64,000 bases of DNA from Actinacidiphila yanglinensis (GTDB lineage Bacteria; Actinomycetota; Actinomycetes; Streptomycetales; Streptomycetaceae), in NCBI RefSeq assembly GCF_900107965.1, contig NZ_FNVU01000008.1:186001-250000 (forward strand), in the 5' to 3' direction. The first letter of the stretch is position 1. The number at the start of each line of letters is the position of its first letter. This document shows, one piece after another, positions 1-64,000 of the stretch. A model generated the notes under the pieces. That model was not told the DNA's origin and did not search any database. It was given only the letters and a program-made list of their open reading frames with translations. The position numbers were made by a program, and so were the translations under genes.

Positions 1-256
1 GAATCGCGTGAAGCCTTCGGACCATGTCCTATGAGCTCGTCACAGGATCGTGTCGAGGTGTCCTGGTCGGGCGTGACCGATGTACTGATGCGGCCGTCAC
101 GCGGACCGGCTCAGCGTCCGCAGCGCCGGCCGGCACACAGCGTGGCGAGCGGCAGTTCGGCGCCGAGCGCCATGGCGACCGCGGTGCCAGAGGGCTTTGC
201 CGGTGGCGTGCCGCATGCCCGAGCGGGCCTCGCTGATCCGGACACCCGTCCACGCG

Positions 257-359
257 CGTCACCGTGTCGCCCGCGACTACGAACGCGATGCCTCCGTCAG
301 CGACGGCTGCGCTCCGCCGGGTCGCCGTCGGCATCACGACCCGGCACCGCCCGGAGTGA
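257..359 (+). pseudogene. Possible IS5-like transposase C-terminal remnant
   Basis: A short stretch reads RVARDYERDASVSD and, after skipping one base near 305, continues AALRRVAVGITTRHRPE and stops at 357-359. The pattern R-x-x-RDYE followed by a tail of the type A-x-x-R-x-A-x-x-x-x-x-TRR resembles the end of IS5-family transposases. No catalytic region or terminal repeat is visible, and the tail overlaps the 3' end of the VOC gene on the other strand. This is weak evidence and could be chance. Bases 1-256 otherwise hold no gene I can support. Confidence 0.22.
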
Positions 360-720
360 GGATTTCCATGAGATGTCCGTCGGGGTCGTGGAAGTAAGTG
401 CCCCTGCGGCCTGCGATGTTCTTGCTGTGATAGATCTGCCCGATCTCCTGGCATGCGGGATCGCCGTAGTGGATGATGCCGCCCTGCCGGATCCGGGCGA
501 GGGCGGCGTCGAACTCCTCCTCGCCGACCATGAACGCGTAGTGGTGCGGCTCGAAGTCGTCGCTCCTGTCGTAGTCCAGGCTGACCTGGTTGGCCAGCGT
601 GACCGGCGTGAAGTGCGCCACCGGCGGATCGACACTCAGGCCGAGGATCTCGGCCAGGAAGCGCGCCGAGGCTTGCGGGTCACGGGCGGGGACGATGGTG
701 TGATTCAGTTCCACGGTCAT
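334..720 (-). CDS. VOC family (glyoxalase-like) protein
   Basis: A 128-residue single-domain VOC (vicinal oxygen chelate) protein. The N-terminus MTVELNHTIVPARDPQASARF is the usual first beta strand and helix. An early His (residue 7), a central HHYAFMV segment and the C-terminal DPDGHLMEI are typical of the fold, in which His and Glu bind a divalent metal. Such proteins include glyoxalases, dioxygenases and resistance proteins; the substrate cannot be read from the sequence. The start is set by a GAGGAG ribosome site directly upstream. It lies 177 nt downstream of the DUF1772 gene on the same strand, so co-transcription is possible but not shown. Confidence 0.85.
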   Translation of the reverse strand: MTVELNHTIVPARDPQASARFLAEILGLSVDPPVAHFTPVTLANQVSLDYDRSDDFEPHHYAFMVGEEEFDAALARIRQGGIIHYGDPACQEIGQIYHSKNIAGRRGTYFHDPDGHLMEILTPGGAGS

Positions 721-897
721 GGCGGCTCCTCTTCAGGTCTTCAGGGACGGTGCCACGCGTGGTGGCGGCCTCGGCTCCCGGCACGGTGGATGGATACGTG
801 ACCGCCCGGGGGGACAGGGGTCTCCGGCTGCCCTCCCCCGGCTGCAACTGCCGTGTCATACGCCGATCTGCTCGAAGATGTGCGGGTACCCGCACGC

Positions 898-1344
898 TCA
901 GGTGAGGGAGGCGACCAGCAGGGCGAAGGCGGCGATGATGACGGCGACGCGGACGTAGTGGAATCGGTCCCAGCGCTTCGTCTGCTCCTTCCAGTCCGCC
1001 GGCCGGTTGTCAGGGGTCCACGTCTTGCCGCGGTTGTTGATCGGGACGAGCAGCAGAAGCGACATGATCACGCTGAGGATCAGCAGCGCGCCGGCGACGA
1101 CGACGAGTCCGGTGCCGTGGTGGTGCCATCCGGCGACGGCCCGGACCGCGACAAGGGCGAGCGACGTGAGGTACCAGACCGGCATCACGGCGCCGAGCAT
1201 CCGGCCCCCGTGGGCTCGGCCGAGTTGGCCGCTGTCCTCCGGGAGGGCATCGAGGATCCGGTTGATGACGAAGGCGACGGAGAACTCCACCCCCACCATC
1301 ACGCCGACGACCACGCTGGAGACGACCTCAAGTGCGCTGAGCAT
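898..1344 (-). CDS. DUF1772-type (anthrone oxygenase-like) membrane protein
   Basis: A 148-residue integral membrane protein with four predicted hydrophobic segments (about residues 4-28, 50-70, 78-100, 128-147). The polar loop after the third segment contains PINNRGKTW and W-x-x-x-x-x-RWDRFHYVR, which is characteristic of the DUF1772 family; some members are called anthrone oxygenases or are found beside regulators as small-molecule response genes. It is divergent from the TetR gene, and the intergenic region holds two copies of one palindromic operator, so it is very likely the TetR target. The exact function is unknown. Confidence 0.8.
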   Translation of the reverse strand: MLSALEVVSSVVVGVMVGVEFSVAFVINRILDALPEDSGQLGRAHGGRMLGAVMPVWYLTSLALVAVRAVAGWHHHGTGLVVVAGALLILSVIMSLLLLVPINNRGKTWTPDNRPADWKEQTKRWDRFHYVRVAVIIAAFALLVASLT

Positions 1345-1360
1345 GATGACCCCCTGGCAT

Positions 1361-1427
1361 CTAGCGCTGCTAGCTGACGATGCAACGCTAGTACTGTTGC
1401 CGCTCGATTGTCTAGCGATGCTAGGAT
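1361..1427. promoter_or_regulatory. Divergent promoters with two TetR-type operators
   Basis: Two copies of the palindrome CTAGC-N3-GCTAG occur at 1361-1373 and 1412-1424, with a half site (ACGCTAGT) at 1385-1392. On the minus strand a promoter TAGACA (1414-1409), 18 nt, TAGCGT (1390-1385) serves the DUF1772 gene. On the plus strand TTGCCG (1398-1403), 18 nt, TAGGAT (1422-1427) serves the TetR gene. The second operator covers the minus-strand −35 and the plus-strand −10, so one bound repressor could shut both promoters. Confidence 0.75.
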
Positions 1428-1433
1428 CAATTC

Positions 1434-2012
1434 ATGTCGGTACAGGAACGCAAGGCACGCGAACGGGCGGAGCGCGAGCGCCTCATCGTGGCGACGGCCC
1501 GTGAACTCGCCGAGCAGCAGGGCTGGGACGCGGTCACCACGCGCCGGCTCGCCGAGCGCATCGAATACAGCCAGCCCGTCCTCTACAGCCACTTCCGCGG
1601 AAAGCGCGAGATCATCGGCGCCGTCGCCCTTGAAGGCGCCGCCGAGATGGCCGTGGCGATGCGTGCCGCGGCTTCCGGAGCGAGCGGCCCGCGCGACCGG
1701 GTCGCCGCCCTCGCCCGTGCCTACCTCGACTTCGCCGCACGCAACCCGGCGGTCTACGACGCCTTGTTCCAGCTCGACGGCGGCCTGGCGTACGCGCGGG
1801 AGGACACCCCGGAGCCCCTGAAGGACGCCTTCGCCGCGCTGCTGGAGAGCCTGGGCGAGGTCGCCGGGGACGGCGTCGAACCGGGGCTGTTCACCGAGGT
1901 GTTCTGGGCGTCCCTGCACGGGCTGGCGACCCTGACCCGGGCGGGACGGCTGCCGCCGGAGGACATCGAGCCGAGGGTGGAACTGCTGGTGGACCGCCTC
2001 GCCGCGCTCTGA
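1434..2012 (+). CDS. TetR/AcrR family transcriptional regulator
   Basis: A 192-residue TetR repressor. Residues 1-65 carry the DNA-binding HTH (RLIVATARELAEQQGWDAVTTRRLAERIEYSQPVLYSHF), including the TTRRLAE turn and the LYSHFRGKREI recognition end; the rest is the all-helical ligand domain. The likely −10 (TAGGAT) ends seven bases before the ATG, so the mRNA may be leaderless, although AGGA at 1423-1426 could also act as a weak ribosome site. Operators in the shared intergenic region point to autorepression and control of the neighbouring DUF1772 gene. The inducer is unknown. Confidence 0.92.
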   Translation: MSVQERKARERAERERLIVATARELAEQQGWDAVTTRRLAERIEYSQPVLYSHFRGKREIIGAVALEGAAEMAVAMRAAASGASGPRDRVAALARAYLDFAARNPAVYDALFQLDGGLAYAREDTPEPLKDAFAALLESLGEVAGDGVEPGLFTEVFWASLHGLATLTRAGRLPPEDIEPRVELLVDRLAAL

Positions 2013-2250
2013 CACACCGTCCCGGCATGCGATCGGGGCCCGTGCGCTTGGCGCCGACCGCCGTCCCCTTGTTCCCCGCGTTCCCACCCGGCCCGCGGGC
2101 CTGCGGCAATACGGCTGCTTCGCACCGGAAGGGGGACGTTCCCGCCGCTTCCGGGGCACCCTTGCTCGCTTACCTGCAGGACACACGCACAGGCGTCGTG
2201 CGTAACACCCCGCTGCCAGAGTCCCCAACGGCCAGTGAAGGAAAGGGGAC
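2013..2250. other. Intergenic region upstream of amine oxidase
   Basis: No gene is seen here. It contains a perfect 12-bp GC palindrome (GGCCCGCGGGCC, near 2093) and a 6-bp inverted repeat ACGCAC (2185-2190)/GTGCGT (2198-2203) with a 7-nt spacer, which could be an operator for the amine oxidase gene. The ribosome site GGAAAGGGGA lies just before 2251. Confidence 0.4.
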
Positions 2251-3846
2251 ATGACAGTGACCCAGTTGAACCGACGCGCGTTCCTGCGGGCTGTGGGTGC
2301 CACCGGTGGGGCCGGCGCCATGCTCGCCACCATGGGCGCCCTCGGCCTGACCCAGTCGGCCGAGGCGGCCACCCGGGAGGCGGCGAGCTACCAGGCGCCG
2401 CGCAAGAGCGACTTCACGCTCTCCGGGCGGGCCGCCGCGAAGGTCGTCGTGCTCGGCGGCGGCATCGCCGGGCTCGCCACCGCCTACGAACTCGGCAAGG
2501 CCGGCTACGACTGCACGATCCTCGAAGCCCAGAACCGCCCCGGCGGCCGCAACTTCACCGTCCGCGGCGGCACGACCACCACCGACCTGTACGGCACCAC
2601 GCAGACGGCCCGCTTCTCCCCGGGCCAGTACATGAACGCCGGACCGGCCCGCCTCGCACAGTGGATGGTCACCCTGGACTACTGCCGCGAACTGGGCGTT
2701 CCCATCGAGGTGTTCACGAACGTCAACGCGGACGCCTTCCTCTACAACGAGTCCGCGGGCATGACCGCCCCGGCGCGCTACCGCGCCGCGAAGGCCGACG
2801 TCTTCGGCTACACCACCGAGATGCTGGCCAAGCTCACCGACCAGGGCTCGCTGGACCAGCAGTTGACCGCGTCGGACAAGGAACGCCTGATGGAGTTCCT
2901 GAAGGACTACGGCGACCTCGGCGGCTCCCTGGAGTACACCGGCAGCACACGTCGCGGCTACAGCGTGTGGCCCGGCGCCGCGGGGCAGCCGGGAGTGGTG
3001 GCCGGCGACGTCCCGTCGGCCTCGGAGGTCTTCGCCAGCGGCGTCGGCCGCTACTTCTCCTTCGAGTTCGAGTTCGACCAGGCGATGCTGATGTTCCAGC
3101 CGGTCGGCGGCATGGACCGGATCCCGTACGCGCTCGCGACTGCGATCGGCGCGCGCCGCATCCAGTACGGCAGCGCCGTCACGCGGATCACCGACACCGA
3201 GCACGGCGTCACGGTCGCCTACAGCCGCGACGGCCGGGCCCGCAGCATCGAAGCGGACTTCTGCGTGTCCGCGATGCCGCCCAACATCCTGGCCAAGGTC
3301 CCGCACAACCTCGGCTCCGGCGTGCAGTCCGCGCTGGAGGCGATCACGCCGTCGTCCGCGGCGAAGATCGGCCTGGAGTACAGGTCACGCTGGTGGGAGA
3401 CCGACTACCGGATATACGGCGGCATCACCGAGACCGACCTCGACGTCACGCACATCTGGCACCCCTCCTACGGCTTCCACGGCGAGCGGGGGCTGCTGAT
3501 CGGCTACTACAACACCGGAGCGAACGCCGACTCCTACGCCCCGCTCACCCCGGCCCAGCGCGAGGCCCGGGCAGTGGCGGCCGGCGTGAAGATCTACGGC
3601 GACAAGTACCGTTCCGAGCTCGCCACTTCCTTCTCCCACCACTGGCGCCAGTTCCCGCACCAGGAGGCCGCCTGGCACAGCACTCCCGGCGGCCCGGACG
3701 ACCCCCGGTACAAGCCGCTCACCGCGCCGACCGGCCACGTCTACTTCGCCGGCGACTGGCTGAGCTACATGGACGCGTGGCAGCACGGCGCGTTCAGCTC
3801 CGCCCGCACCGCGGTCACCGCCCTGCACAAGCGCGCCCTCGCCTGA
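2251..3846 (+). CDS. Tat-exported FAD-dependent amine oxidase
   Basis: A 531-residue flavin amine oxidase. The N-terminus has a Tat signal: RRAFLRAVG twin arginine followed by a hydrophobic stretch ending near AEA (residues 8-45), so the folded enzyme is probably exported. The FAD dinucleotide motif GGGIAGLATAYELGKAGYD begins at about residue 68 and is followed by the GGR motif (RPGGRNFTV). The C-terminal FAD site YFAGDWLSYMDAWQHGAF is typical of monoamine and L-amino-acid oxidases, which turn amines into aldehydes or oxo acids plus H2O2 and ammonia. The start is fixed by GAAAGGGGAC directly upstream. It is convergent with the prenyl-synthase fusion gene. Because it is exported it is unlikely to be a carotene desaturase for its neighbour. 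Confidence 0.9.
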   Translation: MTVTQLNRRAFLRAVGATGGAGAMLATMGALGLTQSAEAATREAASYQAPRKSDFTLSGRAAAKVVVLGGGIAGLATAYELGKAGYDCTILEAQNRPGGRNFTVRGGTTTTDLYGTTQTARFSPGQYMNAGPARLAQWMVTLDYCRELGVPIEVFTNVNADAFLYNESAGMTAPARYRAAKADVFGYTTEMLAKLTDQGSLDQQLTASDKERLMEFLKDYGDLGGSLEYTGSTRRGYSVWPGAAGQPGVVAGDVPSASEVFASGVGRYFSFEFEFDQAMLMFQPVGGMDRIPYALATAIGARRIQYGSAVTRITDTEHGVTVAYSRDGRARSIEADFCVSAMPPNILAKVPHNLGSGVQSALEAITPSSAAKIGLEYRSRWWETDYRIYGGITETDLDVTHIWHPSYGFHGERGLLIGYYNTGANADSYAPLTPAQREARAVAAGVKIYGDKYRSELATSFSHHWRQFPHQEAAWHSTPGGPDDPRYKPLTAPTGHVYFAGDWLSYMDAWQHGAFSSARTAVTALHKRALA

Positions 3847-3862
3847 TTCCCCTCCGCGGCCC

Positions 3863-3901
3863 GCGCCGCCCCGCGCCGGTCCACCCGGCGCGGGGCGGCG
3901 C
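3863..3901. terminator. Bidirectional terminator hairpin
   Basis: A perfect 17-bp inverted repeat (3863-3879 with 3885-3901) with a 5-nt loop TCCAC lies exactly between the converging stops of the amine oxidase gene (3846) and the prenyl-synthase fusion gene (3903). There is no U-tract, as is common for actinobacterial terminators. Confidence 0.85.
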
Positions 3902-3902
3902 T

Positions 3903-6095
3903 TCAGTGCGGGTACTCCGGCGCCCGCCCGGCGCCCTGCCGCGGCTCGGGAGCCCCGTCGCCGTGACGCGGCGCGGGCGCCCGGCCGGCTCCCGGTTCCC
4001 AGCTGGTCGCCGGCGCCCCGGGGCCGGCCCGCCGCGCGGCCGGCAGGGGCCGGGTGAGCAGCCGCAGCGCGCTCAGATGCGGGCTCTCCGGCAGGCCGTG
4101 CAAAGCCTGCCGGGCCCGCGTGCCGTACCCCTCCGCGGCGGTCCGGGCCGCGGCCAACGCCCCTGCTGCGCTCAGCAGTTCACCCATCCGCAGCCGCGCC
4201 GCCGCGGGGTCGGTCCGGTCGGTGAGGGCCTGCCGGATGGCGCTGCGGGTGGCGCCGTCCGCGGACTCCAGCGCGAGCAGGACCGGGTAGGTGGGACGCC
4301 CGTTGCGCACGTCGCTGGCGGCGGGTTTGCCGTCGCCGTCGCCGGGGGCGAGATACGGGATGAGGTCGTCGCGGATCTGGAAGGCGATGCCCAGTGCCTC
4401 GCCGTAGGCGGACAGGCGGTCCTGGACGTCGGGCGGGGCGTCGGCGAGGATCGCGCCCACGCGGCAGGCGGCCGCGAGGAGGACCGCCGTCTTGCGCCGG
4501 GCCATGTCCAGGTAGGCGTCGGTGCCGCAGCCGAGGTCGCCCGCCATGGCCAGCTCGTCGACCATGCCGCGGCAGATCTCCACCCCGGCGCGGGCCTGGA
4601 CACTCAGGGCGTCGGTGATCCGGCGGCGGTCGACGCCCCGCTCGGCGCATTCGGCCAGGCCGCGGAACCACGTGAAGAGCAGGGCGTTGCCCGCCAGGAG
4701 CGCCTTCCCGGGACCGTAGGCGGTGTGGACGGCGGGCCTGCCGCGGCGTACGGCGTCCTCGTCGAGGATGTCGTCGTGGACGAGGCTGCCGACATGCGCG
4801 CACTCGAAGCCGACGGCGGCGGGCAGGACCTGGTCCAGCTCGGCGCCGAGGGCCAGCGCGCTGTGGCACAGCAGCAACGGGCGCAGCAGCTTGCCCGAGG
4901 GGATCAGCGCGTAGTGGTGGATGGCGTCCATGCCCTCGGCGTGGGTGGGCCAGCGCGCGGCCGTCTCCTCCGCCAGGGCCCGGCGGAGCGCCTCGGTCGC
5001 GGCGGAGGGACCCCGAGCCGGATCGTGCGCCGGGTCCCGCGCCGGGTCCGGCGAGGTGCCGACCGGGGCGGCGGCCCGGGTCCCCGCCATGGCATCGGAT
5101 TTGGCCGTGGCGGGCCCGGAAGGCGGCGGGCCGGCCGGGCACGACCCGGACCCGTCCTCCTCCTCTCCGTCCGGCCGGGCCCGCCGTGCTCGGGCGCGGC
5201 GTGTCTCGGACCGGGCCGCGGACAGGAGCCGCAGGCAGGCGACCGGCCGGTCGCCGACGGGCCTCCGGGTGATCCCGGCTCCGATTGACCTGACCCGCTC
5301 CAGGCGGAGCCGGGCCAGGTGGATCATGAAGCGGACCAGCGGGCGCATCGGGCCGGGCATCTCCTCCAGGACGCAGAACGCCCGGCGGGCGAGGGCCAGT
5401 CCGGTGTCGGCGGTCGCGTGCACCAGCGCGCGTACCCGGCCGCTGGAGCTGCGCGACTCCAGGTCGCCGCGGGTCACGCCGTGGTGGGCGAGGGCGTCTT
5501 CCGGCAGGTAGAGCCGCCCGCCCCGCAGGTCCTGGTGGAGGTCGACGAGGAAGTCGGTGCGCTGCCACAGGTCGGCCAGCAGGCGGCAGCAGCGCGCGTA
5601 GTGCTCGCTGCCGCCACCACGGTGCACCAGGTCGGCGGTGATCATGGCGAACGGCCAGGACAGGCGGTCGATGTACGCCTGGTGGTCGGCCTCGTCGGCG
5701 AACCCCTGGAAGTCGAGGTCGACGCCTGCCCCGTCGAGGTAGGCGTGCACCCACCGGTGCGGCATCTCCCGCTCGCGCACCGAGCCGACGTAGGCGCGCA
5801 GCAGCGGGTGGGGGGCGGTTCCCGACTCCAGGGCGCCGGTCACCTCCCGGCGCCACGCGTCCAGGCGGAGCGCGCGTTCCGGCGGCGAACCGTAGTCGCA
5901 CAGGTCGTCCGTGAAGGACGCGAACGCGTACCCGGCCACGGCGTGCGGCTGGTACTCGTCCCAGCCGACCAGGCGGATCGCCGTGTACAGGGCGGGTTCG
6001 CGTCTGCGCAGGTAGCGCGCGGCCGCCGTGTAGTCCTCCTGCGCCCCCGCGGAGTGCACGTTCCCCGCCACGAGGCAGTCCCGCCACGTCGTCAT
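3903..6095 (-). CDS. Phytoene/squalene synthase fused to polyprenyl diphosphate synthase
   Basis: One uninterrupted 730-codon frame. Residues about 1-265 form a squalene/phytoene synthase domain with both Asp-rich motifs (FTDDLCD near 50, then FLVDLHQDL near 160). A roughly 90-residue Arg-, Pro- and Ala-rich linker follows. Residues about 365-675 form an isoprenyl diphosphate synthase with GKLLRP, first Asp motif HDDILDED and second motif FQIRDDL. Residues −4/−5 before the first motif are Ser and Gly rather than aromatic, which favours a GGPP or longer product. The start has GGAGGT seven bases upstream. An internal ATG at 5090 lies between the domains but has no ribosome site, so a fusion is favoured over two genes. 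Expected reaction: IPP and an allylic diphosphate to GGPP, then head-to-head condensation. The second Asp motif lacks the final Asp of DDxxD. No desaturase gene is adjacent. Confidence 0.82.
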   Translation of the reverse strand: MTTWRDCLVAGNVHSAGAQEDYTAAARYLRRREPALYTAIRLVGWDEYQPHAVAGYAFASFTDDLCDYGSPPERALRLDAWRREVTGALESGTAPHPLLRAYVGSVREREMPHRWVHAYLDGAGVDLDFQGFADEADHQAYIDRLSWPFAMITADLVHRGGGSEHYARCCRLLADLWQRTDFLVDLHQDLRGGRLYLPEDALAHHGVTRGDLESRSSSGRVRALVHATADTGLALARRAFCVLEEMPGPMRPLVRFMIHLARLRLERVRSIGAGITRRPVGDRPVACLRLLSAARSETRRARARRARPDGEEEDGSGSCPAGPPPSGPATAKSDAMAGTRAAAPVGTSPDPARDPAHDPARGPSAATEALRRALAEETAARWPTHAEGMDAIHHYALIPSGKLLRPLLLCHSALALGAELDQVLPAAVGFECAHVGSLVHDDILDEDAVRRGRPAVHTAYGPGKALLAGNALLFTWFRGLAECAERGVDRRRITDALSVQARAGVEICRGMVDELAMAGDLGCGTDAYLDMARRKTAVLLAAACRVGAILADAPPDVQDRLSAYGEALGIAFQIRDDLIPYLAPGDGDGKPAASDVRNGRPTYPVLLALESADGATRSAIRQALTDRTDPAAARLRMGELLSAAGALAAARTAAEGYGTRARQALHGLPESPHLSALRLLTRPLPAARRAGPGAPATSWEPGAGRAPAPRHGDGAPEPRQGAGRAPEYPH

Positions 6096-6421
6096 GCGTG
6101 TGACCTCCGGTCTCCGCCCGCTCGCACGGGCGCGCTCACCGGCCCTGCTCCCAGCGGCCGGACGGGAGGAAGCACCCCCCGAGGCGAACGAGGCCACCGC
6201 GCCCCCGGCACCGGCCTGTCCTCCGCACGTGGCGGCCGATTCCCTCCTTCGGGCGACCTGGACGCGGGCGGGAGACGGCCGGGGCCCGGCGTCTCCCGCC
6301 CCGCCCCGCGGTCCTCCACACCCAGGTGTCACGAAACCGGTGTGCCACCCGGTCCTGACGGGAGAACGGCACCCCGCGTCGGGTTGCCGCAGGTCCCCGT
6401 CACCACAGAAGCGGAGAAAAC
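6096..6421. other. Divergent intergenic region
   Basis: These 326 bases separate the prenyl-synthase fusion (minus) from the DoxX-like gene (plus). No reading frame here has coding character. It must carry both promoters, but no strong −35/−10 pair stands out. GGAGGT (minus) and AGCGGAG (plus) at the two ends are the ribosome sites. Confidence 0.5.
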
Positions 6422-6778
6422 GTGCACGCCACCTTTCTCACGGTCACCCTCGTCGGCGCGGTCTTCAACGGCGCCGCGGCAGTCACCTACCTGATCGGCC
6501 ACGAATACCCCAAGACCCAGGCGGACATGAAGGGTCTGCCGCGCAAGTACGTACCGGTGCTGGGGACGTTGCTGGCCGCGGGCACCCTGGGACTGCTGGC
6601 CGGGCTCGCCGTGCCGGTCCTCGGCACCCTCGCCGCCTGCGGCCTGGTGCTGTACTTCGTCGGCGCCATCTTCGCCCACCTGCGGGTGGGTTCGCGGAAC
6701 ATCGTGGGCGGGATCGTGTTCCTCGCCACCGCCGTGGCCGCGCTGACGCTGGGCATGGCCCAGCACGGCGCCTGGTAG
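6422..6778 (+). CDS. DoxX-like small membrane protein
   Basis: A 118-residue protein that is almost entirely hydrophobic, with four predicted membrane segments (about residues 2-22, 45-65, 68-88, 95-115). The short polar loop KYVPVLGT and the layout match DoxX-like/DUF4267-type proteins of actinobacteria, whose role is unclear (redox and thiol stress have been proposed for DoxX). The GTG start is preceded by AGCGGAG. It is convergent with the methyltransferase gene, with only three bases between the stops. The family assignment is moderate because there is no catalytic motif to check. Confidence 0.65.
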   Translation: MHATFLTVTLVGAVFNGAAAVTYLIGHEYPKTQADMKGLPRKYVPVLGTLLAAGTLGLLAGLAVPVLGTLAACGLVLYFVGAIFAHLRVGSRNIVGGIVFLATAVAALTLGMAQHGAW

Positions 6779-6781
6779 ACC

Positions 6782-7519
6782 TCAGGCCGGGAGGCGGTAC
6801 ACGGAGACGTGGGAGGGCGAGTCGGCGGTGAACGGCGCGCCGTCCCAGTCCGCGTGCCGCGTCTCCAGCTCGAACCCGGCCAGCCTGGCCATGAGGTCGA
6901 GTTCGGCCGGCCACACGTACCGGTGCGGGGTGCGGAACAGCCGCGCCTGCCGGGATTCGTCGAACCGGAAGTGGTGCGAGACGACGTGCTGGGACACGAC
7001 GTCGTAGGTGTCCAGACCGATGTAGCCGGGCTCGGACCGGCAGACCGTGGCCGTCCGACCGGGCGGGAGGGTGCGCAGCTCGGGCACCCACAGCTCGACC
7101 ACGAACCGCCCCCCGGGCCGGAGATGGCGGGCCGCGTTGCGGAAGCAGCTGACCTGCTCGTCCTGGGTGAGCAGGTTCGCGATCGTGTTGAAGACGAGGT
7201 AGACCAGGGTGTATTCCCCCGGTGCGCCCGTCGTCGCCATGTCGCCCATGACCACCGGGATCGCGGCCTCCTCGGCCTTGGTGCGCAGCACCTCCACCAT
7301 CGGCGGCGACAGCTCGATGCCGGTGACCGGGACACCCCGCTCCGTCAGCGGGACGGCCACCCGGCCGGTCCCGATCGCGAACTCCAGCGCCGCTCCCGTA
7401 CCCGCGAGTGCGGCGAGCCGGTCCACGGCCGGACGCAGCACCTCGTCGGCGAACATGCCCTGCCCGGGCGTGTCGTACTGCTCGGCCGTCTCCGCGTCCC
7501 AGATGTCCTGCTGCTCCAT
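6782..7519 (-). CDS. SAM-dependent class I methyltransferase
   Basis: A 245-residue methyltransferase. Motif I reads ALEFAIGTGRVAVPL (about residues 44-58), followed by motif II VTGIELSPPMVEVL and the motif III/IV region VVMGDMATTG and YTLVYLVFNTIANLLTQ; the later half has R-H-L-R-P-G-G-R-F-V-V-E. This is the usual order for the Methyltransf_25-type fold that binds S-adenosylmethionine. The substrate is not evident. I chose the internal ATG at 7519 because homology to the family begins here (MEQQDIWDAETAEQYD) and a G-rich ribosome site lies just upstream; the frame is open to 7609. The 5' end faces the GH16 promoter region. Confidence 0.88.
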   Translation of the reverse strand: MEQQDIWDAETAEQYDTPGQGMFADEVLRPAVDRLAALAGTGAALEFAIGTGRVAVPLTERGVPVTGIELSPPMVEVLRTKAEEAAIPVVMGDMATTGAPGEYTLVYLVFNTIANLLTQDEQVSCFRNAARHLRPGGRFVVELWVPELRTLPPGRTATVCRSEPGYIGLDTYDVVSQHVVSHHFRFDESRQARLFRTPHRYVWPAELDLMARLAGFELETRHADWDGAPFTADSPSHVSVYRLPA

Positions 7520-7673
7520 TCCCCCCACGCTGGCCGCCGGTTCGGTCGGTGTCCAGCGAATATCGCCGCCCGCCGGGAGGCGCGCGGGCCCGCCGACCCG
7601 GCGGCTCATGTCCTCACCGCGCTCCGGCCGCAGCGTTCCCCCCGCGGCCCGACCCCGTTTCCTGTGCGGCTTC

Positions 7674-7728
7674 TTGACGCCGCCGCGGCGGGAGCTCTAT
7701 ACAACTCCCAGACTGAGAGAGCGCTCTC
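7674..7728 (+). promoter_or_regulatory. GH16 promoter with LacI-type operator
   Basis: A near-consensus promoter TTGACG (7674-7679), 18 nt, TATACA (7698-7703) is followed at 7717-7728 by the perfect 12-bp palindrome GAGAGCGCTCTC. Palindromes centred on AGCGCT and flanked by inverted purine/pyrimidine runs are the operators of LacI-family regulators of polysaccharide use in streptomycetes (for example CebR). Its position just after the −10 suits repression. No LacI gene lies in the window, so the regulator would act in trans. Confidence 0.75.
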
Positions 7729-7958
7729 ACACGAGCGTCGTTCCCGTACGCGGTCCCCCACCCGGTCAGGAGAACACCATGCCCCGCGGCCTCCCGATGT
7801 CCGAACCGCGCGCGGACCGCAAACGGTTACGCCGCTCGCGGTCCGCGCCGGGCGGCCGATCCGGGCCCGGGCACCGGTCCGCACCGCGGGTTCCGCTCTC
7901 GCAGGTCACCTCGCACGGGGCACCCCCCACGTCGGCCTCATACGGGACAGGAGAACGC

Positions 7959-9389
7959 ATGTTCGCCAGACAGGCACCACAGCACACGGAACCGCTCGAC
8001 CCGGGCAGCAGCGGCAGGCGCGCGCGGCGCGGCAAGGCTCGGCTGGCGCTGGCCGCACTCGCCGTCAGCGCCATGAGCCTGGCCGGCCTGACCGCCGCGA
8101 CGGGCACCGGAGGCGCGGCCACCCCCGCGGCGGCCGATGCCGCCGCCCCCGCCGCCGCACCCAGCGCGGTCCCCGCACCACCGGCGGGCTTCACCACCAC
8201 GTGGAGCGACGACTTCAGCGGCGCGGCCAACACCGGCGTGCCGAGCTCCACCTGGAAGTACGACACCGGCCCGGGCAGCAGCTTCGGCACCGGTGAGATC
8301 GAGACCATGACCAACAGCACCTCCAACGTCTACGAGGACGGCAACGGCCACCTCGTGCTGAAGGCCCTGCACTCCGGCTCCAACCCCGGCTCCGGCTGGA
8401 CGTCGGGGCGGATCGAGACGCAGTCGTCGTCGTTCGGCGCTCCGGCCGGCGGCGTGGTCGAGATGCAGTCCTCGATCCAGCAGCCGAACCTCAACACCTC
8501 CAACGGGGCGGGTTACTGGCCCGCGTTCTGGATGCTCGGCTCCACTCTGCGCACGGGCACGACCTGGCCGACCTCGGGCGAGGTCGACATCCTGGAGGAC
8601 ATCAACGCCCGCAGTTCGGTGTTCGGCACGCTGCACTGCGGCACCAACCCCGGCGGCCCGTGCAACGAGTCGACCGGCATCGGCTCCGGCGAGCACGCCT
8701 GCTCCGGCTGCCAGACCGGCTACCACACCTACGCCGTGCAGATCGACCGCTCGGTCTCGCCCGAGCAGATCCGCTGGTACCTCGACGGCCAGAACTACTT
8801 CACCGTCAAGTCGACCCAGGTGGACGCCACCACGTGGGCCAACGCCGTGGACCACCCGTTCTTCATCATCTACGACCTGGCGATGGGCGGCGGCTTCCCC
8901 GCCGCGTTCGGCGGCGGCCCCAACGCCTCCACCGTCTCCGGCGGACAGATGAACATCGACTACGTGGCGGTCTACAACAAGGCCCCCGGCGGCGGCAGCA
9001 CCGGCAGCGACGTCGCGCAGGGCAAGACCGCGACCGCGTCGTCGCTGGAGAACGCGACGTTCCCCGCCTCCGCGGCGGTGGACGGCAACAGCGGCACCCG
9101 GTGGTCGAGCGGGTTCAGCGACCCGCAGTGGCTCCAGGTCGACCTCGGGCGCAGCTACGCCCTCACCAAGGTGACTCTCAACTGGGAAGCCGCGTACGCC
9201 AAGGCGTTCCAGATCCAGGTGTCCAACGACGCGAACACCTGGACCACCTGTTACAGCACGACGACCGGACCAGGCGGTGTGCAGAACATCAACGTCTCGT
9301 GCAGCGGGCGCTATGTCCGCGTGTACGGGACCCAGCGTGCCACCCAATACGGCTACTCGCTCTGGGACTTCCAGGTCTTCGGCAGCTGA
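7959..9389 (+). CDS. Secreted GH16 endo-beta-glucanase with C-terminal F5/8 type C domain
   Basis: A 476-residue secreted glycoside hydrolase. A signal peptide (positive n-region, hydrophobic core near residues 28-48, Ala-rich cleavage area) is followed by a GH16 domain (about 75-345) with the catalytic motif SGEVDILED, in which the first Glu is the nucleophile and the last is the acid/base, plus the WPAFWMLG segment. This pattern fits laminarinase-type beta-1,3-glucanases. Residues about 350-476 form a discoidin/F5-8 type C carbohydrate-binding domain ([28 protein letters not shown]). AGGAGA precedes 7959. An equally good AGGAGA precedes an in-frame ATG at 7779, which would add 60 residues; I prefer 7959 because it places the signal peptide normally. 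A LacI-type operator and a strong terminator flank it. Confidence 0.92.
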
Positions 9390-9404
9390 CCCGTCCCGCT
9401 CGCC

Positions 9405-9441
9405 CGCGCGGGGCCGCTCCTTTCCGGGGCGGTCCCGCGCG
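9405..9441 (+). terminator. Terminator after GH16 gene
   Basis: A 16-bp stem (9405-9420 with 9426-9441, two G-U pairs in RNA) with loop UUUCC begins 15 nt after the GH16 stop codon. The remaining bases up to 9648 hold no other gene and should contain the promoter of the next gene. Confidence 0.8.
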
Positions 9442-9648
9442 GTCGCGCGTTCCGGCGTCCGGTGCACGGGGGGACTCGCGGCGTCCGGTGCGCACGGGGC
9501 ACGTCCGCCGATACGTTTCGGCAGGTCCGGCCCGCGCGCACGATTGCTCCGATCGGCTGACGCAGCGGCGAGGCCCGCGCCCTTTTCCCCCTCGGGTTCA
9601 CCATTCTTTCCCCATGGCCAACCCATGGCCGGGTGGAGGAGAGTTGAA

Positions 9649-11379
9649 GTGACGAGTGGCATGACCACGGGTTCGGCCGAACTCGACGACTCGTACTCGG
9701 ACGAAGTTCCGTACCAGCGCAGGCGAGCCGGAAGCGTCGTGGTCAGCTGGGCGAGCACCACCGACCACAAGACGATCGGCACGATGTACCTGGTGACGTC
9801 GTTCGCCTTCTTCCTCGTCGGCGGCGTGATGGCGTTGCTGATGCGCGCCGAGCTGGCGCGTCCGGGCAACCAGTTCCTGTCCGACGAGCAGTTCAACCAG
9901 GCGTTCACGATGCACGGCACCGTGATGCTGCTGATGTTCGCGACGCCGCTGTTCGCGGGCTTCACCAACTGGATCATGCCGCTGCAGATCGGCGCGCCCG
10001 ATGTGGCGTTCCCGCGGCTGAACATGCTCGCCTACTGGCTCTACCTGTTCGGCTCGCTCATCGCGGTCGGCGGTTTCCTCACGCCCCAAGGTGCCGCGGA
10101 CTTCGGCTGGTTCGCGTACTCCCCGCTGACCAGCGCCATCAACTCGCCCGGCATCGGCGCCGACATGTGGATCATGGGTCTGGCGCTCTCCGGCTTCGGC
10201 ACCATTCTCGGTGCGGTCAACTTCATCACCACGATCATCTGCATGCGCGCTCCGGGCATGACGATGTTCCGGATGCCGATCTTCTGCTGGAACGTGCTGC
10301 TGACGGCCCTCCTGGTGCTCTTCGCGTTCCCGGTGCTCGCGGCCGCGCTGCTGTGTCTGGAGGCCGACCGGAAGTTCGGGGCGCACGTCTTCGACGCGGC
10401 CAACGGCGGGGCGCTGCTGTGGCAGCACCTGTTCTGGTTCTTCGGCCATCCCGAGGTGTACATCATCGCGTTGCCGTTCTTCGGCATCATCTCCGAGGTC
10501 ATCCCGGTCTTCACCCGCAAGCCGATGTTCGGCTACATCGGGCTGATCGCCGCGACGATCTCGATCGCGGGCCTGTCGGTGACGGTGTGGGCGCACCACA
10601 TGTACGTCACCGGCGGCGTGCTGCTCCCGTTCTTCTCGTTCATGACCTTCCTGATCGCGGTACCGACCGGGGTGAAGTTCTTCAACTGGATCGGCACCCT
10701 GTGGAAGGGTTCGCTGAGTTTCGAGACACCGATGCTCTGGTCCATCGGGTTCCTGATCACCTTCCTGTTCGGTGGTCTGACCGGTGTGATCCTGGCGGCG
10801 CCGCCACTGGACTTCCACGTCTCCGACTCGTACTTCGTGGTCGCGCACTTCCACTACGTCGTCTTCGGCACCGTGGTGTTCGCGATGTTCGCCGGATTCC
10901 ACTTCTGGTGGCCGAAGATGACCGGCAAGATGCTCGACGAGCGGCTCGGGAAGATCACCTTCTGGACGCTGTTCATCGGCTTCCACGGCACCTTCCTGGT
11001 CCAGCACTGGCTGGGCGTGGAGGGCATGCCGCGCCGCTACGCGGACTACCTCGCGGCGGACGGCTTCACCACGCTGAACACGGTCTCGACGATCAGTTCG
11101 TTCCTGCTCGGCCTGTCGATGCTCCCCTTCCTGTACAACGTGTGGAAGACCGCGAAGTACGGCAAGAAGGTCGAGGTCGACGACCCCTGGGGCTACGGCC
11201 GTTCGCTGGAGTGGGCGACCTCCTGCCCGCCGCCGCGGCACAACTTCCTCACACTGCCGAGGATCCGTTCCGAGTCCCCGGCGTTCGACCTGCACCACCC
11301 GGACATCGCCACGGTGGACCACACCGCCGCACCGACCACCGGGCCGGGGTTCTCGGCGCCGGGCGGCGAGCAGCCATGA
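9649..11379 (+). CDS. ctaD: Cytochrome c oxidase subunit I (orphan paralogue)
   Basis: A 576-residue haem-copper oxidase catalytic subunit with about twelve membrane helices. The haem and copper ligands are in place: His in [11 protein letters not shown] for haem a, [10 protein letters not shown] with the CuB His and cross-linked Tyr, WAHHMYVTG with the two further CuB His, and [10 protein letters not shown] with the two His near the haems. The full length matches streptomycete CtaD. The GTG start has GGAGGAGA eight bases upstream. Unlike the housekeeping locus, no subunit II (ctaC), ctaF or qcr genes are nearby, so this is probably a second copy used under special conditions or assembled with subunits from elsewhere. 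It overlaps the next gene by ATGA. Confidence 0.95.
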
Positions 11380-11750
11380 GGAAGGAGAGGCGCGGGTCCC
11401 AGGCGCGGGCGCTCGGGAAAGACGAGCACGGCATCTGGGAGGTCGAGGGCTTCCTGCTCTGGAACGCCGAGGTCGAGGAGGCCCGCCGCCGGGCCCGCGA
11501 GTTCACCGACCTGCTGCCCTGGCTCACCACGGGACAGCGCGACGACGTGGAGCGGGTGTACGTCGCGGACCGGACCGCCGACTCGCGGGCGATGCTGGCC
11601 CGTATCTGCGAGCGCGCCGGCGAGCTGCGCCTGGAGTACACCGCCCGCTACGTGAGCCTGCGCAGGCGGTGCGTGGCGGTGTCGGCCGCGGTCGCGTGCG
11701 CCGCCGTCGGGCTCGGGGCGATCGGCGCGCTCGCGGGCCTCGGGCGGTGA
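11376..11750 (+). CDS. Small membrane protein coupled to ctaD
   Basis: A 124-residue protein of unknown function. Residues 1-95 are charged and helix-prone ([42 protein letters not shown]), and one hydrophobic segment at about 97-120 ends the protein, so it is a C-terminally anchored, cytoplasm-facing protein. The ATG overlaps the ctaD stop codon (ATGA), a sign of translational coupling, so an assembly or regulatory role for the oxidase is a reasonable inference. I do not recognise a named family. Confidence 0.75.
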
Positions 11751-11757
11751 CGGTGCC

Positions 11758-12133
11758 TCAGGAGTCGTCGCCCCGGCGGCCTTTCAGGTCGTCGTCGGTG
11801 ATGGGCCGCACGGCCCGGCAGGGGCGCCGAACGCGACCACCATGGGCGGGACGTCCTTCGTCACCACGCTGCCGGCGCCGATGACCGATCCGTGGGAGAT
11901 GGTCACACCCGGCAGGACGACGACGTTGCCGCCGATCCCGACCTTGTCCTCGATGGTCACGGGCTCGGAGAACCGGTTGTGGTCGTAGCGGAGTTCGGGG
12001 TGGATCGGGTGGCCCGTGGTGGTGAGGGTGACGTTCGGCGCGATCATGACGCCGTCCCCGATCCGGACGTCCACGTCGTCGTGTCGCTCTCGGTGTAGAG
12101 CAGACCCCGTGCGATGCGCTCGGCAGCATCCAT
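11758..12133 (-). pseudogene. Broken maltose/galactoside O-acetyltransferase (MAT/LacA type)
   Basis: Three pieces of one hexapeptide-repeat acetyltransferase lie in different frames. Piece 1 (from the ATG at 12133, with AAGGAG upstream) reads MDAAERIARGLLYTESD, the usual N-terminus. Piece 2 reads VRIGDGVMIAPNVTL, THPI-type GHPIHPELR, IGGNVVVLPGVTI and VIGAGSVVTKDVPP, the left-handed beta-helix. Piece 3 reads AVRPITDDDLKG to the stop at 11758. Roughly 75-85 residues expected between pieces 1 and 2 are missing, with a frame change. A single missing C near 11815 (AFGAPA then G instead of R) separates pieces 2 and 3. The His of the GHPI segment, equivalent to the catalytic His, remains, but no intact protein can be made. 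Confidence 0.85.
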
Positions 12134-12260
12134 TCATGTCTCCTTCGAGTCGAACGGGCTGCTGATCGTCTCCCGACCCCGACGACGCGGTCCCGTGCCC
12201 GAGCGGCGGGCGGGACGGTTCGAGGTGGTCGCACGGGGTCGGCCGGCGTCGCCGGGGGGC

Positions 12261-13256
12261 TCAGGCGGGCGGGTCGAGCCGGATCGGGCGGCCCTCGGCG
12301 CGCGAGCGGCTGGCGGCGTCGGCGACGGCCAGGGCGGCGCGCGCGTCCTGGCCGGTGCAGGGACTGGGCCGGGTGCCGGCCACCACTTCGGTGAACGCGG
12401 TGAGTTCGGCGCGGTAGGCGTCCAGGAACCGCTCCATGAAGCCGGGGTGCGGCTCGCCGGTCGGCCACGGGTCGCCCTCGGCCGAGGTCAGCGGGGTCCG
12501 GTCGGTGAGGCCGGCGACGAGGGTGCCCTTGGAGCCGCACGCCTCCAGCCGGACGTCGTAACCGGCGCCGTTGTACCGGGTGGCCGTGCAGGTGGCCAGG
12601 GTGCCGTCGTCCAGGGTGAGGAGGGTGACGCCGGTGTCGACGTCGCCCGCGTCCGCGAAGAAGTCCTCGCCGCGGTTGGCGCCGGTGGCGTACACCTCGG
12701 TGACCTCGCGGCCGGTGACCCACCGGATGATGTCGTAGTCGTGCACCGAGCAGTCGCGGAAGATGCCGCCGGACCCGGGGATGTAGCCGCGCGGCGGCGG
12801 CGTCGGGTCGGAGGTGCAGGCCCGCAACGTGTGCGTCCAGCCGAGCCGGCCGCTGCCGATCGCCTCGCGCACCGCCTGGTAGCCGGTGTCGAAGCGGCGC
12901 TGGAACCCGATGTGCAGCGGGACGGTCGAGCCCGCCGTCGCGGCCAGCACCGCGTCGGTCTCCTCCAGCGTGCCGGCGACCGGCTTCTCGCAGAAGGTCG
13001 GCAGCCCGGCGCGCTGCGCGGCGAGGATGAGTTCGGCGTGGGCGAACGTCGGCGCGGCGATCACGACGCCGTCCAGACGGGAGCCGAGCAGCCCGTCCAG
13101 GTCGCCGGCGTACTCCGCCCCGACCTCCTGCGCCGTGGCGCGGGCCGAGGGTTCGTCGGCGTCGTGCACCACGATGCCGGTGACGGTCGGCAGGCCGGCG
13201 AGGGTCGCGGCGTGGAACCTGCCGATACGGCCCGTGCCGATGAGTCCGATGCGCAT
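12261..13256 (-). CDS. Gfo/Idh/MocA oxidoreductase, probable inositol 2-dehydrogenase
   Basis: A 331-residue NAD(P)-dependent dehydrogenase. The Rossmann motif GLIGTGRIGRFHAATL starts at residue 4, and the family signature CEKPVAG (catalytic Lys) is near residue 91. The C-terminal alpha/beta domain has GGIFRDCSVHDYDIIRWV, matching the D-x-x-x-H-D-x-D segment used for substrate binding in inositol dehydrogenases (IolG: myo-inositol to 2-keto-myo-inositol). Context strongly supports this: it is divergent from a GntR regulator and an iol operon, and its promoter shares their operator motif. Several family members act on other polyols, so the substrate is inferred. The start is supported by GAAAGG about ten bases upstream. 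Confidence 0.85.
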   Translation of the reverse strand: MRIGLIGTGRIGRFHAATLAGLPTVTGIVVHDADEPSARATAQEVGAEYAGDLDGLLGSRLDGVVIAAPTFAHAELILAAQRAGLPTFCEKPVAGTLEETDAVLAATAGSTVPLHIGFQRRFDTGYQAVREAIGSGRLGWTHTLRACTSDPTPPPRGYIPGSGGIFRDCSVHDYDIIRWVTGREVTEVYATGANRGEDFFADAGDVDTGVTLLTLDDGTLATCTATRYNGAGYDVRLEACGSKGTLVAGLTDRTPLTSAEGDPWPTGEPHPGFMERFLDAYRAELTAFTEVVAGTRPSPCTGQDARAALAVADAASRSRAEGRPIRLDPPA

Positions 13257-13299
13257 GTGCGGATGCCTTTCGAGCGGAGGACCTGGACTGCCCACCTGG

Positions 13300-13366
13300 T
13301 TTCTACTCTTCAGCGGATGACAAGGCAAGAGTTTGTAATGACATATGGACGTACAGAGCTTAGTGT
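13300..13366. promoter_or_regulatory. Divergent promoters of the iolG-like and gntR genes with shared operator
   Basis: On the minus strand, TTGCCT (13328-13323), 17 nt, TAGAAA (13305-13300) is a promoter for the dehydrogenase gene. On the plus strand, ATGACA (13338-13343), 17 nt, TAGTGT (13361-13366) is a likely promoter for gntR. The 19-nt element ATGTCATTACAAACTCTTG (minus strand, 13344-13326) covers both −35 boxes and matches 15 of 19 positions of an element at 14301-14319 before the iol operon, so it is the probable GntR operator. Confidence 0.72.
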
Positions 13367-13413
13367 GGGATGCGCCATACTGGCCGTCGCCAGCAGTCCA
13401 AGGAGGGGTGGGC

Positions 13414-14157
13414 ATGGAGTCGTTCGCGAAACAGATCACCATCGACCGCAGCAGTCCGGTGCCTCTGTACTTCCAGTTCGCCCAGCAGCTGGAGAAGCTC
13501 ATCGAGACCGGGGTGCTGCCGCCCGGTACCCGGCTGAGCAACGAGGTCTCGATGGCCGACCAGTTCGGGCTGTCCCGCCCGACGATGCGCCATGCCATGC
13601 AGCACCTGGTCGACAAGGGGCTGCTGAGCCGCAAACGCGGCGTCGGCACCCAGGTGTTGACCAACCGCATCCGCCGCCAGGTCGGGTTCACCAGCCTCTA
13701 CGAGGACCTGGAGCGCGACCGGCGCCGGCCGCGCACCGAGGTGCTGTCCATAGAGACCGTGCCCGCCCACGGCGACGTCGCCGTCGCGCTGCGGGTGGAG
13801 GAGGGCACCGAGGTGGTGGCGGTCGAGCGGCTGCGGTACGCCGACGACGAGCCGATCGCGCTGCTGCACAACCACCTGCCGGTGGGCACCGTGGAGCTGA
13901 CCGAGGAGGCGCTGGCCGGGGCCGGGCTGTACCAGCTGGTGCGCCGCGCGGGCGTGACCCTGAGCACCGCGGAGCAGACCATCGGCGCCCGCCGGGCCAC
14001 CGCCGCCGAGGCAAGGCTCCTCGACGAGACCCGCGGCGCGACCCTGCTGACCATGGTCCGCATCGCCTACGACGCGTCCAGCACGCCGGTGGAGTACGGC
14101 TGCCACGTGTACCGGGCCTCCCGCTACTCGTTCGAGATGACGGTGGCAGCCCGCTGA
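13414..14157 (+). CDS. GntR/HutC-type regulator of inositol catabolism
   Basis: A 247-residue regulator. Residues about 12-85 form the GntR winged helix (PLYFQFAQQLEKLIETG, LPPGTRLSNEVSMADQFGLSRPTMRHAMQ, KRGVGTQV), and residues 95-245 form a UTRA ligand domain (the ERLRYADDEPIALLHNHLP strand and the SRYSFEMTV end). UTRA domains bind sugars, amino acids or their phosphates. Its position between the divergent dehydrogenase and the iol operon makes it the local repressor, probably released by an inositol breakdown intermediate. The start at 13414 is chosen for AAGGAGGGG upstream; the frame is open from 13345. A conserved motif in three promoters suggests autoregulation. Confidence 0.9.
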   Translation: MESFAKQITIDRSSPVPLYFQFAQQLEKLIETGVLPPGTRLSNEVSMADQFGLSRPTMRHAMQHLVDKGLLSRKRGVGTQVLTNRIRRQVGFTSLYEDLERDRRRPRTEVLSIETVPAHGDVAVALRVEEGTEVVAVERLRYADDEPIALLHNHLPVGTVELTEEALAGAGLYQLVRRAGVTLSTAEQTIGARRATAAEARLLDETRGATLLTMVRIAYDASSTPVEYGCHVYRASRYSFEMTVAAR

Positions 14158-14300
14158 GCGCCGCACGCGGCCGCCTCCTCGACGGCGGGCCCGACTCCTG
14201 CCCGTACGCCGGCGCAGGTGCCGAGCGGCGTCCGAACCGCGCCGCGGCGAGCGGCCGATCATGGCCTGACGTCGCACGATCCGCAGGATCGGAAGTCAGA

Positions 14301-14346
14301 ATGTCAGGACAAACCATTGACATGCTGTCGCCCGGGAAGGCACGCT
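14301..14346 (+). promoter_or_regulatory. Promoter and operator of the iol operon
   Basis: A consensus −35 TTGACA (14317-14322), 18 nt, CACGCT (14341-14346) drives the operon. The 19-nt element ATGTCAGGACAAACCATTG (14301-14319) ends inside the −35, exactly as the related element does before the iolG-like gene. Two small inverted repeats are also visible: TGTC-N2-GACA at 14302-14311 and GACA-N3-TGTC at 14319-14329. The rest of the 304-nt gap (14158-14461) holds no gene. Confidence 0.72.
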
Positions 14347-14461
14347 CGATGGACGCGAGCGGGGCAGACGACCCGGGAGCGCGACAGTTGCGAGAAGCGA
14401 GGGAAGGGGCGGGCATGCGGATCAGGTCGGCCGGCGTCGGACGGATGACGGGAGCGCGGCC

Positions 14462-15379
14462 ATGACGACCCCGCTCGCCCAGCGCGTCGCGGGCGCGCCC
14501 ATCTCCTGGGGCGTGTCCGAGGTGCCCGGCTGGGGCCACCAGCTCGAACCCGGCCTGGTCCTGGGCCAGATGCGCGACATCGGGCTGACCGCCACCGAGT
14601 TCGGCCCGGAGGGCTTCCTGCCCGACGCCCCCGCCGACAAGGCCGCGGTCCTCGCCTCGTACGGGCTGCGGGCGGTGGGCCAGTTCGTCCCCGTCGTGCT
14701 GCACGATCCCGGGCACGACCCGCTCCCCCAGGTCGAGGCGGCGATCGCCGGCCTGCTCGCCGCCGACGCCGGCACCGTCGTCATCGCGGCGGCCACCGGC
14801 ACCGACGGGTACGACGCCCGCCCGGTGCTCGACGAGGCGGGCTGGGAGCGGCTGCTGGCCAATCTCGACCGGATCTCCGCCACCGCGGCCGCGGCCGGCC
14901 TCGTCGCCACGCTGCACCCGCACGTCGGCACGATGATCGAGTCGGGCGAGGAGACCCGCCGGGTGCTGGAGGGCTCGGTGGTCGGCCTCTGCCTCGACAC
15001 CGGGCACCTGCTGATCGGCGGCGGCGACCCGGTCGCCACCGCGACCCGGTGGCCGGACCGCATCGCGCACGTCCACCTCAAGGACGTGCGCCTCGACCTC
15101 GCCCGCCAGGTGCGCAGCGGCGCCCTGACCTACACCCGTGCCGTGACCGAGGGCATGTACGCGCCGCTGGGCAGCGGCGACGTGGACATCGCCGCGATAG
15201 TCCGCGTGTTGGAGGGCAGCGGCTACACCGGGTGGTATGTACTCGAACAGGACACCGTGCTCCGGGCCGCGCCCGGTGAGGCCGGTGCCGCCGACCCGGT
15301 GGACGATGTGCGCGCCTCCTTCGCCTACCTCCTGTCCCTCGCCCGGACGCCGGGGCGCGCTCCCGGCGCGGTGGAGTGA
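14462..15379 (+). CDS. iolE: Inosose dehydratase-like TIM-barrel protein (IolE)
   Basis: A 305-residue sugar phosphate isomerase/epimerase-fold protein. Features of the IolE group are the N-terminal GAPISWGVSEVPGWG, the central LHPHVGTMIE with a metal-binding His/Glu, and CLDTGHLLIGGGDP followed by HVHLKDV, which provides the next metal ligands. IolE dehydrates 2-keto-myo-inositol to 3D-trihydroxycyclohexane-1,2-dione, the step after the dehydrogenase. It is the first gene of the operon and is followed after three bases by iolC. Only 143 nt separate the operator from the start. The ribosome site is weak (GGGAGCGCGGCC). Confidence 0.9.
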   Translation: MTTPLAQRVAGAPISWGVSEVPGWGHQLEPGLVLGQMRDIGLTATEFGPEGFLPDAPADKAAVLASYGLRAVGQFVPVVLHDPGHDPLPQVEAAIAGLLAADAGTVVIAAATGTDGYDARPVLDEAGWERLLANLDRISATAAAAGLVATLHPHVGTMIESGEETRRVLEGSVVGLCLDTGHLLIGGGDPVATATRWPDRIAHVHLKDVRLDLARQVRSGALTYTRAVTEGMYAPLGSGDVDIAAIVRVLEGSGYTGWYVLEQDTVLRAAPGEAGAADPVDDVRASFAYLLSLARTPGRAPGAVE

Positions 15380-15382
15380 CCG

Positions 15383-16357
15383 ATGGCCCACGATCTCGTC
15401 ACCATCGGGCGGACCGGGGTGGACATCTACCCGCTCGACCACGGCGTCGGCCTGGAGGACGTGCGGACGTTCGAGAAGTTCCTCGGCGGCAGCGCGACGA
15501 ACGTCGCCGTCGCCGCGGCCCGGCTCGGCCGCCACGCCGCCCTGATCACCCGCGTCGGCAACGACCCCTTCGGCCGCTACGTACGGCGTGAGGCCGCGCG
15601 GCTCGGCGTGGACCCGGTGCACATCGCGCCGCTCTCGGTACCGGACGGGCCGCCCACCCCGGTGACGTTCTGCGAGCTCCACCCGCCGAACGACTTCCCG
15701 CTCTACTTCTACCGCTATCCCACCGCGCCGGACCTCATGATCGAGCCCGACGAGCTGCCGCTGGACGACATCCGCGCGGCGGGCGTCTACTGGTCGACCG
15801 TCACCGGGCTGTCCGCCGAACCCAGCCGGGCGGCCCACTTCGCCGCGTGGCAGGCCCGCGGCCGGCGCGCCCATACGGTGCTCGACCTCGACTACCGGCC
15901 GATGTTCTGGTCGGGTCCCGAGGAGGCGAGGAAGCAGGTCGGCCTGGCGCTGGACCATGTCACCGTCGCCGTCGGCAACGGCGAGGAGTGCGAGGTCGCC
16001 GTCGGCGAGCGCGACCCGCAGCGCGCGGCCGACGCGCTCCTGGAGCGCGGGCTCGAACTGGCCGTGGTCAAGCAGGGCCCCAAGGGCGTGCTCGCCGCCA
16101 CCCGCGAGGAGCGGGTCGAGGTACCGCCGTTCGCGGTGGAGGTGGTCAACGGCCTGGGCGCCGGCGACGCCTTCGGCGGCGCGCTCGTGCACGGCCTGCT
16201 CAACGGCTGGCCGTTGCGCCGAACCCTGGCGTTCGCCAACGTCTCAGGCGCCATCGTCGCCTCCCGCCTCGCCTGCTCGACGGCCATGCCCACGGCCGCC
16301 GAGGTGGAGGCGGCCCTCGCCTCCCGGCCGTCGACATCCGAAGGGACGGCAGGATGA
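15383..16357 (+). CDS. iolC: 5-dehydro-2-deoxygluconokinase (IolC), PfkB family
   Basis: A 324-residue ribokinase/PfkB-fold kinase. The N-terminal GRTGVDIYPL and the Gly-rich FLGGSATNVAVAAARLG match PfkB signature 1. The C-terminal VVNGLGAGDAFGGALVHG contains the anion-hole and catalytic base motif GAGDAF. The longer FCELHPPNDFPLYFYR strand is seen in IolC enzymes. It phosphorylates 2-deoxy-5-keto-D-gluconate before aldol cleavage. It sits three bases after iolE and overlaps the next gene by ATGA, so translation is coupled through this part of the operon. Confidence 0.92.
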   Translation: MAHDLVTIGRTGVDIYPLDHGVGLEDVRTFEKFLGGSATNVAVAAARLGRHAALITRVGNDPFGRYVRREAARLGVDPVHIAPLSVPDGPPTPVTFCELHPPNDFPLYFYRYPTAPDLMIEPDELPLDDIRAAGVYWSTVTGLSAEPSRAAHFAAWQARGRRAHTVLDLDYRPMFWSGPEEARKQVGLALDHVTVAVGNGEECEVAVGERDPQRAADALLERGLELAVVKQGPKGVLAATREERVEVPPFAVEVVNGLGAGDAFGGALVHGLLNGWPLRRTLAFANVSGAIVASRLACSTAMPTAAEVEAALASRPSTSEGTAG

Positions 16358-17232
16358 ACGCCGCCGAACTGACCGAGATAAGGGCTCGCCATCCCGAACG
16401 GATCGGGCGCTCCTGGCAGGAGCGCGCGCGGCGCCCGCTGATCGGGGACGACGGCCGGCTGCTCATCGTCGCCGCCGACCACCCGGCCCGCGGCGCGCTG
16501 GGCGTGCGCGGCAACGACCGGGCCATGGCCAGCCGCACGGAACTGCTGGACCGGCTCGCCACCGCGCTGTCCCGGCCGGGCGTGGACGGGGTGCTCAGCA
16601 CCCCCGACCTGCTCGACGACCTGCTGCTCATGGGCGCGTTGGAGAACAAGGTCGCCCTCGGTTCGATGAACCGCGGCGGGATCCAGGGCTCGGCCTTCGA
16701 ACTCGACGACCGCATCACGGCGTACACCCCGCAGGCCATCGCCGCGCAGGGCCTGGAAGGCGGCAAGACCCTCACCCGGATCTGCCTCGGCGACCCCGGC
16801 ACGGTGGCGACCCTCGAAGCGACGGCCGCCGCGGTCACCGAGCTCGCCGAGCACGGGCTGATGGCGATGGTCGAGCCGTTCCTGTCGGTGCGCGAGAACG
16901 GCCGGGTGCGCAACCTCCTCGACCCCGACAGCGTGATCAGGTCCATCACCATCGCCAGCGGGCTGGGCGCGAGCAGTGCCCACACCTGGCTCAAGCTGCC
17001 GGTGGTCGACGAGCTGGACCGGGTCCTGGACGCGACCACGATGCCCACCCTCCTGCTCGGCGGCGACCCGGAGGGCGAGGCCCACCTCACCTACGCGGCA
17101 TGGGGAGCCGCGCTGAAGATCCCGGCCGTGCGCGGCCTGGTCGTCGGACGCGCGCTCCTCTATCCGCCGGACGGCGATGTCGCCGCGGCGGTCGACATCG
17201 CGGCGGACCTCGTGCACGGGAGCGGCGCATGA
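16354..17232 (+). CDS. Cgl0161-type (beta/alpha)8 aldolase, probable DKGP aldolase
   Basis: A 292-residue TIM-barrel protein of the group annotated Cgl0161 (related to class I DeoC/LacD aldolases). Conserved pieces include LLIVAADHPARGALG near the N-terminus, LENKVALGSMNRGG, LMAMVEPFLS and AHTWLKLPVVDELDRVL; the Lys in WLKLP is a candidate Schiff-base residue. Its place between iolC and iolB suggests it cleaves 2-deoxy-5-keto-gluconate 6-phosphate to malonate semialdehyde and DHAP in place of IolJ (inference from context). The ATG overlaps the iolC stop (ATGA), and its own stop overlaps the iolB start. Confidence 0.82.
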   Translation: MNAAELTEIRARHPERIGRSWQERARRPLIGDDGRLLIVAADHPARGALGVRGNDRAMASRTELLDRLATALSRPGVDGVLSTPDLLDDLLLMGALENKVALGSMNRGGIQGSAFELDDRITAYTPQAIAAQGLEGGKTLTRICLGDPGTVATLEATAAAVTELAEHGLMAMVEPFLSVRENGRVRNLLDPDSVIRSITIASGLGASSAHTWLKLPVVDELDRVLDATTMPTLLLGGDPEGEAHLTYAAWGAALKIPAVRGLVVGRALLYPPDGDVAAAVDIAADLVHGSGA

Positions 17233-18191
17233 ACGGCGACGGACGGTGGACCCTCCCCCTCGGCAGCGCGGCGGGCGACGGATGGGACGTCGCCGTCGGC
17301 CCCGGGCGCGAGGGCTGGCACCACACGAGCCTGCGGGTCGCCGCCCTGTCCGGGGCGGACACCCGCGTGCTGGACGGCGGCGACTGGGAGTACCTGGTCG
17401 TCCCGCTGTCCGGCGGCGTCCGCGTGACGGCGCGAACCCCCGACGGGATCGCCCACGAGGCCGAACTGGCCGGCCGGGCCGACGTCTTCGCCGGTGCCAC
17501 CGACGTCGCCTACGTACCGGCACGCTCGCGGATCACGCTGCGGTCGTCGAGCGGCGCCCCGGCCCGCGTCGCGCTCGCCGGCGCGCTGGTCACCGGCGAC
17601 GGCGGGCCCGGCGGGACGGGGTCCGGCTCGGCCGGCGGGCGGGAGTTCCGCCATGTCACCGCGGGCGAGGTGCCGGTGGAGCGGCGCGGCGCGGGCACCG
17701 CCTCGCGCGAGGTGCGCAACTTCGGCACGCCGGACGTCCTCGACGCCGACGCGATCATCGCCTGCGAGGTCATCACCCCGGCCGGCAACTGGAGTTCGTG
17801 GCCGCCGCACAAGCACGACACGCCCCGCCCGGGCGCCGAGACGGTCCTGGAGGAGATCTACTACTTCGAGACGCGCTCGACCGACCCGGGCGGCACCGAT
17901 CCGGTCGGCTATCAACGCGTCTACGCCGCGAGCGACGACCGGCCGATCGACGTGCTCGCCGAGGTGCGCACCGGCGACGTGGTCCTGGTGCCCTACGGCT
18001 GGCACGGCCCGTCGATCGCCGCCCCCGACGCGCACCTGTACTACCTCAACGTCATGGCAGGCCCGGGGCCCGAGCGGGCCTGGCTGATCTGCGACGACCC
18101 CGCCCACGCCGGGGTCCGCGACACCTGGCCCGGCCGACCCTTCGACGGGCGACTCCCCTTGTCCGGCACAGCCTCAGGAGACACGGCATGA
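17229..18191 (+). CDS. iolB: 5-deoxy-glucuronate isomerase (IolB)
   Basis: A 320-residue bicupin enzyme. The metal-binding segment WSSWPPHKHDT (His ligands) followed by ETVLEEIYYF (Glu ligand), and later PYGWHGPSIA (His), is the hallmark of IolB, which isomerises 5-deoxy-glucuronate to 2-deoxy-5-keto-gluconate. A second cupin half is at the N-terminus (residues 1-120), linked by a Gly-rich stretch near 125-140. ATGA overlaps occur at both ends (with the aldolase gene and iolD), marking tight operon coupling. Length and motif order are normal for the family. Confidence 0.93.
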   Translation: MNGDGRWTLPLGSAAGDGWDVAVGPGREGWHHTSLRVAALSGADTRVLDGGDWEYLVVPLSGGVRVTARTPDGIAHEAELAGRADVFAGATDVAYVPARSRITLRSSSGAPARVALAGALVTGDGGPGGTGSGSAGGREFRHVTAGEVPVERRGAGTASREVRNFGTPDVLDADAIIACEVITPAGNWSSWPPHKHDTPRPGAETVLEEIYYFETRSTDPGGTDPVGYQRVYAASDDRPIDVLAEVRTGDVVLVPYGWHGPSIAAPDAHLYYLNVMAGPGPERAWLICDDPAHAGVRDTWPGRPFDGRLPLSGTASGDTA

Positions 18192-20170
18192 GCACGGAGC
18201 GGGCCGCGACGGTGCGGCTGACGGTGGCACAGGCCACGACCAGGTTCCTCGCCGCCCAGTGGTCGGAGCGGGACGGCGAGCGACGGCGGCTGTTCGCCGG
18301 GGTCCTCGGCATCTTCGGGCACGGGAACGTCGCGGGCATCGGGCAGGCCCTGCTCCAGCAGGAGCACGAGGCGGACGGCGCGACCGACCTGCCCTATGTG
18401 CTGGCCCGCAACGAGCAGGCCATGGTGCACACCGCCGTGGCCTACGCGCGGCAGCGGGACCGCCTCGCCACGTGGGCCTGCACCGCGTCGATCGGCCCCG
18501 GCTCGACGAACATGCTGACCGGTGCGGCCCTCGCGACGATCAACCGCATCCCGGTGCTGCTGCTGCCCTCCGACACCTTCGCGACCCGGGTGAGCACGCC
18601 GGTGCTCCAGGAGCTGGAGCAGGAGTACGCCGCGGACATCAGCGTCAACGACGCCTTCCGACCGCTGTCCCGCTTCTTCGACCGGATCTCCCGGCCGGAG
18701 CAGTTGCCGTCCGCGCTGCTGGGTGCGATGCGGGTGCTCACCGACCCGGTGCTGACCGGTGCGGTGACGCTCGCGCTGCCGCAGGACGTCCAGGCCGAAG
18801 CCCACGACTGGCCGGTGGAGTTGTTCGCCCCGCGGACCTGGCACATCGCCCGCCCGCCGGCCGAGGCCTCCCGCGTCGAGGCGGCGGCGGCCGCCGTCCG
18901 CGCCGCGCGGCGCCCGGTGATCGTGGCGGGCGGCGGCGTCCACTACTCCGGCGCCGAGGACGCGTTGCGCGCGTTCGCCGAGGCGACCGGCATCCCGGTC
19001 GGCGAGACGCAGGCGGGCAAGGGCTCGCTGCCGCACGGCCATCCGCGGCTGATGGGCGCCGTCGGCTCCACCGGCACCACCGCCGCGAACGCCCTCGCCC
19101 GGGACGCCGACCTCGTCATCGGCGTGGGCACCCGGTGGAGCGACTTCACCACGGCCTCCCGAACGGCCTTCCAGCATCCCGGCGTCCGCTTCGTGAACGT
19201 CAACATCGCGGCCTTCGACGCGGGCAAGCACGCCGGCCTGTCCGTCGTCGCCGACGCCCGCGAGGCGCTCACGGCGCTCACCGCGGCAGTGGACGGATAC
19301 CGGGTGCCCGTGGCGTACGAGGAGCGGCAGGCCGCCGGGTGGGCGGACTGGGACGCCGAGGTCGAGGCGGCCTACCACCCCGACGTCTCGGTGACGGACA
19401 AGCTGGCGGAGGGAGTGCTCACCCAGAGCACCGTGCTCGGCTGCGTCAACGAGCGCTCCGACCCGCGGGACGTCGTGCTCTGCGCGGCCGGGTCGATGCC
19501 AGGCGACCTCCACAAGCTGTGGCGGGTGCGCGACCGCAAGGCGTACCACGTGGAGTACGGCTACTCCTGCATGGGGTACGAGATCCCGGCGGCGATCGGT
19601 GTCCGGCTCGCCGACGGCAGCCGGGACGTCTTCGCCATGGTCGGTGACGGCGGCTACCTGATGATGCCGACCGAACTGGTCACGGCGGTCCAGGAGCGGG
19701 TGAAGGTCATCGTCGTCCTGGTCCAGAACAACGGCTTCCACTCCATCGGTTCGCTCTCGGAGTCGCTCGGGTCGCAGCGGTTCGGCACCCGCTACCGCTA
19801 CCGCTCCGCCGACGGCCGCCTCGACGGCCCGCCGCTGCCGACCGACCTCGCGGCCAACGCCCGCAGCCTCGGCGCGCACGTGATCGAGGTGCACTCGCGG
19901 GCCGAACTGGAGGCGGCGATCGACCGGGCGAAGGCGTGGCCGGACGACGGCGGCCCCGTCGTCATCCACGTCGAGACCGACCCGCTCGTCCCGGCCCCCG
20001 ACAGCGAGAGCTGGTGGGACGTCCCGGTGAGCGAGCAGTCCACGCTGGAATCTACGCGCGCCGCCCACGCGGAGTACGCCGCGCACAAGCGCGCGCAGCG
20101 TCCGCTGCTCGCCGCCGGGGATGCCGCCGGCCGGGGGGACGGCGGTGAGGACGGGGCCGGGCACGGCTGA
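18188..20170 (+). CDS. iolD: 3D-trihydroxycyclohexane-1,2-dione hydrolase (IolD), ThDP-dependent
   Basis: A 660-residue thiamine diphosphate enzyme. The N-terminal PYR domain has the catalytic Glu in LARNEQAMVHTAVAYA and the segment IGPGSTNMLTGAALA. The middle domain (about 215-345) includes RPVIVAGGGV. The C-terminal PP domain carries the ThDP motif MVGDGGYLMM through VLVQNNGFHSIG (GDG...N). IolD opens the inositol-derived ring to 5-deoxy-glucuronate. It is the last gene of the coupled operon. A methylmalonate semialdehyde dehydrogenase gene (iolA/mmsA), which would finish the pathway, is not in this window. The C-terminal 20 residues are Gly/Asp-rich and variable. Confidence 0.95.
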   Translation: MSTERAATVRLTVAQATTRFLAAQWSERDGERRRLFAGVLGIFGHGNVAGIGQALLQQEHEADGATDLPYVLARNEQAMVHTAVAYARQRDRLATWACTASIGPGSTNMLTGAALATINRIPVLLLPSDTFATRVSTPVLQELEQEYAADISVNDAFRPLSRFFDRISRPEQLPSALLGAMRVLTDPVLTGAVTLALPQDVQAEAHDWPVELFAPRTWHIARPPAEASRVEAAAAAVRAARRPVIVAGGGVHYSGAEDALRAFAEATGIPVGETQAGKGSLPHGHPRLMGAVGSTGTTAANALARDADLVIGVGTRWSDFTTASRTAFQHPGVRFVNVNIAAFDAGKHAGLSVVADAREALTALTAAVDGYRVPVAYEERQAAGWADWDAEVEAAYHPDVSVTDKLAEGVLTQSTVLGCVNERSDPRDVVLCAAGSMPGDLHKLWRVRDRKAYHVEYGYSCMGYEIPAAIGVRLADGSRDVFAMVGDGGYLMMPTELVTAVQERVKVIVVLVQNNGFHSIGSLSESLGSQRFGTRYRYRSADGRLDGPPLPTDLAANARSLGAHVIEVHSRAELEAAIDRAKAWPDDGGPVVIHVETDPLVPAPDSESWWDVPVSEQSTLESTRAAHAEYAAHKRAQRPLLAAGDAAGRGDGGEDGAGHG

Positions 20171-20292
20171 GGCATGCACCCCACCTGCGCCGGAACGGAC
20201 GGCCCGGCGGCGGCGGTGAAGGGGCAGCGTCCCGGCGCCCGGAGGACCCGGCTAGGCTGCCGACGGGTCACAGCGCGGGCGGAGGGTCAGCC

Positions 20293-21534
20293 ATGAATCG
20301 CACGGGAACCAACCTTCCCGCCGTCGGCGAGTACAACCAGACGGTTGTCCTCGACGCCATTCGCCGGCGCCCCGAGGGCATCACCCGGTCCGAACTCGCC
20401 GCCCTGACCGCGCTGAGCGGGATGACGGTGACGAAGGTCTGCCGCCGCCTGCTGGACGCCGGCCTGGTCGACGAGCAGGGCCGGCGCAACAGCGGTCCGG
20501 GCAAGCCGGCCGCGGTCGTCAAGCTCAACCCCAGCGGCGGCTTCGCGGTCGGGGTGCACATCGACCCCGCAGCGGTGACCTACGTCCTGGTGGACCTGTC
20601 CGGCACGGTGCGGGACCACTCCCGCACCGGCACGCCGACCGCGGGGGACCCGAGCGCGGTCATCGACGAGATGGCGAACGCGATCGAGGCGCTCATCGCG
20701 GGCTCCGCCGTCGACCGGTCCCGGATACTCGGCATCGGCATCGCGTCGCCCGGGCCGGTGAACGTCGAGGAGGGCCTGCTGCTCAACCCGCCGATGATGC
20801 CGACCTGGCACCAAGTGGCGCTGCGGCGCGCGCTGGCCGAGGCCACCGGCCTGCCGGTGCTGCTGGAGAAGGACACCACGGCCGCGGTCGTCGCCGAGCT
20901 GTGGTTCGCCGATCCCACCAGCAGCCGGGACTTCGCGTTCATGTACTACGGCACCGGCCTGGGCACGGGTCTGTCGGTGGCCGGCGAGGTGGTGCGCGGG
21001 ATCGGCTCCAACGCCGGCGACGCCGGCCACATCACCGTCGATCCCGAGGGCGAGGTGTGCGCCTGCGGGCGGCGCGGGTGCGTCGGGCACATCACGGTGC
21101 CGCGCACCCTGGTCCAGCAGGCGGTGCACGCCGGCGTGCTCACCGCGGCGGAGGCCGGCAGTCCCGACTCCACCGTCGACGTGGACGCCGCCTTCACCCG
21201 TCTCGCCGCGCTCGCCGCAGCCGGGGACGCCGGTGCCGGCGTGATCCTGACCGGCGCCGCGCAGGCGCTCGCACGCGCCATCGTGGTGATCGTGAACCTC
21301 CTCGACATCGACGAGGTCATCTTCGGCGGGCCGTTCTGGGCCCGGGTCTCCCCCGCGATCCTCGCCGCACTGCCGGGCGCGGTGCACGCCGACCCCGCGC
21401 TGATCCCGCCCCACCCGATCAGGTTCGCCCAGTCGGCGATCCCGGTGGACGTCGCGGCCGTCGGAGCGGCGACCCTCGTGCTCGACAACACCTTCTCACC
21501 GCGGCCGTCCGCGCTGCTCCTCGCGACGGAGTGA
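20293..21534 (+). CDS. ROK family transcriptional regulator
   Basis: A 413-residue ROK repressor. Residues about 10-75 form a winged helix (ITRSELAALTALSGMTVTKVCRRLLDAGL), and the remainder is a sugar-kinase-like domain with ILGIGIASPGPV, YYGTGLGTGL and GDAGHITVDPEG. The zinc site reads CACGRRGCVGH, so the usual final Glu of the motif is replaced. ROK repressors respond to mono- or oligosaccharides. It lies upstream of and on the same strand as the ABC transporter genes, and palindromes fill the gap between them, so it probably controls the importer. GGAGGGT is the ribosome site; a weak −10-like TAGGCT lies at 20253-20258. Confidence 0.93.
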   Translation: MNRTGTNLPAVGEYNQTVVLDAIRRRPEGITRSELAALTALSGMTVTKVCRRLLDAGLVDEQGRRNSGPGKPAAVVKLNPSGGFAVGVHIDPAAVTYVLVDLSGTVRDHSRTGTPTAGDPSAVIDEMANAIEALIAGSAVDRSRILGIGIASPGPVNVEEGLLLNPPMMPTWHQVALRRALAEATGLPVLLEKDTTAAVVAELWFADPTSSRDFAFMYYGTGLGTGLSVAGEVVRGIGSNAGDAGHITVDPEGEVCACGRRGCVGHITVPRTLVQQAVHAGVLTAAEAGSPDSTVDVDAAFTRLAALAAAGDAGAGVILTGAAQALARAIVVIVNLLDIDEVIFGGPFWARVSPAILAALPGAVHADPALIPPHPIRFAQSAIPVDVAAVGAATLVLDNTFSPRPSALLLATE

Positions 21535-21538
21535 CCGA

Positions 21539-21589
21539 ACTTTGTCCTCACAAAGTATTGCGGGGCAATTAGCAAACATGGTTTGCTAA
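21539..21589. promoter_or_regulatory. ABC importer promoter with two palindromes (ROK operator candidates)
   Basis: Two AT-rich palindromes sit in GC-rich surroundings: ACTTTGT-N4-ACAAAGT (21539-21556) and TTAGCAAAC-ATG-GTTTGCTAA (21569-21589, perfect 9-bp arms). A promoter TTGTCC (21542-21547), 18 nt, CAATTA (21566-21571) overlaps both, giving a 5' leader of about 145 nt before the lipoprotein gene. The position suits repression by the adjacent ROK protein. Confidence 0.7.
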
Positions 21590-21724
21590 CTCCCGCCAGG
21601 GCGCCTGTCGCCCGACCCGACACCGTTGCGTCGCGTCCGTTTCACTCGGAAGACATCCCCCCTTGCCTGAGGTGTCAACGTCGACCCGGCCAGCGCATCG
21701 CCGGCCGTTCTCTCAAGGACAAAT

Positions 21725-23065
21725 ATGAGCAACACAGTCACGCGCATACGCCTCGCCGGCGTCGCCGCGGCAGCCAGTCTGGTGGTACTCACCGGGTGCT
21801 CGTCGAGCGCTCCGTCGGGTCACTCGTCCGCGGCGGCGGCAGCGTGCGCCCCCGCGAAGGGCAAGGTGACCCTCCAGTACTGGAACACCGTTCCGGGCAT
21901 GGACAAGGTCGTCGCCCTGTGGAACAAGAGCCACCCGAACGTCCAGGTGCAGACGAAGAACATCTCCAACGACCAGTACGGCACGCTGGGCAACGCCCTC
22001 AAGGCGGGCAAGGCGCCGGACCTCGCCCAGGTCGGCTACGACGAGCTGCCCGACCTGCGCACCCAGAACGCCTTCGTGGACGCCTCGTCCTGCAAGGCCG
22101 CCACCGCCGCCAAGTCGAAGTTCGTGCCCTGGACCTGGTCGCAGGCCAGCTTCGGCGGCACCGGCGTGTTCGCCTTCCCGCAGGACACCGGCCCGATGGC
22201 CCTGTTCGTGCGCAGCGACATCTTCAAGCAGCACGGCCTCTCCATCCCCACCACCTGGGACGAGTACGCCGCGGACGCGAAGAAGCTGCACGACGCCGAC
22301 CACAACCTGAGCATCACGTTCTTCGACCCGAACAACGCGGAGTGGTTCAACGGGCTGCTGTGGCAGAACAGCGCCCACATGTACTCCTACTCCGGCAACT
22401 CCTGGCACGTCAGCGTCGACTCCGCGCAGAGCAAGCAGGTCGCGGCGTACTGGCAGAAGCTGATCGACCAGAAGCTGGTGCGCACCGACCTCGCCAACGG
22501 GTCGACCCCGATGTACGCGGCCTACCAGAAGAACCAGGTCGCCAGCTACGTCGGCGCCGCCTGGGGCTACAGCATGTTCCGCGACAACCTGCCCGACCAG
22601 GCCGGCAAGTGGGCGGTCGTGCCGATGCCGACGTGGGGCACGAACGCCGCCTCCGGCGACTGGGGCGGTTCGACCGTGGCGTTCATGAAGGGCAGCAAGC
22701 ACCTCTACGAGTCGGTCGAGTTCAACTCCTGGCTGAACACCGACCCGCAGGCCCTCGCGCTGGAGAACAAGCTCGGCGGCCTCTACCCGGCGGCCACCGC
22801 CGGCACCAAGCTGCCGGCCCTGTCCCAGGGCGTGCCGTACTACAACAACCAGAAGATCTTCGACGTGTTCGCCGACTCGTCGCAGAACATCGACACCAGC
22901 TTCGCGTGGGGGCCGACCCAGAAGACGGTCAACCTGGCCCTCCAGGACTCCATGGCCAAGGCGGCCGCGGGCAGTGGGACGCTGACCGGCTCGCTGTCGG
23001 CCGCGCAGGCGGCGGCGCTGAAGTCGATGAAGGATCTGGCGATCCCGGCGACCGCGGGCAAGTGA
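21725..23065 (+). CDS. Carbohydrate ABC transporter substrate-binding lipoprotein
   Basis: A 446-residue extracellular binding protein. A lipoprotein signal ends in the lipobox VVLTGC (Cys 25), followed by a Ser/Ala-rich spacer. The mature part begins VTLQYWNTVPGMDKVV, typical of family 1 (MalE/UgpB-like) sugar-binding proteins, with later AAWGYSMF and WGGSTVAFM in the hinge and binding area. It delivers a sugar or oligosaccharide to the two permeases encoded directly downstream (7-nt gap). No ATPase gene is present, so a shared ATPase such as MsiK is probably used, as is known for streptomycete sugar importers. The ligand is not readable from sequence. Confidence 0.92.
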   Translation: MSNTVTRIRLAGVAAAASLVVLTGCSSSAPSGHSSAAAAACAPAKGKVTLQYWNTVPGMDKVVALWNKSHPNVQVQTKNISNDQYGTLGNALKAGKAPDLAQVGYDELPDLRTQNAFVDASSCKAATAAKSKFVPWTWSQASFGGTGVFAFPQDTGPMALFVRSDIFKQHGLSIPTTWDEYAADAKKLHDADHNLSITFFDPNNAEWFNGLLWQNSAHMYSYSGNSWHVSVDSAQSKQVAAYWQKLIDQKLVRTDLANGSTPMYAAYQKNQVASYVGAAWGYSMFRDNLPDQAGKWAVVPMPTWGTNAASGDWGGSTVAFMKGSKHLYESVEFNSWLNTDPQALALENKLGGLYPAATAGTKLPALSQGVPYYNNQKIFDVFADSSQNIDTSFAWGPTQKTVNLALQDSMAKAAAGSGTLTGSLSAAQAAALKSMKDLAIPATAGK

Positions 23066-23072
23066 CCGCAGC

Positions 23073-24020
23073 ATGACCGACACCGCATCCCGCGCGACCC
23101 GCGTGGTGGCGGCCTCCGGGCGCCGCCGCCGTCATCTCGGCGGCGGCCCCCGGGCCGGCACGATCGTCGCGTTCCTCACCCCGTTCTTCCTGCCGTTCGT
23201 GCTCTTCTACCTGGTGCCGATCGGCTACGCGATCTGGCAGAGCTTCCGGGTCGTGCGCCGCACCGGCGGCCAGTACGGCACGTCGTACACCACGTTCGGC
23301 GGCTTCCACCAGTACGTCCAGGTGTTCCACAACACCGAGTTCTGGAGCAGCATCGAGCGCATCGGGCTGTTCGGCGTCGTGCAGGTGCCGGTCATGCTGT
23401 TCGTCGCGCTGATCATGGCGCTGCTGCTCGACAGCCCGCTGCTCCGGCTCCGGTCGTTCTTCCGGATCGCGGCGTTCATGCCGTACGCCGTTCCCGGCGT
23501 CATCGCCGCGATCATGTGGTCGTTCCTGTACTCGCCGCAGCTGAGCCCGGTCGTGGAGGTGCTCAAGGACGTCGGCCTGACACCGAACTTCCTGGGCCCG
23601 GGCGCCGTGCTGTGGTCGACGGCGAACGTCTCCACCTGGCTGTGGACCGGCTACAACATGCTGATCCTCTTCTCGGCCCTCCAGTCGATCCCGCAGGAGC
23701 TGTACGAGGCCGCGCGGCTCGACGGCGCGAGCAACTGGGCGATCGCGTGGCGGATCAAGGTCCCGATCATCGCGCCGTCGATCATCCTCACCACGGTGTT
23801 CTCGATCATCGGCACGCTGCAGCTGTACGCCGAGCCGGCCGTGCTGCGCCAGATCTCCTCGAACATCTCCAGCACGTACACGCCGAACATGCTCGCGTAC
23901 GCGGTGGCCTCGGGGAACAACTACCAGCAGGCAGCGGCGATCTCCGTCGTCATCGCCGTCGTCACCTTCGTCCTGAGCTTCGGGTTCATGCGACTGACCA
24001 CGAGGAGGGCCGGACTGTGA
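23073..24020 (+). CDS. Sugar ABC transporter permease (MalF/UgpA type)
   Basis: A 315-residue permease with six main membrane segments. The N-terminal part (residues 1-35) is Arg-rich and cytoplasmic. The conserved EAA loop for contact with the ATPase reads YEAARLDGASNWAIAWRIKVP (near residue 210). It forms the channel of the importer together with the next gene, which it overlaps by GTGA. The start lies 8 nt after the binding-protein stop codon, so the transporter genes form one operon under the palindromic promoter region upstream. Confidence 0.93.
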   Translation: MTDTASRATRVVAASGRRRRHLGGGPRAGTIVAFLTPFFLPFVLFYLVPIGYAIWQSFRVVRRTGGQYGTSYTTFGGFHQYVQVFHNTEFWSSIERIGLFGVVQVPVMLFVALIMALLLDSPLLRLRSFFRIAAFMPYAVPGVIAAIMWSFLYSPQLSPVVEVLKDVGLTPNFLGPGAVLWSTANVSTWLWTGYNMLILFSALQSIPQELYEAARLDGASNWAIAWRIKVPIIAPSIILTTVFSIIGTLQLYAEPAVLRQISSNISSTYTPNMLAYAVASGNNYQQAAAISVVIAVVTFVLSFGFMRLTTRRAGL

Positions 24021-24874
24021 GCAACCCGAGCACGGCCCGCGAGAGCCGCGTCGGCCGCACCGCCGCCATGTCGCTGATGTTCCTGCTGGCGATCTACTTC
24101 CTGCTGCCGATCTACTTCCTGATCGTGGCGGCGACCAAGCCGCAGAGCGACCTCGCCTCCACCTTCGGGCTGGCGTTCTCGCACTTCGACCTCTTCCACA
24201 ACCTGCACACCCTCTTCAGCCGCGACGGCGGGATCTACGGCCGCTGGGCCGTCAACAGCGTGATCTACGCCGTGCTGGGCGCCGCCGTCGGCACCTTCAT
24301 CTCCGCGCTGTGCGGCTACGCGCTCGCCAAGTTCCCGTTCCGGGGCCGCGAGTTCCTCTTCTCGGTCATCCTCGGCGGCGTGCTGGTCCCCACCACGGCG
24401 CTGGCGCTCCCGCTGTTCCTGCTGTTCTCCAAGACCGGCATCGTCAACACCTACTTCGCGGTGTTCCTGCCGAGCATCGTCAGCCCGTTCGGCGTCTACC
24501 TCGCGCGCATCTTCACCGCCGCCGCGGTCCCCGACGAGCTGCTGGAGTCGGCGCGGCTGGACGGCGCGGGCGAGTTCCGCACGTTCTTCTCGGTCGCCCT
24601 GCGCCTGATGTCGCCGTCGCTGGTGACCATCTTCCTGTTCCAGTTCGTCGCGATCTGGAACAACTTCTTCCTGCCGATGGTGATGCTGCAGAAGGAGTCC
24701 CTCTTCCCGATCACCCTCGGCCTGTACGAGTGGAACGGCCAGACCGCCCGCGCCCCTCTGCTCCAGGAGTCCGTGATCACCGGGTCGCTCGTCTCGATCC
24801 TGCCGGTGATCGTCGTGTTCATCCTCCTCCAGCGGTTCTGGCGCACCGGTCTCGCCTCCGGCGCCCTCAAGTAG
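24017..24874 (+). CDS. Sugar ABC transporter permease (MalG/UgpE type)
   Basis: A 285-residue permease, the second membrane partner of the importer. Six membrane segments are visible, with a first one at about residues 16-40. The EAA loop reads LLESARLDGAGEFRTFF (near residue 175), and the C-terminus ends LQRFWRTGLASGALK, a common ending of this class. The GTG start overlaps the upstream stop codon (GTGA). A strong hairpin terminator follows, which separates the importer from the mannosidase gene. Confidence 0.93.
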   Translation: MSNPSTARESRVGRTAAMSLMFLLAIYFLLPIYFLIVAATKPQSDLASTFGLAFSHFDLFHNLHTLFSRDGGIYGRWAVNSVIYAVLGAAVGTFISALCGYALAKFPFRGREFLFSVILGGVLVPTTALALPLFLLFSKTGIVNTYFAVFLPSIVSPFGVYLARIFTAAAVPDELLESARLDGAGEFRTFFSVALRLMSPSLVTIFLFQFVAIWNNFFLPMVMLQKESLFPITLGLYEWNGQTARAPLLQESVITGSLVSILPVIVVFILLQRFWRTGLASGALK

Positions 24875-24903
24875 CGCCGCCCGCACGCACGCAGTCGCCC
24901 CCA

Positions 24904-24938
24904 CGCGGCCGCCCGACCCGCACGTCCGGGCGGCCGCG
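24904..24938 (+). terminator. Terminator after ABC permease genes
   Basis: A perfect 12-bp stem (24904-24915 with 24927-24938) with an 11-nt loop lies 29 nt after the permease stop codon. It suggests the mannosidase gene that follows has its own promoter or is expressed by read-through. Confidence 0.75.
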
Positions 24939-25043
24939 CCATCCCGGCATGCCGTCCCGGCGTGCCCGCATACCGAGCCGCGCCCCGCGCGCTCGCCCGA
25001 ACAGCCCGCCGCACAGCCCGCCGAACAGAAGGTCCCTCCCGCC

Positions 25044-30853
<5,810 letters not shown>

Positions 30854-30874
30854 CCGCACGCGGAACGGCGCCGC

Positions 30875-30898
30875 TTGACGCTAACGTGTGATCACGTT
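30875..30898 (+). promoter_or_regulatory. Promoter-like element and inverted repeat before lpd
   Basis: A −35-like TTGACG (30875-30880) is followed at 30883-30898 by AACGTG-TGAT-CACGTT, an inverted repeat with 6-bp arms. It lies about 80 nt before the dihydrolipoamide dehydrogenase gene and may be an operator. No clear −10 box is visible. Confidence 0.4.
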
Positions 30899-30975
30899 GC
30901 CGTCAGGATGCCCGTGCCTGGTGCGGGCCGAGCCGTGCCGACGGAGCACGGCGTTCTTTGTCGAGAGGAACCTCC

Positions 30976-32379
<1,404 letters not shown>

Positions 32380-32398
32380 CGGCCGGCGGCGCTCGCGC

Positions 32399-33043
32399 TC
32401 ACTCCGCCCCGGGCTCCGGCACCGGCGCCCGGCCGGAGGTCGCGAGCTGGTCGAAGCAGTAGTAGAGGGCAAGGGCGCCGTGGACGGCCAGCGTCGCGTA
32501 GGCGTTGACGAAGGACAGCGCGACGGTGCCCGCGTAGGCGACCGAACCGACGCCGAACCGGCGCAGGGCGGCCCGGCCGGCGGCGCGGTCCAGGTGTGCG
32601 TGCAGGAGCCCGGCGGTGCGGGTGATGGCCAGCCACAGCACGCTGAACGCGAGGCCAACGGCGAGCATGGTCGCGCTGTAGACCGCCGCGGCGGTGTGCG
32701 CGTCGCGGCCGTCCGCGGTGAGGTACTCCGCGAGCAGGTGGGTCGGGAACGGCAGGAACGACACGGCGAGCAGCAGCGCGAGGTTCGCGAACAGCACCGG
32801 CCGGTCGACCTGCCGCACCTGCGTGAACATCGCGTGGTGGTTCACCCACATGATGCCGATGGTGAGGAAGCTGACGAGGTACGCGGCGTAGGCGGGCCAC
32901 TGGTGGGACAGCGCCGACGCCAGGCTCGCGCCGTGCAGGTCATCCCGCGCAGGTACGCGCAGGTCCAGCACGAGCAGGGTGATGGCGATGGCGAGGACGC
33001 CGTCGCTGAACGCCTCCACCCGCCCGCTGTCGGTCAGGGCCAT
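32399..33043 (-). CDS. TMEM175 (DUF1211) family potassium channel-like protein
   Basis: A 214-residue membrane protein with six predicted segments. The first one has the family hallmark R-x-E-A-F-S-D-G-V-L-A-I-A-I-T-L-L (residues 8-24), the filter-region signature of TMEM175 channels. Bacterial members act as K+-permeable channels that work as tetramers. The loop WVNHHAMF is also typical. It lies 34 nt downstream of the Fe-S/globin gene on the same strand, so the two may be co-transcribed. The C-terminal 20 residues are Pro/Ala-rich. Confidence 0.9.
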   Translation of the reverse strand: MALTDSGRVEAFSDGVLAIAITLLVLDLRVPARDDLHGASLASALSHQWPAYAAYLVSFLTIGIMWVNHHAMFTQVRQVDRPVLFANLALLLAVSFLPFPTHLLAEYLTADGRDAHTAAAVYSATMLAVGLAFSVLWLAITRTAGLLHAHLDRAAGRAALRRFGVGSVAYAGTVALSFVNAYATLAVHGALALYYCFDQLATSGRAPVPEPGAE

Positions 33044-33077
33044 GCCGGCGCCCCGGTACGCGGGGCGGAAGGGGCGG

Positions 33078-34898
33078 TCACGGCTGCCTTCCGTCGTCGA
33101 TCCAGCGGGCGAACGCGTCGATGCGGTCGGCAGGCCACGCCCCGTCGCAGGGCATGGTGCCGGCGCGCAGGCGCTGCAGGATCGCGTCGGCGTGCCGGCT
33201 GACGTCCTCGTGGGACCACAGGTCGAACACGAAGGTCATCGACTGCCGGTCCATCGACCGGAACAGGGGTTTGACGTGCTCGCCGAACCGCACCTGCTCG
33301 CCGTCGGCCGGCAGCGCCGGCGGCGGTCCGGTCTCCGCGGCGGGCGGGGCGAGCGCCGAGACGCGCGATCCGGGGGCGCCTGCCGCGGTGTGCCAGTCCC
33401 AGTGCGGCATCGGCATGTTCGGCGGCGGCGTGGCGCCGGTCTGGGAGTTCTCCACCGCCAGGCGGGAGCCCCACTCGATGTAGGCGCCGAAGGCGGAGCG
33501 GAACTCCGGGTCGTTGGGCAGGCCCGCCTCCTGGGCGGACCGCGTCAGCAACTGCACCCAGCGCGCCCGCTGTTCCTCGGTCAGGCCCTTCCCCACGTGC
33601 TGGGAGACCATCCGGGTGTACCCGCCGTACTCCTCGCTGTAGCGGGCGGGCCCGCCGAACACCTCGCCGAGCCACTTCGCCACGCGCTGCGGGTGGTCGG
33701 GGGACATCGTGGCGAACAGCGGTGCCAGCAGCGGGTCCTGGGGGACGTGCTTCTCGTAGAACAGGCGCGTCATCCGCTCCAGCGCCGGCAGGCCGCCGGC
33801 CCACTCGAAGACGGTGGGCCGGTGCTCGGCGTCCGGGGCCGGGTCACGGAAGCCGACGTACCAGTGCATGCCACTGCAGAACGGCTTGTTCTGCGACCGG
33901 CCGCAGCGGCACAGGGCGTAGTGCTCCAGGGAGGCGCCCTGGTTGCGCTCCACCGGCGCGCCGTCGGGCCGGACGAGCGGGACGGCGCCGGTGACGCGGT
34001 ACGGGCCGTCCTTGGTGACCTCGATCGCGGGCGGGCGGGTGCCGTGGTGATCGACGGTGTCGCGTGCCTCGGCCCCGTCGATCGCGAAGGACAGCGCACC
34101 TGACGGGCAGTCGCGGACCGCCCGCACGATCTCGTCCATGCGGCCCCCGCTGGGGGTGACGAAGGTGTCGCCCTGCTGGTGGAAGACCGTCGCGAGCCGG
34201 TCGGTGCAGTAGCCGGAGTGCTGGCACGTCCCCCGGTTGTCCAGGACGTCGACCTGCTGCCCGACATGCGTGTCCCGCCGGTCCGGAACCCGGTGGGGGT
34301 CCTTCGTCGAGGTGAAGCCGCTGGTGGCGTGGCTGCCGTCGCACAGCGGCTTGCGCGCGGAGGCGCCGCACCGGCACAGGGCCGTGGTCGGGGTGACCGC
34401 GACGGGCTCGCCGAGGTGGTCGGTGACGTCCTCGGCGTTGGTGACGAGGTAGGGCCCGTCGGGCACCGGGACGACCGCGGCCGGCAACCGCTCCTGGAGC
34501 CGGCGGAGTTCGGCCAGCCGCCGGGCCGCGGTGTCGCCGTCGCCCTGGGTACGGACCAGGTCCTGGAGGGCGGCGGCGGCCTCGACCAGTCCGGCGGGCG
34601 CCTCAGGGTGGGTCCGCAGCCGGGTCGCCTCCTGCGCCAGCGCCCACAGCCGCTCACCGGCGGCTGCCTCCGAAGGCGCCGCCGCTGCTGGGGACTTGGG
34701 GGGCTCGGGCGGCTCGTGGGGCGTCCCCGCCGGATCCGCCGGGAGCCGCTCCACCGCGGCCGACAGCGGCCGCAGCACGCTGGCGGTCAGCCGCTCCGCG
34801 TCGGCCCCCGTCAACGCGCCGGCCAGCGCGGTCGCCTCGTGCAGGAGCGCGGTGAGACTCCGCGGGCCGACGCCGGTGTCGGGACTGGACTCGGTCAA
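33078..34898 (-). CDS. CDGSH / 4Fe-4S mono-cluster / CDGSH / truncated globin multidomain protein
   Basis: A 606-residue protein with an unusual domain chain. Residues 1-150 are helical and Ala/Pro-rich. Then come a CDGSH iron-sulphur motif (CRCGASARKPLCDGSH, near 175), a YjdI-like Fe-S region (CQHSGYC and DCPSGALSF, 225-270), a second CDGSH-like motif (CRCGRSQNKPFCSGMH, near 335), and a group II truncated globin-like domain (MTRLFYEKHVPQDPLLAPLF to IEWGSRLAV, 375-495). The C-terminal region (525-606) contains LFRSMDRQSMTFVFDLW and TMPCDGAWP and is known as a separate small protein of unknown role. The start is TTG with AGGAGG six bases upstream. The divergent MarR gene shares its promoter region. 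A redox, NO or O2 sensing or detoxifying role is an inference from the domains. Confidence 0.85.
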   Translation of the reverse strand: MTESSPDTGVGPRSLTALLHEATALAGALTGADAERLTASVLRPLSAAVERLPADPAGTPHEPPEPPKSPAAAAPSEAAAGERLWALAQEATRLRTHPEAPAGLVEAAAALQDLVRTQGDGDTAARRLAELRRLQERLPAAVVPVPDGPYLVTNAEDVTDHLGEPVAVTPTTALCRCGASARKPLCDGSHATSGFTSTKDPHRVPDRRDTHVGQQVDVLDNRGTCQHSGYCTDRLATVFHQQGDTFVTPSGGRMDEIVRAVRDCPSGALSFAIDGAEARDTVDHHGTRPPAIEVTKDGPYRVTGAVPLVRPDGAPVERNQGASLEHYALCRCGRSQNKPFCSGMHWYVGFRDPAPDAEHRPTVFEWAGGLPALERMTRLFYEKHVPQDPLLAPLFATMSPDHPQRVAKWLGEVFGGPARYSEEYGGYTRMVSQHVGKGLTEEQRARWVQLLTRSAQEAGLPNDPEFRSAFGAYIEWGSRLAVENSQTGATPPPNMPMPHWDWHTAAGAPGSRVSALAPPAAETGPPPALPADGEQVRFGEHVKPLFRSMDRQSMTFVFDLWSHEDVSRHADAILQRLRAGTMPCDGAWPADRIDAFARWIDDGRQP

Positions 34899-34919
34899 CG
34901 GGTGCCTCCTGGCGTGCGC

Positions 34920-34967
34920 TTGCGGTCCAATGGAGCGGAGACTAGTTTATTTTAATGTGCAGGTAAA
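34920..34967. promoter_or_regulatory. Overlapping divergent promoters for the globin protein and MarR genes
   Basis: Plus strand: TTGCGG (34920-34925), 17 nt, TAGTTT (34943-34948). Minus strand: TTTACC (34967-34962), 17 nt, TAGTCT (34944-34939). The two −10 boxes share bases within ACTAGT, so only one polymerase can bind at a time. The region is AT-rich compared with its surroundings and is the natural place for MarR binding. Confidence 0.65.
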
Positions 34968-35532
34968 TGACTCCCCTTCAGCCGACAGCGATCATGTCGA
35001 CCGGGTCCAGGCGCAGTGGGCCGCCCACCAGCCCGACCTCGACACCTCCCCGATCGCGGTGATCGCCCGGCTCGGCCGCCTGCACGCGTACGTCGACTCG
35101 GGCCTGCACACGGTGTTCCGGCAGCACGGACTGACCCGGCAGAGCTGGGACATCCTGGCGAGCCTGGCCCGGGTCGGCCCGCCGCACCGAATGACCCCGA
35201 CCGACCTGCACCAGGCGCTGATGCGCACCGCCGGCGCGATCACCCACACCTTGCACCGGTTGGAGTACGCCGGGCTGGTGGAGCGCCTCCCCGACGAGCA
35301 CGACCGGCGCAGCCTGCTGGTCGGCCTCACCCCTGCCGGCGAGGCGCTGATCGCGCGGGTGGCGCCGCTGCACCTGGCCAACGAGCGGCGGATGCTGGAC
35401 GCGTTGGGCCCGGAGGAGCAGCAGGTCCTGGCCGGCCTCCTGCGGACCCTCCTGATCTCCTTCGAGAACGAGCAGCCCGTCCCCGACCCGGTGCGCTCCC
35501 CCGCCGCGCGCCCCCGCGTGACGGAGATCTGA
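34957..35532 (+). CDS. MarR family transcriptional regulator
   Basis: A 191-residue MarR protein. The winged helix runs from about residue 55 to 125 (RQSWDILASLARVGPPHRMTPTDLHQALMRTAGAITHTLHRLEYAGLVERLPDEHDRRSLLVGLT), including the D-x-R-S wing. No ribosome site precedes the candidate starts. The GTG at 34957 lies 8-9 nt after the −10 TAGTTT, so I infer a leaderless mRNA starting at this codon; an in-frame ATG at 34930 would lie upstream of the inferred transcription start. It is divergent from the Fe-S/globin gene, its likely target. Confidence 0.88.
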   Translation: MQVNDSPSADSDHVDRVQAQWAAHQPDLDTSPIAVIARLGRLHAYVDSGLHTVFRQHGLTRQSWDILASLARVGPPHRMTPTDLHQALMRTAGAITHTLHRLEYAGLVERLPDEHDRRSLLVGLTPAGEALIARVAPLHLANERRMLDALGPEEQQVLAGLLRTLLISFENEQPVPDPVRSPAARPRVTEI

Positions 35533-35590
35533 ACGGCCCCCGGCCGGAACCGATCCAAGATCCTCGGGGTCTCAGCAGGGAGGGGGAGGT

Positions 35591-35764
35591 ATGCCCATGC
35601 CAGGCAAAGCCGAGAACAGATCGTGGGTGCGGCTCGCGGCCCTGACCGTGGCGGCAGCGGTCCTTGCCGTGCTCGGTGTGCTCGTCGCGCACTCCGTGGA
35701 CACGCCACCCGGCGGGGAGCAGTGCGACCCGATGGGGCCGGCCTGGTCCGAGGCCTGCGACTGA
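35591..35764 (+). CDS. 57-residue membrane-anchored small protein
   Basis: A short frame: MPMPGKAENRSWVRLAALTV starts it, a hydrophobic segment spans about residues 14-34, and a polar tail with two Cys (EQCDPMGPAWSEACD) ends it. The ribosome site GGGAGGGGGAGGT is among the strongest in the window and lies directly upstream, which argues for real translation. The predicted topology is N-in with a short external Cys-containing tail, able to form a disulphide. It follows MarR by 58 nt on the same strand. No family is recognised. Confidence 0.65.
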   Translation: MPMPGKAENRSWVRLAALTVAAAVLAVLGVLVAHSVDTPPGGEQCDPMGPAWSEACD

Positions 35765-35802
35765 CCCGACCGGCGACCGGTGGCGACGGGGTGCCGCCCG
35801 CC

Positions 35803-35819
35803 GACGCCCGACGGGCGTC
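35803..35819. terminator. Small hairpin between converging genes
   Basis: GACGCCC (35803-35809) and GGGCGTC (35813-35819) form a 7-bp stem with a 3-nt loop between the small protein gene and the deaminase gene; its distal arm touches the deaminase stop codon. Confidence 0.5.
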
Positions 35820-36252
35820 AGGAGCGGTAGTACGTCTCGATGGGCACCCGGGCCGCCTCGAACAGCGCCGGTCCGTCCTGCGCCACCGCCGGCCAGGCGC
35901 CCGACTCCGGGTTGAGCTCGACGAGTTGTTCGGTGGACAGCGCGTAGACCACGCGCCCGAGGCCCGAGCGGACGATGCCGCCCGCGCACATCCCGCACGG
36001 CTGGCAGCTGGTGTACATGGTGGTGCGCGCGGCCGTCTGGGCGTCGAGTTCGCGGGCCGCCCAGCGGGCGAGCTTCAGCTCCGGGTGGGCGCTGATGTCG
36101 TTGTCGCGCCGGACGGTGTTGTGGGCCTCGACGAGGATCGCGCCGTCCGGTCCGGCCAGCAGCGAGCCGTAGGGGGCGTCTCCCAGGGTGACGGCGTCGG
36201 CCGCGATGGCGACGGCGCGCCGCAGCAGTTCCTCGTCGGTGGAGCTGATCAC
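35818..36252 (-). CDS. Nucleoside/nucleobase deaminase (CDA fold)
   Basis: A 144-residue zinc deaminase. The zinc and catalytic motifs are HPELKLA (in place of the usual HAE, near residue 55) and TSCQPCGMCAGG (PCxxC, near 80-90). Length and motif order match the guanine deaminase and tRNA-adenosine-deaminase-like group; the HPE form is common in nucleoside deaminases acting on free bases. It hydrolytically removes an amino group from a base. The GTG start at 36252 has GGAGGG seven bases upstream; the frame is open further but the upstream part is Arg-rich and non-conserved. It stands alone. Confidence 0.88.
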   Translation of the reverse strand: MISSTDEELLRRAVAIAADAVTLGDAPYGSLLAGPDGAILVEAHNTVRRDNDISAHPELKLARWAARELDAQTAARTTMYTSCQPCGMCAGGIVRSGLGRVVYALSTEQLVELNPESGAWPAVAQDGPALFEAARVPIETYYRS

Positions 36253-36388
36253 GATGGTGCCCTCCGCTCGGCGGCGACGGGCCCGCGCCCGTACACGTGA
36301 TCGCATCGTAGGGCGGCGGTCGCGGCGGCCGGCGCGCGAGGTCGGCGTCGGGCGCCGCCGGGGTGGGCTTGGTACGGGACCGGGCGCG

Positions 36389-36634
36389 TCAGGCGCAGGC
36401 GGTGCCGTCGTCGCGGGGGGTGACGCCGGGGCGGGTGTTCAGCTCCCACATGTGCGTGCACCGGGGGCACTGGAGGTGGACGACCGGACCCCGGTTCGAG
36501 ATCAGGTAGCGCCAGTGCTCGCCGCAGTTGCGGCGGTCGGCGCAGGTCGCGCAGTGGCGGTCGTCCTCGCAGACCGGGCAGGCCACCCAGGCGCGGCGGG
36601 CGGGGTCCGCCTGCGGGTCAATGGGCAGCGGCAC
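36389..36634 (-). CDS. Small zinc-ribbon-like protein
   Basis: An 81-residue protein with eight Cys among the central 45 residues: CPVC, CATC, a single C (NCGEH) and CPRC, arranged as one or two zinc ribbons, followed by THMWELNTRPGV. No catalytic domain is present, so a nucleic-acid or protein-binding role is plausible but unproven. The GTG start has GGAG seven bases upstream, and its first 17 bases overlap the end of the upstream 83-residue gene, indicating coupled expression. I do not recognise the family. Confidence 0.7.
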   Translation of the reverse strand: MPLPIDPQADPARRAWVACPVCEDDRHCATCADRRNCGEHWRYLISNRGPVVHLQCPRCTHMWELNTRPGVTPRDDGTACA

Positions 36635-36869
36635 GTCCGGGCTCCTCCCCTGGCAGCACGCCGGCCGCAACCAGCAGGTCGTAGGTGCGCTGCTGCTCGG
36701 CGTCCAGGCCGGAGTAGAGCAGGGCGTGTGCCTCGTCCTCACCGCGGAGGACGGCCACCGGGTCCCAGTCGGGCCCGAGCGCGGCCACGACCTCGGCCCG
36801 TCGCCGGGCTTCCTCGAAGGTCAGGTCGATCGCGAAGGGGGTGAGGCCGGGCGTGTTGTCCTGGTTCAT
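36618..36869 (-). CDS. Conserved-looking 83-residue protein
   Basis: An 83-residue soluble, acidic protein: MNQDNTPGLTPFAIDLTFEE begins it, then helix-rich segments (RRRAEVVAALGPDWDPVAVL, LDAEQQRTYDLLVAAGVLP). GGAAGT seven bases before the ATG supports the start. It overlaps the zinc-ribbon gene downstream by 17 nt, so the two form a small operon. No family is recognised and no motif suggests an activity. Confidence 0.65.
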   Translation of the reverse strand: MNQDNTPGLTPFAIDLTFEEARRRAEVVAALGPDWDPVAVLRGEDEAHALLYSGLDAEQQRTYDLLVAAGVLPGEEPGRAAAH

Positions 36870-37072
36870 GGCAAGACTTCCGATGTGCTGGCGTATCCCC
36901 TCCATCTGTACCAGGCACCCGCGGCGCGGGGAAGGTTCCCCTAAGTTCTCCGGAGAGCGTGACGGAGGGCCTACCACCCGGTTCGGGGGCGTGGTCCACC
37001 CGGATCGGCCACCCCGGGCGGGCCGTTGCCCGCCGCCCGGCCCGGAAGGGGGCGGTGCACACCACCCGGCAT

Positions 37073-37088
37073 TGTGACGCAGTTCACG
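37073..37088. promoter_or_regulatory. CRP/FNR-type binding site candidate
   Basis: TGTGA-N6-TCACG (37073-37088) differs at one base from the CRP-family consensus TGTGA-N6-TCACA. It lies about 77 nt before the acetyltransferase gene in a 295-nt gap (36870-37164) that has no other gene. Streptomycetes have a Crp protein with this type of site. Confidence 0.45.
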
Positions 37089-37164
37089 TGCGCCGACCGC
37101 CGCCCACCCCCGCCTCCCGCGCCGGGCGGGCGCCGCCGCGACCGCGGATCGGCAGCGTGAAAAG

Positions 37165-38187
37165 ATGGCAATCATGGACAATCTGGACAGCACGGGGCAG
37201 CTGAGCACCCGCCCGCTCGGCGGGGACGCCGTCCCTGCCTGGCTGGACCTCCACGAGGCGGTCGAGCGGGTGGACCGGGCTGGCGACCACGTCGATGCCG
37301 GGGAACTCCTCGACGTCCTGGACGACCCCAAGCTGGACGTCGCGCGCGACACCGTCGGGCTGTGGGACGGATCGCGCCTGGCCGCGTTCGCGGTGCTGCA
37401 CACACCGCACGGCGCGGTGGACGTCGCGCGCTTCCAGGGCGAGGCGACGGTCCACCCGCAGTGGCGGCGGCGCGGCATCGGGGTCCGGCTGGTCCGCTGG
37501 CTGGAGGGGCGCGCACGGGCCCGGCACACCGGGGACGCGACGCTGTCCGCGCTGCCGGGCGAGTTGCTGCTGGAGGGCAAGGCGGGCGACGCGGGGCTGC
37601 TGAAACTCACCGAGAAATGCGGCTTCACCGCCTGCCGCTGGTGGTTCGGGATGAAGCAGCCGGTGGGTGGGGACCGCCCGGAGGCCCGGCCCGCGCCGGA
37701 GGGCACCCGGCTGGTGACCTACGACGCGGCGTACGACGAGGCCGCCCGGCTCGCGCACAACGACGCGTTCCGCGACCACTGGAACTTCTCCAGCCTCGAC
37801 CGGACCGACTGGCGCACATGGGTCACCGGCGCCCGCTCGTTCCGGCCCGCGATGTCGCGGCTGCTGATGGCGGGCGACGAGGTGGCGGCCTACCTGCTGG
37901 CGGAGGAGAGCACCGCCGAGACCGCCGCCACGGGCAGCCGGGACTGCCATGTCGGCTACCTGGGCACGCGGCGCGCCTACCGCGGCCGGGGCGCGGCCCC
38001 GGCGCTGCTGGCCGACCTGCTGCGGGCGGCGGGCGGCGCCGGGTACGCCACGGCCTCGCTGACCGTGGACACGGCCAACCCGAGCGGCGCGCTCGGGTTC
38101 TACCGGCAGTTCGGGTTCGCGGTGGACCGCGAGTCCGTCACCTACGCGCGCGCCCTGGACGAGGCGGAGCAGGGGCTCAGGAGCTGA
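37165..38187 (+). CDS. GNAT N-acetyltransferase with two tandem domains
   Basis: A 340-residue protein with two GNAT folds. The first (about 20-165) contains GEATVHPQWRRRGIGVRLVRWL, the acetyl-CoA pyrophosphate loop (Q/R-x-x-G-x-G/A). The second (about 180-330) contains YLGTRRAYRGRGAAPALLADLL and the typical ending NPSGALGFYRQFGF. Tandem GNAT proteins of this length include mycothiol synthase (MshD), but the sequence is not close enough to call it that. The ribosome site is weak (GAAAAG), and a second ATG at 37174 is possible. Its 3' end overlaps the DUF5010 gene tail-to-tail by 11 nt. Confidence 0.87.
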   Translation: MAIMDNLDSTGQLSTRPLGGDAVPAWLDLHEAVERVDRAGDHVDAGELLDVLDDPKLDVARDTVGLWDGSRLAAFAVLHTPHGAVDVARFQGEATVHPQWRRRGIGVRLVRWLEGRARARHTGDATLSALPGELLLEGKAGDAGLLKLTEKCGFTACRWWFGMKQPVGGDRPEARPAPEGTRLVTYDAAYDEAARLAHNDAFRDHWNFSSLDRTDWRTWVTGARSFRPAMSRLLMAGDEVAAYLLAEESTAETAATGSRDCHVGYLGTRRAYRGRGAAPALLADLLRAAGGAGYATASLTVDTANPSGALGFYRQFGFAVDRESVTYARALDEAEQGLRS

Positions 38188-39802
38188 CGGCCTGCCACCA
38201 GTCCACGTTGAGGCCGCCGTTGGGGTACTCGATCCGGACCGTGTGGTAGGTGCCGGGCTTGAACTGGAAGGTGCCCGCGTCGACGGTCTGCCAGGTCTGC
38301 CAGCCGCCGGTGTCCGGCACGGTGAGGGTGGGACCGGCGACGCCGTCCACGACGAACCGCAGCTGCGTGCTGGGGTTGGGGGTGGCGACGCGCACCGTGA
38401 AGTCCTCGGTGTTCTGCAGGGGGACCTCGTTCCACTGCTCCCACTCGCCGGTGGCGACGAGGCCGACGTTCCAGCCGCCTCCGGTGTCGGTCGTGGTCTG
38501 CACGTCGAGGCCGTCCGCGCGGTAGACGCCGAAGTCGTTGCCGGAGGTGGTGTCGGAGACGGAGTCGGCGGTCTCCGCCTGGACGGTCAGCGTGCCGGGG
38601 AAGGGCGCCTTGGAGTAGCGGCGCAGGATGTTGATGTCCTGGCCCGGGTAGTCGCGCAGCGTGGTGGCATAGGGCGCGTCCTCGGTGCGCCACAGCGCCG
38701 CGTTCTCCAGCCAGTCGCTGAAGCCCTCGACCAGGGTGAGGGAGTCGTTCGCGCCGACGGTCGCGGCGAGGTCGTTCACGAGGGTCCGGCCGTGGTCCGG
38801 GTCGATCACCATGTTCGTGGAGCCGGTCACGAAGGAGAAGCCGGGCACCGTGGCACCGAAGGTGTGGCCGTTGAGCGTGGCGTTGGTGTACGCCGGGCTC
38901 GGCACGCCGAACCACGCGTCCTGGCCGTCCGCGACGGACGCCACCCCCGGATCGTTGGCGATCCACGACTGGTCGGTCACGAAGTACGGGTTCTCGCCGA
39001 ACTGCGCCTGCGCCTGGGTGCGGACGTAGGAGAGCATCGCCGCGGAGTTGCCGCCGCCCTGGTTGCTGAAGGCGAAGCTGTTGTCGGACCACAGGTAGAC
39101 CAGCGGGCGGCCGTCGACCTTGTAGAGCATGCTGCTCGGGACGGCCTGGAAGAACGCCTTGAGGTCGTCGTCCCACAGGTACTGGTAGCCGCCCTCCCCC
39201 GCGCCGGTCGTGTCGCTCATGTCGAACGGCGGGGAGTAGCCGCCGGTGTGGTGCTTGACCTGGTTCTTCTTGTCTGTCATCGACGCGGGGGTGTCGTCGA
39301 ACGCGGCGATCTTGAGCGTGCCGGCCGCTCCCGCCTGGTTGATGGCGGCCACGAGTTCGGTCAGCTCGCGCGGGTCGCCGCCGCCGTTGGGCACGGCGGA
39401 ACCGGGTACGAAGCCGCGGGTGTCGACCGCGACGAAGTCCACCCCGGCGGAGACCAGTTGCTCCACGCAGTTCAGCCAAAATTGGGAGCTGGGCTGGTCC
39501 GCCGCCTGGTACATCGGCAGGTTGTAGATGGTGCTGCCCTGGTTGGTGTACGGGCCGCCGGCGAGCGTGGAGGTCTCGAATCCGAAGGTCACGCCGAGGG
39601 CGCCGGTGTCCGCGGCGGCCCGGTGCGTGAGGGAGGTGCCGCCGTCGTCCACGACCACGGCGGGTGCGGCGGCCGAGGCCGCGGAGGCGGAGGCTGAGGC
39701 GGGGCCACCACCCAGCGCCGCAGGCGTGCCGACGGCAAGCGCCAGCGCCGCGCAGAGCAGCAGGATGCGGTGGGTGGGCCACGTTCCGGTGGGGCGCTGC
39801 AT
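38177..39802 (-). CDS. Secreted DUF5010-type glycosidase with C-terminal carbohydrate-binding domain
   Basis: A 541-residue secreted protein. The signal peptide covers residues 1-38 (hydrophobic RILLLCAALALAVG and an Ala/Ser-rich cleavage zone). The main domain (about 60-395) has LGVTFGFETSTLAGGPYTNQ, FVAVDTRGFVPG and YLWSDNSFAF and resembles DUF5010, a family related to glycoside hydrolases. Residues about 405-541 are a CBM6/35-like beta-sandwich (VQAETAD... NDFGVYRADGLDVQTT, PNGGLNVDWWQAV), which binds glycans. The substrate is unknown. The start is the first ATG before the signal sequence; a −35-like TTGACA lies upstream. Confidence 0.82.
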   Translation of the reverse strand: MQRPTGTWPTHRILLLCAALALAVGTPAALGGGPASASASAASAAAPAVVVDDGGTSLTHRAAADTGALGVTFGFETSTLAGGPYTNQGSTIYNLPMYQAADQPSSQFWLNCVEQLVSAGVDFVAVDTRGFVPGSAVPNGGGDPRELTELVAAINQAGAAGTLKIAAFDDTPASMTDKKNQVKHHTGGYSPPFDMSDTTGAGEGGYQYLWDDDLKAFFQAVPSSMLYKVDGRPLVYLWSDNSFAFSNQGGGNSAAMLSYVRTQAQAQFGENPYFVTDQSWIANDPGVASVADGQDAWFGVPSPAYTNATLNGHTFGATVPGFSFVTGSTNMVIDPDHGRTLVNDLAATVGANDSLTLVEGFSDWLENAALWRTEDAPYATTLRDYPGQDINILRRYSKAPFPGTLTVQAETADSVSDTTSGNDFGVYRADGLDVQTTTDTGGGWNVGLVATGEWEQWNEVPLQNTEDFTVRVATPNPSTQLRFVVDGVAGPTLTVPDTGGWQTWQTVDAGTFQFKPGTYHTVRIEYPNGGLNVDWWQAVSS

Positions 39803-40148
39803 GGCGTCACGGTCCCTTCGGGCCGTCCGCGTGGGGGCGGGCCGGCGCTACCGATGGTGGGGGGCAGTCGGTGGGGCGGGGCACGATACATCTGATGAAT
39901 CCGTGAGCGAAGCCCTCTCAAGTTCGGTTCTCTTCCGCTTCCTGTCAAGGATCCGGACCGGTCGGATCGCCGACAGCTCCGATGTCTTCTCGGCTCGTTC
40001 CCGGCTGGTGAGGGCTGCGGGTCTCCCGGGCGGCCGTCGCGGCGTCGCGCTTGCGGGCCTCCCGCCAGCCGTTACCGTTGAGGGACGAAAGCCCGCGGCA
40101 GGCGCGGCGGGCGGCCCCGGTCACCAGGCGCCATGAGGAGCACGGGCG
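39803..40148. other. Divergent intergenic region
   Basis: A 346-nt gap between the DUF5010 gene (minus) and the SpoIIE phosphatase gene (plus). On the minus strand TTGACA (39948-39943), 17 nt, GAACTT (39925-39920) is a plausible promoter for the glycosidase. Nothing else is identified apart from the GAGGAG ribosome site of the phosphatase gene near 40137. Confidence 0.5.
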
Positions 40149-41309
40149 ATGGGAGAGCGAGCCGCGTTGTGGAGGGCGCCCGGGTTGCTCGCCACGCTGA
40201 CGCTGGTGGCAGGCGCCCTGCTCGACCTCTTCGGCCCGAAACCGTACGTGGGTCTGCCGCTGCTGGCGGCGGCGCCGCTGGCCGCCGCCGGGACCCTGTC
40301 GTTGGGTGTCGGCGTGCTCTTCGCGGTGCTCGCGACGGTCGCCGCCGTCGTGCTGGACCTCGGCCAGGGGCAGCCGCTGCTGGCGACCCTGGTGGACGCG
40401 GCGGTGGTCGGCGTGGTGGGGGTGCTGGCGCTGGCGGTCAACGTGCTGATGAGACGGCAGGTGACCGAGCTCGCGCGGGCAACGGCCGTCGCGGAGGCGG
40501 CGCAGCGGGCGGTCCTCCCCCGGCTCCCGGCCCGGGCCGGGCCGCTGGCCGTCGCGTCGACGTACACCGCGGCGCAGGCGGAGGCGCGGATCGGCGGCGA
40601 CCTGTTCGCGGTCCAGGAGACACCGTTCGGCGTGCGGCTGATGATCGGGGACGTGCGCGGCAAGGGACTGCAGGCGATCGGCGCGGTGTCCGTCGCGATC
40701 GGGGCGTTCCGGCAGGAGGCGGAGCACGCGCCGAGCCTGGCCGCGCTGGCCGCGCGGATGGACAAGGCGCTGGCGCGCAACGCCGCGCGGGAGGGCGTGG
40801 ACTTCCCGGCCGAGGACTTCGCCACGGCGCTGTTCGCCGAGGTGCCCCTCGACGGGCGCACCCTCCTCCTGGTCAACCGGGGGCACCCGGCGCCCTATCT
40901 CGTCTCGGGCGGGTCGTTCACGCCCTTGCGGCCGAGCGTGTACGCGCTGCCGCTGGGCATGGGACTGCCGGGCGCGGCCACGCACGAGCGCCCGATCGAC
41001 CGCTGGCCGCTGCCGACGGGCGCGAGCGTGCTGTTCGTGACCGACGGGGTCACCGAGGCACGGGACGGCAAGGGGGTCTTCTACGATCCGTGCCGCTCCG
41101 CGCTGGCCGGCCGGGACTTCGCGGATCCGCGGGACCTGGTCGACGCGCTGACCGAGGACGTGGACCGGTGGACCGGCCATGACCGCCAGGACGACATGGC
41201 CGTTCTCGCCGTGACCCGCACCCCGGCCGCCGGGGCGACCTCCCTGTCGCCGCCGTCCGCGTCGCCGTCCGTGTCACCGCCCGTGTCACCGCCCGTGTCA
41301 CCGCCCTGA
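40149..41309 (+). CDS. Membrane-anchored SpoIIE-type PP2C phosphatase
   Basis: A 386-residue protein with four N-terminal membrane segments (about residues 10-105), a short linker helix (VTELARATAVAEAAQRAVLP), and a SpoIIE/RsbU-type PP2C domain (about 125-355). Metal-binding motifs are EARIGGDLF, MIGDVRGKGLQA and FVTDGVTEARD; the last region has DRQDDMAVL. Such enzymes dephosphorylate anti-anti-sigma factors or similar proteins. No HATPase domain is attached. The C-terminus ends in a short SVSPPVSPPVSPP repeat, encoded by a 12-bp tandem repeat. The gene overlaps the nickel/cobalt transporter gene tail-to-tail by 12 nt. Confidence 0.92.
   Translation: MGERAALWRAPGLLATLTLVAGALLDLFGPKPYVGLPLLAAAPLAAAGTLSLGVGVLFAVLATVAAVVLDLGQGQPLLATLVDAAVVGVVGVLALAVNVLMRRQVTELARATAVAEAAQRAVLPRLPARAGPLAVASTYTAAQAEARIGGDLFAVQETPFGVRLMIGDVRGKGLQAIGAVSVAIGAFRQEAEHAPSLAALAARMDKALARNAAREGVDFPAEDFATALFAEVPLDGRTLLLVNRGHPAPYLVSGGSFTPLRPSVYALPLGMGLPGAATHERPIDRWPLPTGASVLFVTDGVTEARDGKGVFYDPCRSALAGRDFADPRDLVDALTEDVDRWTGHDRQDDMAVLAVTRTPAAGATSLSPPSASPSVSPPVSPPVSPP
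41271..41306 (+). repeat. 12-bp tandem repeat, three copies
   Basis: GTGTCACCGCCC is repeated exactly three times (41271-41282, 41283-41294, 41295-41306). It encodes V-S-P-P units at the end of the phosphatase, and the last copy overlaps the end of the transporter gene on the other strand. It is a likely site of copy-number change by slippage. Confidence 0.9.
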
Positions 41310-42437
41310 GGACCCGCCCGCCGCCGCCCCGCCCCAGCGGTGCTCGACCCGGGCCAGGCGCCAGTACGCCAGCGCGCACGCCCAGACCACGACGAAGAGC
41401 CCGGCGATGACGTAGCCGACGTTGTTCAGGTCGATGCCCGCGACCTGGTCGGTGAAGGCGTTCCTGAACCCCGCGTTGTCGTGCAGGACACCGACGAGTT
41501 CGATGGTGCCGATGACGAAGGCCACCGCGATGGACAGCCCGGTGATGGTGAGGTTGTAGTACACCTTGCGCACCGGGTTGGAGAACGCCCAGTGGTAGGC
41601 GAAGTTCATGAAGGTGCCGTCGAGGGTGTCGAACAGGCTCATGCCGGCGGCGAACAGCAGCGGCAGGCACAGGATCGCGTACCAGGGCAGCCCTGCCGCG
41701 GCGCCCGAACCGGCCATCACCATCAAGGTGACCTCGGTGGCGGTGTCGAAACCGATGCCGAACAGCATCCCGACCGGGAACATCTGCCCGGGGTGGCGGA
41801 TCGACCGGGTCAGGCGGCCCAGGACGCGGTTCATGAAGCCGCGGTTGTCGAGGTGCTTCTCCAGCTCGTGCTCGTCGAAGTTGCCGGCGCGCATCTCCTT
41901 GAACACGCGGTGGATGCCCGCGAGGGCGACCAGGTTGAGCGCCGCGATGAGATAGAGGAAGGACCCGGACACGGTGGTGCCGATCACCCCGAGGGTGGCG
42001 TGGGTGCCGGAGTCCTGGTTCGAGAGGGTACCGGCGATCTTCGCGCCGCCCGCGATCAACCCGGCCAGCACGATGACGATGCTGGAGTGCCCGAGGGCGA
42101 ACCAGAAGCCGACCGAGACGGGCCGCTGGCCGTCGGCCATCAGCTTGCGGGTGGTGTTGTCGATGGCGGCGATGTGGTCGGCGTCGAAGGCGTGCCGCAT
42201 GCCGAGCGTGTACGCGGTGACGCCGAGCCCGACGCCGAACGCCTGCTTGCCGACGGCGTAGTGGTGCGGCGCGACCATGACCACCAGGATCGCGAACGCC
42301 ACCACGTGCAGGGCGGCGACGGCGGCCAGCAGCACGCCGGTACGTATCAGGTCCGCGCGGCCGAAGCGCCGCAGCGGGGGAACCGGCGTCGTGCCGGCCG
42401 GGCCGGCGGGCGCCGGGCCGATTTCGGGCAGGGTCAT
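41298..42437 (-). CDS. Nickel/cobalt transporter (NiCoT, HoxN/NixA type)
   Basis: A 379-residue permease with eight predicted membrane segments. The NiCoT signature GMRHAFDADHIAAIDNTTR (HX4DH, about residues 79-97) is intact, and the second family motif FALGHSSIVI follows. A further conserved segment GMLFGIGFDTATEV is at about 225-238. It takes up Ni2+ or Co2+. A cobalamin riboswitch in its leader shows that it is probably a cobalt importer for vitamin B12 synthesis, repressed when B12 is plentiful. The C-terminus is Gly/Ser-rich and overlaps the phosphatase gene by 12 nt. Confidence 0.95.
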   Translation of the reverse strand: MTLPEIGPAPAGPAGTTPVPPLRRFGRADLIRTGVLLAAVAALHVVAFAILVVMVAPHHYAVGKQAFGVGLGVTAYTLGMRHAFDADHIAAIDNTTRKLMADGQRPVSVGFWFALGHSSIVIVLAGLIAGGAKIAGTLSNQDSGTHATLGVIGTTVSGSFLYLIAALNLVALAGIHRVFKEMRAGNFDEHELEKHLDNRGFMNRVLGRLTRSIRHPGQMFPVGMLFGIGFDTATEVTLMVMAGSGAAAGLPWYAILCLPLLFAAGMSLFDTLDGTFMNFAYHWAFSNPVRKVYYNLTITGLSIAVAFVIGTIELVGVLHDNAGFRNAFTDQVAGIDLNNVGYVIAGLFVVVWACALAYWRLARVEHRWGGAAAGGSSGR

Positions 42438-42483
42438 GTCGGGGCAGCCTCTCCAGCACCTCGTGGACAGTGTCGTCGTGCGG

Positions 42484-42653
42484 TGCCGTGGCCGGTCTCC
42501 TGGCTTACGGGTCGAACGCCGCCGCGCTCGGCCTTCCCGGCCGCACAGGCGACCAGTGGCCTCCGCCCCGGCATGCGGGGCGGAACGAACACGACGACTT
42601 CCCGATCACAGTGGCGAGGGCCGCTTCGGTATCGCACCGATCTTCCCGAGCAC
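42484..42653 (-). ncRNA. Cobalamin riboswitch
   Basis: On the minus strand the leader contains the B12 box AAGCCAGGAGACCGGCC (42506-42490), a match to the consensus rAGYCMGgAgaCCkGCC. Upstream of it are GGGAAGATCGGTG (from 42647) and GCCACTGTGATCGGGAAG (near 42612-42595), the other conserved helices of the element. It begins about 215 nt before the transporter start. The boundaries are approximate. Confidence 0.93.
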
Positions 42654-42796
42654 CACGGCGCAGCCAGCGTAGGTGGGCGTTCCGGTACGGGCAACTTCGT
42701 CGCAGGTGCGAACTCCTCGCGCATCGTGCGCGGACGGCCCGGTGCGGAGGCCAAAACCCGTTGCGGGGGCGCGGGTCCGCGTTCCACCATCCCTGG

Positions 42797-43741
42797 GTGA
42801 TCGAGAGCTCTGAGAGCAACTCCCCCGTCGATGGGGGCGGCAGGGCCGACGGGCGGGCCGGGATCGACGCCGCGCTGGTACGGCGGCTGCTCGCCGAGCA
42901 GTTCCCGCAGTGGGCGGGACTGCCGGTGGCGCCGGTTCCCGTCGACGGATGGGACAACCGGACGTACCGGCTCGGCGACGCGATGACGGTACGGCTGCCG
43001 ACCGCCGAGGGGTACGTCCCCGCGGTGGCGAAGGAGAACCGCTGGCTGCCCGTCCTGGCCCCGCAGTTGCCGGTGCCGGTGCCGCCGCTGCTCGCCACCG
43101 GCGAACCCGGCTGCGGCTATCCGTACCCGTGGTCGGTGCGCGGCTGGCTGGCCGGGGAGACCGCGCGCGCCGAACGCATCGGTGACCTGGCCGAGTTCGC
43201 CGTCTCGGTGGCCGGGTTCGTCCGCGCCCTCCAGCGCGCGGACGCCTCCGGGGGCCCCGCGGCCGGCGCACACAGTTTCCACCGCGGCGGTCCGCCCGCC
43301 CACTACGACGACGAGACCCGGCAGGCCCTCGCGACACTGCGCCGCCGTCCGGGCCACGGCATCGACACCGACCGGGCCGAACGGATCTGGGACGAGGCCC
43401 TCACCAGCCGGTGGGAGGATCAACCGGTCTGGTTCCACGGCGACATCGCCCACGGCAACCTGCTGGTCGAGGACGGCCGGCTGGCCGCGGTCATCGACTT
43501 CGGCACCTGCGGGGTCGGCGACCCCGCCTGCGATCTCGTCATCGCCTGGACGATGTTCTCCGGACGCAGCAGGCAGGCGTTCCGCGCGGCCGTCGGCCAC
43601 GACCCCGCCACCTGGTCGCGGGCCCGGGGCTGGCTGGTCTGGAAGTCCCTGATCTGCCTGGCGGACCAGATCGACACCGACCCCGCGTCCGCCGCGGAGC
43701 ACCGCCGCTCGCTCGACGAGGTGCTCGCCGACGAGGGGTGA
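42797..43741 (+). CDS. Aminoglycoside phosphotransferase (APH) family kinase
   Basis: A 314-residue protein of the APH/choline kinase fold. The N-lobe has VDGWDNRTYRLGDAMTVRLPT, and the catalytic loop reads FHGDIAHGNLLVEDG (Brenner-type HGDxxxxN, near residue 217), followed by AVIDFGTCGVGDPACDLVIAW, the DFG-equivalent metal site. Members phosphorylate antibiotics, macrolides or metabolites such as sugars; the substrate is not evident, and resistance should not be assumed. The GTG at 42797 is the best start, but its ribosome site is poor, so the first 10-20 residues are uncertain. It is divergent from the riboswitch. Confidence 0.87.
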   Translation: MIESSESNSPVDGGGRADGRAGIDAALVRRLLAEQFPQWAGLPVAPVPVDGWDNRTYRLGDAMTVRLPTAEGYVPAVAKENRWLPVLAPQLPVPVPPLLATGEPGCGYPYPWSVRGWLAGETARAERIGDLAEFAVSVAGFVRALQRADASGGPAAGAHSFHRGGPPAHYDDETRQALATLRRRPGHGIDTDRAERIWDEALTSRWEDQPVWFHGDIAHGNLLVEDGRLAAVIDFGTCGVGDPACDLVIAWTMFSGRSRQAFRAAVGHDPATWSRARGWLVWKSLICLADQIDTDPASAAEHRRSLDEVLADEG

Positions 43742-43768
43742 GGGTGGTGGGTGCGGGGGCGCGGCTGA

Positions 43769-44389
43769 TCAGGCGGGCGCGGCCCCGGGGTCGATCTGGG
43801 GACGGTAGCCCGCGCGCAGCGCCGCCACCGAGGACGGCGGGGTGACCACCACGGCCCGCCCGGCGGAGGGCACCCGACGCCGCGCCCCGTAGCCGTCTCG
43901 CGTCCACTCCACCAGGGCGCCGCCGCTGAGCAGTGCCGGGGTCCGCCCGTCGAGGAGCACGAACACGCCGTCGGGCAGCCCGGACCACACCATGTCGTGC
44001 AGGCGGCGCCGGTGGGTGCCGCGGTACAGCCGCTCGGCGTGCAGGTGCCGGTTGATCTCCCGGGCGGAGGGCACCGGCACGGACAGCGCGCTGCTCCACG
44101 CCTCGCGGTACTCGGTGTAGGCGGCGCGGCGGCACTCCGCGCAGGGGCGGTGCCCGGCGGCCAGCGACACCGCCTCGTCGTGGAAGAACAGGTACGTGTA
44201 GTGGTGCGGCTCCCACTGCCGCCGCCAGCGTCCGCGGAACTCCAGAGCGCAGGTCAGCCACGCGTCGCTCGCGTGGAAGCGGACCACCCGGTGACCGTCG
44301 TGCAGGATCCCCCGGTTGCCCGTCCACGCCCCGCGCAACGCAAACGCGGCGACCTCGCCGAGCGGGGTGACCCGGTTCCGCTCCGCCAC
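43769..44389 (-). CDS. Conserved hypothetical protein with PCAEC motif
   Basis: A 206-residue soluble protein of unknown function. Segments likely to be conserved are RNRVTPLGEV, GNRGILHDG, a central FFHDEAVSLAAGHRPCAECRRAAY (Cys pair plus His, possibly metal-binding) and WSGLPDGVFVLLDG. I have seen similar sequences annotated only as hypothetical. The GTG at 44389 is chosen because GGAAGG lies eight bases upstream and sequence before it looks non-coding. It is monocistronic and converges with the APH gene. Confidence 0.78.
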   Translation of the reverse strand: MAERNRVTPLGEVAAFALRGAWTGNRGILHDGHRVVRFHASDAWLTCALEFRGRWRRQWEPHHYTYLFFHDEAVSLAAGHRPCAECRRAAYTEYREAWSSALSVPVPSAREINRHLHAERLYRGTHRRRLHDMVWSGLPDGVFVLLDGRTPALLSGGALVEWTRDGYGARRRVPSAGRAVVVTPPSSVAALRAGYRPQIDPGAAPA

Positions 44390-44505
44390 CGCTCCCACCT
44401 TCCGTGCTGCCCGGCACGCCCCTTGCGGTCCTGACTCCAGGCAACCACGGCCCACTGACATCCGGCCGCCGTCCGCCGCACCCGCGTCCCCGGCGGTCCA
44501 GCGTC

Positions 44506-45126
44506 TCAGTTCCCCGTGGGCGCGGGGGCGGGCCAGGATTGGCAGTGCCAGGTCCGGCCGTCGTGGATCACGAGGAAGGGGGCGGCGTGGGGCAACGGGG
44601 TGCCCCAGACCGCGGGGCCGAGGCCGCAGAGGTGGCTCAGGGCGGCGGTGAGGGACGCGACGTGGCCGACGACGGCGACGGTGTCGCCCGGGTGGGCGGC
44701 CGCGATGTCGTCGAAGGCTCCGGTGACTCGCGCGAGCACCTCGTGGCCGCTCTCGCCGTCGGCGACGCGCTGGTCGAGGTCCTGGCCGACCACCCAGGCG
44801 TGCAGCACCTCCGCGGTGCGGCGGTGGACGGCCGGGTCGGCCGAGCCCTCGAAGGTGCCGATGCCGACCTCGACGAGCGAGGGCAGCGCCCGCGTCACGA
44901 CGCCACCGGCGGCCTCGGCGACGATCCGCCCGGTCTCGCGGGCGCGCAGCGCGCTGCTCGTGCAGACCGCCACCGGCCGGTGGGCGGCGAGCACACGGCC
45001 TGCCGCGGCGGCCTGCTCGCGGCCCCGGGCGGTGAGCGCCGCGTGCGGTACGGCGCCCGCGATGCCGGAGGTGACGTTCTCCGACTCGGCGTGCCGCAGG
45101 CACCACACGCGCAGGTGGGCGTTCAT
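44506..45126 (-). CDS. Histidine phosphatase family protein
   Basis: A 206-residue phosphoglycerate mutase-like protein. The catalytic N-terminal motif is CLRHAESENVT (LRHxE, residues 9-19), the ALTARGREQA turn follows, and the second catalytic His is in TVAVVGHVASL (near 149-159), with Arg residues at 62 and 64. It is expected to use a phospho-His intermediate to hydrolyse a small phosphorylated compound. It is 19 nt downstream of the RidA-like gene on the same strand and has GGAGG upstream, so the two probably form an operon. Confidence 0.9.
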   Translation of the reverse strand: MNAHLRVWCLRHAESENVTSGIAGAVPHAALTARGREQAAAAGRVLAAHRPVAVCTSSALRARETGRIVAEAAGGVVTRALPSLVEVGIGTFEGSADPAVHRRTAEVLHAWVVGQDLDQRVADGESGHEVLARVTGAFDDIAAAHPGDTVAVVGHVASLTAALSHLCGLGPAVWGTPLPHAAPFLVIHDGRTWHCQSWPAPAPTGN

Positions 45127-45145
45127 CCGCGGGTCCTCCCCCGGG

Positions 45146-45553
45146 TCAGGGCAGCGCCGCGGTCAGGTCGACCTCGACCAGTTGCCCGCTGTAGCCGAGC
45201 CGGGTGACGCCGAGCAGGGTGCTCGCGGTGGTGAACGCCGGGCCGATGACGGAGTCCGTGAGGCGGCGCCAGGCGGCGCCCAGCGGGTCGGTCTCGTCGC
45301 CGCACACGTAGATGACGGAGCGGACGACATCCTCCGGCCCGGCCCCGACCGCGGCCAGCGCGACCAGCGCGTTCGCGGCGACCTGGTCGATCTGCGCGTC
45401 GAGCGATCCCGCCCCGACCAGCGCCTCGGCGCGGTCGAGCGGGACCAGGCCGGCGAGATGGGCGGTGCGGCCCGCCTCGACCACGGTGACGTGGCTGTAG
45501 CCGGCGGTGGGATGGAGGTCGTCGGGATTGATGCGGGTGATCCTCGGACTCAT
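45146..45553 (-). CDS. RidA family protein
   Basis: A 135-residue YjgF/YER057c/UK114 protein. The fold landmarks VEAGRTAHLAGLVPLD, QIDQVAANALVALAAVGAGPEDVVRSVIYV and GPAFTTASTLLGVTRL are present. The Arg that carries out imine hydrolysis in RidA (usually before a VE/VD strand near residue 105) is not in the usual place; YSGQLVEVDLTA ends the protein, so it may belong to one of the Rid groups without deaminase activity. There is no ribosome site; a −10-like CAGACT seven bases before the ATG suggests a leaderless start. It leads a two-gene unit with the histidine phosphatase gene. Confidence 0.82.
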   Translation of the reverse strand: MSPRITRINPDDLHPTAGYSHVTVVEAGRTAHLAGLVPLDRAEALVGAGSLDAQIDQVAANALVALAAVGAGPEDVVRSVIYVCGDETDPLGAAWRRLTDSVIGPAFTTASTLLGVTRLGYSGQLVEVDLTAALP

Positions 45554-45672
45554 GCCGGTGAGTCTGGCGAACGGCGCCGACCGCGTCACGCGGTTTTCCG
45601 CGCGCTGCCGGGCGATCCGGCGGCCGTCGAGGTGGTCCGCCCCGCGCCGGGGGCACGGAGCCGGCCGTCGGA

Positions 45673-46071
45673 TCAGCACTCCGGCTTCGCGCCGCGGCGG
45701 GCGGCCACCGCGCCGAACAGCGCCCAGCCGTCCGCCTCTTCGGCCACGCTCCCCTCGGGACGCCACCCTCGGGCCAGGGCCTCGTCGAGCAGAGCCCGCG
45801 CGGTGCCGGGCTCGTGCAGGTTCAGCGCCGCGCCGCCGACGACCCCGACGGTGCCCGAGGCCGTCGTCGCCCCGCCCGGCACGTACCTGCCCGGGGCGGC
45901 CCGGAACACCACGCGCAGGCACCCCGGCCGGCCGGACCGGCGGATCACCACGACCTGGCGGCAGTCCTCGTACCGGCCCTCGCCCCGCGCCTCGTGGCGG
46001 TGCAGCACCGACCACCTGAACTCCGCCTCGCCGACGGCGAGTCGGCGTGCCCTGCCCTCCTTGCGGCTCAC
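45673..46071 (-). CDS. Hypothetical protein
   Basis: A 132-residue basic, soluble protein. It contains alternating strand-like stretches (EFRWSVLHRHE, RQVVVIRRSGRPGCLRVVFRAAPGRYVPG) and a C-terminal helix region (PGTARALLDEALARGWRPEG). This looks like a small beta-sheet domain with a later helix. There is no motif of known activity, and no family is recognised. Codon use is typical for the window, which supports it as a real gene. The next gene downstream on this strand is the RidA-like one, 119 nt away. Confidence 0.6.
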   Translation of the reverse strand: MSRKEGRARRLAVGEAEFRWSVLHRHEARGEGRYEDCRQVVVIRRSGRPGCLRVVFRAAPGRYVPGGATTASGTVGVVGGAALNLHEPGTARALLDEALARGWRPEGSVAEEADGWALFGAVAARRGAKPEC

Positions 46072-46170
46072 GCGCCGATGCTACGGCGGCCCGGGCCCGG
46101 TGCCCGCGAGGGGCGGACCGGGTCCGGGCCGCAGACAGCGACGGCGACCGCGCCAAGCGACGCGCGAGCG

Positions 46171-48000
46171 TTACGCGCAAGCGGCCGGCACCGGAGTGCC
46201 GGACGGGATCGCGCCCGGGACGACCTTCCACTCGGCGAGGGCGCCCGTGGCCAGCGTGGCCGCCGCGCACAGGCCGCCGTCGGCGCCGGCCTTCTGCGGG
46301 AGGACGGTCCCGCCGGCGGCGTCGACGAGGTGGTAGCTGCCGGAGACGAGGTTCAGGCCGGAGGGCAGGACGGTCACCGGGCCGTCGTAGCCGGTGGTCG
46401 GGCTGATCCCGGCCAGGGTGAGCGACGCGCTCCTGCGGTCGTTGGCGACCGCCGGGACCGTCTGCGCGGTGCCGGCGCCGGAGAGCCGGACGTACGCGGG
46501 TGCGTACTGCGCCATCTGCGCGTCGGAGGTGAGCAGGGTGCCGCCCCCGGACTGGTAGGACTTCAGCGTCGCGTCGACCCCGTTGAGCGGGAGCACCGCC
46601 TTGAACTGCCCCAGCTTCACCGCCCCGTTGGCGACCTCCTGGCTGGTCACGACGGAGAAGCCGGCCTGCTGGGCCAGCCACAGGTTCGTGATGTGGTCCT
46701 CGGGCGCGCCGAGGCTGCCGCCGGAGGGGTTGCCGTAGGCGAGCGAGTAGTCGATGTACACCGCGGCCGGCTTCGTCGGGTAGGACCCGGTCATCCCTTC
46801 GAGGGTGGGGACGAAGCCGGTGTAGACCGGCCAGCCGATGGTGTCCTTGCTGGTGCCGTCGTGGATGAAGAAGTCCTCACCGCCGTTCTGCGGCAGGTCC
46901 ATGGCGTGCAGGGACACCCACTGGGCGGCCTGGGCCTTCATCGAGGCGTCGTCCGTCGGCGCGGTCCACTCCTGGGCGACCTTCACGCCGTATGCCCGCG
47001 ACAGGCTGCCGAACAGCATCGACAGGCCGGGGCTGTTGGCGGCGTCCTCGATGATGGTGACGCGGTACTGCTTGGCGACCTTGAAGAAGGTGTCGGGGTT
47101 GTTGGCGTAGTTCGCGCCGTCGCCGACGTGGCCGCCGTAGTAGAAGTACAGCGGTGTGTTGGTGACGGCGCGGGCCGCGGCGGCGAGCCTGCTGTAGGTG
47201 TCCTGCACGCTCCAGGCGCGGAACGCCTGGTAGACGCCGGCCAGCGGCTGCCCGGCCGGCGCGGCGGGCACCTGGTCGAACGAGCTGTAGGTCGTGCCGT
47301 TCGCGGTGTTGAACGCGGCGACGGTGCCGTAGGTGCGCGGCAGGTAGGCGCTGTGGAACTCCGCGACGTCCGCCGGGGCGAAGCCGCCCGCGCCACTGTT
47401 GATGTCCCACTGGGCGTCGAGCCGGCCGTAGTCGAGGATCGAGCCGCCGTACCCGGGGTTGGACACGATGTGCTTCAGGGTGCTGGTGACGTAGTCGAAG
47501 TACTCGGGCTGCTCGGTGGGGTCCCACCACACGGGCTGGTCGCCCTGCGTGCCGTCGCTCTTGACCTCGCGGCTGGTGATCCAGTTCGCGGGACTGCCGC
47601 CCCAGCCGGCCTGCCAGAAGATCGGGACGACCTTGATGCCCGCGGCGGCGGCGTTGCCGAGCTCCTGGTCGAGTTCGGTGAAGTCGTAGTGGCCGGCGGA
47701 CGGTTCGAGGGTGTTCCACGGCAGGTCGATCTCGACACTGTTGAGTCCGTCGGCCTTCAGCGCGGCGAAGCTCGCCTGGGACCAGGCGGTGCCGTGGTCG
47801 TCGAACTGGAGCTGGGTGGCCCACAAGGTGCCGTCCCACGCGGGCGCGGCCGCCTTCGGGGGCCGCGCGGCGGAGCCGCTCGGGTGGGCGGCGGCGTTCG
47901 CGGGCAGCGCGCCGGACGCGCCGATCAGCAGGGCCGCCGCGCAGCCACCGATCAGGGGCAGCGCGCGGCGGCGGAACCCGGGCAGGGGTCGTCTGGTCAT
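46171..48000 (-). CDS. Secreted GH42-like glycoside hydrolase
   Basis: A 609-residue secreted enzyme. The signal peptide (residues 1-38) has RRRALPLIGGCAAALLIG. The catalytic part (about 50-450) is a clan GH-A-type barrel: LQFDDHGTAWSQASFAALKADGLNSVEIDLPWNTLEP, then IKVVPIFWQAGWGGSPANWI, and YLPRTYGTVAAFNTANGTTYSSF, which matches the R/Y-YG-x-x-x-x-x-N-x-x-x-x-T-x-x-S-F segment of GH42 beta-galactosidases. The later part has VLPLNGVDATLKSYQSGGG, like the GH42 trimerisation-type domain, then a small beta domain. I could not place the acid/base Glu with certainty. GAGGAAG six bases upstream fixes the start. Confidence 0.75.
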   Translation of the reverse strand: MTRRPLPGFRRRALPLIGGCAAALLIGASGALPANAAAHPSGSAARPPKAAAPAWDGTLWATQLQFDDHGTAWSQASFAALKADGLNSVEIDLPWNTLEPSAGHYDFTELDQELGNAAAAGIKVVPIFWQAGWGGSPANWITSREVKSDGTQGDQPVWWDPTEQPEYFDYVTSTLKHIVSNPGYGGSILDYGRLDAQWDINSGAGGFAPADVAEFHSAYLPRTYGTVAAFNTANGTTYSSFDQVPAAPAGQPLAGVYQAFRAWSVQDTYSRLAAAARAVTNTPLYFYYGGHVGDGANYANNPDTFFKVAKQYRVTIIEDAANSPGLSMLFGSLSRAYGVKVAQEWTAPTDDASMKAQAAQWVSLHAMDLPQNGGEDFFIHDGTSKDTIGWPVYTGFVPTLEGMTGSYPTKPAAVYIDYSLAYGNPSGGSLGAPEDHITNLWLAQQAGFSVVTSQEVANGAVKLGQFKAVLPLNGVDATLKSYQSGGGTLLTSDAQMAQYAPAYVRLSGAGTAQTVPAVANDRRSASLTLAGISPTTGYDGPVTVLPSGLNLVSGSYHLVDAAGGTVLPQKAGADGGLCAAATLATGALAEWKVVPGAIPSGTPVPAACA

Positions 48001-48119
48001 CGGGGCTTCCTCTGTCGTGTGGGGGCCGGCCGGTGCGGGAACCGGCGTGCGGGTGGGGTGGGACCGGAGGAGCTGAAGGGTCTGGTGAGACTGGTGACGA
48101 CAGTGCGCGACTCGCTCAG

Positions 48120-48148
48120 ACCCTAGAGAGGGCCGGCGGACTTGTCTA
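48120..48148 (-). promoter_or_regulatory. Promoter of the GH42-like gene
   Basis: Minus strand TAGACA (48148-48143), 17 nt, TAGGGT (48125-48120), about 120 nt before the gene start. The remainder of the 397-nt divergent gap (48001-48397) contains no gene; on the plus strand it ends in AAAGGAGAC, the ribosome site of the esterase gene. Confidence 0.6.
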
Positions 48149-48397
48149 CGGCATCGCGCAGAATGCCATCTCCGCCCGCACGCCCGCCCGTTGCTCGCCT
48201 GCCTCCACGCGAAGCACCCACACCCCTCCCCAACTGCCTTGATGTGCATGCCTCGTGACCTCGACGCGGTCCGGCAGTCTGATGTGAGGCAGCATCAGCC
48301 CGCTCGACTTCTGAGCAAAGTCCTTCATTTTCCCGCACGTTTCCTGGCGCGAGGCGGCTTCTTTCGCCCGCGCCGCGCGAAAGGAGACTCCCCCACC

Positions 48398-49198
48398 ATG
48401 CGCGGAACCCTCCCTCGCCGGGGACGCCCCGGCCGTTCCCCCGCCGCCGCCCGCCGGCGCGCGCTGTCCCTGCTCGCCGCGCTCGCCGGACTGCTCGCGG
48501 CGCTCGTGGTGGCGCTGCCGCAGACCTCCGCGGTCGCGGCGATACCGGGCGAGTCCAACGGCGGCGTCCGGATCATGCCCCTCGGCGACTCCATCACCGA
48601 CGGCTACACGCCTTACCCCGGTGGCTACCGGGTCACGCTGTGGCAGGACCTGGCCGGCGCGGGCCATCTCGTCGACTTCGTCGGCTCGCAGACCAACGGG
48701 CCGGCCGAACTCGGCGACCACGACCACGAAGGCCACCCCGGCTGGCGCATCGACCAGCTCGACGCGAACATCGTCGGCTGGCTGAACGCCACCGACCCGC
48801 GCACGATCCTGCTGCACATCGGCACCAACGACATCAACCAGGACGACGACGTCGCGGATGCGCCCGCCCGGCTGTCCACTCTCATCGACCACATCCTCCG
48901 GACCAAGCCGGACGTGCAGCTCTTCGTGGCCCGGATCATCACCGAGCAGGGCGAGCCGCACGCCACGATGGTGAACACGTACAACGCCGCGATCCCGGAC
49001 ATCGTCGCGAGCAAGGGCCCGAACGTCCACCTCGTGGACATGCACGCCGCGCTCACCGCGGACGACCTCGCCGACGGCGTCCACCCCAAGCAGGAGGGGT
49101 ACGACAAGATGGCCGCGGTCTGGGACAGCGCTCTGGAGTCCGTGCCGGCCAGCCTCCAGCCCCTGCCCGCCACGCCGGCGCCCGCGTCCGCCAACTGA
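48398..49198 (+). CDS. Secreted SGNH/GDSL esterase
   Basis: A 266-residue secreted hydrolase. The signal peptide spans residues 1-48 (Arg-rich start, LSLLAALAGLLAALVVAL core). Block I is MPLGDSITDG (nucleophile Ser), block III is LHIGTNDINQD, and block V is DGVHPKQEGYDKMA (catalytic Asp and His). This arrangement fits carbohydrate esterase family 3-like acetylxylan esterases, which remove acetyl groups from plant polysaccharides. AAAGGAG is about 11 bases upstream. It is divergent from the GH42-like secreted enzyme, and the two may be co-regulated. Confidence 0.92.
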   Translation: MRGTLPRRGRPGRSPAAARRRALSLLAALAGLLAALVVALPQTSAVAAIPGESNGGVRIMPLGDSITDGYTPYPGGYRVTLWQDLAGAGHLVDFVGSQTNGPAELGDHDHEGHPGWRIDQLDANIVGWLNATDPRTILLHIGTNDINQDDDVADAPARLSTLIDHILRTKPDVQLFVARIITEQGEPHATMVNTYNAAIPDIVASKGPNVHLVDMHAALTADDLADGVHPKQEGYDKMAAVWDSALESVPASLQPLPATPAPASAN

Positions 49199-49210
49199 CC
49201 TTCTGCCCTT

Positions 49211-49223
49211 GGGGCTTCGCCCC
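49211..49223 (+). terminator. Terminator hairpin after esterase gene
   Basis: GGGGC-TTC-GCCCC (49211-49223), extended by CCC/GGG with a TT bulge, starts 12 nt after the stop codon. Confidence 0.6.
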
Positions 49224-49414
49224 GGGCGTCACCGGGAGTCGCCCGCATCGCCGAGGCCGACCGGTTCGGATCGGGTCCCGGCTCTCGGGCCTGCCCGCAC
49301 ATCCGGCTCCCCCGGTCGCCGAGCGATCCCTGCCCGTCCGCCGGCGTCGAACCGGCAGGTTCGCTCGACCAGCAGGATTGGGCTTGAACTCGCCCTATTA
49401 CTCGGTGCGCCCAC

Positions 49415-49984
49415 GTGCTCACACTCGAAGGTATGGGTGGTGGGCGCACCGAACAGCGGCACGTGTGTGGGGACTGCGGCGACCCGAGCCGGCCGGCGCA
49501 GATGCGCGGGGTGGCGTTCCCGCTCGAGGTGATGCGCTGCGATCCGTGTTGGAACCGGGTGGCGAACGAGATGGCGGACCTCGACGGGGCAACGGCCCTG
49601 CCCAGGCCCGACCCGGGTCCGGAGAGCTTCGAGCCGATCGAGCCCGACGAGTGCCCCAAGTGCGGCATGGAAGTGCGGACCGTGCTCACCAACTACGAAC
49701 GCTGGGTGCATCTGGCGACCAGGTCGATGCGGGCCAAGGAGGTGCCGCGTCGGTACTGGTGGCGGATCGAGCCCACCAGACCGGGCGGTACGACGTACGT
49801 CGTCGGCTCGATCGCCGTACGGGTCGGAGGGATAGACCCCCTGCCCGACGACCTCGTCATGCCGGCGCACACCGTCGTCTGCGCGGACCTCGACGCGATC
49901 GGCGAGGTGCGTCGCGCCCGGCTCGCCGACGTGGAACGGCAGTACCGGTTGCCGCCGTCCGTCGAGGAGTTCGAGGACGAGTAG
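49415..49984 (+). CDS. DUF6083-like zinc-binding protein
   Basis: A 189-residue soluble protein with two CxxC pairs at the N-terminus (CGDCGDP, CDPCWN) and one more in the middle (CPKCGMEVRTVLTNYERWVHL), followed by RRYWWRIEP and a C-terminal acidic tail. The central C-x-x-C-G-x-x-V-x-x-x-x-T-x-Y-x-x-W pattern resembles DUF6083 proteins, common and uncharacterised in streptomycetes. The GTG at 49415 or ATG at 49433 could be the start; neither has a clear ribosome site, and TATTAC at 49396-49401 may be a −10 giving a very short leader. Confidence 0.7.
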   Translation: MLTLEGMGGGRTEQRHVCGDCGDPSRPAQMRGVAFPLEVMRCDPCWNRVANEMADLDGATALPRPDPGPESFEPIEPDECPKCGMEVRTVLTNYERWVHLATRSMRAKEVPRRYWWRIEPTRPGGTTYVVGSIAVRVGGIDPLPDDLVMPAHTVVCADLDAIGEVRRARLADVERQYRLPPSVEEFEDE

Positions 49985-50226
49985 CGGGTGTCCCCGCGTG
50001 CCCGCCACCCGCTCGCCCGACGGGGGCACCGCACCCGCGCGTGACGCTCGTCGAGCGATCACGTGCACCGCCGAGCAGCGGACGGGGTGGGCGTTCCCTG
50101 CCGTCCGTTTCCGTCTCATTGAGCCACGAAGGCGAACGACCCTATGGCTCATCCAACGGACCTGGAAGGCGTGCACCTACGCGCAACCTACTGGCTCAGG
50201 CCCCGGTCGATGGGTGATCCTTGCGC

Positions 50227-50517
50227 ATGACCTCCGAATCGAACGGCTCTCCGCCGGTGTCCACGCGCCTCAATACGGTGGCGGACGGGGTGACGAGAGT
50301 CTTCACGTGGGAGGAGGGTGCGCGCATCGAGGTGCGCGACCTCGGCGGAGAGATCGTCATCGAAGCAAACGCCGCAGGGCTGAAGACCCTGGCCGACCAT
50401 CTGCTCACACTCGCGCGGGACGGCACGCCCGACGGGGCTCATCTCCACCTGGAGGACTCCAACGGACTCGAAGCCGGGTCCGCGAGCCTCGTTCTGGAGC
50501 GGTGCGACGGCGAATGA
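50227..50517 (+). CDS. Small conserved protein, possibly Imm32-like
   Basis: A 96-residue protein. The segment IEVRDLGGEIVIEANAAGLKTLADHLLTLA followed by DGAHLHLEDSNGLEAGSASLVLER resembles small streptomycete proteins some of which carry the name Imm32 family immunity protein. No toxin gene lies nearby, so an immunity function is doubtful. Start choice: ATG 50227 (TTG 50221 is also possible); there is no good ribosome site. It stands alone between DUF genes; the 242-nt gap before it and the 190-nt gap after it show no gene. Confidence 0.6.
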   Translation: MTSESNGSPPVSTRLNTVADGVTRVFTWEEGARIEVRDLGGEIVIEANAAGLKTLADHLLTLARDGTPDGAHLHLEDSNGLEAGSASLVLERCDGE

Positions 50518-50707
50518 ACCGCGCCGGACCGGGTGAACGGTCCCGCGGCACCACGGAGACCTCGCACCGCTGGTACGAGCTCGGCCCCTGCGCGGACGGG
50601 TCTCAGCGATCCATCCATGGGACGTCGCCCACGCGGCGACGTCCGCCGGGGCAGGCTCCCCCGAAATCATGTGCGCGGGTTCGCGTCCTGCCGGGCACAC
50701 TGCGGGG

Positions 50708-51634
50708 ATGACGAGCAAGGACCTGCCACCCACGCCCGCGCAGCGGGCCCTGCGCCATGTCGAGGGGCTGTCGGCCGGCGGCCCGCTCGACCCGCGGTTG
50801 CGGGTGACGCTGAACTTCCATCCGGACCGGGCCCACGGGGACCGCGCGATCCTGGCCACGCTGGCCGCCGACGGCGTCTACCGCTCGCAGTTCGTGACCG
50901 GGAGCAGCAACGGCGGCCTCACGGCGTACCCGGGCGGCGACCGCTGGCGCTGGGAGAGCCGGATCTTCGGCGCCGCGTACGACGACGCGCCGCCCGAGCA
51001 GCGGCCGGTGTACGGCGCACTGAACTTCCGCCGCCGCCCGACCGGCGCGGCGCCGCGGTTCGGCTCCGCGCACTTCCGGCTGGCCGGGCACGTGCTCGCG
51101 CGGACCACCTTCTGCTACCCCGACAGCTTCTGCGAGCCCTCCGACTTCGGCGTGGCCGCGCGCATGGCGCTGGTCGCGCTGGCGGAGGCGGACCGCGCCG
51201 ACGCGCTCGACGACTACGTGGAGGCGCAAGTGCACCGGCCGGTGCGGCTCGCGGAGGACGTCGAGGCCCTCGTCCTCGACCCCTGCTACCGCGGCACCGC
51301 GGTGGAGGAGCAGGCCCGCGCGCTGCCCTTCCCGCTCCAGTGGCACGGCGGATTCCGTCTCGCCGTCGAGGAGTTGCGCCGGCATCCCGACTACCGCGGC
51401 CCCCGGTTCGTGGAGCTGGGGGCCCGGATCGCGGTCGACGGCCGGCTGGACCCGGCGGTCATCGGAGCGGCGGTGGCCGGCGGCCGGTACGACCCGCAGG
51501 ACCTGAAGAAGGTGTGGCACTGCCTCGCCCGGTTCGGCGCGCCCGCACCGGAGCCGTCACCCGCGGCAGCACCCGCACCCGCCGCACCGGTCACTCTCAG
51601 CGACCACGATGTCTCTGACGTAGGCTTTCGGTAA
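50708..51634 (+). CDS. DUF3626 family protein
   Basis: A 308-residue protein. The conserved DUF3626 segments are visible: LRVTLNFHPDR near the N-terminus, SRIFGAAYDDAP, RPVYGALNFRRRPTGAAPRFGSAHFRL (about 110-135), RTTFCYPDS and WHGGFRLAVEELRRHPDYRG. The C-terminal 30 residues are an Ala/Pro-rich tail. The function of the family is unknown; the pattern of invariant His, Arg and Glu residues suggests an enzyme. The ATG at 50708 is preceded by a G-rich weak ribosome site. Confidence 0.85.
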   Translation: MTSKDLPPTPAQRALRHVEGLSAGGPLDPRLRVTLNFHPDRAHGDRAILATLAADGVYRSQFVTGSSNGGLTAYPGGDRWRWESRIFGAAYDDAPPEQRPVYGALNFRRRPTGAAPRFGSAHFRLAGHVLARTTFCYPDSFCEPSDFGVAARMALVALAEADRADALDDYVEAQVHRPVRLAEDVEALVLDPCYRGTAVEEQARALPFPLQWHGGFRLAVEELRRHPDYRGPRFVELGARIAVDGRLDPAVIGAAVAGGRYDPQDLKKVWHCLARFGAPAPEPSPAAAPAPAAPVTLSDHDVSDVGFR

Positions 51635-51703
51635 CGCCGGTTCACCTCGGAACGGAGGCGGGTGGACGCGAGGCGTTCCCGTCGACTTGTCGAAGGGGGC
51701 AAG

Positions 51704-53194
51704 GTGAATCACACCGGCGCGGAATCGGGCGCCGACGCGACGGCACGCTACGGCCTCGCGCCCCTGTGGCGCGCGGCGCCTCTGCTGGTACTCGCCGCCA
51801 CCGCCACCGCACTCGTCCTGACCTCACCCACCGGCCACTTCGGACTGGTCCTCACGGTGGTGCCCTTTCTCGCCGCCGCGGTGCACGGAGTGCAGGCCAC
51901 CGCGCTCATCGGCGCGCTGACCGTGGCGACCTACGCGGCGCTGCGGCACTGGCAGCCGGAGGACAGCACCGACATGTGGGTGATCCGGCTGGGACTCGTG
52001 GCCGCGACGGCGTCGGTCGCGGTACTCATCAGTGTCGGCCGGGCACGGGAGCGCGCGCTGACCCGCAGCCGCGACACCTCGCTGGTCCTGCAACGGGGGC
52101 TCCTGCCCCATGACTTCCCCGCGAGCAGCGCCGCGGAGGTGCGCTACCGGTATGTGCCGGCCGACACCGCGGCGGGCGTGGGCGGCGACTGGTTCGACGT
52201 GATCCCGCTGTCGGGCGCCCGGGTGGCGCTGGTGATGGGCGACGTCGTCGGGCACGGGGTTCAGGCGGCGGCCACGATGGGGCGGTTGCGCACGGCGGTG
52301 CACACCCTCGCCGACCTCGACCTGGCACCCGACGAGGTGCTGGCGCGGATGGACGACCTGGTGCTGCGCATGAGCGAGGGCGACGAGGGCAACGAGCCCG
52401 GCGCGTCCTGCCTGTACATGGTCTACGACCCGATCACGCGGACCTGCACGATGGCGGACGCCGGCCACACCCCGCCGGCCTTCGTCTCCCCCGACGGCCG
52501 GGTGGAGTTCGCGCCGGTGACGAAGAACCCGCCGCTGGGCGTGGGCGGGGTGCCCTTCGAGGGCAGCGAGGTGACGCTCGACGAGGGCACCGTCATCGCC
52601 CTGTACACCGACGGGTTGCTGGACCTGCGGCACCAGGCCGCGGACGACGCCACCCAGACGCTGGCCGCACTGCTCTCGCCCGGCACCGACCGGGCGGGCC
52701 GGGACGGGGCGGGCCGGCAGCAGGACGTCCTGGAGGGGATGTGCGAGCGGGTGTACGCGCACCTGCCCGCCGAGCGCGACGACGACGTGGCGCTGCTGCT
52801 GGCGCGCACCCGGGTGCTGGACGGTGACCGGGTGGCGATGTGGGAGCTGCCCGCACGACCGGAGGACGTCGCGACGGCGCGGGCCGCGCTGATGGCGCGG
52901 ATGGAGGCGTGGGGCCTGGCCGAGCACGCGTTCGCGATGGAGCTGGTGGTCAGCGAGCTCCTGACCAACGCGGTACGGCACGGCAGCCCGCCGGTGACGC
53001 TCCGGCTGATCCGCGACCACGCGCTGATCTGCGAGGTCTCCGACGGCAGCAGCACCTCGCCGCACGCGCGCCGCGCCCAGCCGTGGGACGAGGGAGGGCG
53101 CGGGCTGTTCCTGGTCGGGCAGGTCGCCGACCGCTGGGGCACGCGGTACACGCCGTCGGGGAAGACGATCTGGGCGGAGAAGTACCTCGACTGA
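51704..53194 (+). CDS. SpoIIE phosphatase with C-terminal HATPase (anti-sigma-like) domain
   Basis: A 496-residue membrane protein. Four short membrane segments (about 22-115) are followed by a PP2C/SpoIIE domain (130-350) with VGGDWFDV, VMGDVVGHGVQA and ALYTDGLLD, and then an RsbW-like HATPase_c domain (360-496) with the N box MELVVSELLTNAVRHGSPP and G box DEGGRGLFLVGQVADRWG. Such proteins combine phosphatase and kinase activities over anti-anti-sigma partners and are abundant in streptomycetes. The GTG start has a G-rich ribosome site (GAAGGGGGCAAG). Confidence 0.92.
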   Translation: MNHTGAESGADATARYGLAPLWRAAPLLVLAATATALVLTSPTGHFGLVLTVVPFLAAAVHGVQATALIGALTVATYAALRHWQPEDSTDMWVIRLGLVAATASVAVLISVGRARERALTRSRDTSLVLQRGLLPHDFPASSAAEVRYRYVPADTAAGVGGDWFDVIPLSGARVALVMGDVVGHGVQAAATMGRLRTAVHTLADLDLAPDEVLARMDDLVLRMSEGDEGNEPGASCLYMVYDPITRTCTMADAGHTPPAFVSPDGRVEFAPVTKNPPLGVGGVPFEGSEVTLDEGTVIALYTDGLLDLRHQAADDATQTLAALLSPGTDRAGRDGAGRQQDVLEGMCERVYAHLPAERDDDVALLLARTRVLDGDRVAMWELPARPEDVATARAALMARMEAWGLAEHAFAMELVVSELLTNAVRHGSPPVTLRLIRDHALICEVSDGSSTSPHARRAQPWDEGGRGLFLVGQVADRWGTRYTPSGKTIWAEKYLD

Positions 53195-53203
53195 GCACGC
53201 CGC

Positions 53204-53232
53204 CGGACCCGCGGGACGGACGGGCGGGTCCG
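53204..53232. terminator. Terminator between converging genes
   Basis: CGGACCCGC (53204-53212) pairs with GCGGGTCCG (53224-53232); 9-bp stem, 11-nt loop, located between the stops at 53194 (plus) and 53266 (minus). Confidence 0.7.
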
Positions 53233-53265
53233 TGCTGCCAGGATCCGCTGCCAGGACCGCTCCGG

Positions 53266-54090
53266 TCAGTTCGCGGGTCCGTCGGCGCGGTCGGTGATCA
53301 CCGTGAACAGGCCGCCGTCGGGGTCGCGCAGTTCCGCGAAGGCACCGGAGTAGGTGGCGCCCTGGCGGACCAGGGTGCCGCCGAGGCCGCGCGCGGCGGC
53401 CACGCACGCCTCGATGTCGGGAACGGTGAACTGCACGTCCCAGTGCGGCCGCACCGTCGGGTCGGGATCGGCCTCGACCGCGCCGGAGCTCAGCCGGGCG
53501 ACGACCGCGCCGCCGCTGCGCACGACGACCTCGTCGTGCTCGTAGTCCACGGTGCACCCGTCCGGGCTGCCGTCGGCCCACTGCATCACGCCGCCGTAGA
53601 AGATCGCGGCCTCGAAGGCGTCGCGGGTGCGCAGCCGCACCACCACGGGCCCCTGGTCGTTCCAGCTCTCCCAGCCGCTCGGCAGCCGGCCGTCCCACAC
53701 GCCGAAGACCGCGCCGTCCCGGTCGGCGGCGAGCAGCGCCCGGCCCTTGGCGAAGGCGACCGGGCCGAGCGCCACCGTCGCGCTGCGCTCCCGGATGCGG
53801 GCGGCGGCTTCGTCCACTTGGGGGACGAAGAAGTACGGGGTCCAGCCGACCGCGATCTGGAGGTCCGTGGCGACCGCGCCGATGCCGGCGACGGGGCGGC
53901 CGTTGCTGAGGGCGACCGCGAAGTGGCTGCCGAGGGTGGTGTTGCGGAACTCCCAGCCGAGCACGCTGCCGTAGAACTTCTCCGACGCCTGGAGGTCGCG
54001 CGCGGTGAGGTTCGCCCAGCAGGGGGCTCCTCGCGGCGCGTCCACGGCGGGCGCGGTGGCGGGGGGCGCTGACGGGTGCTCGCTGGTCAC
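53266..54090 (-). CDS. Two-domain VOC family protein
   Basis: A 274-residue protein with two tandem glyoxalase-like domains: residues about 20-145 (CWANLTARDLQASEKFYGSVLGWEF ... FFVPQVDEAAARI) and about 150-270 (WESWNDQGPVVVRLRT ... WDVQFTVPDIEACVAAARGLGG ... AELRDPDGGLFTVI). The LGWEF turn and the DPDGGLFTV end are family marks. Similar actinobacterial proteins are annotated as hydroxylase-like or CFP30B-like, of unknown substrate. The GTG at 54090 has GGAGCGG about ten bases upstream; an in-frame ATG at 54172 is a less likely alternative because the added sequence is Arg/Pro-rich. Confidence 0.85.
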   Translation of the reverse strand: MTSEHPSAPPATAPAVDAPRGAPCWANLTARDLQASEKFYGSVLGWEFRNTTLGSHFAVALSNGRPVAGIGAVATDLQIAVGWTPYFFVPQVDEAAARIRERSATVALGPVAFAKGRALLAADRDGAVFGVWDGRLPSGWESWNDQGPVVVRLRTRDAFEAAIFYGGVMQWADGSPDGCTVDYEHDEVVVRSGGAVVARLSSGAVEADPDPTVRPHWDVQFTVPDIEACVAAARGLGGTLVRQGATYSGAFAELRDPDGGLFTVITDRADGPAN

Positions 54091-54371
54091 TGGGGTGCCG
54101 CTCCGTTCGGGACAGGGAAGGACTCGGGGATGGCCCGGTGCCTCGCCTCGCCTTCCCCGGTACGGCGTGATCATGCCTGGCGGTTCGCCCCGGTCCGCGG
54201 GAATCCCGCGGCCGCGGACCGGCCGGCAGCCGACCACGCACAGGACGTTACCGGGTCCGGGCCGTGCGTGACCGGTCGGGGTCCACTCGCCGGACCGTCG
54301 GGGTCCGCCGTGGGCGCAATCGGGGGCCGGGCTCCCGGCCCCCGCGCCCGGAAGGACCGCACGGAACGACG

Positions 54372-54408
54372 GACCGGGCCGTGCGCGGCACCCGCGCACG
54401 GCCCGGTC
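54372..54408 (-). terminator. Terminator of the vWA operon
   Basis: A perfect 16-bp stem (54372-54387 with 54393-54408, loop of 5 nt) lies 39 nt past the stop of the second gene of the vWA pair on the minus strand. The rest of 54091-54446 has no gene. Confidence 0.82.
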
Positions 54409-54446
54409 GTCCGGTCCTCCGGAATCCCCGGTCTCCCCCGCTCGCC

Positions 54447-55283
54447 TCAGTCGCCGTACCCGGCGGGCTCGCGGGGCCGGTCCGGGCGGTCGTACATCGG
54501 CGGGCGGGAGGGCGCGGGCGGCCGCAGCGGACCGCGGGCCAGCCGGTGGCCGGCGAAGGCGAGCAGGATGGCGAGCAGCCCGCCCCCTCCGGTCCACAGC
54601 CAGCGCGGCGACCACCAGGTGCCGGCCCAGCCGTCCGAGGGCGCGACGCGGGGGCCGTTCGCGGTCACCACCGGGGCGACGGAGCCGTCGACGGCCTGGC
54701 TGCCGGCGGTGCCGTCGGAGGTGGCCTCGACGGTGGCGTGCACCGGCTGACCGAGGTCGGTCGAGGGCAGGTCCAGCACGGTGACGCGCACGTAGTACGC
54801 GCCGCGCAGCGGGTCGTTCGACCACGGCTCGGCCCAGGAGCGGATGGTCCGCAGGTGGCAGACGAGGTCGACGGACGTCGCGGACGCGGCCGCGGTGGCG
54901 GTCTGGGTGCCGTAGCGGCAGGGCTGGCGGCGGCGCAGGCCGTCGTAGACGTCGACCTGCCAGCTGGACGCGCCGTGCCGCGTCGAGGTGGTGGGGAAGG
55001 TGACGGTGGCGTGCACGGTGACGTGCTGCCCGGTGTCGGCGGGGAACTGCCAGTACAGGTAGTCGCCCGCCGAGGCGTCGGCGGTGGCCTGGACCCCCTG
55101 CCCGACCACGGTGGCGGTGCGGAAGTCGGTGCCCGCCTGGGTGGGCGGCGCGTCGGAGCCGGTGGCGGAAGCGCTCGGGTCGGGGGTGGCGCTGGAGTCG
55201 TCGGCGAGTGCGGTGCCGGTCAGGGAGGTCAGCGCGGCGGCGGCCAGCAGTGTGACCGCGCCGATCAGTCGGAGCGTGCGCAT
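54447..55283 (-). CDS. Secreted, C-terminally anchored protein coupled to the vWA gene
   Basis: A 278-residue surface protein of unknown function. The signal peptide covers residues 1-27 (LIGAVTLLAAAALTSLTGTALA). A Ser/Ala/Thr-rich linker precedes beta-rich sequence (GDYLYWQFPADTGQHVTVHATVTFPT, GAYYVRVTVLDLP). A single membrane helix near 225-245 and a Pro/Arg-rich cytoplasmic tail end it. Its ATG overlaps the vWA gene stop (TGATG), so the two proteins are made together and probably form a membrane complex. Four Cys lie in the extracellular part. Confidence 0.8.
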   Translation of the reverse strand: MRTLRLIGAVTLLAAAALTSLTGTALADDSSATPDPSASATGSDAPPTQAGTDFRTATVVGQGVQATADASAGDYLYWQFPADTGQHVTVHATVTFPTTSTRHGASSWQVDVYDGLRRRQPCRYGTQTATAAASATSVDLVCHLRTIRSWAEPWSNDPLRGAYYVRVTVLDLPSTDLGQPVHATVEATSDGTAGSQAVDGSVAPVVTANGPRVAPSDGWAGTWWSPRWLWTGGGGLLAILLAFAGHRLARGPLRPPAPSRPPMYDRPDRPREPAGYGD

Positions 55284-56545
55284 CAGCGGGTCCTCCCCGT
55301 GTTCAGGCGCCAGCGGGCGGCCCAGCCGGTGATCAGCCCCGCGACGATGCCGGTGGCGGCGAGCAGGCCGAGCAGCCACCAGCCGCGGCCGAGTCCGTAG
55401 AAGGCCACGTCGGACGGCTGGTCGGGGCTGTGCACGAGGTCGATGGACAGCTCGACCGGGAGCCCGGGCGTGGTCTTGACCGAGGCGGGCGCGGAGAAGG
55501 AGTTGCCGACCTGGAGGCACACCGTCTCGGCCGGGGTGTCGTCGTCGTCCGCCTTCGGTTTCGGGTAGCGGATGCCGGCCGACACGGCGTCGGTGCGCCC
55601 GGTGCCGCTCTCGTCGTCGCGGACGATCTCCCGCCCGTGCAGGGTCACGCCGCGCAGCAGGACGCCGTAGTCGGCGTTCACCGAGCGGTCGTCGGAGACG
55701 GTGGCGGAGGCGCGCAGTTCCTGCCCGGGGCGCACGTCGACGCGGTACCAGCGGTTCTGGGAGAACGTCTCGCGGTCGCTGTACAGCCCGCGCTTGAGCA
55801 CCGGCGCGCCCGCGCAGGTGTCGGCGCCCTGGGTGGCGGTGGGCGTCACCGCGACGTCCGTGCTGCGGTCGACGAGCTGCTTGACCTTGGTGGTGAGCTG
55901 CTGGCGGTGCTGCACCGTGGTGTAGGTGCCGCCGGTCGCCTCGGCGATGCAGCTGAGCTGGCTGCGGGTGTGGGTGTCGGGCACCAGGCCGAGGGTGTCG
56001 ATGGTGAGGTCGACACCCTGTGCGGCGATCTGCCGGGCCACGTCGCAGGGGTTGGCCGCGCAGGTGTCCTCGCCGTCGGTGATGAGCACCAGGCGGTGGG
56101 TGCCGTCGCCGCCCTTGATGTCGCTCGCGGCGGCGAGCAGCGCCGGGCCGATGGGGGTCCAGCCGGTGGGCTGGAGGGTGGCGACGGCGCTCTTGGCCTG
56201 ATCCCGGTTGAGCTCGCCGACGGGGTAGAGCTGCTTGGTGTCCTTGCAACCGGTCTTGCGGTCGTCACCGGGGTAGTTGGCGCCGAGGGTGCGTATGCCG
56301 AGCTCGACTCCGTCGGGCGTGGAGTCCACGACGTCGTCGAACGCCTGCTTGGCGGCGGACATCCGGGACTGCCCGTCGATGTCCTTGGCACTCATCGAGC
56401 CGCTGACGTCGAGGACGAGTTCGACCTTGGGGGTGGCTCCCGGCACCGGTTCCCCGGCGTGGGCGGTGGCCGGCAGCAGGCCGCAGGCCAGCGCGGCCAT
56501 CAGCCCGCAGGCCGATCCGGCGGCCAGTAGCTTTCGCATGATCAT
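55283..56545 (-). CDS. Secreted von Willebrand factor A domain protein
   Basis: A 420-residue surface protein. The signal peptide is residues 1-30. The vWA domain (about 40-235) has the MIDAS metal motif VLDVSGSMSAKD and the later TPIGPAL and ITDGEDTC elements, with disulphide-forming Cys. A beta-rich region follows, and a membrane helix near 385-408 with a short RWRLNTGRTR tail anchors it. It probably takes part in protein interactions outside the cell with the coupled partner. A −10-like TACGAT (minus, 56557-56552) ends seven bases before the ATG and there is no ribosome site, so the mRNA may be leaderless. Confidence 0.88.
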   Translation of the reverse strand: MIMRKLLAAGSACGLMAALACGLLPATAHAGEPVPGATPKVELVLDVSGSMSAKDIDGQSRMSAAKQAFDDVVDSTPDGVELGIRTLGANYPGDDRKTGCKDTKQLYPVGELNRDQAKSAVATLQPTGWTPIGPALLAAASDIKGGDGTHRLVLITDGEDTCAANPCDVARQIAAQGVDLTIDTLGLVPDTHTRSQLSCIAEATGGTYTTVQHRQQLTTKVKQLVDRSTDVAVTPTATQGADTCAGAPVLKRGLYSDRETFSQNRWYRVDVRPGQELRASATVSDDRSVNADYGVLLRGVTLHGREIVRDDESGTGRTDAVSAGIRYPKPKADDDDTPAETVCLQVGNSFSAPASVKTTPGLPVELSIDLVHSPDQPSDVAFYGLGRGWWLLGLLAATGIVAGLITGWAARWRLNTGRTR

Positions 56546-56756
56546 CGCAGGATCGTAGTGAAGGGTGGGCCGAAACCCGAAGTCGGCTGGTCAGCAAGGT
56601 CGTTGGGGTCAATCGGACGGACTTTGACGTTTCTTTACAACCCGGGCGCGGGACCGGTCGTCTCTGTTCCCGATTCCGGACGACGGGTTCCGCGAGTCGC
56701 CCGGGGAAGCCCCGGGAGGGGCCTGGGAAGACATCCGGGGAGACAAGGAGCAGGAG

Positions 56757-57485
56757 ATGCGCAGCAGTTCACTCGCCGCGGGAACCGCGGTGTTCGCGAT
56801 GGCCGTGCTGGGAGCCGTGCCGGCGATGGCGTCCTCGCCCGTCGCGGACTCCACCGGCACTCCCATGTGCGGCACTTCGCAGCTCAGTGCCGCCCTCGGG
56901 GGCGGCGACGCGGGTGCCGGAAACCTCTACCGCTACCTGGTGATCACCAACACCAGCTCGACGACCTGCCACCTGACCGGCTACCCGGGTCTGTCGATGC
57001 TCGACGCGAACGGCCAGCAGATCGGGCAGCCCGCCACCCGGGAGCCCCGGACGTACTCCCCGGTCGTGCTGAAGCCCGGCGCGTCGGCGAGCGACACCAT
57101 CCACACCGCCAACCACCAGGGCACCTGCCTGCAGCCGTCCTCGAAGCTGAAGATCTACCCGCCCGGGAACACCGCGTCGCTCACGATCCCCGGCGCCATC
57201 ACCGAGTGCTTCAACACCTTCTCGGTGACCCCGATGGGTCCCGGCAAGGGCGGCAACGACGGCGGCACCCCGACCACGTCACCCACCTCCGCACCGTCGA
57301 CGGGTGCCAACGGCGGCGCCCAGGTGCCCACCGTGCCCTCGGGCGCCCCCGACACCGGCCTGGCGGCGACCGGTTCGCACGGCAGTGACAGCACGGCGCT
57401 CGCCGCGACCGGCGCGGGCGCGCTCGTGCTGGGTGCGGCCGGCTTCGCGGTGGCGCGCCGCCGCAGGGTGCGGGACGGCCGTTGA
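56757..57485 (+). CDS. DUF4232 protein with LAXTG sortase signal
   Basis: A 242-residue secreted protein. Signal peptide 1-25; DUF4232 domain about 36-160 (GDAGAGNLYRYLVITNT, TCHLTGYPGLSMLDANG, SPVVLKPGASASDTIHTAN, with four Cys). A Thr/Ser/Pro-rich spacer leads to the sorting signal: LAATG occurs twice (before SHGSD and before AGALV), followed by a hydrophobic stretch and RRRRVRDGR. LAXTG signals are used by class E sortases of high-GC Gram-positives, yet the adjacent gene encodes a class F enzyme. AAGGAGCAGGAG precedes the ATG. The stop overlaps the sortase start (TTGA). Confidence 0.9.
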   Translation: MRSSSLAAGTAVFAMAVLGAVPAMASSPVADSTGTPMCGTSQLSAALGGGDAGAGNLYRYLVITNTSSTTCHLTGYPGLSMLDANGQQIGQPATREPRTYSPVVLKPGASASDTIHTANHQGTCLQPSSKLKIYPPGNTASLTIPGAITECFNTFSVTPMGPGKGGNDGGTPTTSPTSAPSTGANGGAQVPTVPSGAPDTGLAATGSHGSDSTALAATGAGALVLGAAGFAVARRRRVRDGR

Positions 57486-58189
57486 GCCGCCCGGCCGGCG
57501 TGACCGCCGTACGTCAGGAGGCCGCCGGCCGCCGGGCCCGCCGCGGGAGCGCCGTGTGCGCGCTCGCGGCGGGCCTGGCGCTGCTGTGCGGGTGCGCGTC
57601 GACCGCGCCCGCGCAGACGCCGTCCGACGGCGGGTCGGTGGCGCCGAGCACCTCGGCCGCGGGCCACGTGCCGAGCCCGTCCACGTCCGCACCCGCGGCC
57701 TCGGCCTCGGCCTCGGCGCAGCCCATGGCCCGCTCGACGCCCGCGCGCCTGCGCATCCCCTCGATCGGCGTCGACACGCCGGTGGAGTCCCTCGGCCTGG
57801 CCGCGGACGGCGAGGTGAAGGTGCCGCCGATCGAGAAGCACGCCCCCGCGGGGTGGTACGACGGCTCGCCGACGCCCGGCCAGCTCGGCCCCTCGGTGAT
57901 CCTCGGGCACGTCACCGTCGGCGCCTACGGTGACGGGGTGTTCCTGCACCTGGACGAGCTACGCAAGGGGGAGACCGTGTCGGTGGTCCGCGCCGACCGC
58001 TCGGTGGCCACCTTCGTCGTGGACCGGGTGCAGACCGTCGCCAAGTCGCATTTCCCGACATCGGCCGTGTACGGGAACGTCGACCACCCTGAGCTGCGTC
58101 TCATCACATGCGGCGGGACCCGGATCAGCGGGGGCGGCGGCTACCCGGACAACGTGATCGTGTACGCCTCGCTGGTGTCCGGATCGTGA
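57482..58189 (+). CDS. Class F sortase
   Basis: A 235-residue transpeptidase. An N-terminal hydrophobic segment (about 21-38, ending LLCGC, a possible lipobox) and an Ala/Ser/Pro-rich spacer precede the sortase domain (about 85-235). Catalytic residues: His in VILGHVTVG, Cys in LRLITCGG and Arg in GGTRISGGGG. The domain layout RLRIPSIGVDTPVESLGL is typical of class F, whose natural substrates are poorly known. The TTG start overlaps the upstream stop codon, so it is translated with the LAXTG protein, its most likely substrate (inference). Confidence 0.92.
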   Translation: MSRPAGVTAVRQEAAGRRARRGSAVCALAAGLALLCGCASTAPAQTPSDGGSVAPSTSAAGHVPSPSTSAPAASASASAQPMARSTPARLRIPSIGVDTPVESLGLAADGEVKVPPIEKHAPAGWYDGSPTPGQLGPSVILGHVTVGAYGDGVFLHLDELRKGETVSVVRADRSVATFVVDRVQTVAKSHFPTSAVYGNVDHPELRLITCGGTRISGGGGYPDNVIVYASLVSGS

Positions 58190-58779
58190 ACCCGACGCCG
58201 ACCGTACCGGCCCGCCGACCGTGCGGCCTGACCGGGCCGGTACGGTCGGCGGGCCCCGCCGGGCAGTCACGACGAGCGAGGGGAGCGGTCATCCGGTCTC
58301 AAGAGCGCGCGGCCTCCGAGCTGTTCGCGGCCCTGTACCCGCGGTTGGCGGGCTGGGTGCGCAAGCTGGTGGACGACGACGGGACCGCGCACGAGATCGC
58401 GTCCGAGGCGTTCACCCGGCTGTGGGCGCGCTGGACGAAGGTCGAGGAGCCAAGCGGGTTCCTCTACGTGACCGCGGCGAACCTGGTGCGCGACCACTGG
58501 CGCAGACTGGAGCGCGAACGGCGCGCCCTGCGCCGGGTGACGACGGAGGAAGCGGTGAAGCAGCAGCCGGAGGCGACCGACCCCACGGTGCGCATGCTCG
58601 TGCAGTCGCTGCCGGAGCGGCTGCGCAACCCGGCGCTGCTCTACTACTACGCCGACCTGCCGGTCCGGGAGGTGGCGGCCCTGCTGGGCCGCCGGGAGGG
58701 CACCGTCAAGGCCGATCTGCACGCCGCCCGTGAACTGCTGCGCGCCAAGCTCGGGGAGCACCATGACCGGATTTCCTGA
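58186..58779 (+). CDS. ECF-like RNA polymerase sigma factor
   Basis: A 197-residue sigma factor when started at the GTG that overlaps the sortase stop codon (GTGA). Region 2 is ELFAALYPRLAGWVRKLVDDDGTAHEIASEAFTRLWARW and FLYVTAANLVRDHWR; region 4 is LPERLRNPALLYYYADLPVREVAALLGRREGTVKADLHAARELL. Conserved sequence begins only at about residue 40 (VIRSQERAASELF), right after AGGGGAG, but that position has GTC/ATC, not a normal start. A perfect 19-bp inverted repeat lies between the two points. The N-terminus is therefore uncertain. The downstream DUF4232 membrane gene overlaps by 17 nt. Confidence 0.82.
   Translation: MNPTPTVPARRPCGLTGPVRSAGPAGQSRRARGAVIRSQERAASELFAALYPRLAGWVRKLVDDDGTAHEIASEAFTRLWARWTKVEEPSGFLYVTAANLVRDHWRRLERERRALRRVTTEEAVKQQPEATDPTVRMLVQSLPERLRNPALLYYYADLPVREVAALLGRREGTVKADLHAARELLRAKLGEHHDRIS
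58196..58251. repeat. Perfect 19-bp inverted repeat at the sortase–sigma junction
   Basis: CGCCGACCGTACCGGCCCG (58196-58214) is repeated exactly inverted at 58233-58251, with an 18-nt loop. It starts seven bases after the sortase stop codon. It could be a terminator, an attenuator of sigma translation or a large operator. Confidence 0.9.
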
Positions 58780-59764
58780 CCGCCCCGGGGTTCCGGACCG
58801 GCCCGACGACCACGGTGGACCCGGGGCTCCCGGCGGTTCCGGCGGTTCCGGCCACCAGGGCGGTGGCGACCCCGGCGCGCGCGCCGATCCCTTCTCCCAC
58901 ACGGAGCGGTTCGACCGCCTCGGCGGGATCGACGACCCCGAGGGCGACGGCGCCCCCGACCCGGTGGAGCGCCTGATGCGGCCGCCGGGCGGCTACCTTG
59001 CCGCCCCACCGGGCTCGTTCGAGCGCATCAGGCGCCGGGCGGTGCGGCGGCGCACGGTCCGCGCGCTCGCGGGCGGCGGCGTGGCCGCCGCCGTGATCGC
59101 CGGTGCGCTCTTCGTGACCGGGGTGATCGACCCCGGCGGCAACGGCGACGAGGTGGTCGGCCCCCCGGCCAGCAACTCTCTGACCGGCACCCCCACGCCC
59201 TCCGGCACGCCGACGGCCCGGCCGTCCGGCACACCGGCCACCGGCACGGGCGGCTCGCACACCCCGGCCGCGCCCACTCCCACGACACCGACCTCCGGCG
59301 CCACCACCGGGAGCGCCGGCGCGCCCTCCACCGCCCCGACGGGCGGGGACACCACCCCGATGTGCGCCGCCTCGCAGCTCAGCGCCGCCCTCGGCGGCGG
59401 CGACGCGGGCGCCGGCAACCTCTACCGCTACCTGGTGATCACCAACACCGGCTCGACGGCCTGCCATCTCACCGGCTATCCCGGCCTGTCGATGCTCGAC
59501 GCGAACGGCCAGCAGATCGGCCAGCCCGCCACCCGCAGGCCCATGGACTACTCCCCCGTCGTGCTGAAGCCCGGTGGGACCGCCAGCGACACCATCCACA
59601 CCGCCAACCAGCAGGGCACCTGCCTGCCGGCCTCGACACAGCTCAAGATGTACCCGCCGGGCAGCAAGGCGTCGCTGACGTTCACCGGGCAGATCACGGA
59701 GTGCGCCGGCATGTTCGAGATCACCCCCTTCATCGCGGGCGAGACCGGCAATCCCCCGTCCTGA
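58763..59764 (+). CDS. Membrane protein with extracellular DUF4232 domain, partner of the sigma factor
   Basis: A 333-residue protein. Residues 1-95 are cytoplasmic (Gly/Pro/Asp-rich, then FERIRRRAVRRRTVRAL), one membrane helix covers about 98-118, and a long Thr/Pro-rich external linker leads to a DUF4232 domain (about 200-325). This layout (cytoplasmic N-terminus, single helix, outer sensor domain) resembles anti-sigma factors, and the gene overlaps the sigma gene by 17 nt, but no clear zinc anti-sigma motif is present. The DUF4232 domain matches the upstream LAXTG protein at 99 of 124 positions by hand count. GGGGAG precedes the ATG at 58763. Confidence 0.85.
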   Translation: MTGFPDRPGVPDRPDDHGGPGAPGGSGGSGHQGGGDPGARADPFSHTERFDRLGGIDDPEGDGAPDPVERLMRPPGGYLAAPPGSFERIRRRAVRRRTVRALAGGGVAAAVIAGALFVTGVIDPGGNGDEVVGPPASNSLTGTPTPSGTPTARPSGTPATGTGGSHTPAAPTPTTPTSGATTGSAGAPSTAPTGGDTTPMCAASQLSAALGGGDAGAGNLYRYLVITNTGSTACHLTGYPGLSMLDANGQQIGQPATRRPMDYSPVVLKPGGTASDTIHTANQQGTCLPASTQLKMYPPGSKASLTFTGQITECAGMFEITPFIAGETGNPPS

Positions 59765-59775
59765 CCCGGGCGCAC

Positions 59776-59870
59776 GGGTGTGCGCCCGGCGCACGGGTGT
59801 GCGCCCGGCGCGGGGGTGTGCGCCCGGTGCGGGGGTGTGCGCCCGGTGCGGGGGTGTGCGCCCGGTGCGG
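59776..59870. repeat. 19-bp tandem repeat, five copies
   Basis: Five direct copies of GGGTGTGCGCCCGGTGCGG (first two with small changes) run without spacers from 59776 to 59870, 12 nt after the DUF4232 stop codon. The first copy, together with GGGCGCAC before it, forms an 8-bp hairpin (59768-59775 with 59780-59787) and could act as a terminator. The gap between genes (59765-59991) holds no gene. Confidence 0.92.
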
Positions 59871-59991
59871 GGGTACCTGTGAGGTACGCGAAGCTTTGAA
59901 TCCGGACGCGAAGCGGTAACGGCCTGTGAGGATCCGCGGGCCTGATCGGCGTCCCCGGCCTAGCCTTGAGGACGGGGAAGGAGAGGTGACC

Positions 59992-61278
59992 GTGCTGCGA
60001 CGATCCCGGGCCGACCGCCCTCCCGCCCCGGAGCGCTCGCAGTCCCCTGCCGCGCCCGGGGACGGCGAGGCCGACCGCGTGGACCAGGATGCCGAGCCGG
60101 ACGTCATGCCGGCGGCCGACGGAGGGTCCGACACCGGGAGCAGCCTGCTTCCGGTCGCGATGGACCGGCCGTCCGCGCCGCTGTCCCTGACGGTGCTGCC
60201 CTACGCCGTGATGGCGGTGGTGGCCCTGGTGGACGGGATCGGCGGCGCGAGCGTGGGCCTGCTGCCGCTGGTGGCGCTCGGCCCGGCGTTCGCCGGGCTG
60301 GTCGGCTCCTGGGTGCGGACCGCGGTGATCGGCGCGCTGGCCGTCGCCGTGGTCTGCGCGCTGGGCGCGGTGGACGGGCTGTTCGCCGAGCGGCGCGGGT
60401 TCGCCGCGATCGGCGCGGTGCTGGGCGTGACCATCGCCGCGGTGATCGCCGCGGTCACCCGCCAGCGGCGCGAGGCGGAACTGGCGAACGTCCGGTCGAT
60501 CGCGGAGGTCGCGCAGCGCGTCCTGCTGCGGCCGGTCCCGCGCAGGGCCGGCCCTCTGCGGGCCGCCGTGTCGTACACCTCCGCGGTGACCGAGGCCAGG
60601 ATCGGCGGGGACCTGTACGAGGTGGTGTCGTCGCCCGCGGGGGTGCGGGTGATCATCGGCGACGTGCAGGGCAAGGGGCTGGACGCGGTGGAGACGGCCG
60701 CGGTGGTGCTGGGCGCCTTCCGCGAGGCGGCGCACGACGAGAAGACCCTGACCGGGGTGGGTGAGCGGGTGGAGCGCGCGGCCGACCGCACCCTCGGCGG
60801 CGAGAAGTTCGTCACCGCGGTGATCGCGGAGATCCGCCCGATGGGCGGCACCACGCTGCTGAACTTCGGCCACCCGCCGCCGATGATCGTCGGTCCCCGG
60901 GGGCAGGTGCGCTTCCCCGAGCCGCCCGCGTACTCGCTGCCGCTGGGCCTCGGGTTGCGGCAGGACCAGCCGCCGCTGCCGTTCGAGGTGGACTTCCACC
61001 CCGGCGACCAGATGCTGCTGTACACCGACGGGGTCACCGAGGCCCGGGACCGGTCGGGGACGTTCTACCCCCTCGGCGAGCGGGCGCACGTGCTGGCCGA
61101 CCGCGACCCGCAGCGGGCCCTGGAGGCGCTGCGGGCGGACCTGATCCGGCACACGGGCGGGCCGCTCCACGACGACGCGGCGATGCTGCTGCTGCGCTAC
61201 CAGGACGCCGGTGACCCCTCGCGGCCGGCCCGGGCCGACGCGGCCACGGGCGACGGCGGGGACGCGGTCGGGGACTGA
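59992..61278 (+). CDS. Membrane-anchored SpoIIE-type PP2C phosphatase (second copy)
   Basis: A 428-residue protein. A polar N-terminal part (1-65) is followed by three or four membrane segments (about 65-155), a linker helix (RREAELANVRSIAEVAQRVLL) and a SpoIIE PP2C domain (about 175-405) with EARIGGDLYEV, IIGDVQGKGLDA and LYTDGVTEARD. It resembles the phosphatase at 40149 in layout and in the motif YT-x-A/S-x-x-x-EARIGGDL, so the two are paralogues. The likely start is GTG 59992 (AAGGAG eight bases upstream); GTG 59986 is in frame and also possible. No anti-sigma partner is adjacent. Confidence 0.9.
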   Translation: MLRRSRADRPPAPERSQSPAAPGDGEADRVDQDAEPDVMPAADGGSDTGSSLLPVAMDRPSAPLSLTVLPYAVMAVVALVDGIGGASVGLLPLVALGPAFAGLVGSWVRTAVIGALAVAVVCALGAVDGLFAERRGFAAIGAVLGVTIAAVIAAVTRQRREAELANVRSIAEVAQRVLLRPVPRRAGPLRAAVSYTSAVTEARIGGDLYEVVSSPAGVRVIIGDVQGKGLDAVETAAVVLGAFREAAHDEKTLTGVGERVERAADRTLGGEKFVTAVIAEIRPMGGTTLLNFGHPPPMIVGPRGQVRFPEPPAYSLPLGLGLRQDQPPLPFEVDFHPGDQMLLYTDGVTEARDRSGTFYPLGERAHVLADRDPQRALEALRADLIRHTGGPLHDDAAMLLLRYQDAGDPSRPARADAATGDGGDAVGD

Positions 61279-61342
61279 ACGCCCCCGGACGGCCCGGACC
61301 TCCCCGTACCGTGCCCAGGCTCCGGCAAGCGGCGCAGCCCCG

Positions 61343-62068
61343 TCAGCGGCAGTCCGGGTGACCCCACCCGTCCGGGTTCTTCGTGATCGGCTCGCCCGCA
61401 GCGTACGGCCGGCCGCAGCGGCACCGGCCCGGGTACTTGGCCTTCAGCGTGCGCACGGCGCCCCCGCCGGCCTTGCCGGACCCGGAGCCGGACCCGGACG
61501 CCTCGGACCCGCCGCCGCCCGGCGCCGGCCGCGTGGAGGAGCGAGCCCCGCCCTTGGCGGGCTTGCGGGAGCTCGCGGGAGCGGGCGGCGGGGCGGGCGA
61601 GCCGACCGCGCTGCTCGCGGCCTGCTGGGTGGAGGCGGCCTGGCTGGCGGCGCGGTCGGCGAAGTCGTTCAGCCGGTCGCCGCCGACCTGGTGCGCGGGC
61701 ACGTACCGGAACTCGACGGCCCGCCCCGCCAGCAGGGCGTCGATGCGCACCACCAGCTCCTGGTTGGCGACGGGCTTGCCCGCGGAGTTCTTCCAGCCGT
61801 TGCGCTTCCAGCCCGGCAGCCAGCTGGTGACGGCCTTCATCGCGTACTGGGAGTCCATCCGGACCTCCAGCGGCACCGCGGGGTCGACGGTCGTCAACAG
61901 CTCTTCCAGGGCGGTGAGTTCGGCGACGTTGTTGGTCGCCGTGCCCAGCGGGCCCGCCGCCCACCGGTCGGGCTCGCCCGAGCCGTCGGCCATGACCCAG
62001 CCCCAGCCGGCCGGACCCGGATTTCCTTTGGACGCGCCGTCACAGGCGGCGATGATGCGGTCTGCCAC
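61343..62068 (-). CDS. rnhA: Ribonuclease HI with Cys-rich C-terminal tail
   Basis: A 241-residue protein. The RNase HI domain (1-145) has all acidic catalytic residues: IAACDGASKGNPGPAGWGW (Asp), NNVAELTALEELL (Glu), VRMDSQYAM (Asp) and DRLNDFADRAA (Asp). It cuts RNA in RNA/DNA hybrids. A 60-residue Ser/Gly/Pro linker joins a small C-terminal module RCRCGRPYAAGEPITK ... WGHPDC, with three Cys and one His suited to zinc binding. Similar zinc modules at the end of actinobacterial nucleases help nucleic-acid binding. The GTG start is supported by GGAG close upstream. Confidence 0.92.
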   Translation of the reverse strand: MADRIIAACDGASKGNPGPAGWGWVMADGSGEPDRWAAGPLGTATNNVAELTALEELLTTVDPAVPLEVRMDSQYAMKAVTSWLPGWKRNGWKNSAGKPVANQELVVRIDALLAGRAVEFRYVPAHQVGGDRLNDFADRAASQAASTQQAASSAVGSPAPPPAPASSRKPAKGGARSSTRPAPGGGGSEASGSGSGSGKAGGGAVRTLKAKYPGRCRCGRPYAAGEPITKNPDGWGHPDCR

Positions 62069-62137
62069 GCTCCGATCATGCCACCTGCCGGGGGCACGGC
62101 GGACACGGGACGCCTGCGCGGGGCGGGTATATGCGGG

Positions 62138-62163
62138 CCCGACCCGCGCAGGCGCGGGTCGGG
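62138..62163 (-). terminator. Terminator of the NDH-2 gene
   Basis: A perfect 12-bp stem (62138-62149 with 62152-62163) with a 2-nt apex lies immediately after the NDH-2 stop codon on the minus strand. Confidence 0.75.
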
Positions 62164-62164
62164 G

Positions 62165-63532
62165 CTACTTCTGCTGCAGGTGGGCGGCCTCGGTGTGCTC
62201 GCGGACCTGCTCCGGCGTCAGGTACGCGTCGGTGTACTCGAAGTCGCGCAGCGCGGCGGGGGTGCGGGCCAGGAAGCCGGTCCGCACGAAGTCGTCGCCG
62301 GCGACGGCGTTGAGCAGCCAGTTGGTGAGCACCCGGGTCTTGGCCACGTTGGTGCGCAGGGCGGACCAGTGGTAGCCGCGGGCGACGGCCTGGGCGGGCA
62401 GGCCGCGCAGCTCGATGCCGACCGGCTTGGACACGGCGTCCCGGCCGCCGAGGTCGACGACGAGCCCGAGGTCCTTGTGCATGTACGGCTGCAGGGGCCG
62501 GCCGCGCAGGGACGCGATGACGTTGTCGGCGACCTTGCGGCCCTGGCGCATGGCGTGCTGGGCGGTGGGCGGGCAGACCGCGGCCTCGTCGTCCTTGGTG
62601 AGGTCGGGCACGGCGGCGGCGTCGCCGAGCGCGAAGACCCCGGACCGGCCGGGCACGGACATCTGCGCGGTGACCGCGAGGCGGCCGCGTACCGTCTCCG
62701 CGTCCAGGGTCTTGATCAGCGGGCTCGCGACGACGCCCGCGGTCCAGATCAGGGTGCGGCAGGGCAGGACCCGGCCGTCGGTGAAGGTGACCTCCTCCGG
62801 GCCCGCCTTGGCGATGGAGACGCCGAGCGAGATGTCGATGCCGCGGTCCCGCAGGATCTTCTGCGCGCTCAGGCCGAGCTTCTCGCCGAGTTCGGGCATC
62901 AGCTTCGGCGCGATGTCGATCAGGTGCCACTTGATCTGGCGCGGGTCCAGCCGCGGGTAGCGCGTGGCGGCGTTGCTGGTCAGGCGCTGAAGGCAGGCGG
63001 CGGTCTCGGTGCCCGCGTAGCCGCCGCCGACGACGACGAACTGCAGCCGCGCGGTGCGCTCGGCGGCGTCGTGGCTGGCGTCGGCGAGGTCGAGCTGCGA
63101 GATCACGTGGTCGCGCACGAAGGCGGCCTCCGCGAGGGTCTTCATGCCGCGCGCATTGTCCGCCAGCCCCGGGATGTCGAAGGTGCGCGTGACGCTGCCG
63201 GGCGCCAGCACGAGGTAGTCGTAGGGCTCGTCGACGATCTCCCCGGCGAGGTTGCGGACGACGCAGACCTTCGCCTTGGTGTCCACGCCGATCGCGCCGC
63301 CGGGCACGATCCGGGTGCGGTACTTCTTGCTCCGGCGCAGCGAGACCGCGATGGACTGGGGGGTGAGGATGCCGGAGGCGACCTGCGGCAGCAACGGCAG
63401 GTAGAGCTGGTACGAGAACGGCGTCACCAGGGCGATGTCCGCCTCGCCGGCGCCGAGTCTGCGCTCCAGCCGGCGTACGCACCCCACTCCGGCGAAGCCC
63501 GCGCCCACCACGAGGATTTTCGGTCGTGCCAC
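62165..63532 (-). CDS. ndh: Type II NADH dehydrogenase (NDH-2)
   Basis: A 455-residue FAD enzyme with two dinucleotide folds: FAD-binding KILVVGAGFAGVGCVRRLERR at the N-terminus and NAD-binding LQFVVVGGGYAGTETAACL near 165. The FAD C-terminal motif is FALGDAAAV, followed by CPPTAQHAMRQG. These match membrane-associated, non-proton-pumping NADH:quinone oxidoreductases. The GTG start has GGAAGG six bases upstream. The protein lacks strong membrane helices, as expected for a peripheral enzyme. It is monocistronic with its own terminator, and may supply quinol to terminal oxidases. Confidence 0.9.
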   Translation of the reverse strand: MARPKILVVGAGFAGVGCVRRLERRLGAGEADIALVTPFSYQLYLPLLPQVASGILTPQSIAVSLRRSKKYRTRIVPGGAIGVDTKAKVCVVRNLAGEIVDEPYDYLVLAPGSVTRTFDIPGLADNARGMKTLAEAAFVRDHVISQLDLADASHDAAERTARLQFVVVGGGYAGTETAACLQRLTSNAATRYPRLDPRQIKWHLIDIAPKLMPELGEKLGLSAQKILRDRGIDISLGVSIAKAGPEEVTFTDGRVLPCRTLIWTAGVVASPLIKTLDAETVRGRLAVTAQMSVPGRSGVFALGDAAAVPDLTKDDEAAVCPPTAQHAMRQGRKVADNVIASLRGRPLQPYMHKDLGLVVDLGGRDAVSKPVGIELRGLPAQAVARGYHWSALRTNVAKTRVLTNWLLNAVAGDDFVRTGFLARTPAALRDFEYTDAYLTPEQVREHTEAAHLQQK

Positions 63533-63657
63533 GGCTGACCTTCCCTTCTGCGGCCCGGCTGCTGTTCCTGGCGTGCGCCTGCCCACGGATCGCGGCCTCG
63601 CACCTCCTGTCCTACCCCGCGGGAAGGTGGGCCGCCAGCGGAACCGTGGGACGGATA

Positions 63658-64000
63658 TCAGGCAGAGGTGGTCAGGACAACGCGGCCGCCGGGTTCGGTG
63701 GGGGTGGTCCAGGCCCGCTCGACGTCGGCGAGCGGCAGCGGAAGGGCGGCGGCGGTGAGCGTTCCGGAGGACAACTCCTCGATCAGGGCGGGGAGTTCGG
63801 CGATCATTCCGGCCGCGGTGAGCGAGCCCTGACCGCTGCCCATGATCCGCAGGTTGGCCGCGCGGAGCACGAAGGAGGGCAGGGTGATGTCGGGTCCGGC
63901 CATGGAGCCGATCTGGATCCAGTCCAGGGCCGCGCTGCGCTCGGTGCGCCGGGTGAGCAGCGCGGGGATGGCGAGTTCGGTCGGGGCGCCCCAGGTGTAG
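63658..64000 (-). CDS. Zinc-type alcohol dehydrogenase/quinone oxidoreductase (3' part only)
   Basis: The minus-strand frame is open from the window edge (64000) to the stop at 63658, giving the last 113 residues: YTWGAPTELAIPALLTRRTE at the start, then LDWIQIGSMAGPDITLPSFVL, RIMGSGQGSLT and GRVVLTTSA at the end. These are the end of the Rossmann region and the C-terminal part of MDR-superfamily dehydrogenases. The catalytic zinc and NADP motifs would lie outside the window, so the substrate cannot be judged. It is truncated by the window, not broken. Confidence 0.75.
   Translation of the reverse strand, partial: YTWGAPTELAIPALLTRRTERSAALDWIQIGSMAGPDITLPSFVLRAANLRIMGSGQGSLTAAGMIAELPALIEELSSGTLTAAALPLPLADVERAWTTPTEPGGRVVLTTSA

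Follow-up and report, generated by a model that had tools for sequence, protein, structure and literature searches.

A putative self-activating operon of a class F sortase, an ECF-type sigma factor and two DUF4232 proteins in Actinacidiphila yanglinensis

Inspection of a stretch of 64,000 nucleotides from the soil actinomycete Actinacidiphila yanglinensis (contig NZ_FNVU01000008.1, positions 186,001 to 250,000; hereafter the window) revealed a four-gene operon on the + strand at positions 56757-59764 (Table 1), which we interpret, with a probability of roughly 0.6, as a self-activating operon with a matched sensor and surface output. According to this model, the ECF sigma factor encoded by gene 3 would be tethered at the membrane by the short Arg-rich cytoplasmic segment of the gene 4 protein, whose DUF4232 domain, held on a flexible P/S/T-rich tether, would serve as the sensor outside the cell. 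Engagement of the sensor or an alteration of the tether would release the sigma factor, which would then transcribe from its own promoter, TTTACAACC-N15-TCGTCT. The output would comprise more sigma factor and sensor, as well as a surface protein bearing the same DUF4232 domain, which the operon's class F sortase would anchor to the wall at PxGAPDTG. Since the surface protein carries the domain of the sensor, sensor and output would recognise the same thing. In some Streptacidiphilus genomes, a secreted DUF4232 protein encoded apart from the operon is probably under the control of the same sigma factor as well. Within this circuit the ligand is putative, and so are the signal direction and the anti-sigma role of gene 4, including the binding of the sigma factor.

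Table 1. Positions of the operon, its promoter and the protein features in the window
Feature	Position	Strand	Remarks
ECF-type promoter TTTACAACC-N15-TCGTCT	56634..56663	+	93 nt 5′ of the surface gene
Gene 1, surface protein	56757..57485	+	242 aa; signal peptide, DUF4232, P/S/T-rich stalk, sorting signal, hydrophobic stretch, basic tail
DUF4232 of the surface protein (aa 38-160), predicted beta-sandwich	56868..57236	+	model pLDDT 91.7
Sorting motif PSGAPDTG (family form PxG[AG][PAG]xTG)	57336..57359	+	
Gene 2, class F sortase with lipobox-like N-terminus	57482..58189	+	235 aa, TTG start
Gene 3, ECF-type sigma factor, regions 2 and 4	58186..58779	+	197 aa, GTG start
Gene 4, single-pass membrane protein, proposed anti-sigma-like regulator	58763..59764	+	333 aa
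Cytoplasmic segment DPxxxLLRPxxxLxxPPGxFxxIRRRAxRRRxxR	58958..59065	+	conserved
Predicted transmembrane helix	59072..59128	+	hydropathy; model helices 86-103 and 105-118, low confidence
P/S/T-rich tether outside the membrane	59129..59353	+	54% P+S+T; pLDDT mostly about 50 or less
DUF4232 of the membrane protein (aa 201-320), at the distal end of the tether	59363..59722	+	profile match and model

Neighboring genes overlap throughout, by TTGA between genes 1 and 2 (57482-57485), by GTGA between genes 2 and 3 (58186-58189) and by 17 nt between genes 3 and 4 (58763-58779), with gene 4 starting 17 nt ahead of the sigma stop. An earlier note on this DNA had claimed exactly these overlaps together with the order LAXTG-DUF4232 protein, class F sortase, sigma factor and membrane DUF4232 protein, and, the sorting signal aside, the coordinates as well as the family profiles bear it out. 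The sigma factor matched PF04542 and PF08281 above the cut-off and TIGR02937 with 60.1 bits (cut-off 42.9); the window genome encodes two sigma factors of this kind, the next best reaching 32% or less, and it harbors two clusters of this kind. The sortase matched PF04203 and the class F model NF033748 with 195.6 bits (cut-off 166). By eye and without alignment to a solved enzyme, we spotted GHVT, TCGG and DNV in its sequence, while the catalytic rule given for class F sortases in excerpts of the literature is His and Cys, with Asn in place of Arg (PMC6998099). Both end proteins matched DUF4232, with 105.6 and 95.9 bits, respectively (cut-off 27), in line with the claim of the earlier note that the surface and the membrane protein share one domain.

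For comparison, 100 of 119 given loci were kept, the other 19 being dropped because their sigma DNA was identical to that of another locus. The four genes form one operon, and their order is kept among the sortase-linked relatives (94 distinct loci). A lipobox-like motif, defined loosely, is seen at the sortase N-terminus in 85 of the 94, and gene 4 begins at the 17-nt overlap in 84 of the 87 loci in which it was called, this start being preferred in gene calling wherever present. A scattering of the genes in relatives, named beforehand as a counterargument, was not seen among the sortase-linked loci and took only the form of a missing sortase, namely in L123, L195, L190 and 20 loci outside the family. 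L123 and L195 encode the sigma factor and a membrane DUF4232 protein without a sortase match, and the upstream stretch that was fetched contains neither a second DUF4232 match nor a sorting signal. In L190, which belongs to the same genus, surface gene, sigma gene and membrane gene are kept, with no sortase match and no such promoter. Outside the family, 18 of the 20 fetched loci keep the sigma factor and an overlapping membrane protein with other ectodomains (the helix being judged by eye), and matches to the sortase or to DUF4232 were found in none of the 20. These comparisons support the membrane protein as the constant partner of the sigma factor.

The promoter precedes 81 of the 82 surface genes examined (from 82 of the 94 loci) with three mismatches or fewer, the lone failure, L191, being cut by a contig end; shuffled controls mostly yielded five to six mismatches, and one yielded two. 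Across 150 genomes of the family its exact form was found in 52 of 61 sigma-bearing genomes and in none of the 89 others, i.e. those with no sigma match at E 1e-40 or better. No genome contains more than one or two copies of this exact form, and genomes without the sigma factor contain none. Within the genus, 25 of 26 promoter matches are located 324-1256 nt 5′ of the sortase, on the same strand, and the remaining one lies ahead of a surface gene at a contig end. This distribution is consistent with recognition of TTTACAACC-N15-TCGTCT by the operon's own sigma factor. Sigma factor and promoter would form an unusually clean pair, and the promoter can be assayed directly. In the window genome, a scan allowing two mismatches yielded four sites, two of which are the own promoters of its two clusters. 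The other two, on contig C28, were considered as further targets and dismissed as chance-like, a reversed control having given one site as well; no further convincing site was found at up to two mismatches.

Only five exact sites in the 150 genomes are unlinked to the operon, and four of these precede secreted DUF4232 genes, with 41-47 nt between the end of the motif and the ATG. These four genes are orthologous (65-88% identical), and the finding therefore counts as one or two observations. Given the promoter ahead of them, the sigma factor probably boosts the domain of its own sensor, i.e. it would make more of that domain in the manner of SigI/RsgI. Three of the four genomes (G072, G081 and G087) also hold a cluster devoid of the domain (L191, L188 and L189, respectively), the promoter of which reads TTTACAGCA instead in both readable cases. 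When the nine other DUF4232 loci of the window genome were scanned more loosely, the best matches of six had five to seven mismatches.

The surface proteins are characterized by a sorting signal other than the LAXTG proposed in the earlier note. LAxTG is located near the C-terminus of just 10 of 82 surface proteins and of 10 of 32 DUF4232-type ones; in the window protein LAATG directly follows PSGAPDTG. The conserved motif is PxGAPDTG-like and is present in 90 of the 94 loci. In the form PxG[AG][PAG]xTG it was found in 81 of 82 surface frames identified by a pattern that demands D[T/S]G and hence favours the motif, and in 31 of 32 frames recounted via the DUF4232 domain alone. Of the twelve loci missed by the pattern, nine carry the motif nonetheless, in some cases with N, A or G replacing D, and the remaining three run into contig ends. 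The GVDTG sorting-signal model NF058571 (curated cut-off 29 bits) scored 24.7 on the surface protein and 29.3 in the genome frame. We infer that the surface protein is sorted by the operon's own sortase. The GVDTG model gave 13 weak-to-fair matches in the window genome; other PxGAPDTG substrates were sought there, and among the ten loci formed a GxxDTG-type ending occurs only in the two cluster proteins.

The two DUF4232 proteins of the window share 103 of 133 residues by BLASTP (77%), close to an earlier hand count of 99 of 124. At the DNA level, 318 of 393 positions over the domains agree (81%) and the longest exact runs are 35 and 33 nt, so that the former description of the DNA as nearly identical over long stretches was somewhat overstated. 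Among the 94 loci, 31 have DUF4232 in both end proteins, 59 have it in neither and four have it in only one; the class "neither" denotes no tblastn match at 1e-3 with the two domains of the window, and a very distant DUF4232 could consequently be missed. All four one-copy loci are cut by contig ends, and in two of these cases another contig of the same genome ends in a surface gene with DUF4232. A tree of sigma factor and sortase rooted on Catenulispora places the domain-less form as ancestral and the DUF4232 of both proteins in one clade, as a single gain (SH-aLRT 92). L156 was omitted from this tree because of a short sortase match, its frames being broken by the assembly as in its twin L101; its pieces were left unjoined, and L126 was left out of another tree. 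Most simply, the domains of the surface and the membrane protein were gained together, and as this is a single event, the 31 concordant loci do not amount to as many independent tests.

When the own pair of domains of a locus was compared with the cross pairs formed with its nearest relative, the own-pair identity exceeded the cross-pair mean in 22 of 29 loci at the protein level and in 21 of 29 at fourfold sites. Short domain pieces were left out, namely the L052 membrane copy, L156 and L123 here, and L101 and L123 in another domain comparison. Judged by this pattern, the two copies evolve partly in concert, and the similarity at fourfold sites points in part to gene conversion, not interface selection. 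DUF4232 is common in the window genome (11 matches). A sequence search for solved relatives gave none that was convincing (best E 0.28), and the fold search returned weak matches only (best Foldseek E 0.0015, Z at most 6.2), with a generic beta-sandwich; for these reasons we claim no ligand for the domain. A fuller version of the model, to which we give slightly less than even odds, holds that the sigma factor is devoted almost wholly to one sortase and a single substrate, that sensor and output carry co-gained and partly gene-converted copies of the domain, that the few further targets in relatives are proteins with the same domain, and that the ancestral domain-less circuit may watch O-mannosylation or the envelope.

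A related explanation, which overlaps with the matched-sensor model and differs in the signal, is a tenable second choice. Here the P/S/T-rich tether would report the condition of the envelope to the regulator, for instance by its O-mannosylation; when the sugar donor is lost, the tether would become bare and be cleaved, freeing the sigma factor, and DUF4232 would be accessory. In line with this idea, the outside segments of membrane proteins from domain-less clusters have a median P+S+T content of 53% (52 proteins, three of them under 40%), and five such proteins scanned with Pfam contain no convincing domain and no DUF4232. Further evidence comes from Streptomyces coelicolor, where SCO3735-SCO3738 is probably the counterpart of the operon in its DUF4232-less form. 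The domain cd05829 assigned to one of its products is that of class F sortases. The available parts of PMC5882110 describe SCO3736 as an ECF sigma factor, SCO3737 as a lipoprotein/sortase of cd05829, SCO3738 as a membrane protein and the adjoining SCO3735 as a putative secreted protein, and report SCO3736-SCO3738 as the most significantly induced genes (13-, 37- and 32-fold, respectively) in a mutant lacking the polyprenol-phosphate-mannose synthase (ppm1). However, the equation of this cluster with the operon follows from gene order and annotation, and the RNA-seq covered the ppm1 mutant only, so that membrane effects are possible. Moreover, no SCO373x protein is mentioned in the main text, as far as available, of the paper on the glycoproteome of S. 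coelicolor (PMC6593405), and SCO3736 is among the genes lowered by acid shock in the accessible text of PMC2631018.

Alternatively, the two DUF4232 domains might bind each other; the membrane copy would be held by the wall-anchored one and would report whether the surface protein has been made and sorted, a surveillance of the sortase output that makes the idea of the earlier note concrete. We consider this unlikely. It would account for the presence of DUF4232 in both proteins or in neither wherever contig ends do not intervene, for the joint gain and the higher own-pair identity, and for the location of each domain at the free tip of its flexible tether. However, L123 and L195 possess the membrane DUF4232 without a partner in the fetched stretch, the exact promoter also lies ahead of an unlinked secreted DUF4232 gene, and the fourfold-site similarity hints partly at gene conversion. 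The former two observations fit better with a recognition target common to sensor and outputs, as proposed in the matched-sensor model.

Less likely still, gene 4 could have no regulatory part and simply display the domain a second time, held in the membrane, with the sigma factor being controlled by its own transcription alone. Consistent with such a role, hmmscan of the gene 4 protein against Pfam (E up to 10) returned only DUF4232 and a weak DUF1127, i.e. no known anti-sigma domain and neither the RsgI N-terminal nor the autocleaving periplasmic domain; ten relatives likewise lacked a known anti-sigma domain (E up to 5), and NCBIfam (E up to 1) gave only matches below the cut-off for the gene 4 protein. 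Against it, the sigma factor is kept with an overlapping gene 4 in the 18 loci outside the family where ectodomains differ and a sortase match is lacking, and the cytoplasmic segment seems better conserved than the tether, with mean pairwise identities of 0.41 (82 proteins) and 0.31 (78 proteins), respectively, in differently made alignments, the tether being of low complexity. The membrane proteins of L189, L191, L192 and L194 do not fit the core pattern and were omitted from the core count. A chance duplication of the surface domain without functional link, conceivable given the abundance of DUF4232, is very improbable, since both copies are retained across the clade and the same promoter precedes further DUF4232 genes.

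The searched literature, limited to open-access texts and partly to excerpts, contained no description of this system and, within the same bounds, no mention of DUF4232. So far the layout is known from loosely similar systems only. The sensor domains of RsgI have relatives among the domains of secreted cellulosome proteins. In Clostridium thermocellum, RsgI combines a cytoplasmic SigI-binding part, one helix and a swappable outside sensor, and binding outside frees the sigma factor, as stated in the available text of PMC12203970. The operon resembles SigI/RsgI in the proposed build of its membrane regulator and in that its outside sensor domain is of the same kind as the domains of the proteins encoded behind the promoter, whose control by the sigma factor is presumed. 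It differs in its ECF-type sigma factor, the near-private promoter, the presence of a sortase and its likely substrate within the operon, and the lack of a Pfam match of gene 4 to the RsgI N-terminal and autocleavage domains. Likewise, ECF sigma factors with class I (ASDI) anti-sigma factors have an adjoining membrane partner, the outside domains of which vary by group (PMC7406223, in excerpt). The adjacent membrane partner is common to both, whereas the cytoplasmic segment found here is short, Arg-rich and without a Pfam anti-sigma match.

The role of class F sortases of actinomycetes is given as unknown in the accessible parts of two papers (PMC13251363, PMC6998099), and an Actinoplanes missouriensis mutant that lacks all four class F sortase genes showed no phenotypic change (PMC13251363, in excerpt). 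The present enzyme belongs to the same class; in contrast to those, it is tied to a dedicated sigma factor and one nearby likely substrate. Class F sortase and DUF4232 thus gain a regulatory setting, a sorting motif and an assayable promoter, and if the fuller version of the matched-sensor model is true, the operon represents a circuit for surface display whose output matches its own sensor, built on an ancestral domain-less circuit. Gene order and gene kinds are alike in SCO3735-SCO3738, whereas the available portions of PMC5882110 describe no common domain, promoter, anti-sigma role or sorting motif there. The same published data provide a candidate inducing condition for the system, the loss of mannose-donor synthesis (PMC5882110). 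In addition, SCO3736 is listed in a germination-network table in the accessible part of PMC3902916.

The four overlapping genes described in the earlier note were found at the place and in the arrangement given for them there (see table). The DUF4232 domains of the surface protein (gene 1) and the membrane protein (gene 4) share 77% identity at the protein and 81% at the DNA level. Simple scans across positions 56400-60100 yielded no terminator-like or sigma-70-like sites. Judging from sequence comparison, we take this locus as a putative self-activating display operon, in which a sensor and its outputs would have a domain in common.

Features of the operon and related loci in the same genome (G000; contig C22 holds the window, other positions are those of the window)
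Feature	Position	Strand or remark
Gene 1, secreted DUF4232 protein with sorting signal	within 56757-59764	
Gene 2, class F sortase	within 56757-59764	
Gene 3, ECF-type sigma factor	within 56757-59764	
Gene 4, single-pass membrane protein, DUF4232 at its end	within 56757-59764	
Promoter motif TTTACAACC-N15-TCGTCT		93 nt upstream of surface gene
Gene of secreted VWA-domain protein	55283-56545	- strand, divergent
SpoIIE-type phosphatase gene	59926-61278	+ strand, immediately downstream of operon
19-nt unit, tandem array	59776-59874	5.2 copies, 96% matches; starts right behind membrane gene
Another DUF4232 gene	G000:C22:182346-182732	about 3.3 kb beyond left end of window
Second cluster (L071)	G000:C27:253783-255456	DUF4232-less

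A class F sortase homologue is present in all 35 genomes of the genus searched. For the wider comparison, the surroundings of the best matches and of sigma matches were collected across the family (150 genomes, of which 61 are sigma-bearing by a match at E 1e-40 or better), and 40 loci were added from named records; the 119 loci examined comprise 100 that are distinct by their sigma DNA. The sortase gene adjoins the sigma gene in 94 of these 100, in line with the conserved gene order that had been proposed as a check. Where the membrane gene was called (87 sortase-linked loci), a start for it is available 17 nt ahead of the sigma stop in 84. DUF4232 occurs in both end proteins in 31/94 sortase-linked loci (including L156, where the frames are broken), in neither in 59/94, in the membrane protein only in 3/94 and in the surface protein only in 1/94. 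The four one-copy loci (L046, L066, L173 and L176) are all cut by contig ends, and for two of them the same genome has a DUF4232 surface gene at the terminus of a different contig (L210 for L066, by tblastn; L235 for L173, by eye). Domain-less surface proteins consist of little more than a signal peptide, a P/S/T-rich stalk and the sorting signal, and the corresponding membrane proteins carry a P/S/T-rich tail. In L190 (G024:C2:2715500-2724500, same genus) there was no sortase match between the surface gene and the sigma and membrane genes.

In a combined sigma and sortase tree (93 rows; computed by a quick method with no bootstrap; root placed on Catenulispora, where the surface proteins are likewise domain-less), the DUF4232-bearing loci form a single clade (SH-aLRT 92) nested among domain-less loci. 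Thus, DUF4232 was most simply added once to both proteins and thereafter retained in both. The sigma-only tree requires two changes; 60% of its 200 bootstrap trees need a single one. In the domain tree, surface and membrane copies do not split into two clades (5 changes; one change in 0% of 200 bootstrap trees). At the protein level, 22 of 29 loci have same-locus domain pairs that are closer than pairs crossed with the nearest relative (mean +2.2 points), and at fourfold sites 21 of 29 do (mean +3.9 points); none of 10,000 permutations, uncorrected for relatedness, reached the observed means. This excess is modest and partly reciprocal, and would fit occasional gene conversion.

LAXTG, named as the sorting signal in the earlier note, does not hold as such: LAxTG was found in 10 of 82 surface frames picked by their C-terminal pattern and in 10 of 32 located solely through the DUF4232 domain, and LPxTG in none of either set. 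The motif PxG[AG][PAG]xTG is present in 81/82 of the pattern-picked frames and in 31/32 of the DUF4232-found ones, 28/32 of the latter showing the strict form PxGA[PA]DTG. Nine more loci bring the total to 90/94, three Catenulispora loci having N in place of D; the four loci lacking the motif are three truncated by contig ends and L156 with its broken frames. The NCBIfam GVDTG model scores close to its cut-off. The sortases carry a loosely defined lipobox-like motif in 85/94 loci.

The strict promoter pattern was detected in 68/94 sortase-linked loci. A mismatch-tolerant scan revealed the promoter with at most three mismatches in 81 of 82 examined loci (58 with none); shuffled sequences mostly gave 5-6 mismatches at best, one shuffle reaching 2. 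As the -35 element reads TTTACAGCA in the second cluster of the same genome and TTTACAAT[C/T] in another group, the -35 element in use may differ between paralogous circuits. The 35 genomes of the genus contain 26 occurrences of the pattern, at most one each; 25 of these are found 324-1256 nt upstream of, and on the same strand as, the sortase, and the 26th precedes a contig-terminal surface gene. A family-wide scan gave 55 exact occurrences of the motif, spread over 52 of the 150 genomes, every one sigma-bearing (52/61), and 0/89 genomes without a sigma match at E 1e-40 have it; since related genomes are non-independent, a Fisher value for this correspondence is no fair probability. The genome of the window holds no additional convincing site at up to two mismatches.

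Going by coordinates, 49 of the 55 exact sites directly serve as the upstream site of a cluster, and one (G072:C145) belongs to the surface gene of a cluster, sited at the end of a contig. Four of the remaining five, which are away from clusters, precede genes for secreted proteins with one DUF4232 domain (77-87 bits) in four presumed Streptacidiphilus genomes (G072, G081, G084 and G087), each of which holds a DUF4232-type cluster. With 65-88% identity, these genes are orthologous; the motif ends 41-47 nt before the ATG, and in one gene an in-frame GTG precedes that ATG. A domain-less cluster is also present in three of the four genomes, and because its readable promoters (L188, L189) bear TTTACAGCA, the exact motif implicates the sigma of the DUF4232 type. 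The fifth site, in G078, which has a domain-less cluster, precedes the gene of a 698-aa protein without a Pfam match at E 0.01; farther behind lies what we presume to be a sedolisin-like protein.

Sigma relatives at E up to 1e-30 were found in 39/345 sampled genomes of the class. Twenty loci from beyond the family, covering most of the stronger sigma matches there, showed no sortase or DUF4232 match (tblastn with the window's proteins, 1e-3). In 18 of them, judged by eye, a membrane-protein gene overlaps the sigma stop; in the other two sigma is cut or not traceable. The outside parts of these partners vary from locus to locus, that of L122 being BNR-like and others looking comparable by eye. 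Five such loci (L215, L217, L219, L220 and L223) carry a further kind of outside domain, mutually alike by eye. Because the partner is constant while its outside part changes, it looks like a sensor-regulator; anti-sigma models did not match it. Two sortase-less Streptomycetaceae loci (L123, L195) have DUF4232 as the outside part of the membrane partner. As first proposed, the membrane copy may report the state of its surface counterpart, but of the two ways to read the shared domain this is the weaker. The DUF4232 domain is modeled as a beta-sandwich (pLDDT 91.7, pTM 0.86) with generic matches only among solved structures, and the membrane-protein model is confident for this domain only, its cytoplasmic and tether parts being mostly below 60.

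The proposed working of the display operon is similar to that of the SigI/RsgI system of Clostridium thermocellum; however, the operon falls outside that family, since its defining domains were absent from the matches. In order and gene kinds, as described in PMC5882110, SCO3735-SCO3738 of S. coelicolor agree with the domain-less operon. There, SCO3736 (ECF sigma), SCO3737 (lipoprotein/sortase) and SCO3738 (membrane protein) are reported to show the most significant induction, 13-, 37- and 32-fold, when polyprenol-phosphate-mannose synthase is mutated. A general stress role is disfavoured by the lowering of SCO3736 that is reported under acid shock (PMC2631018). In Actinoplanes missouriensis, deleting four class F sortases is reported to leave no visible effect (PMC13251363).

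Among 24 DUF4232-type loci (from L042-L067), a relative of the VWA protein is present in the fetched stretch of 19; none was found in that of L061, L063, L065 and L067, and L066 is truncated. A close relative (>70% identity) of the SpoIIE-type phosphatase lies nearby in 7 of the 24.
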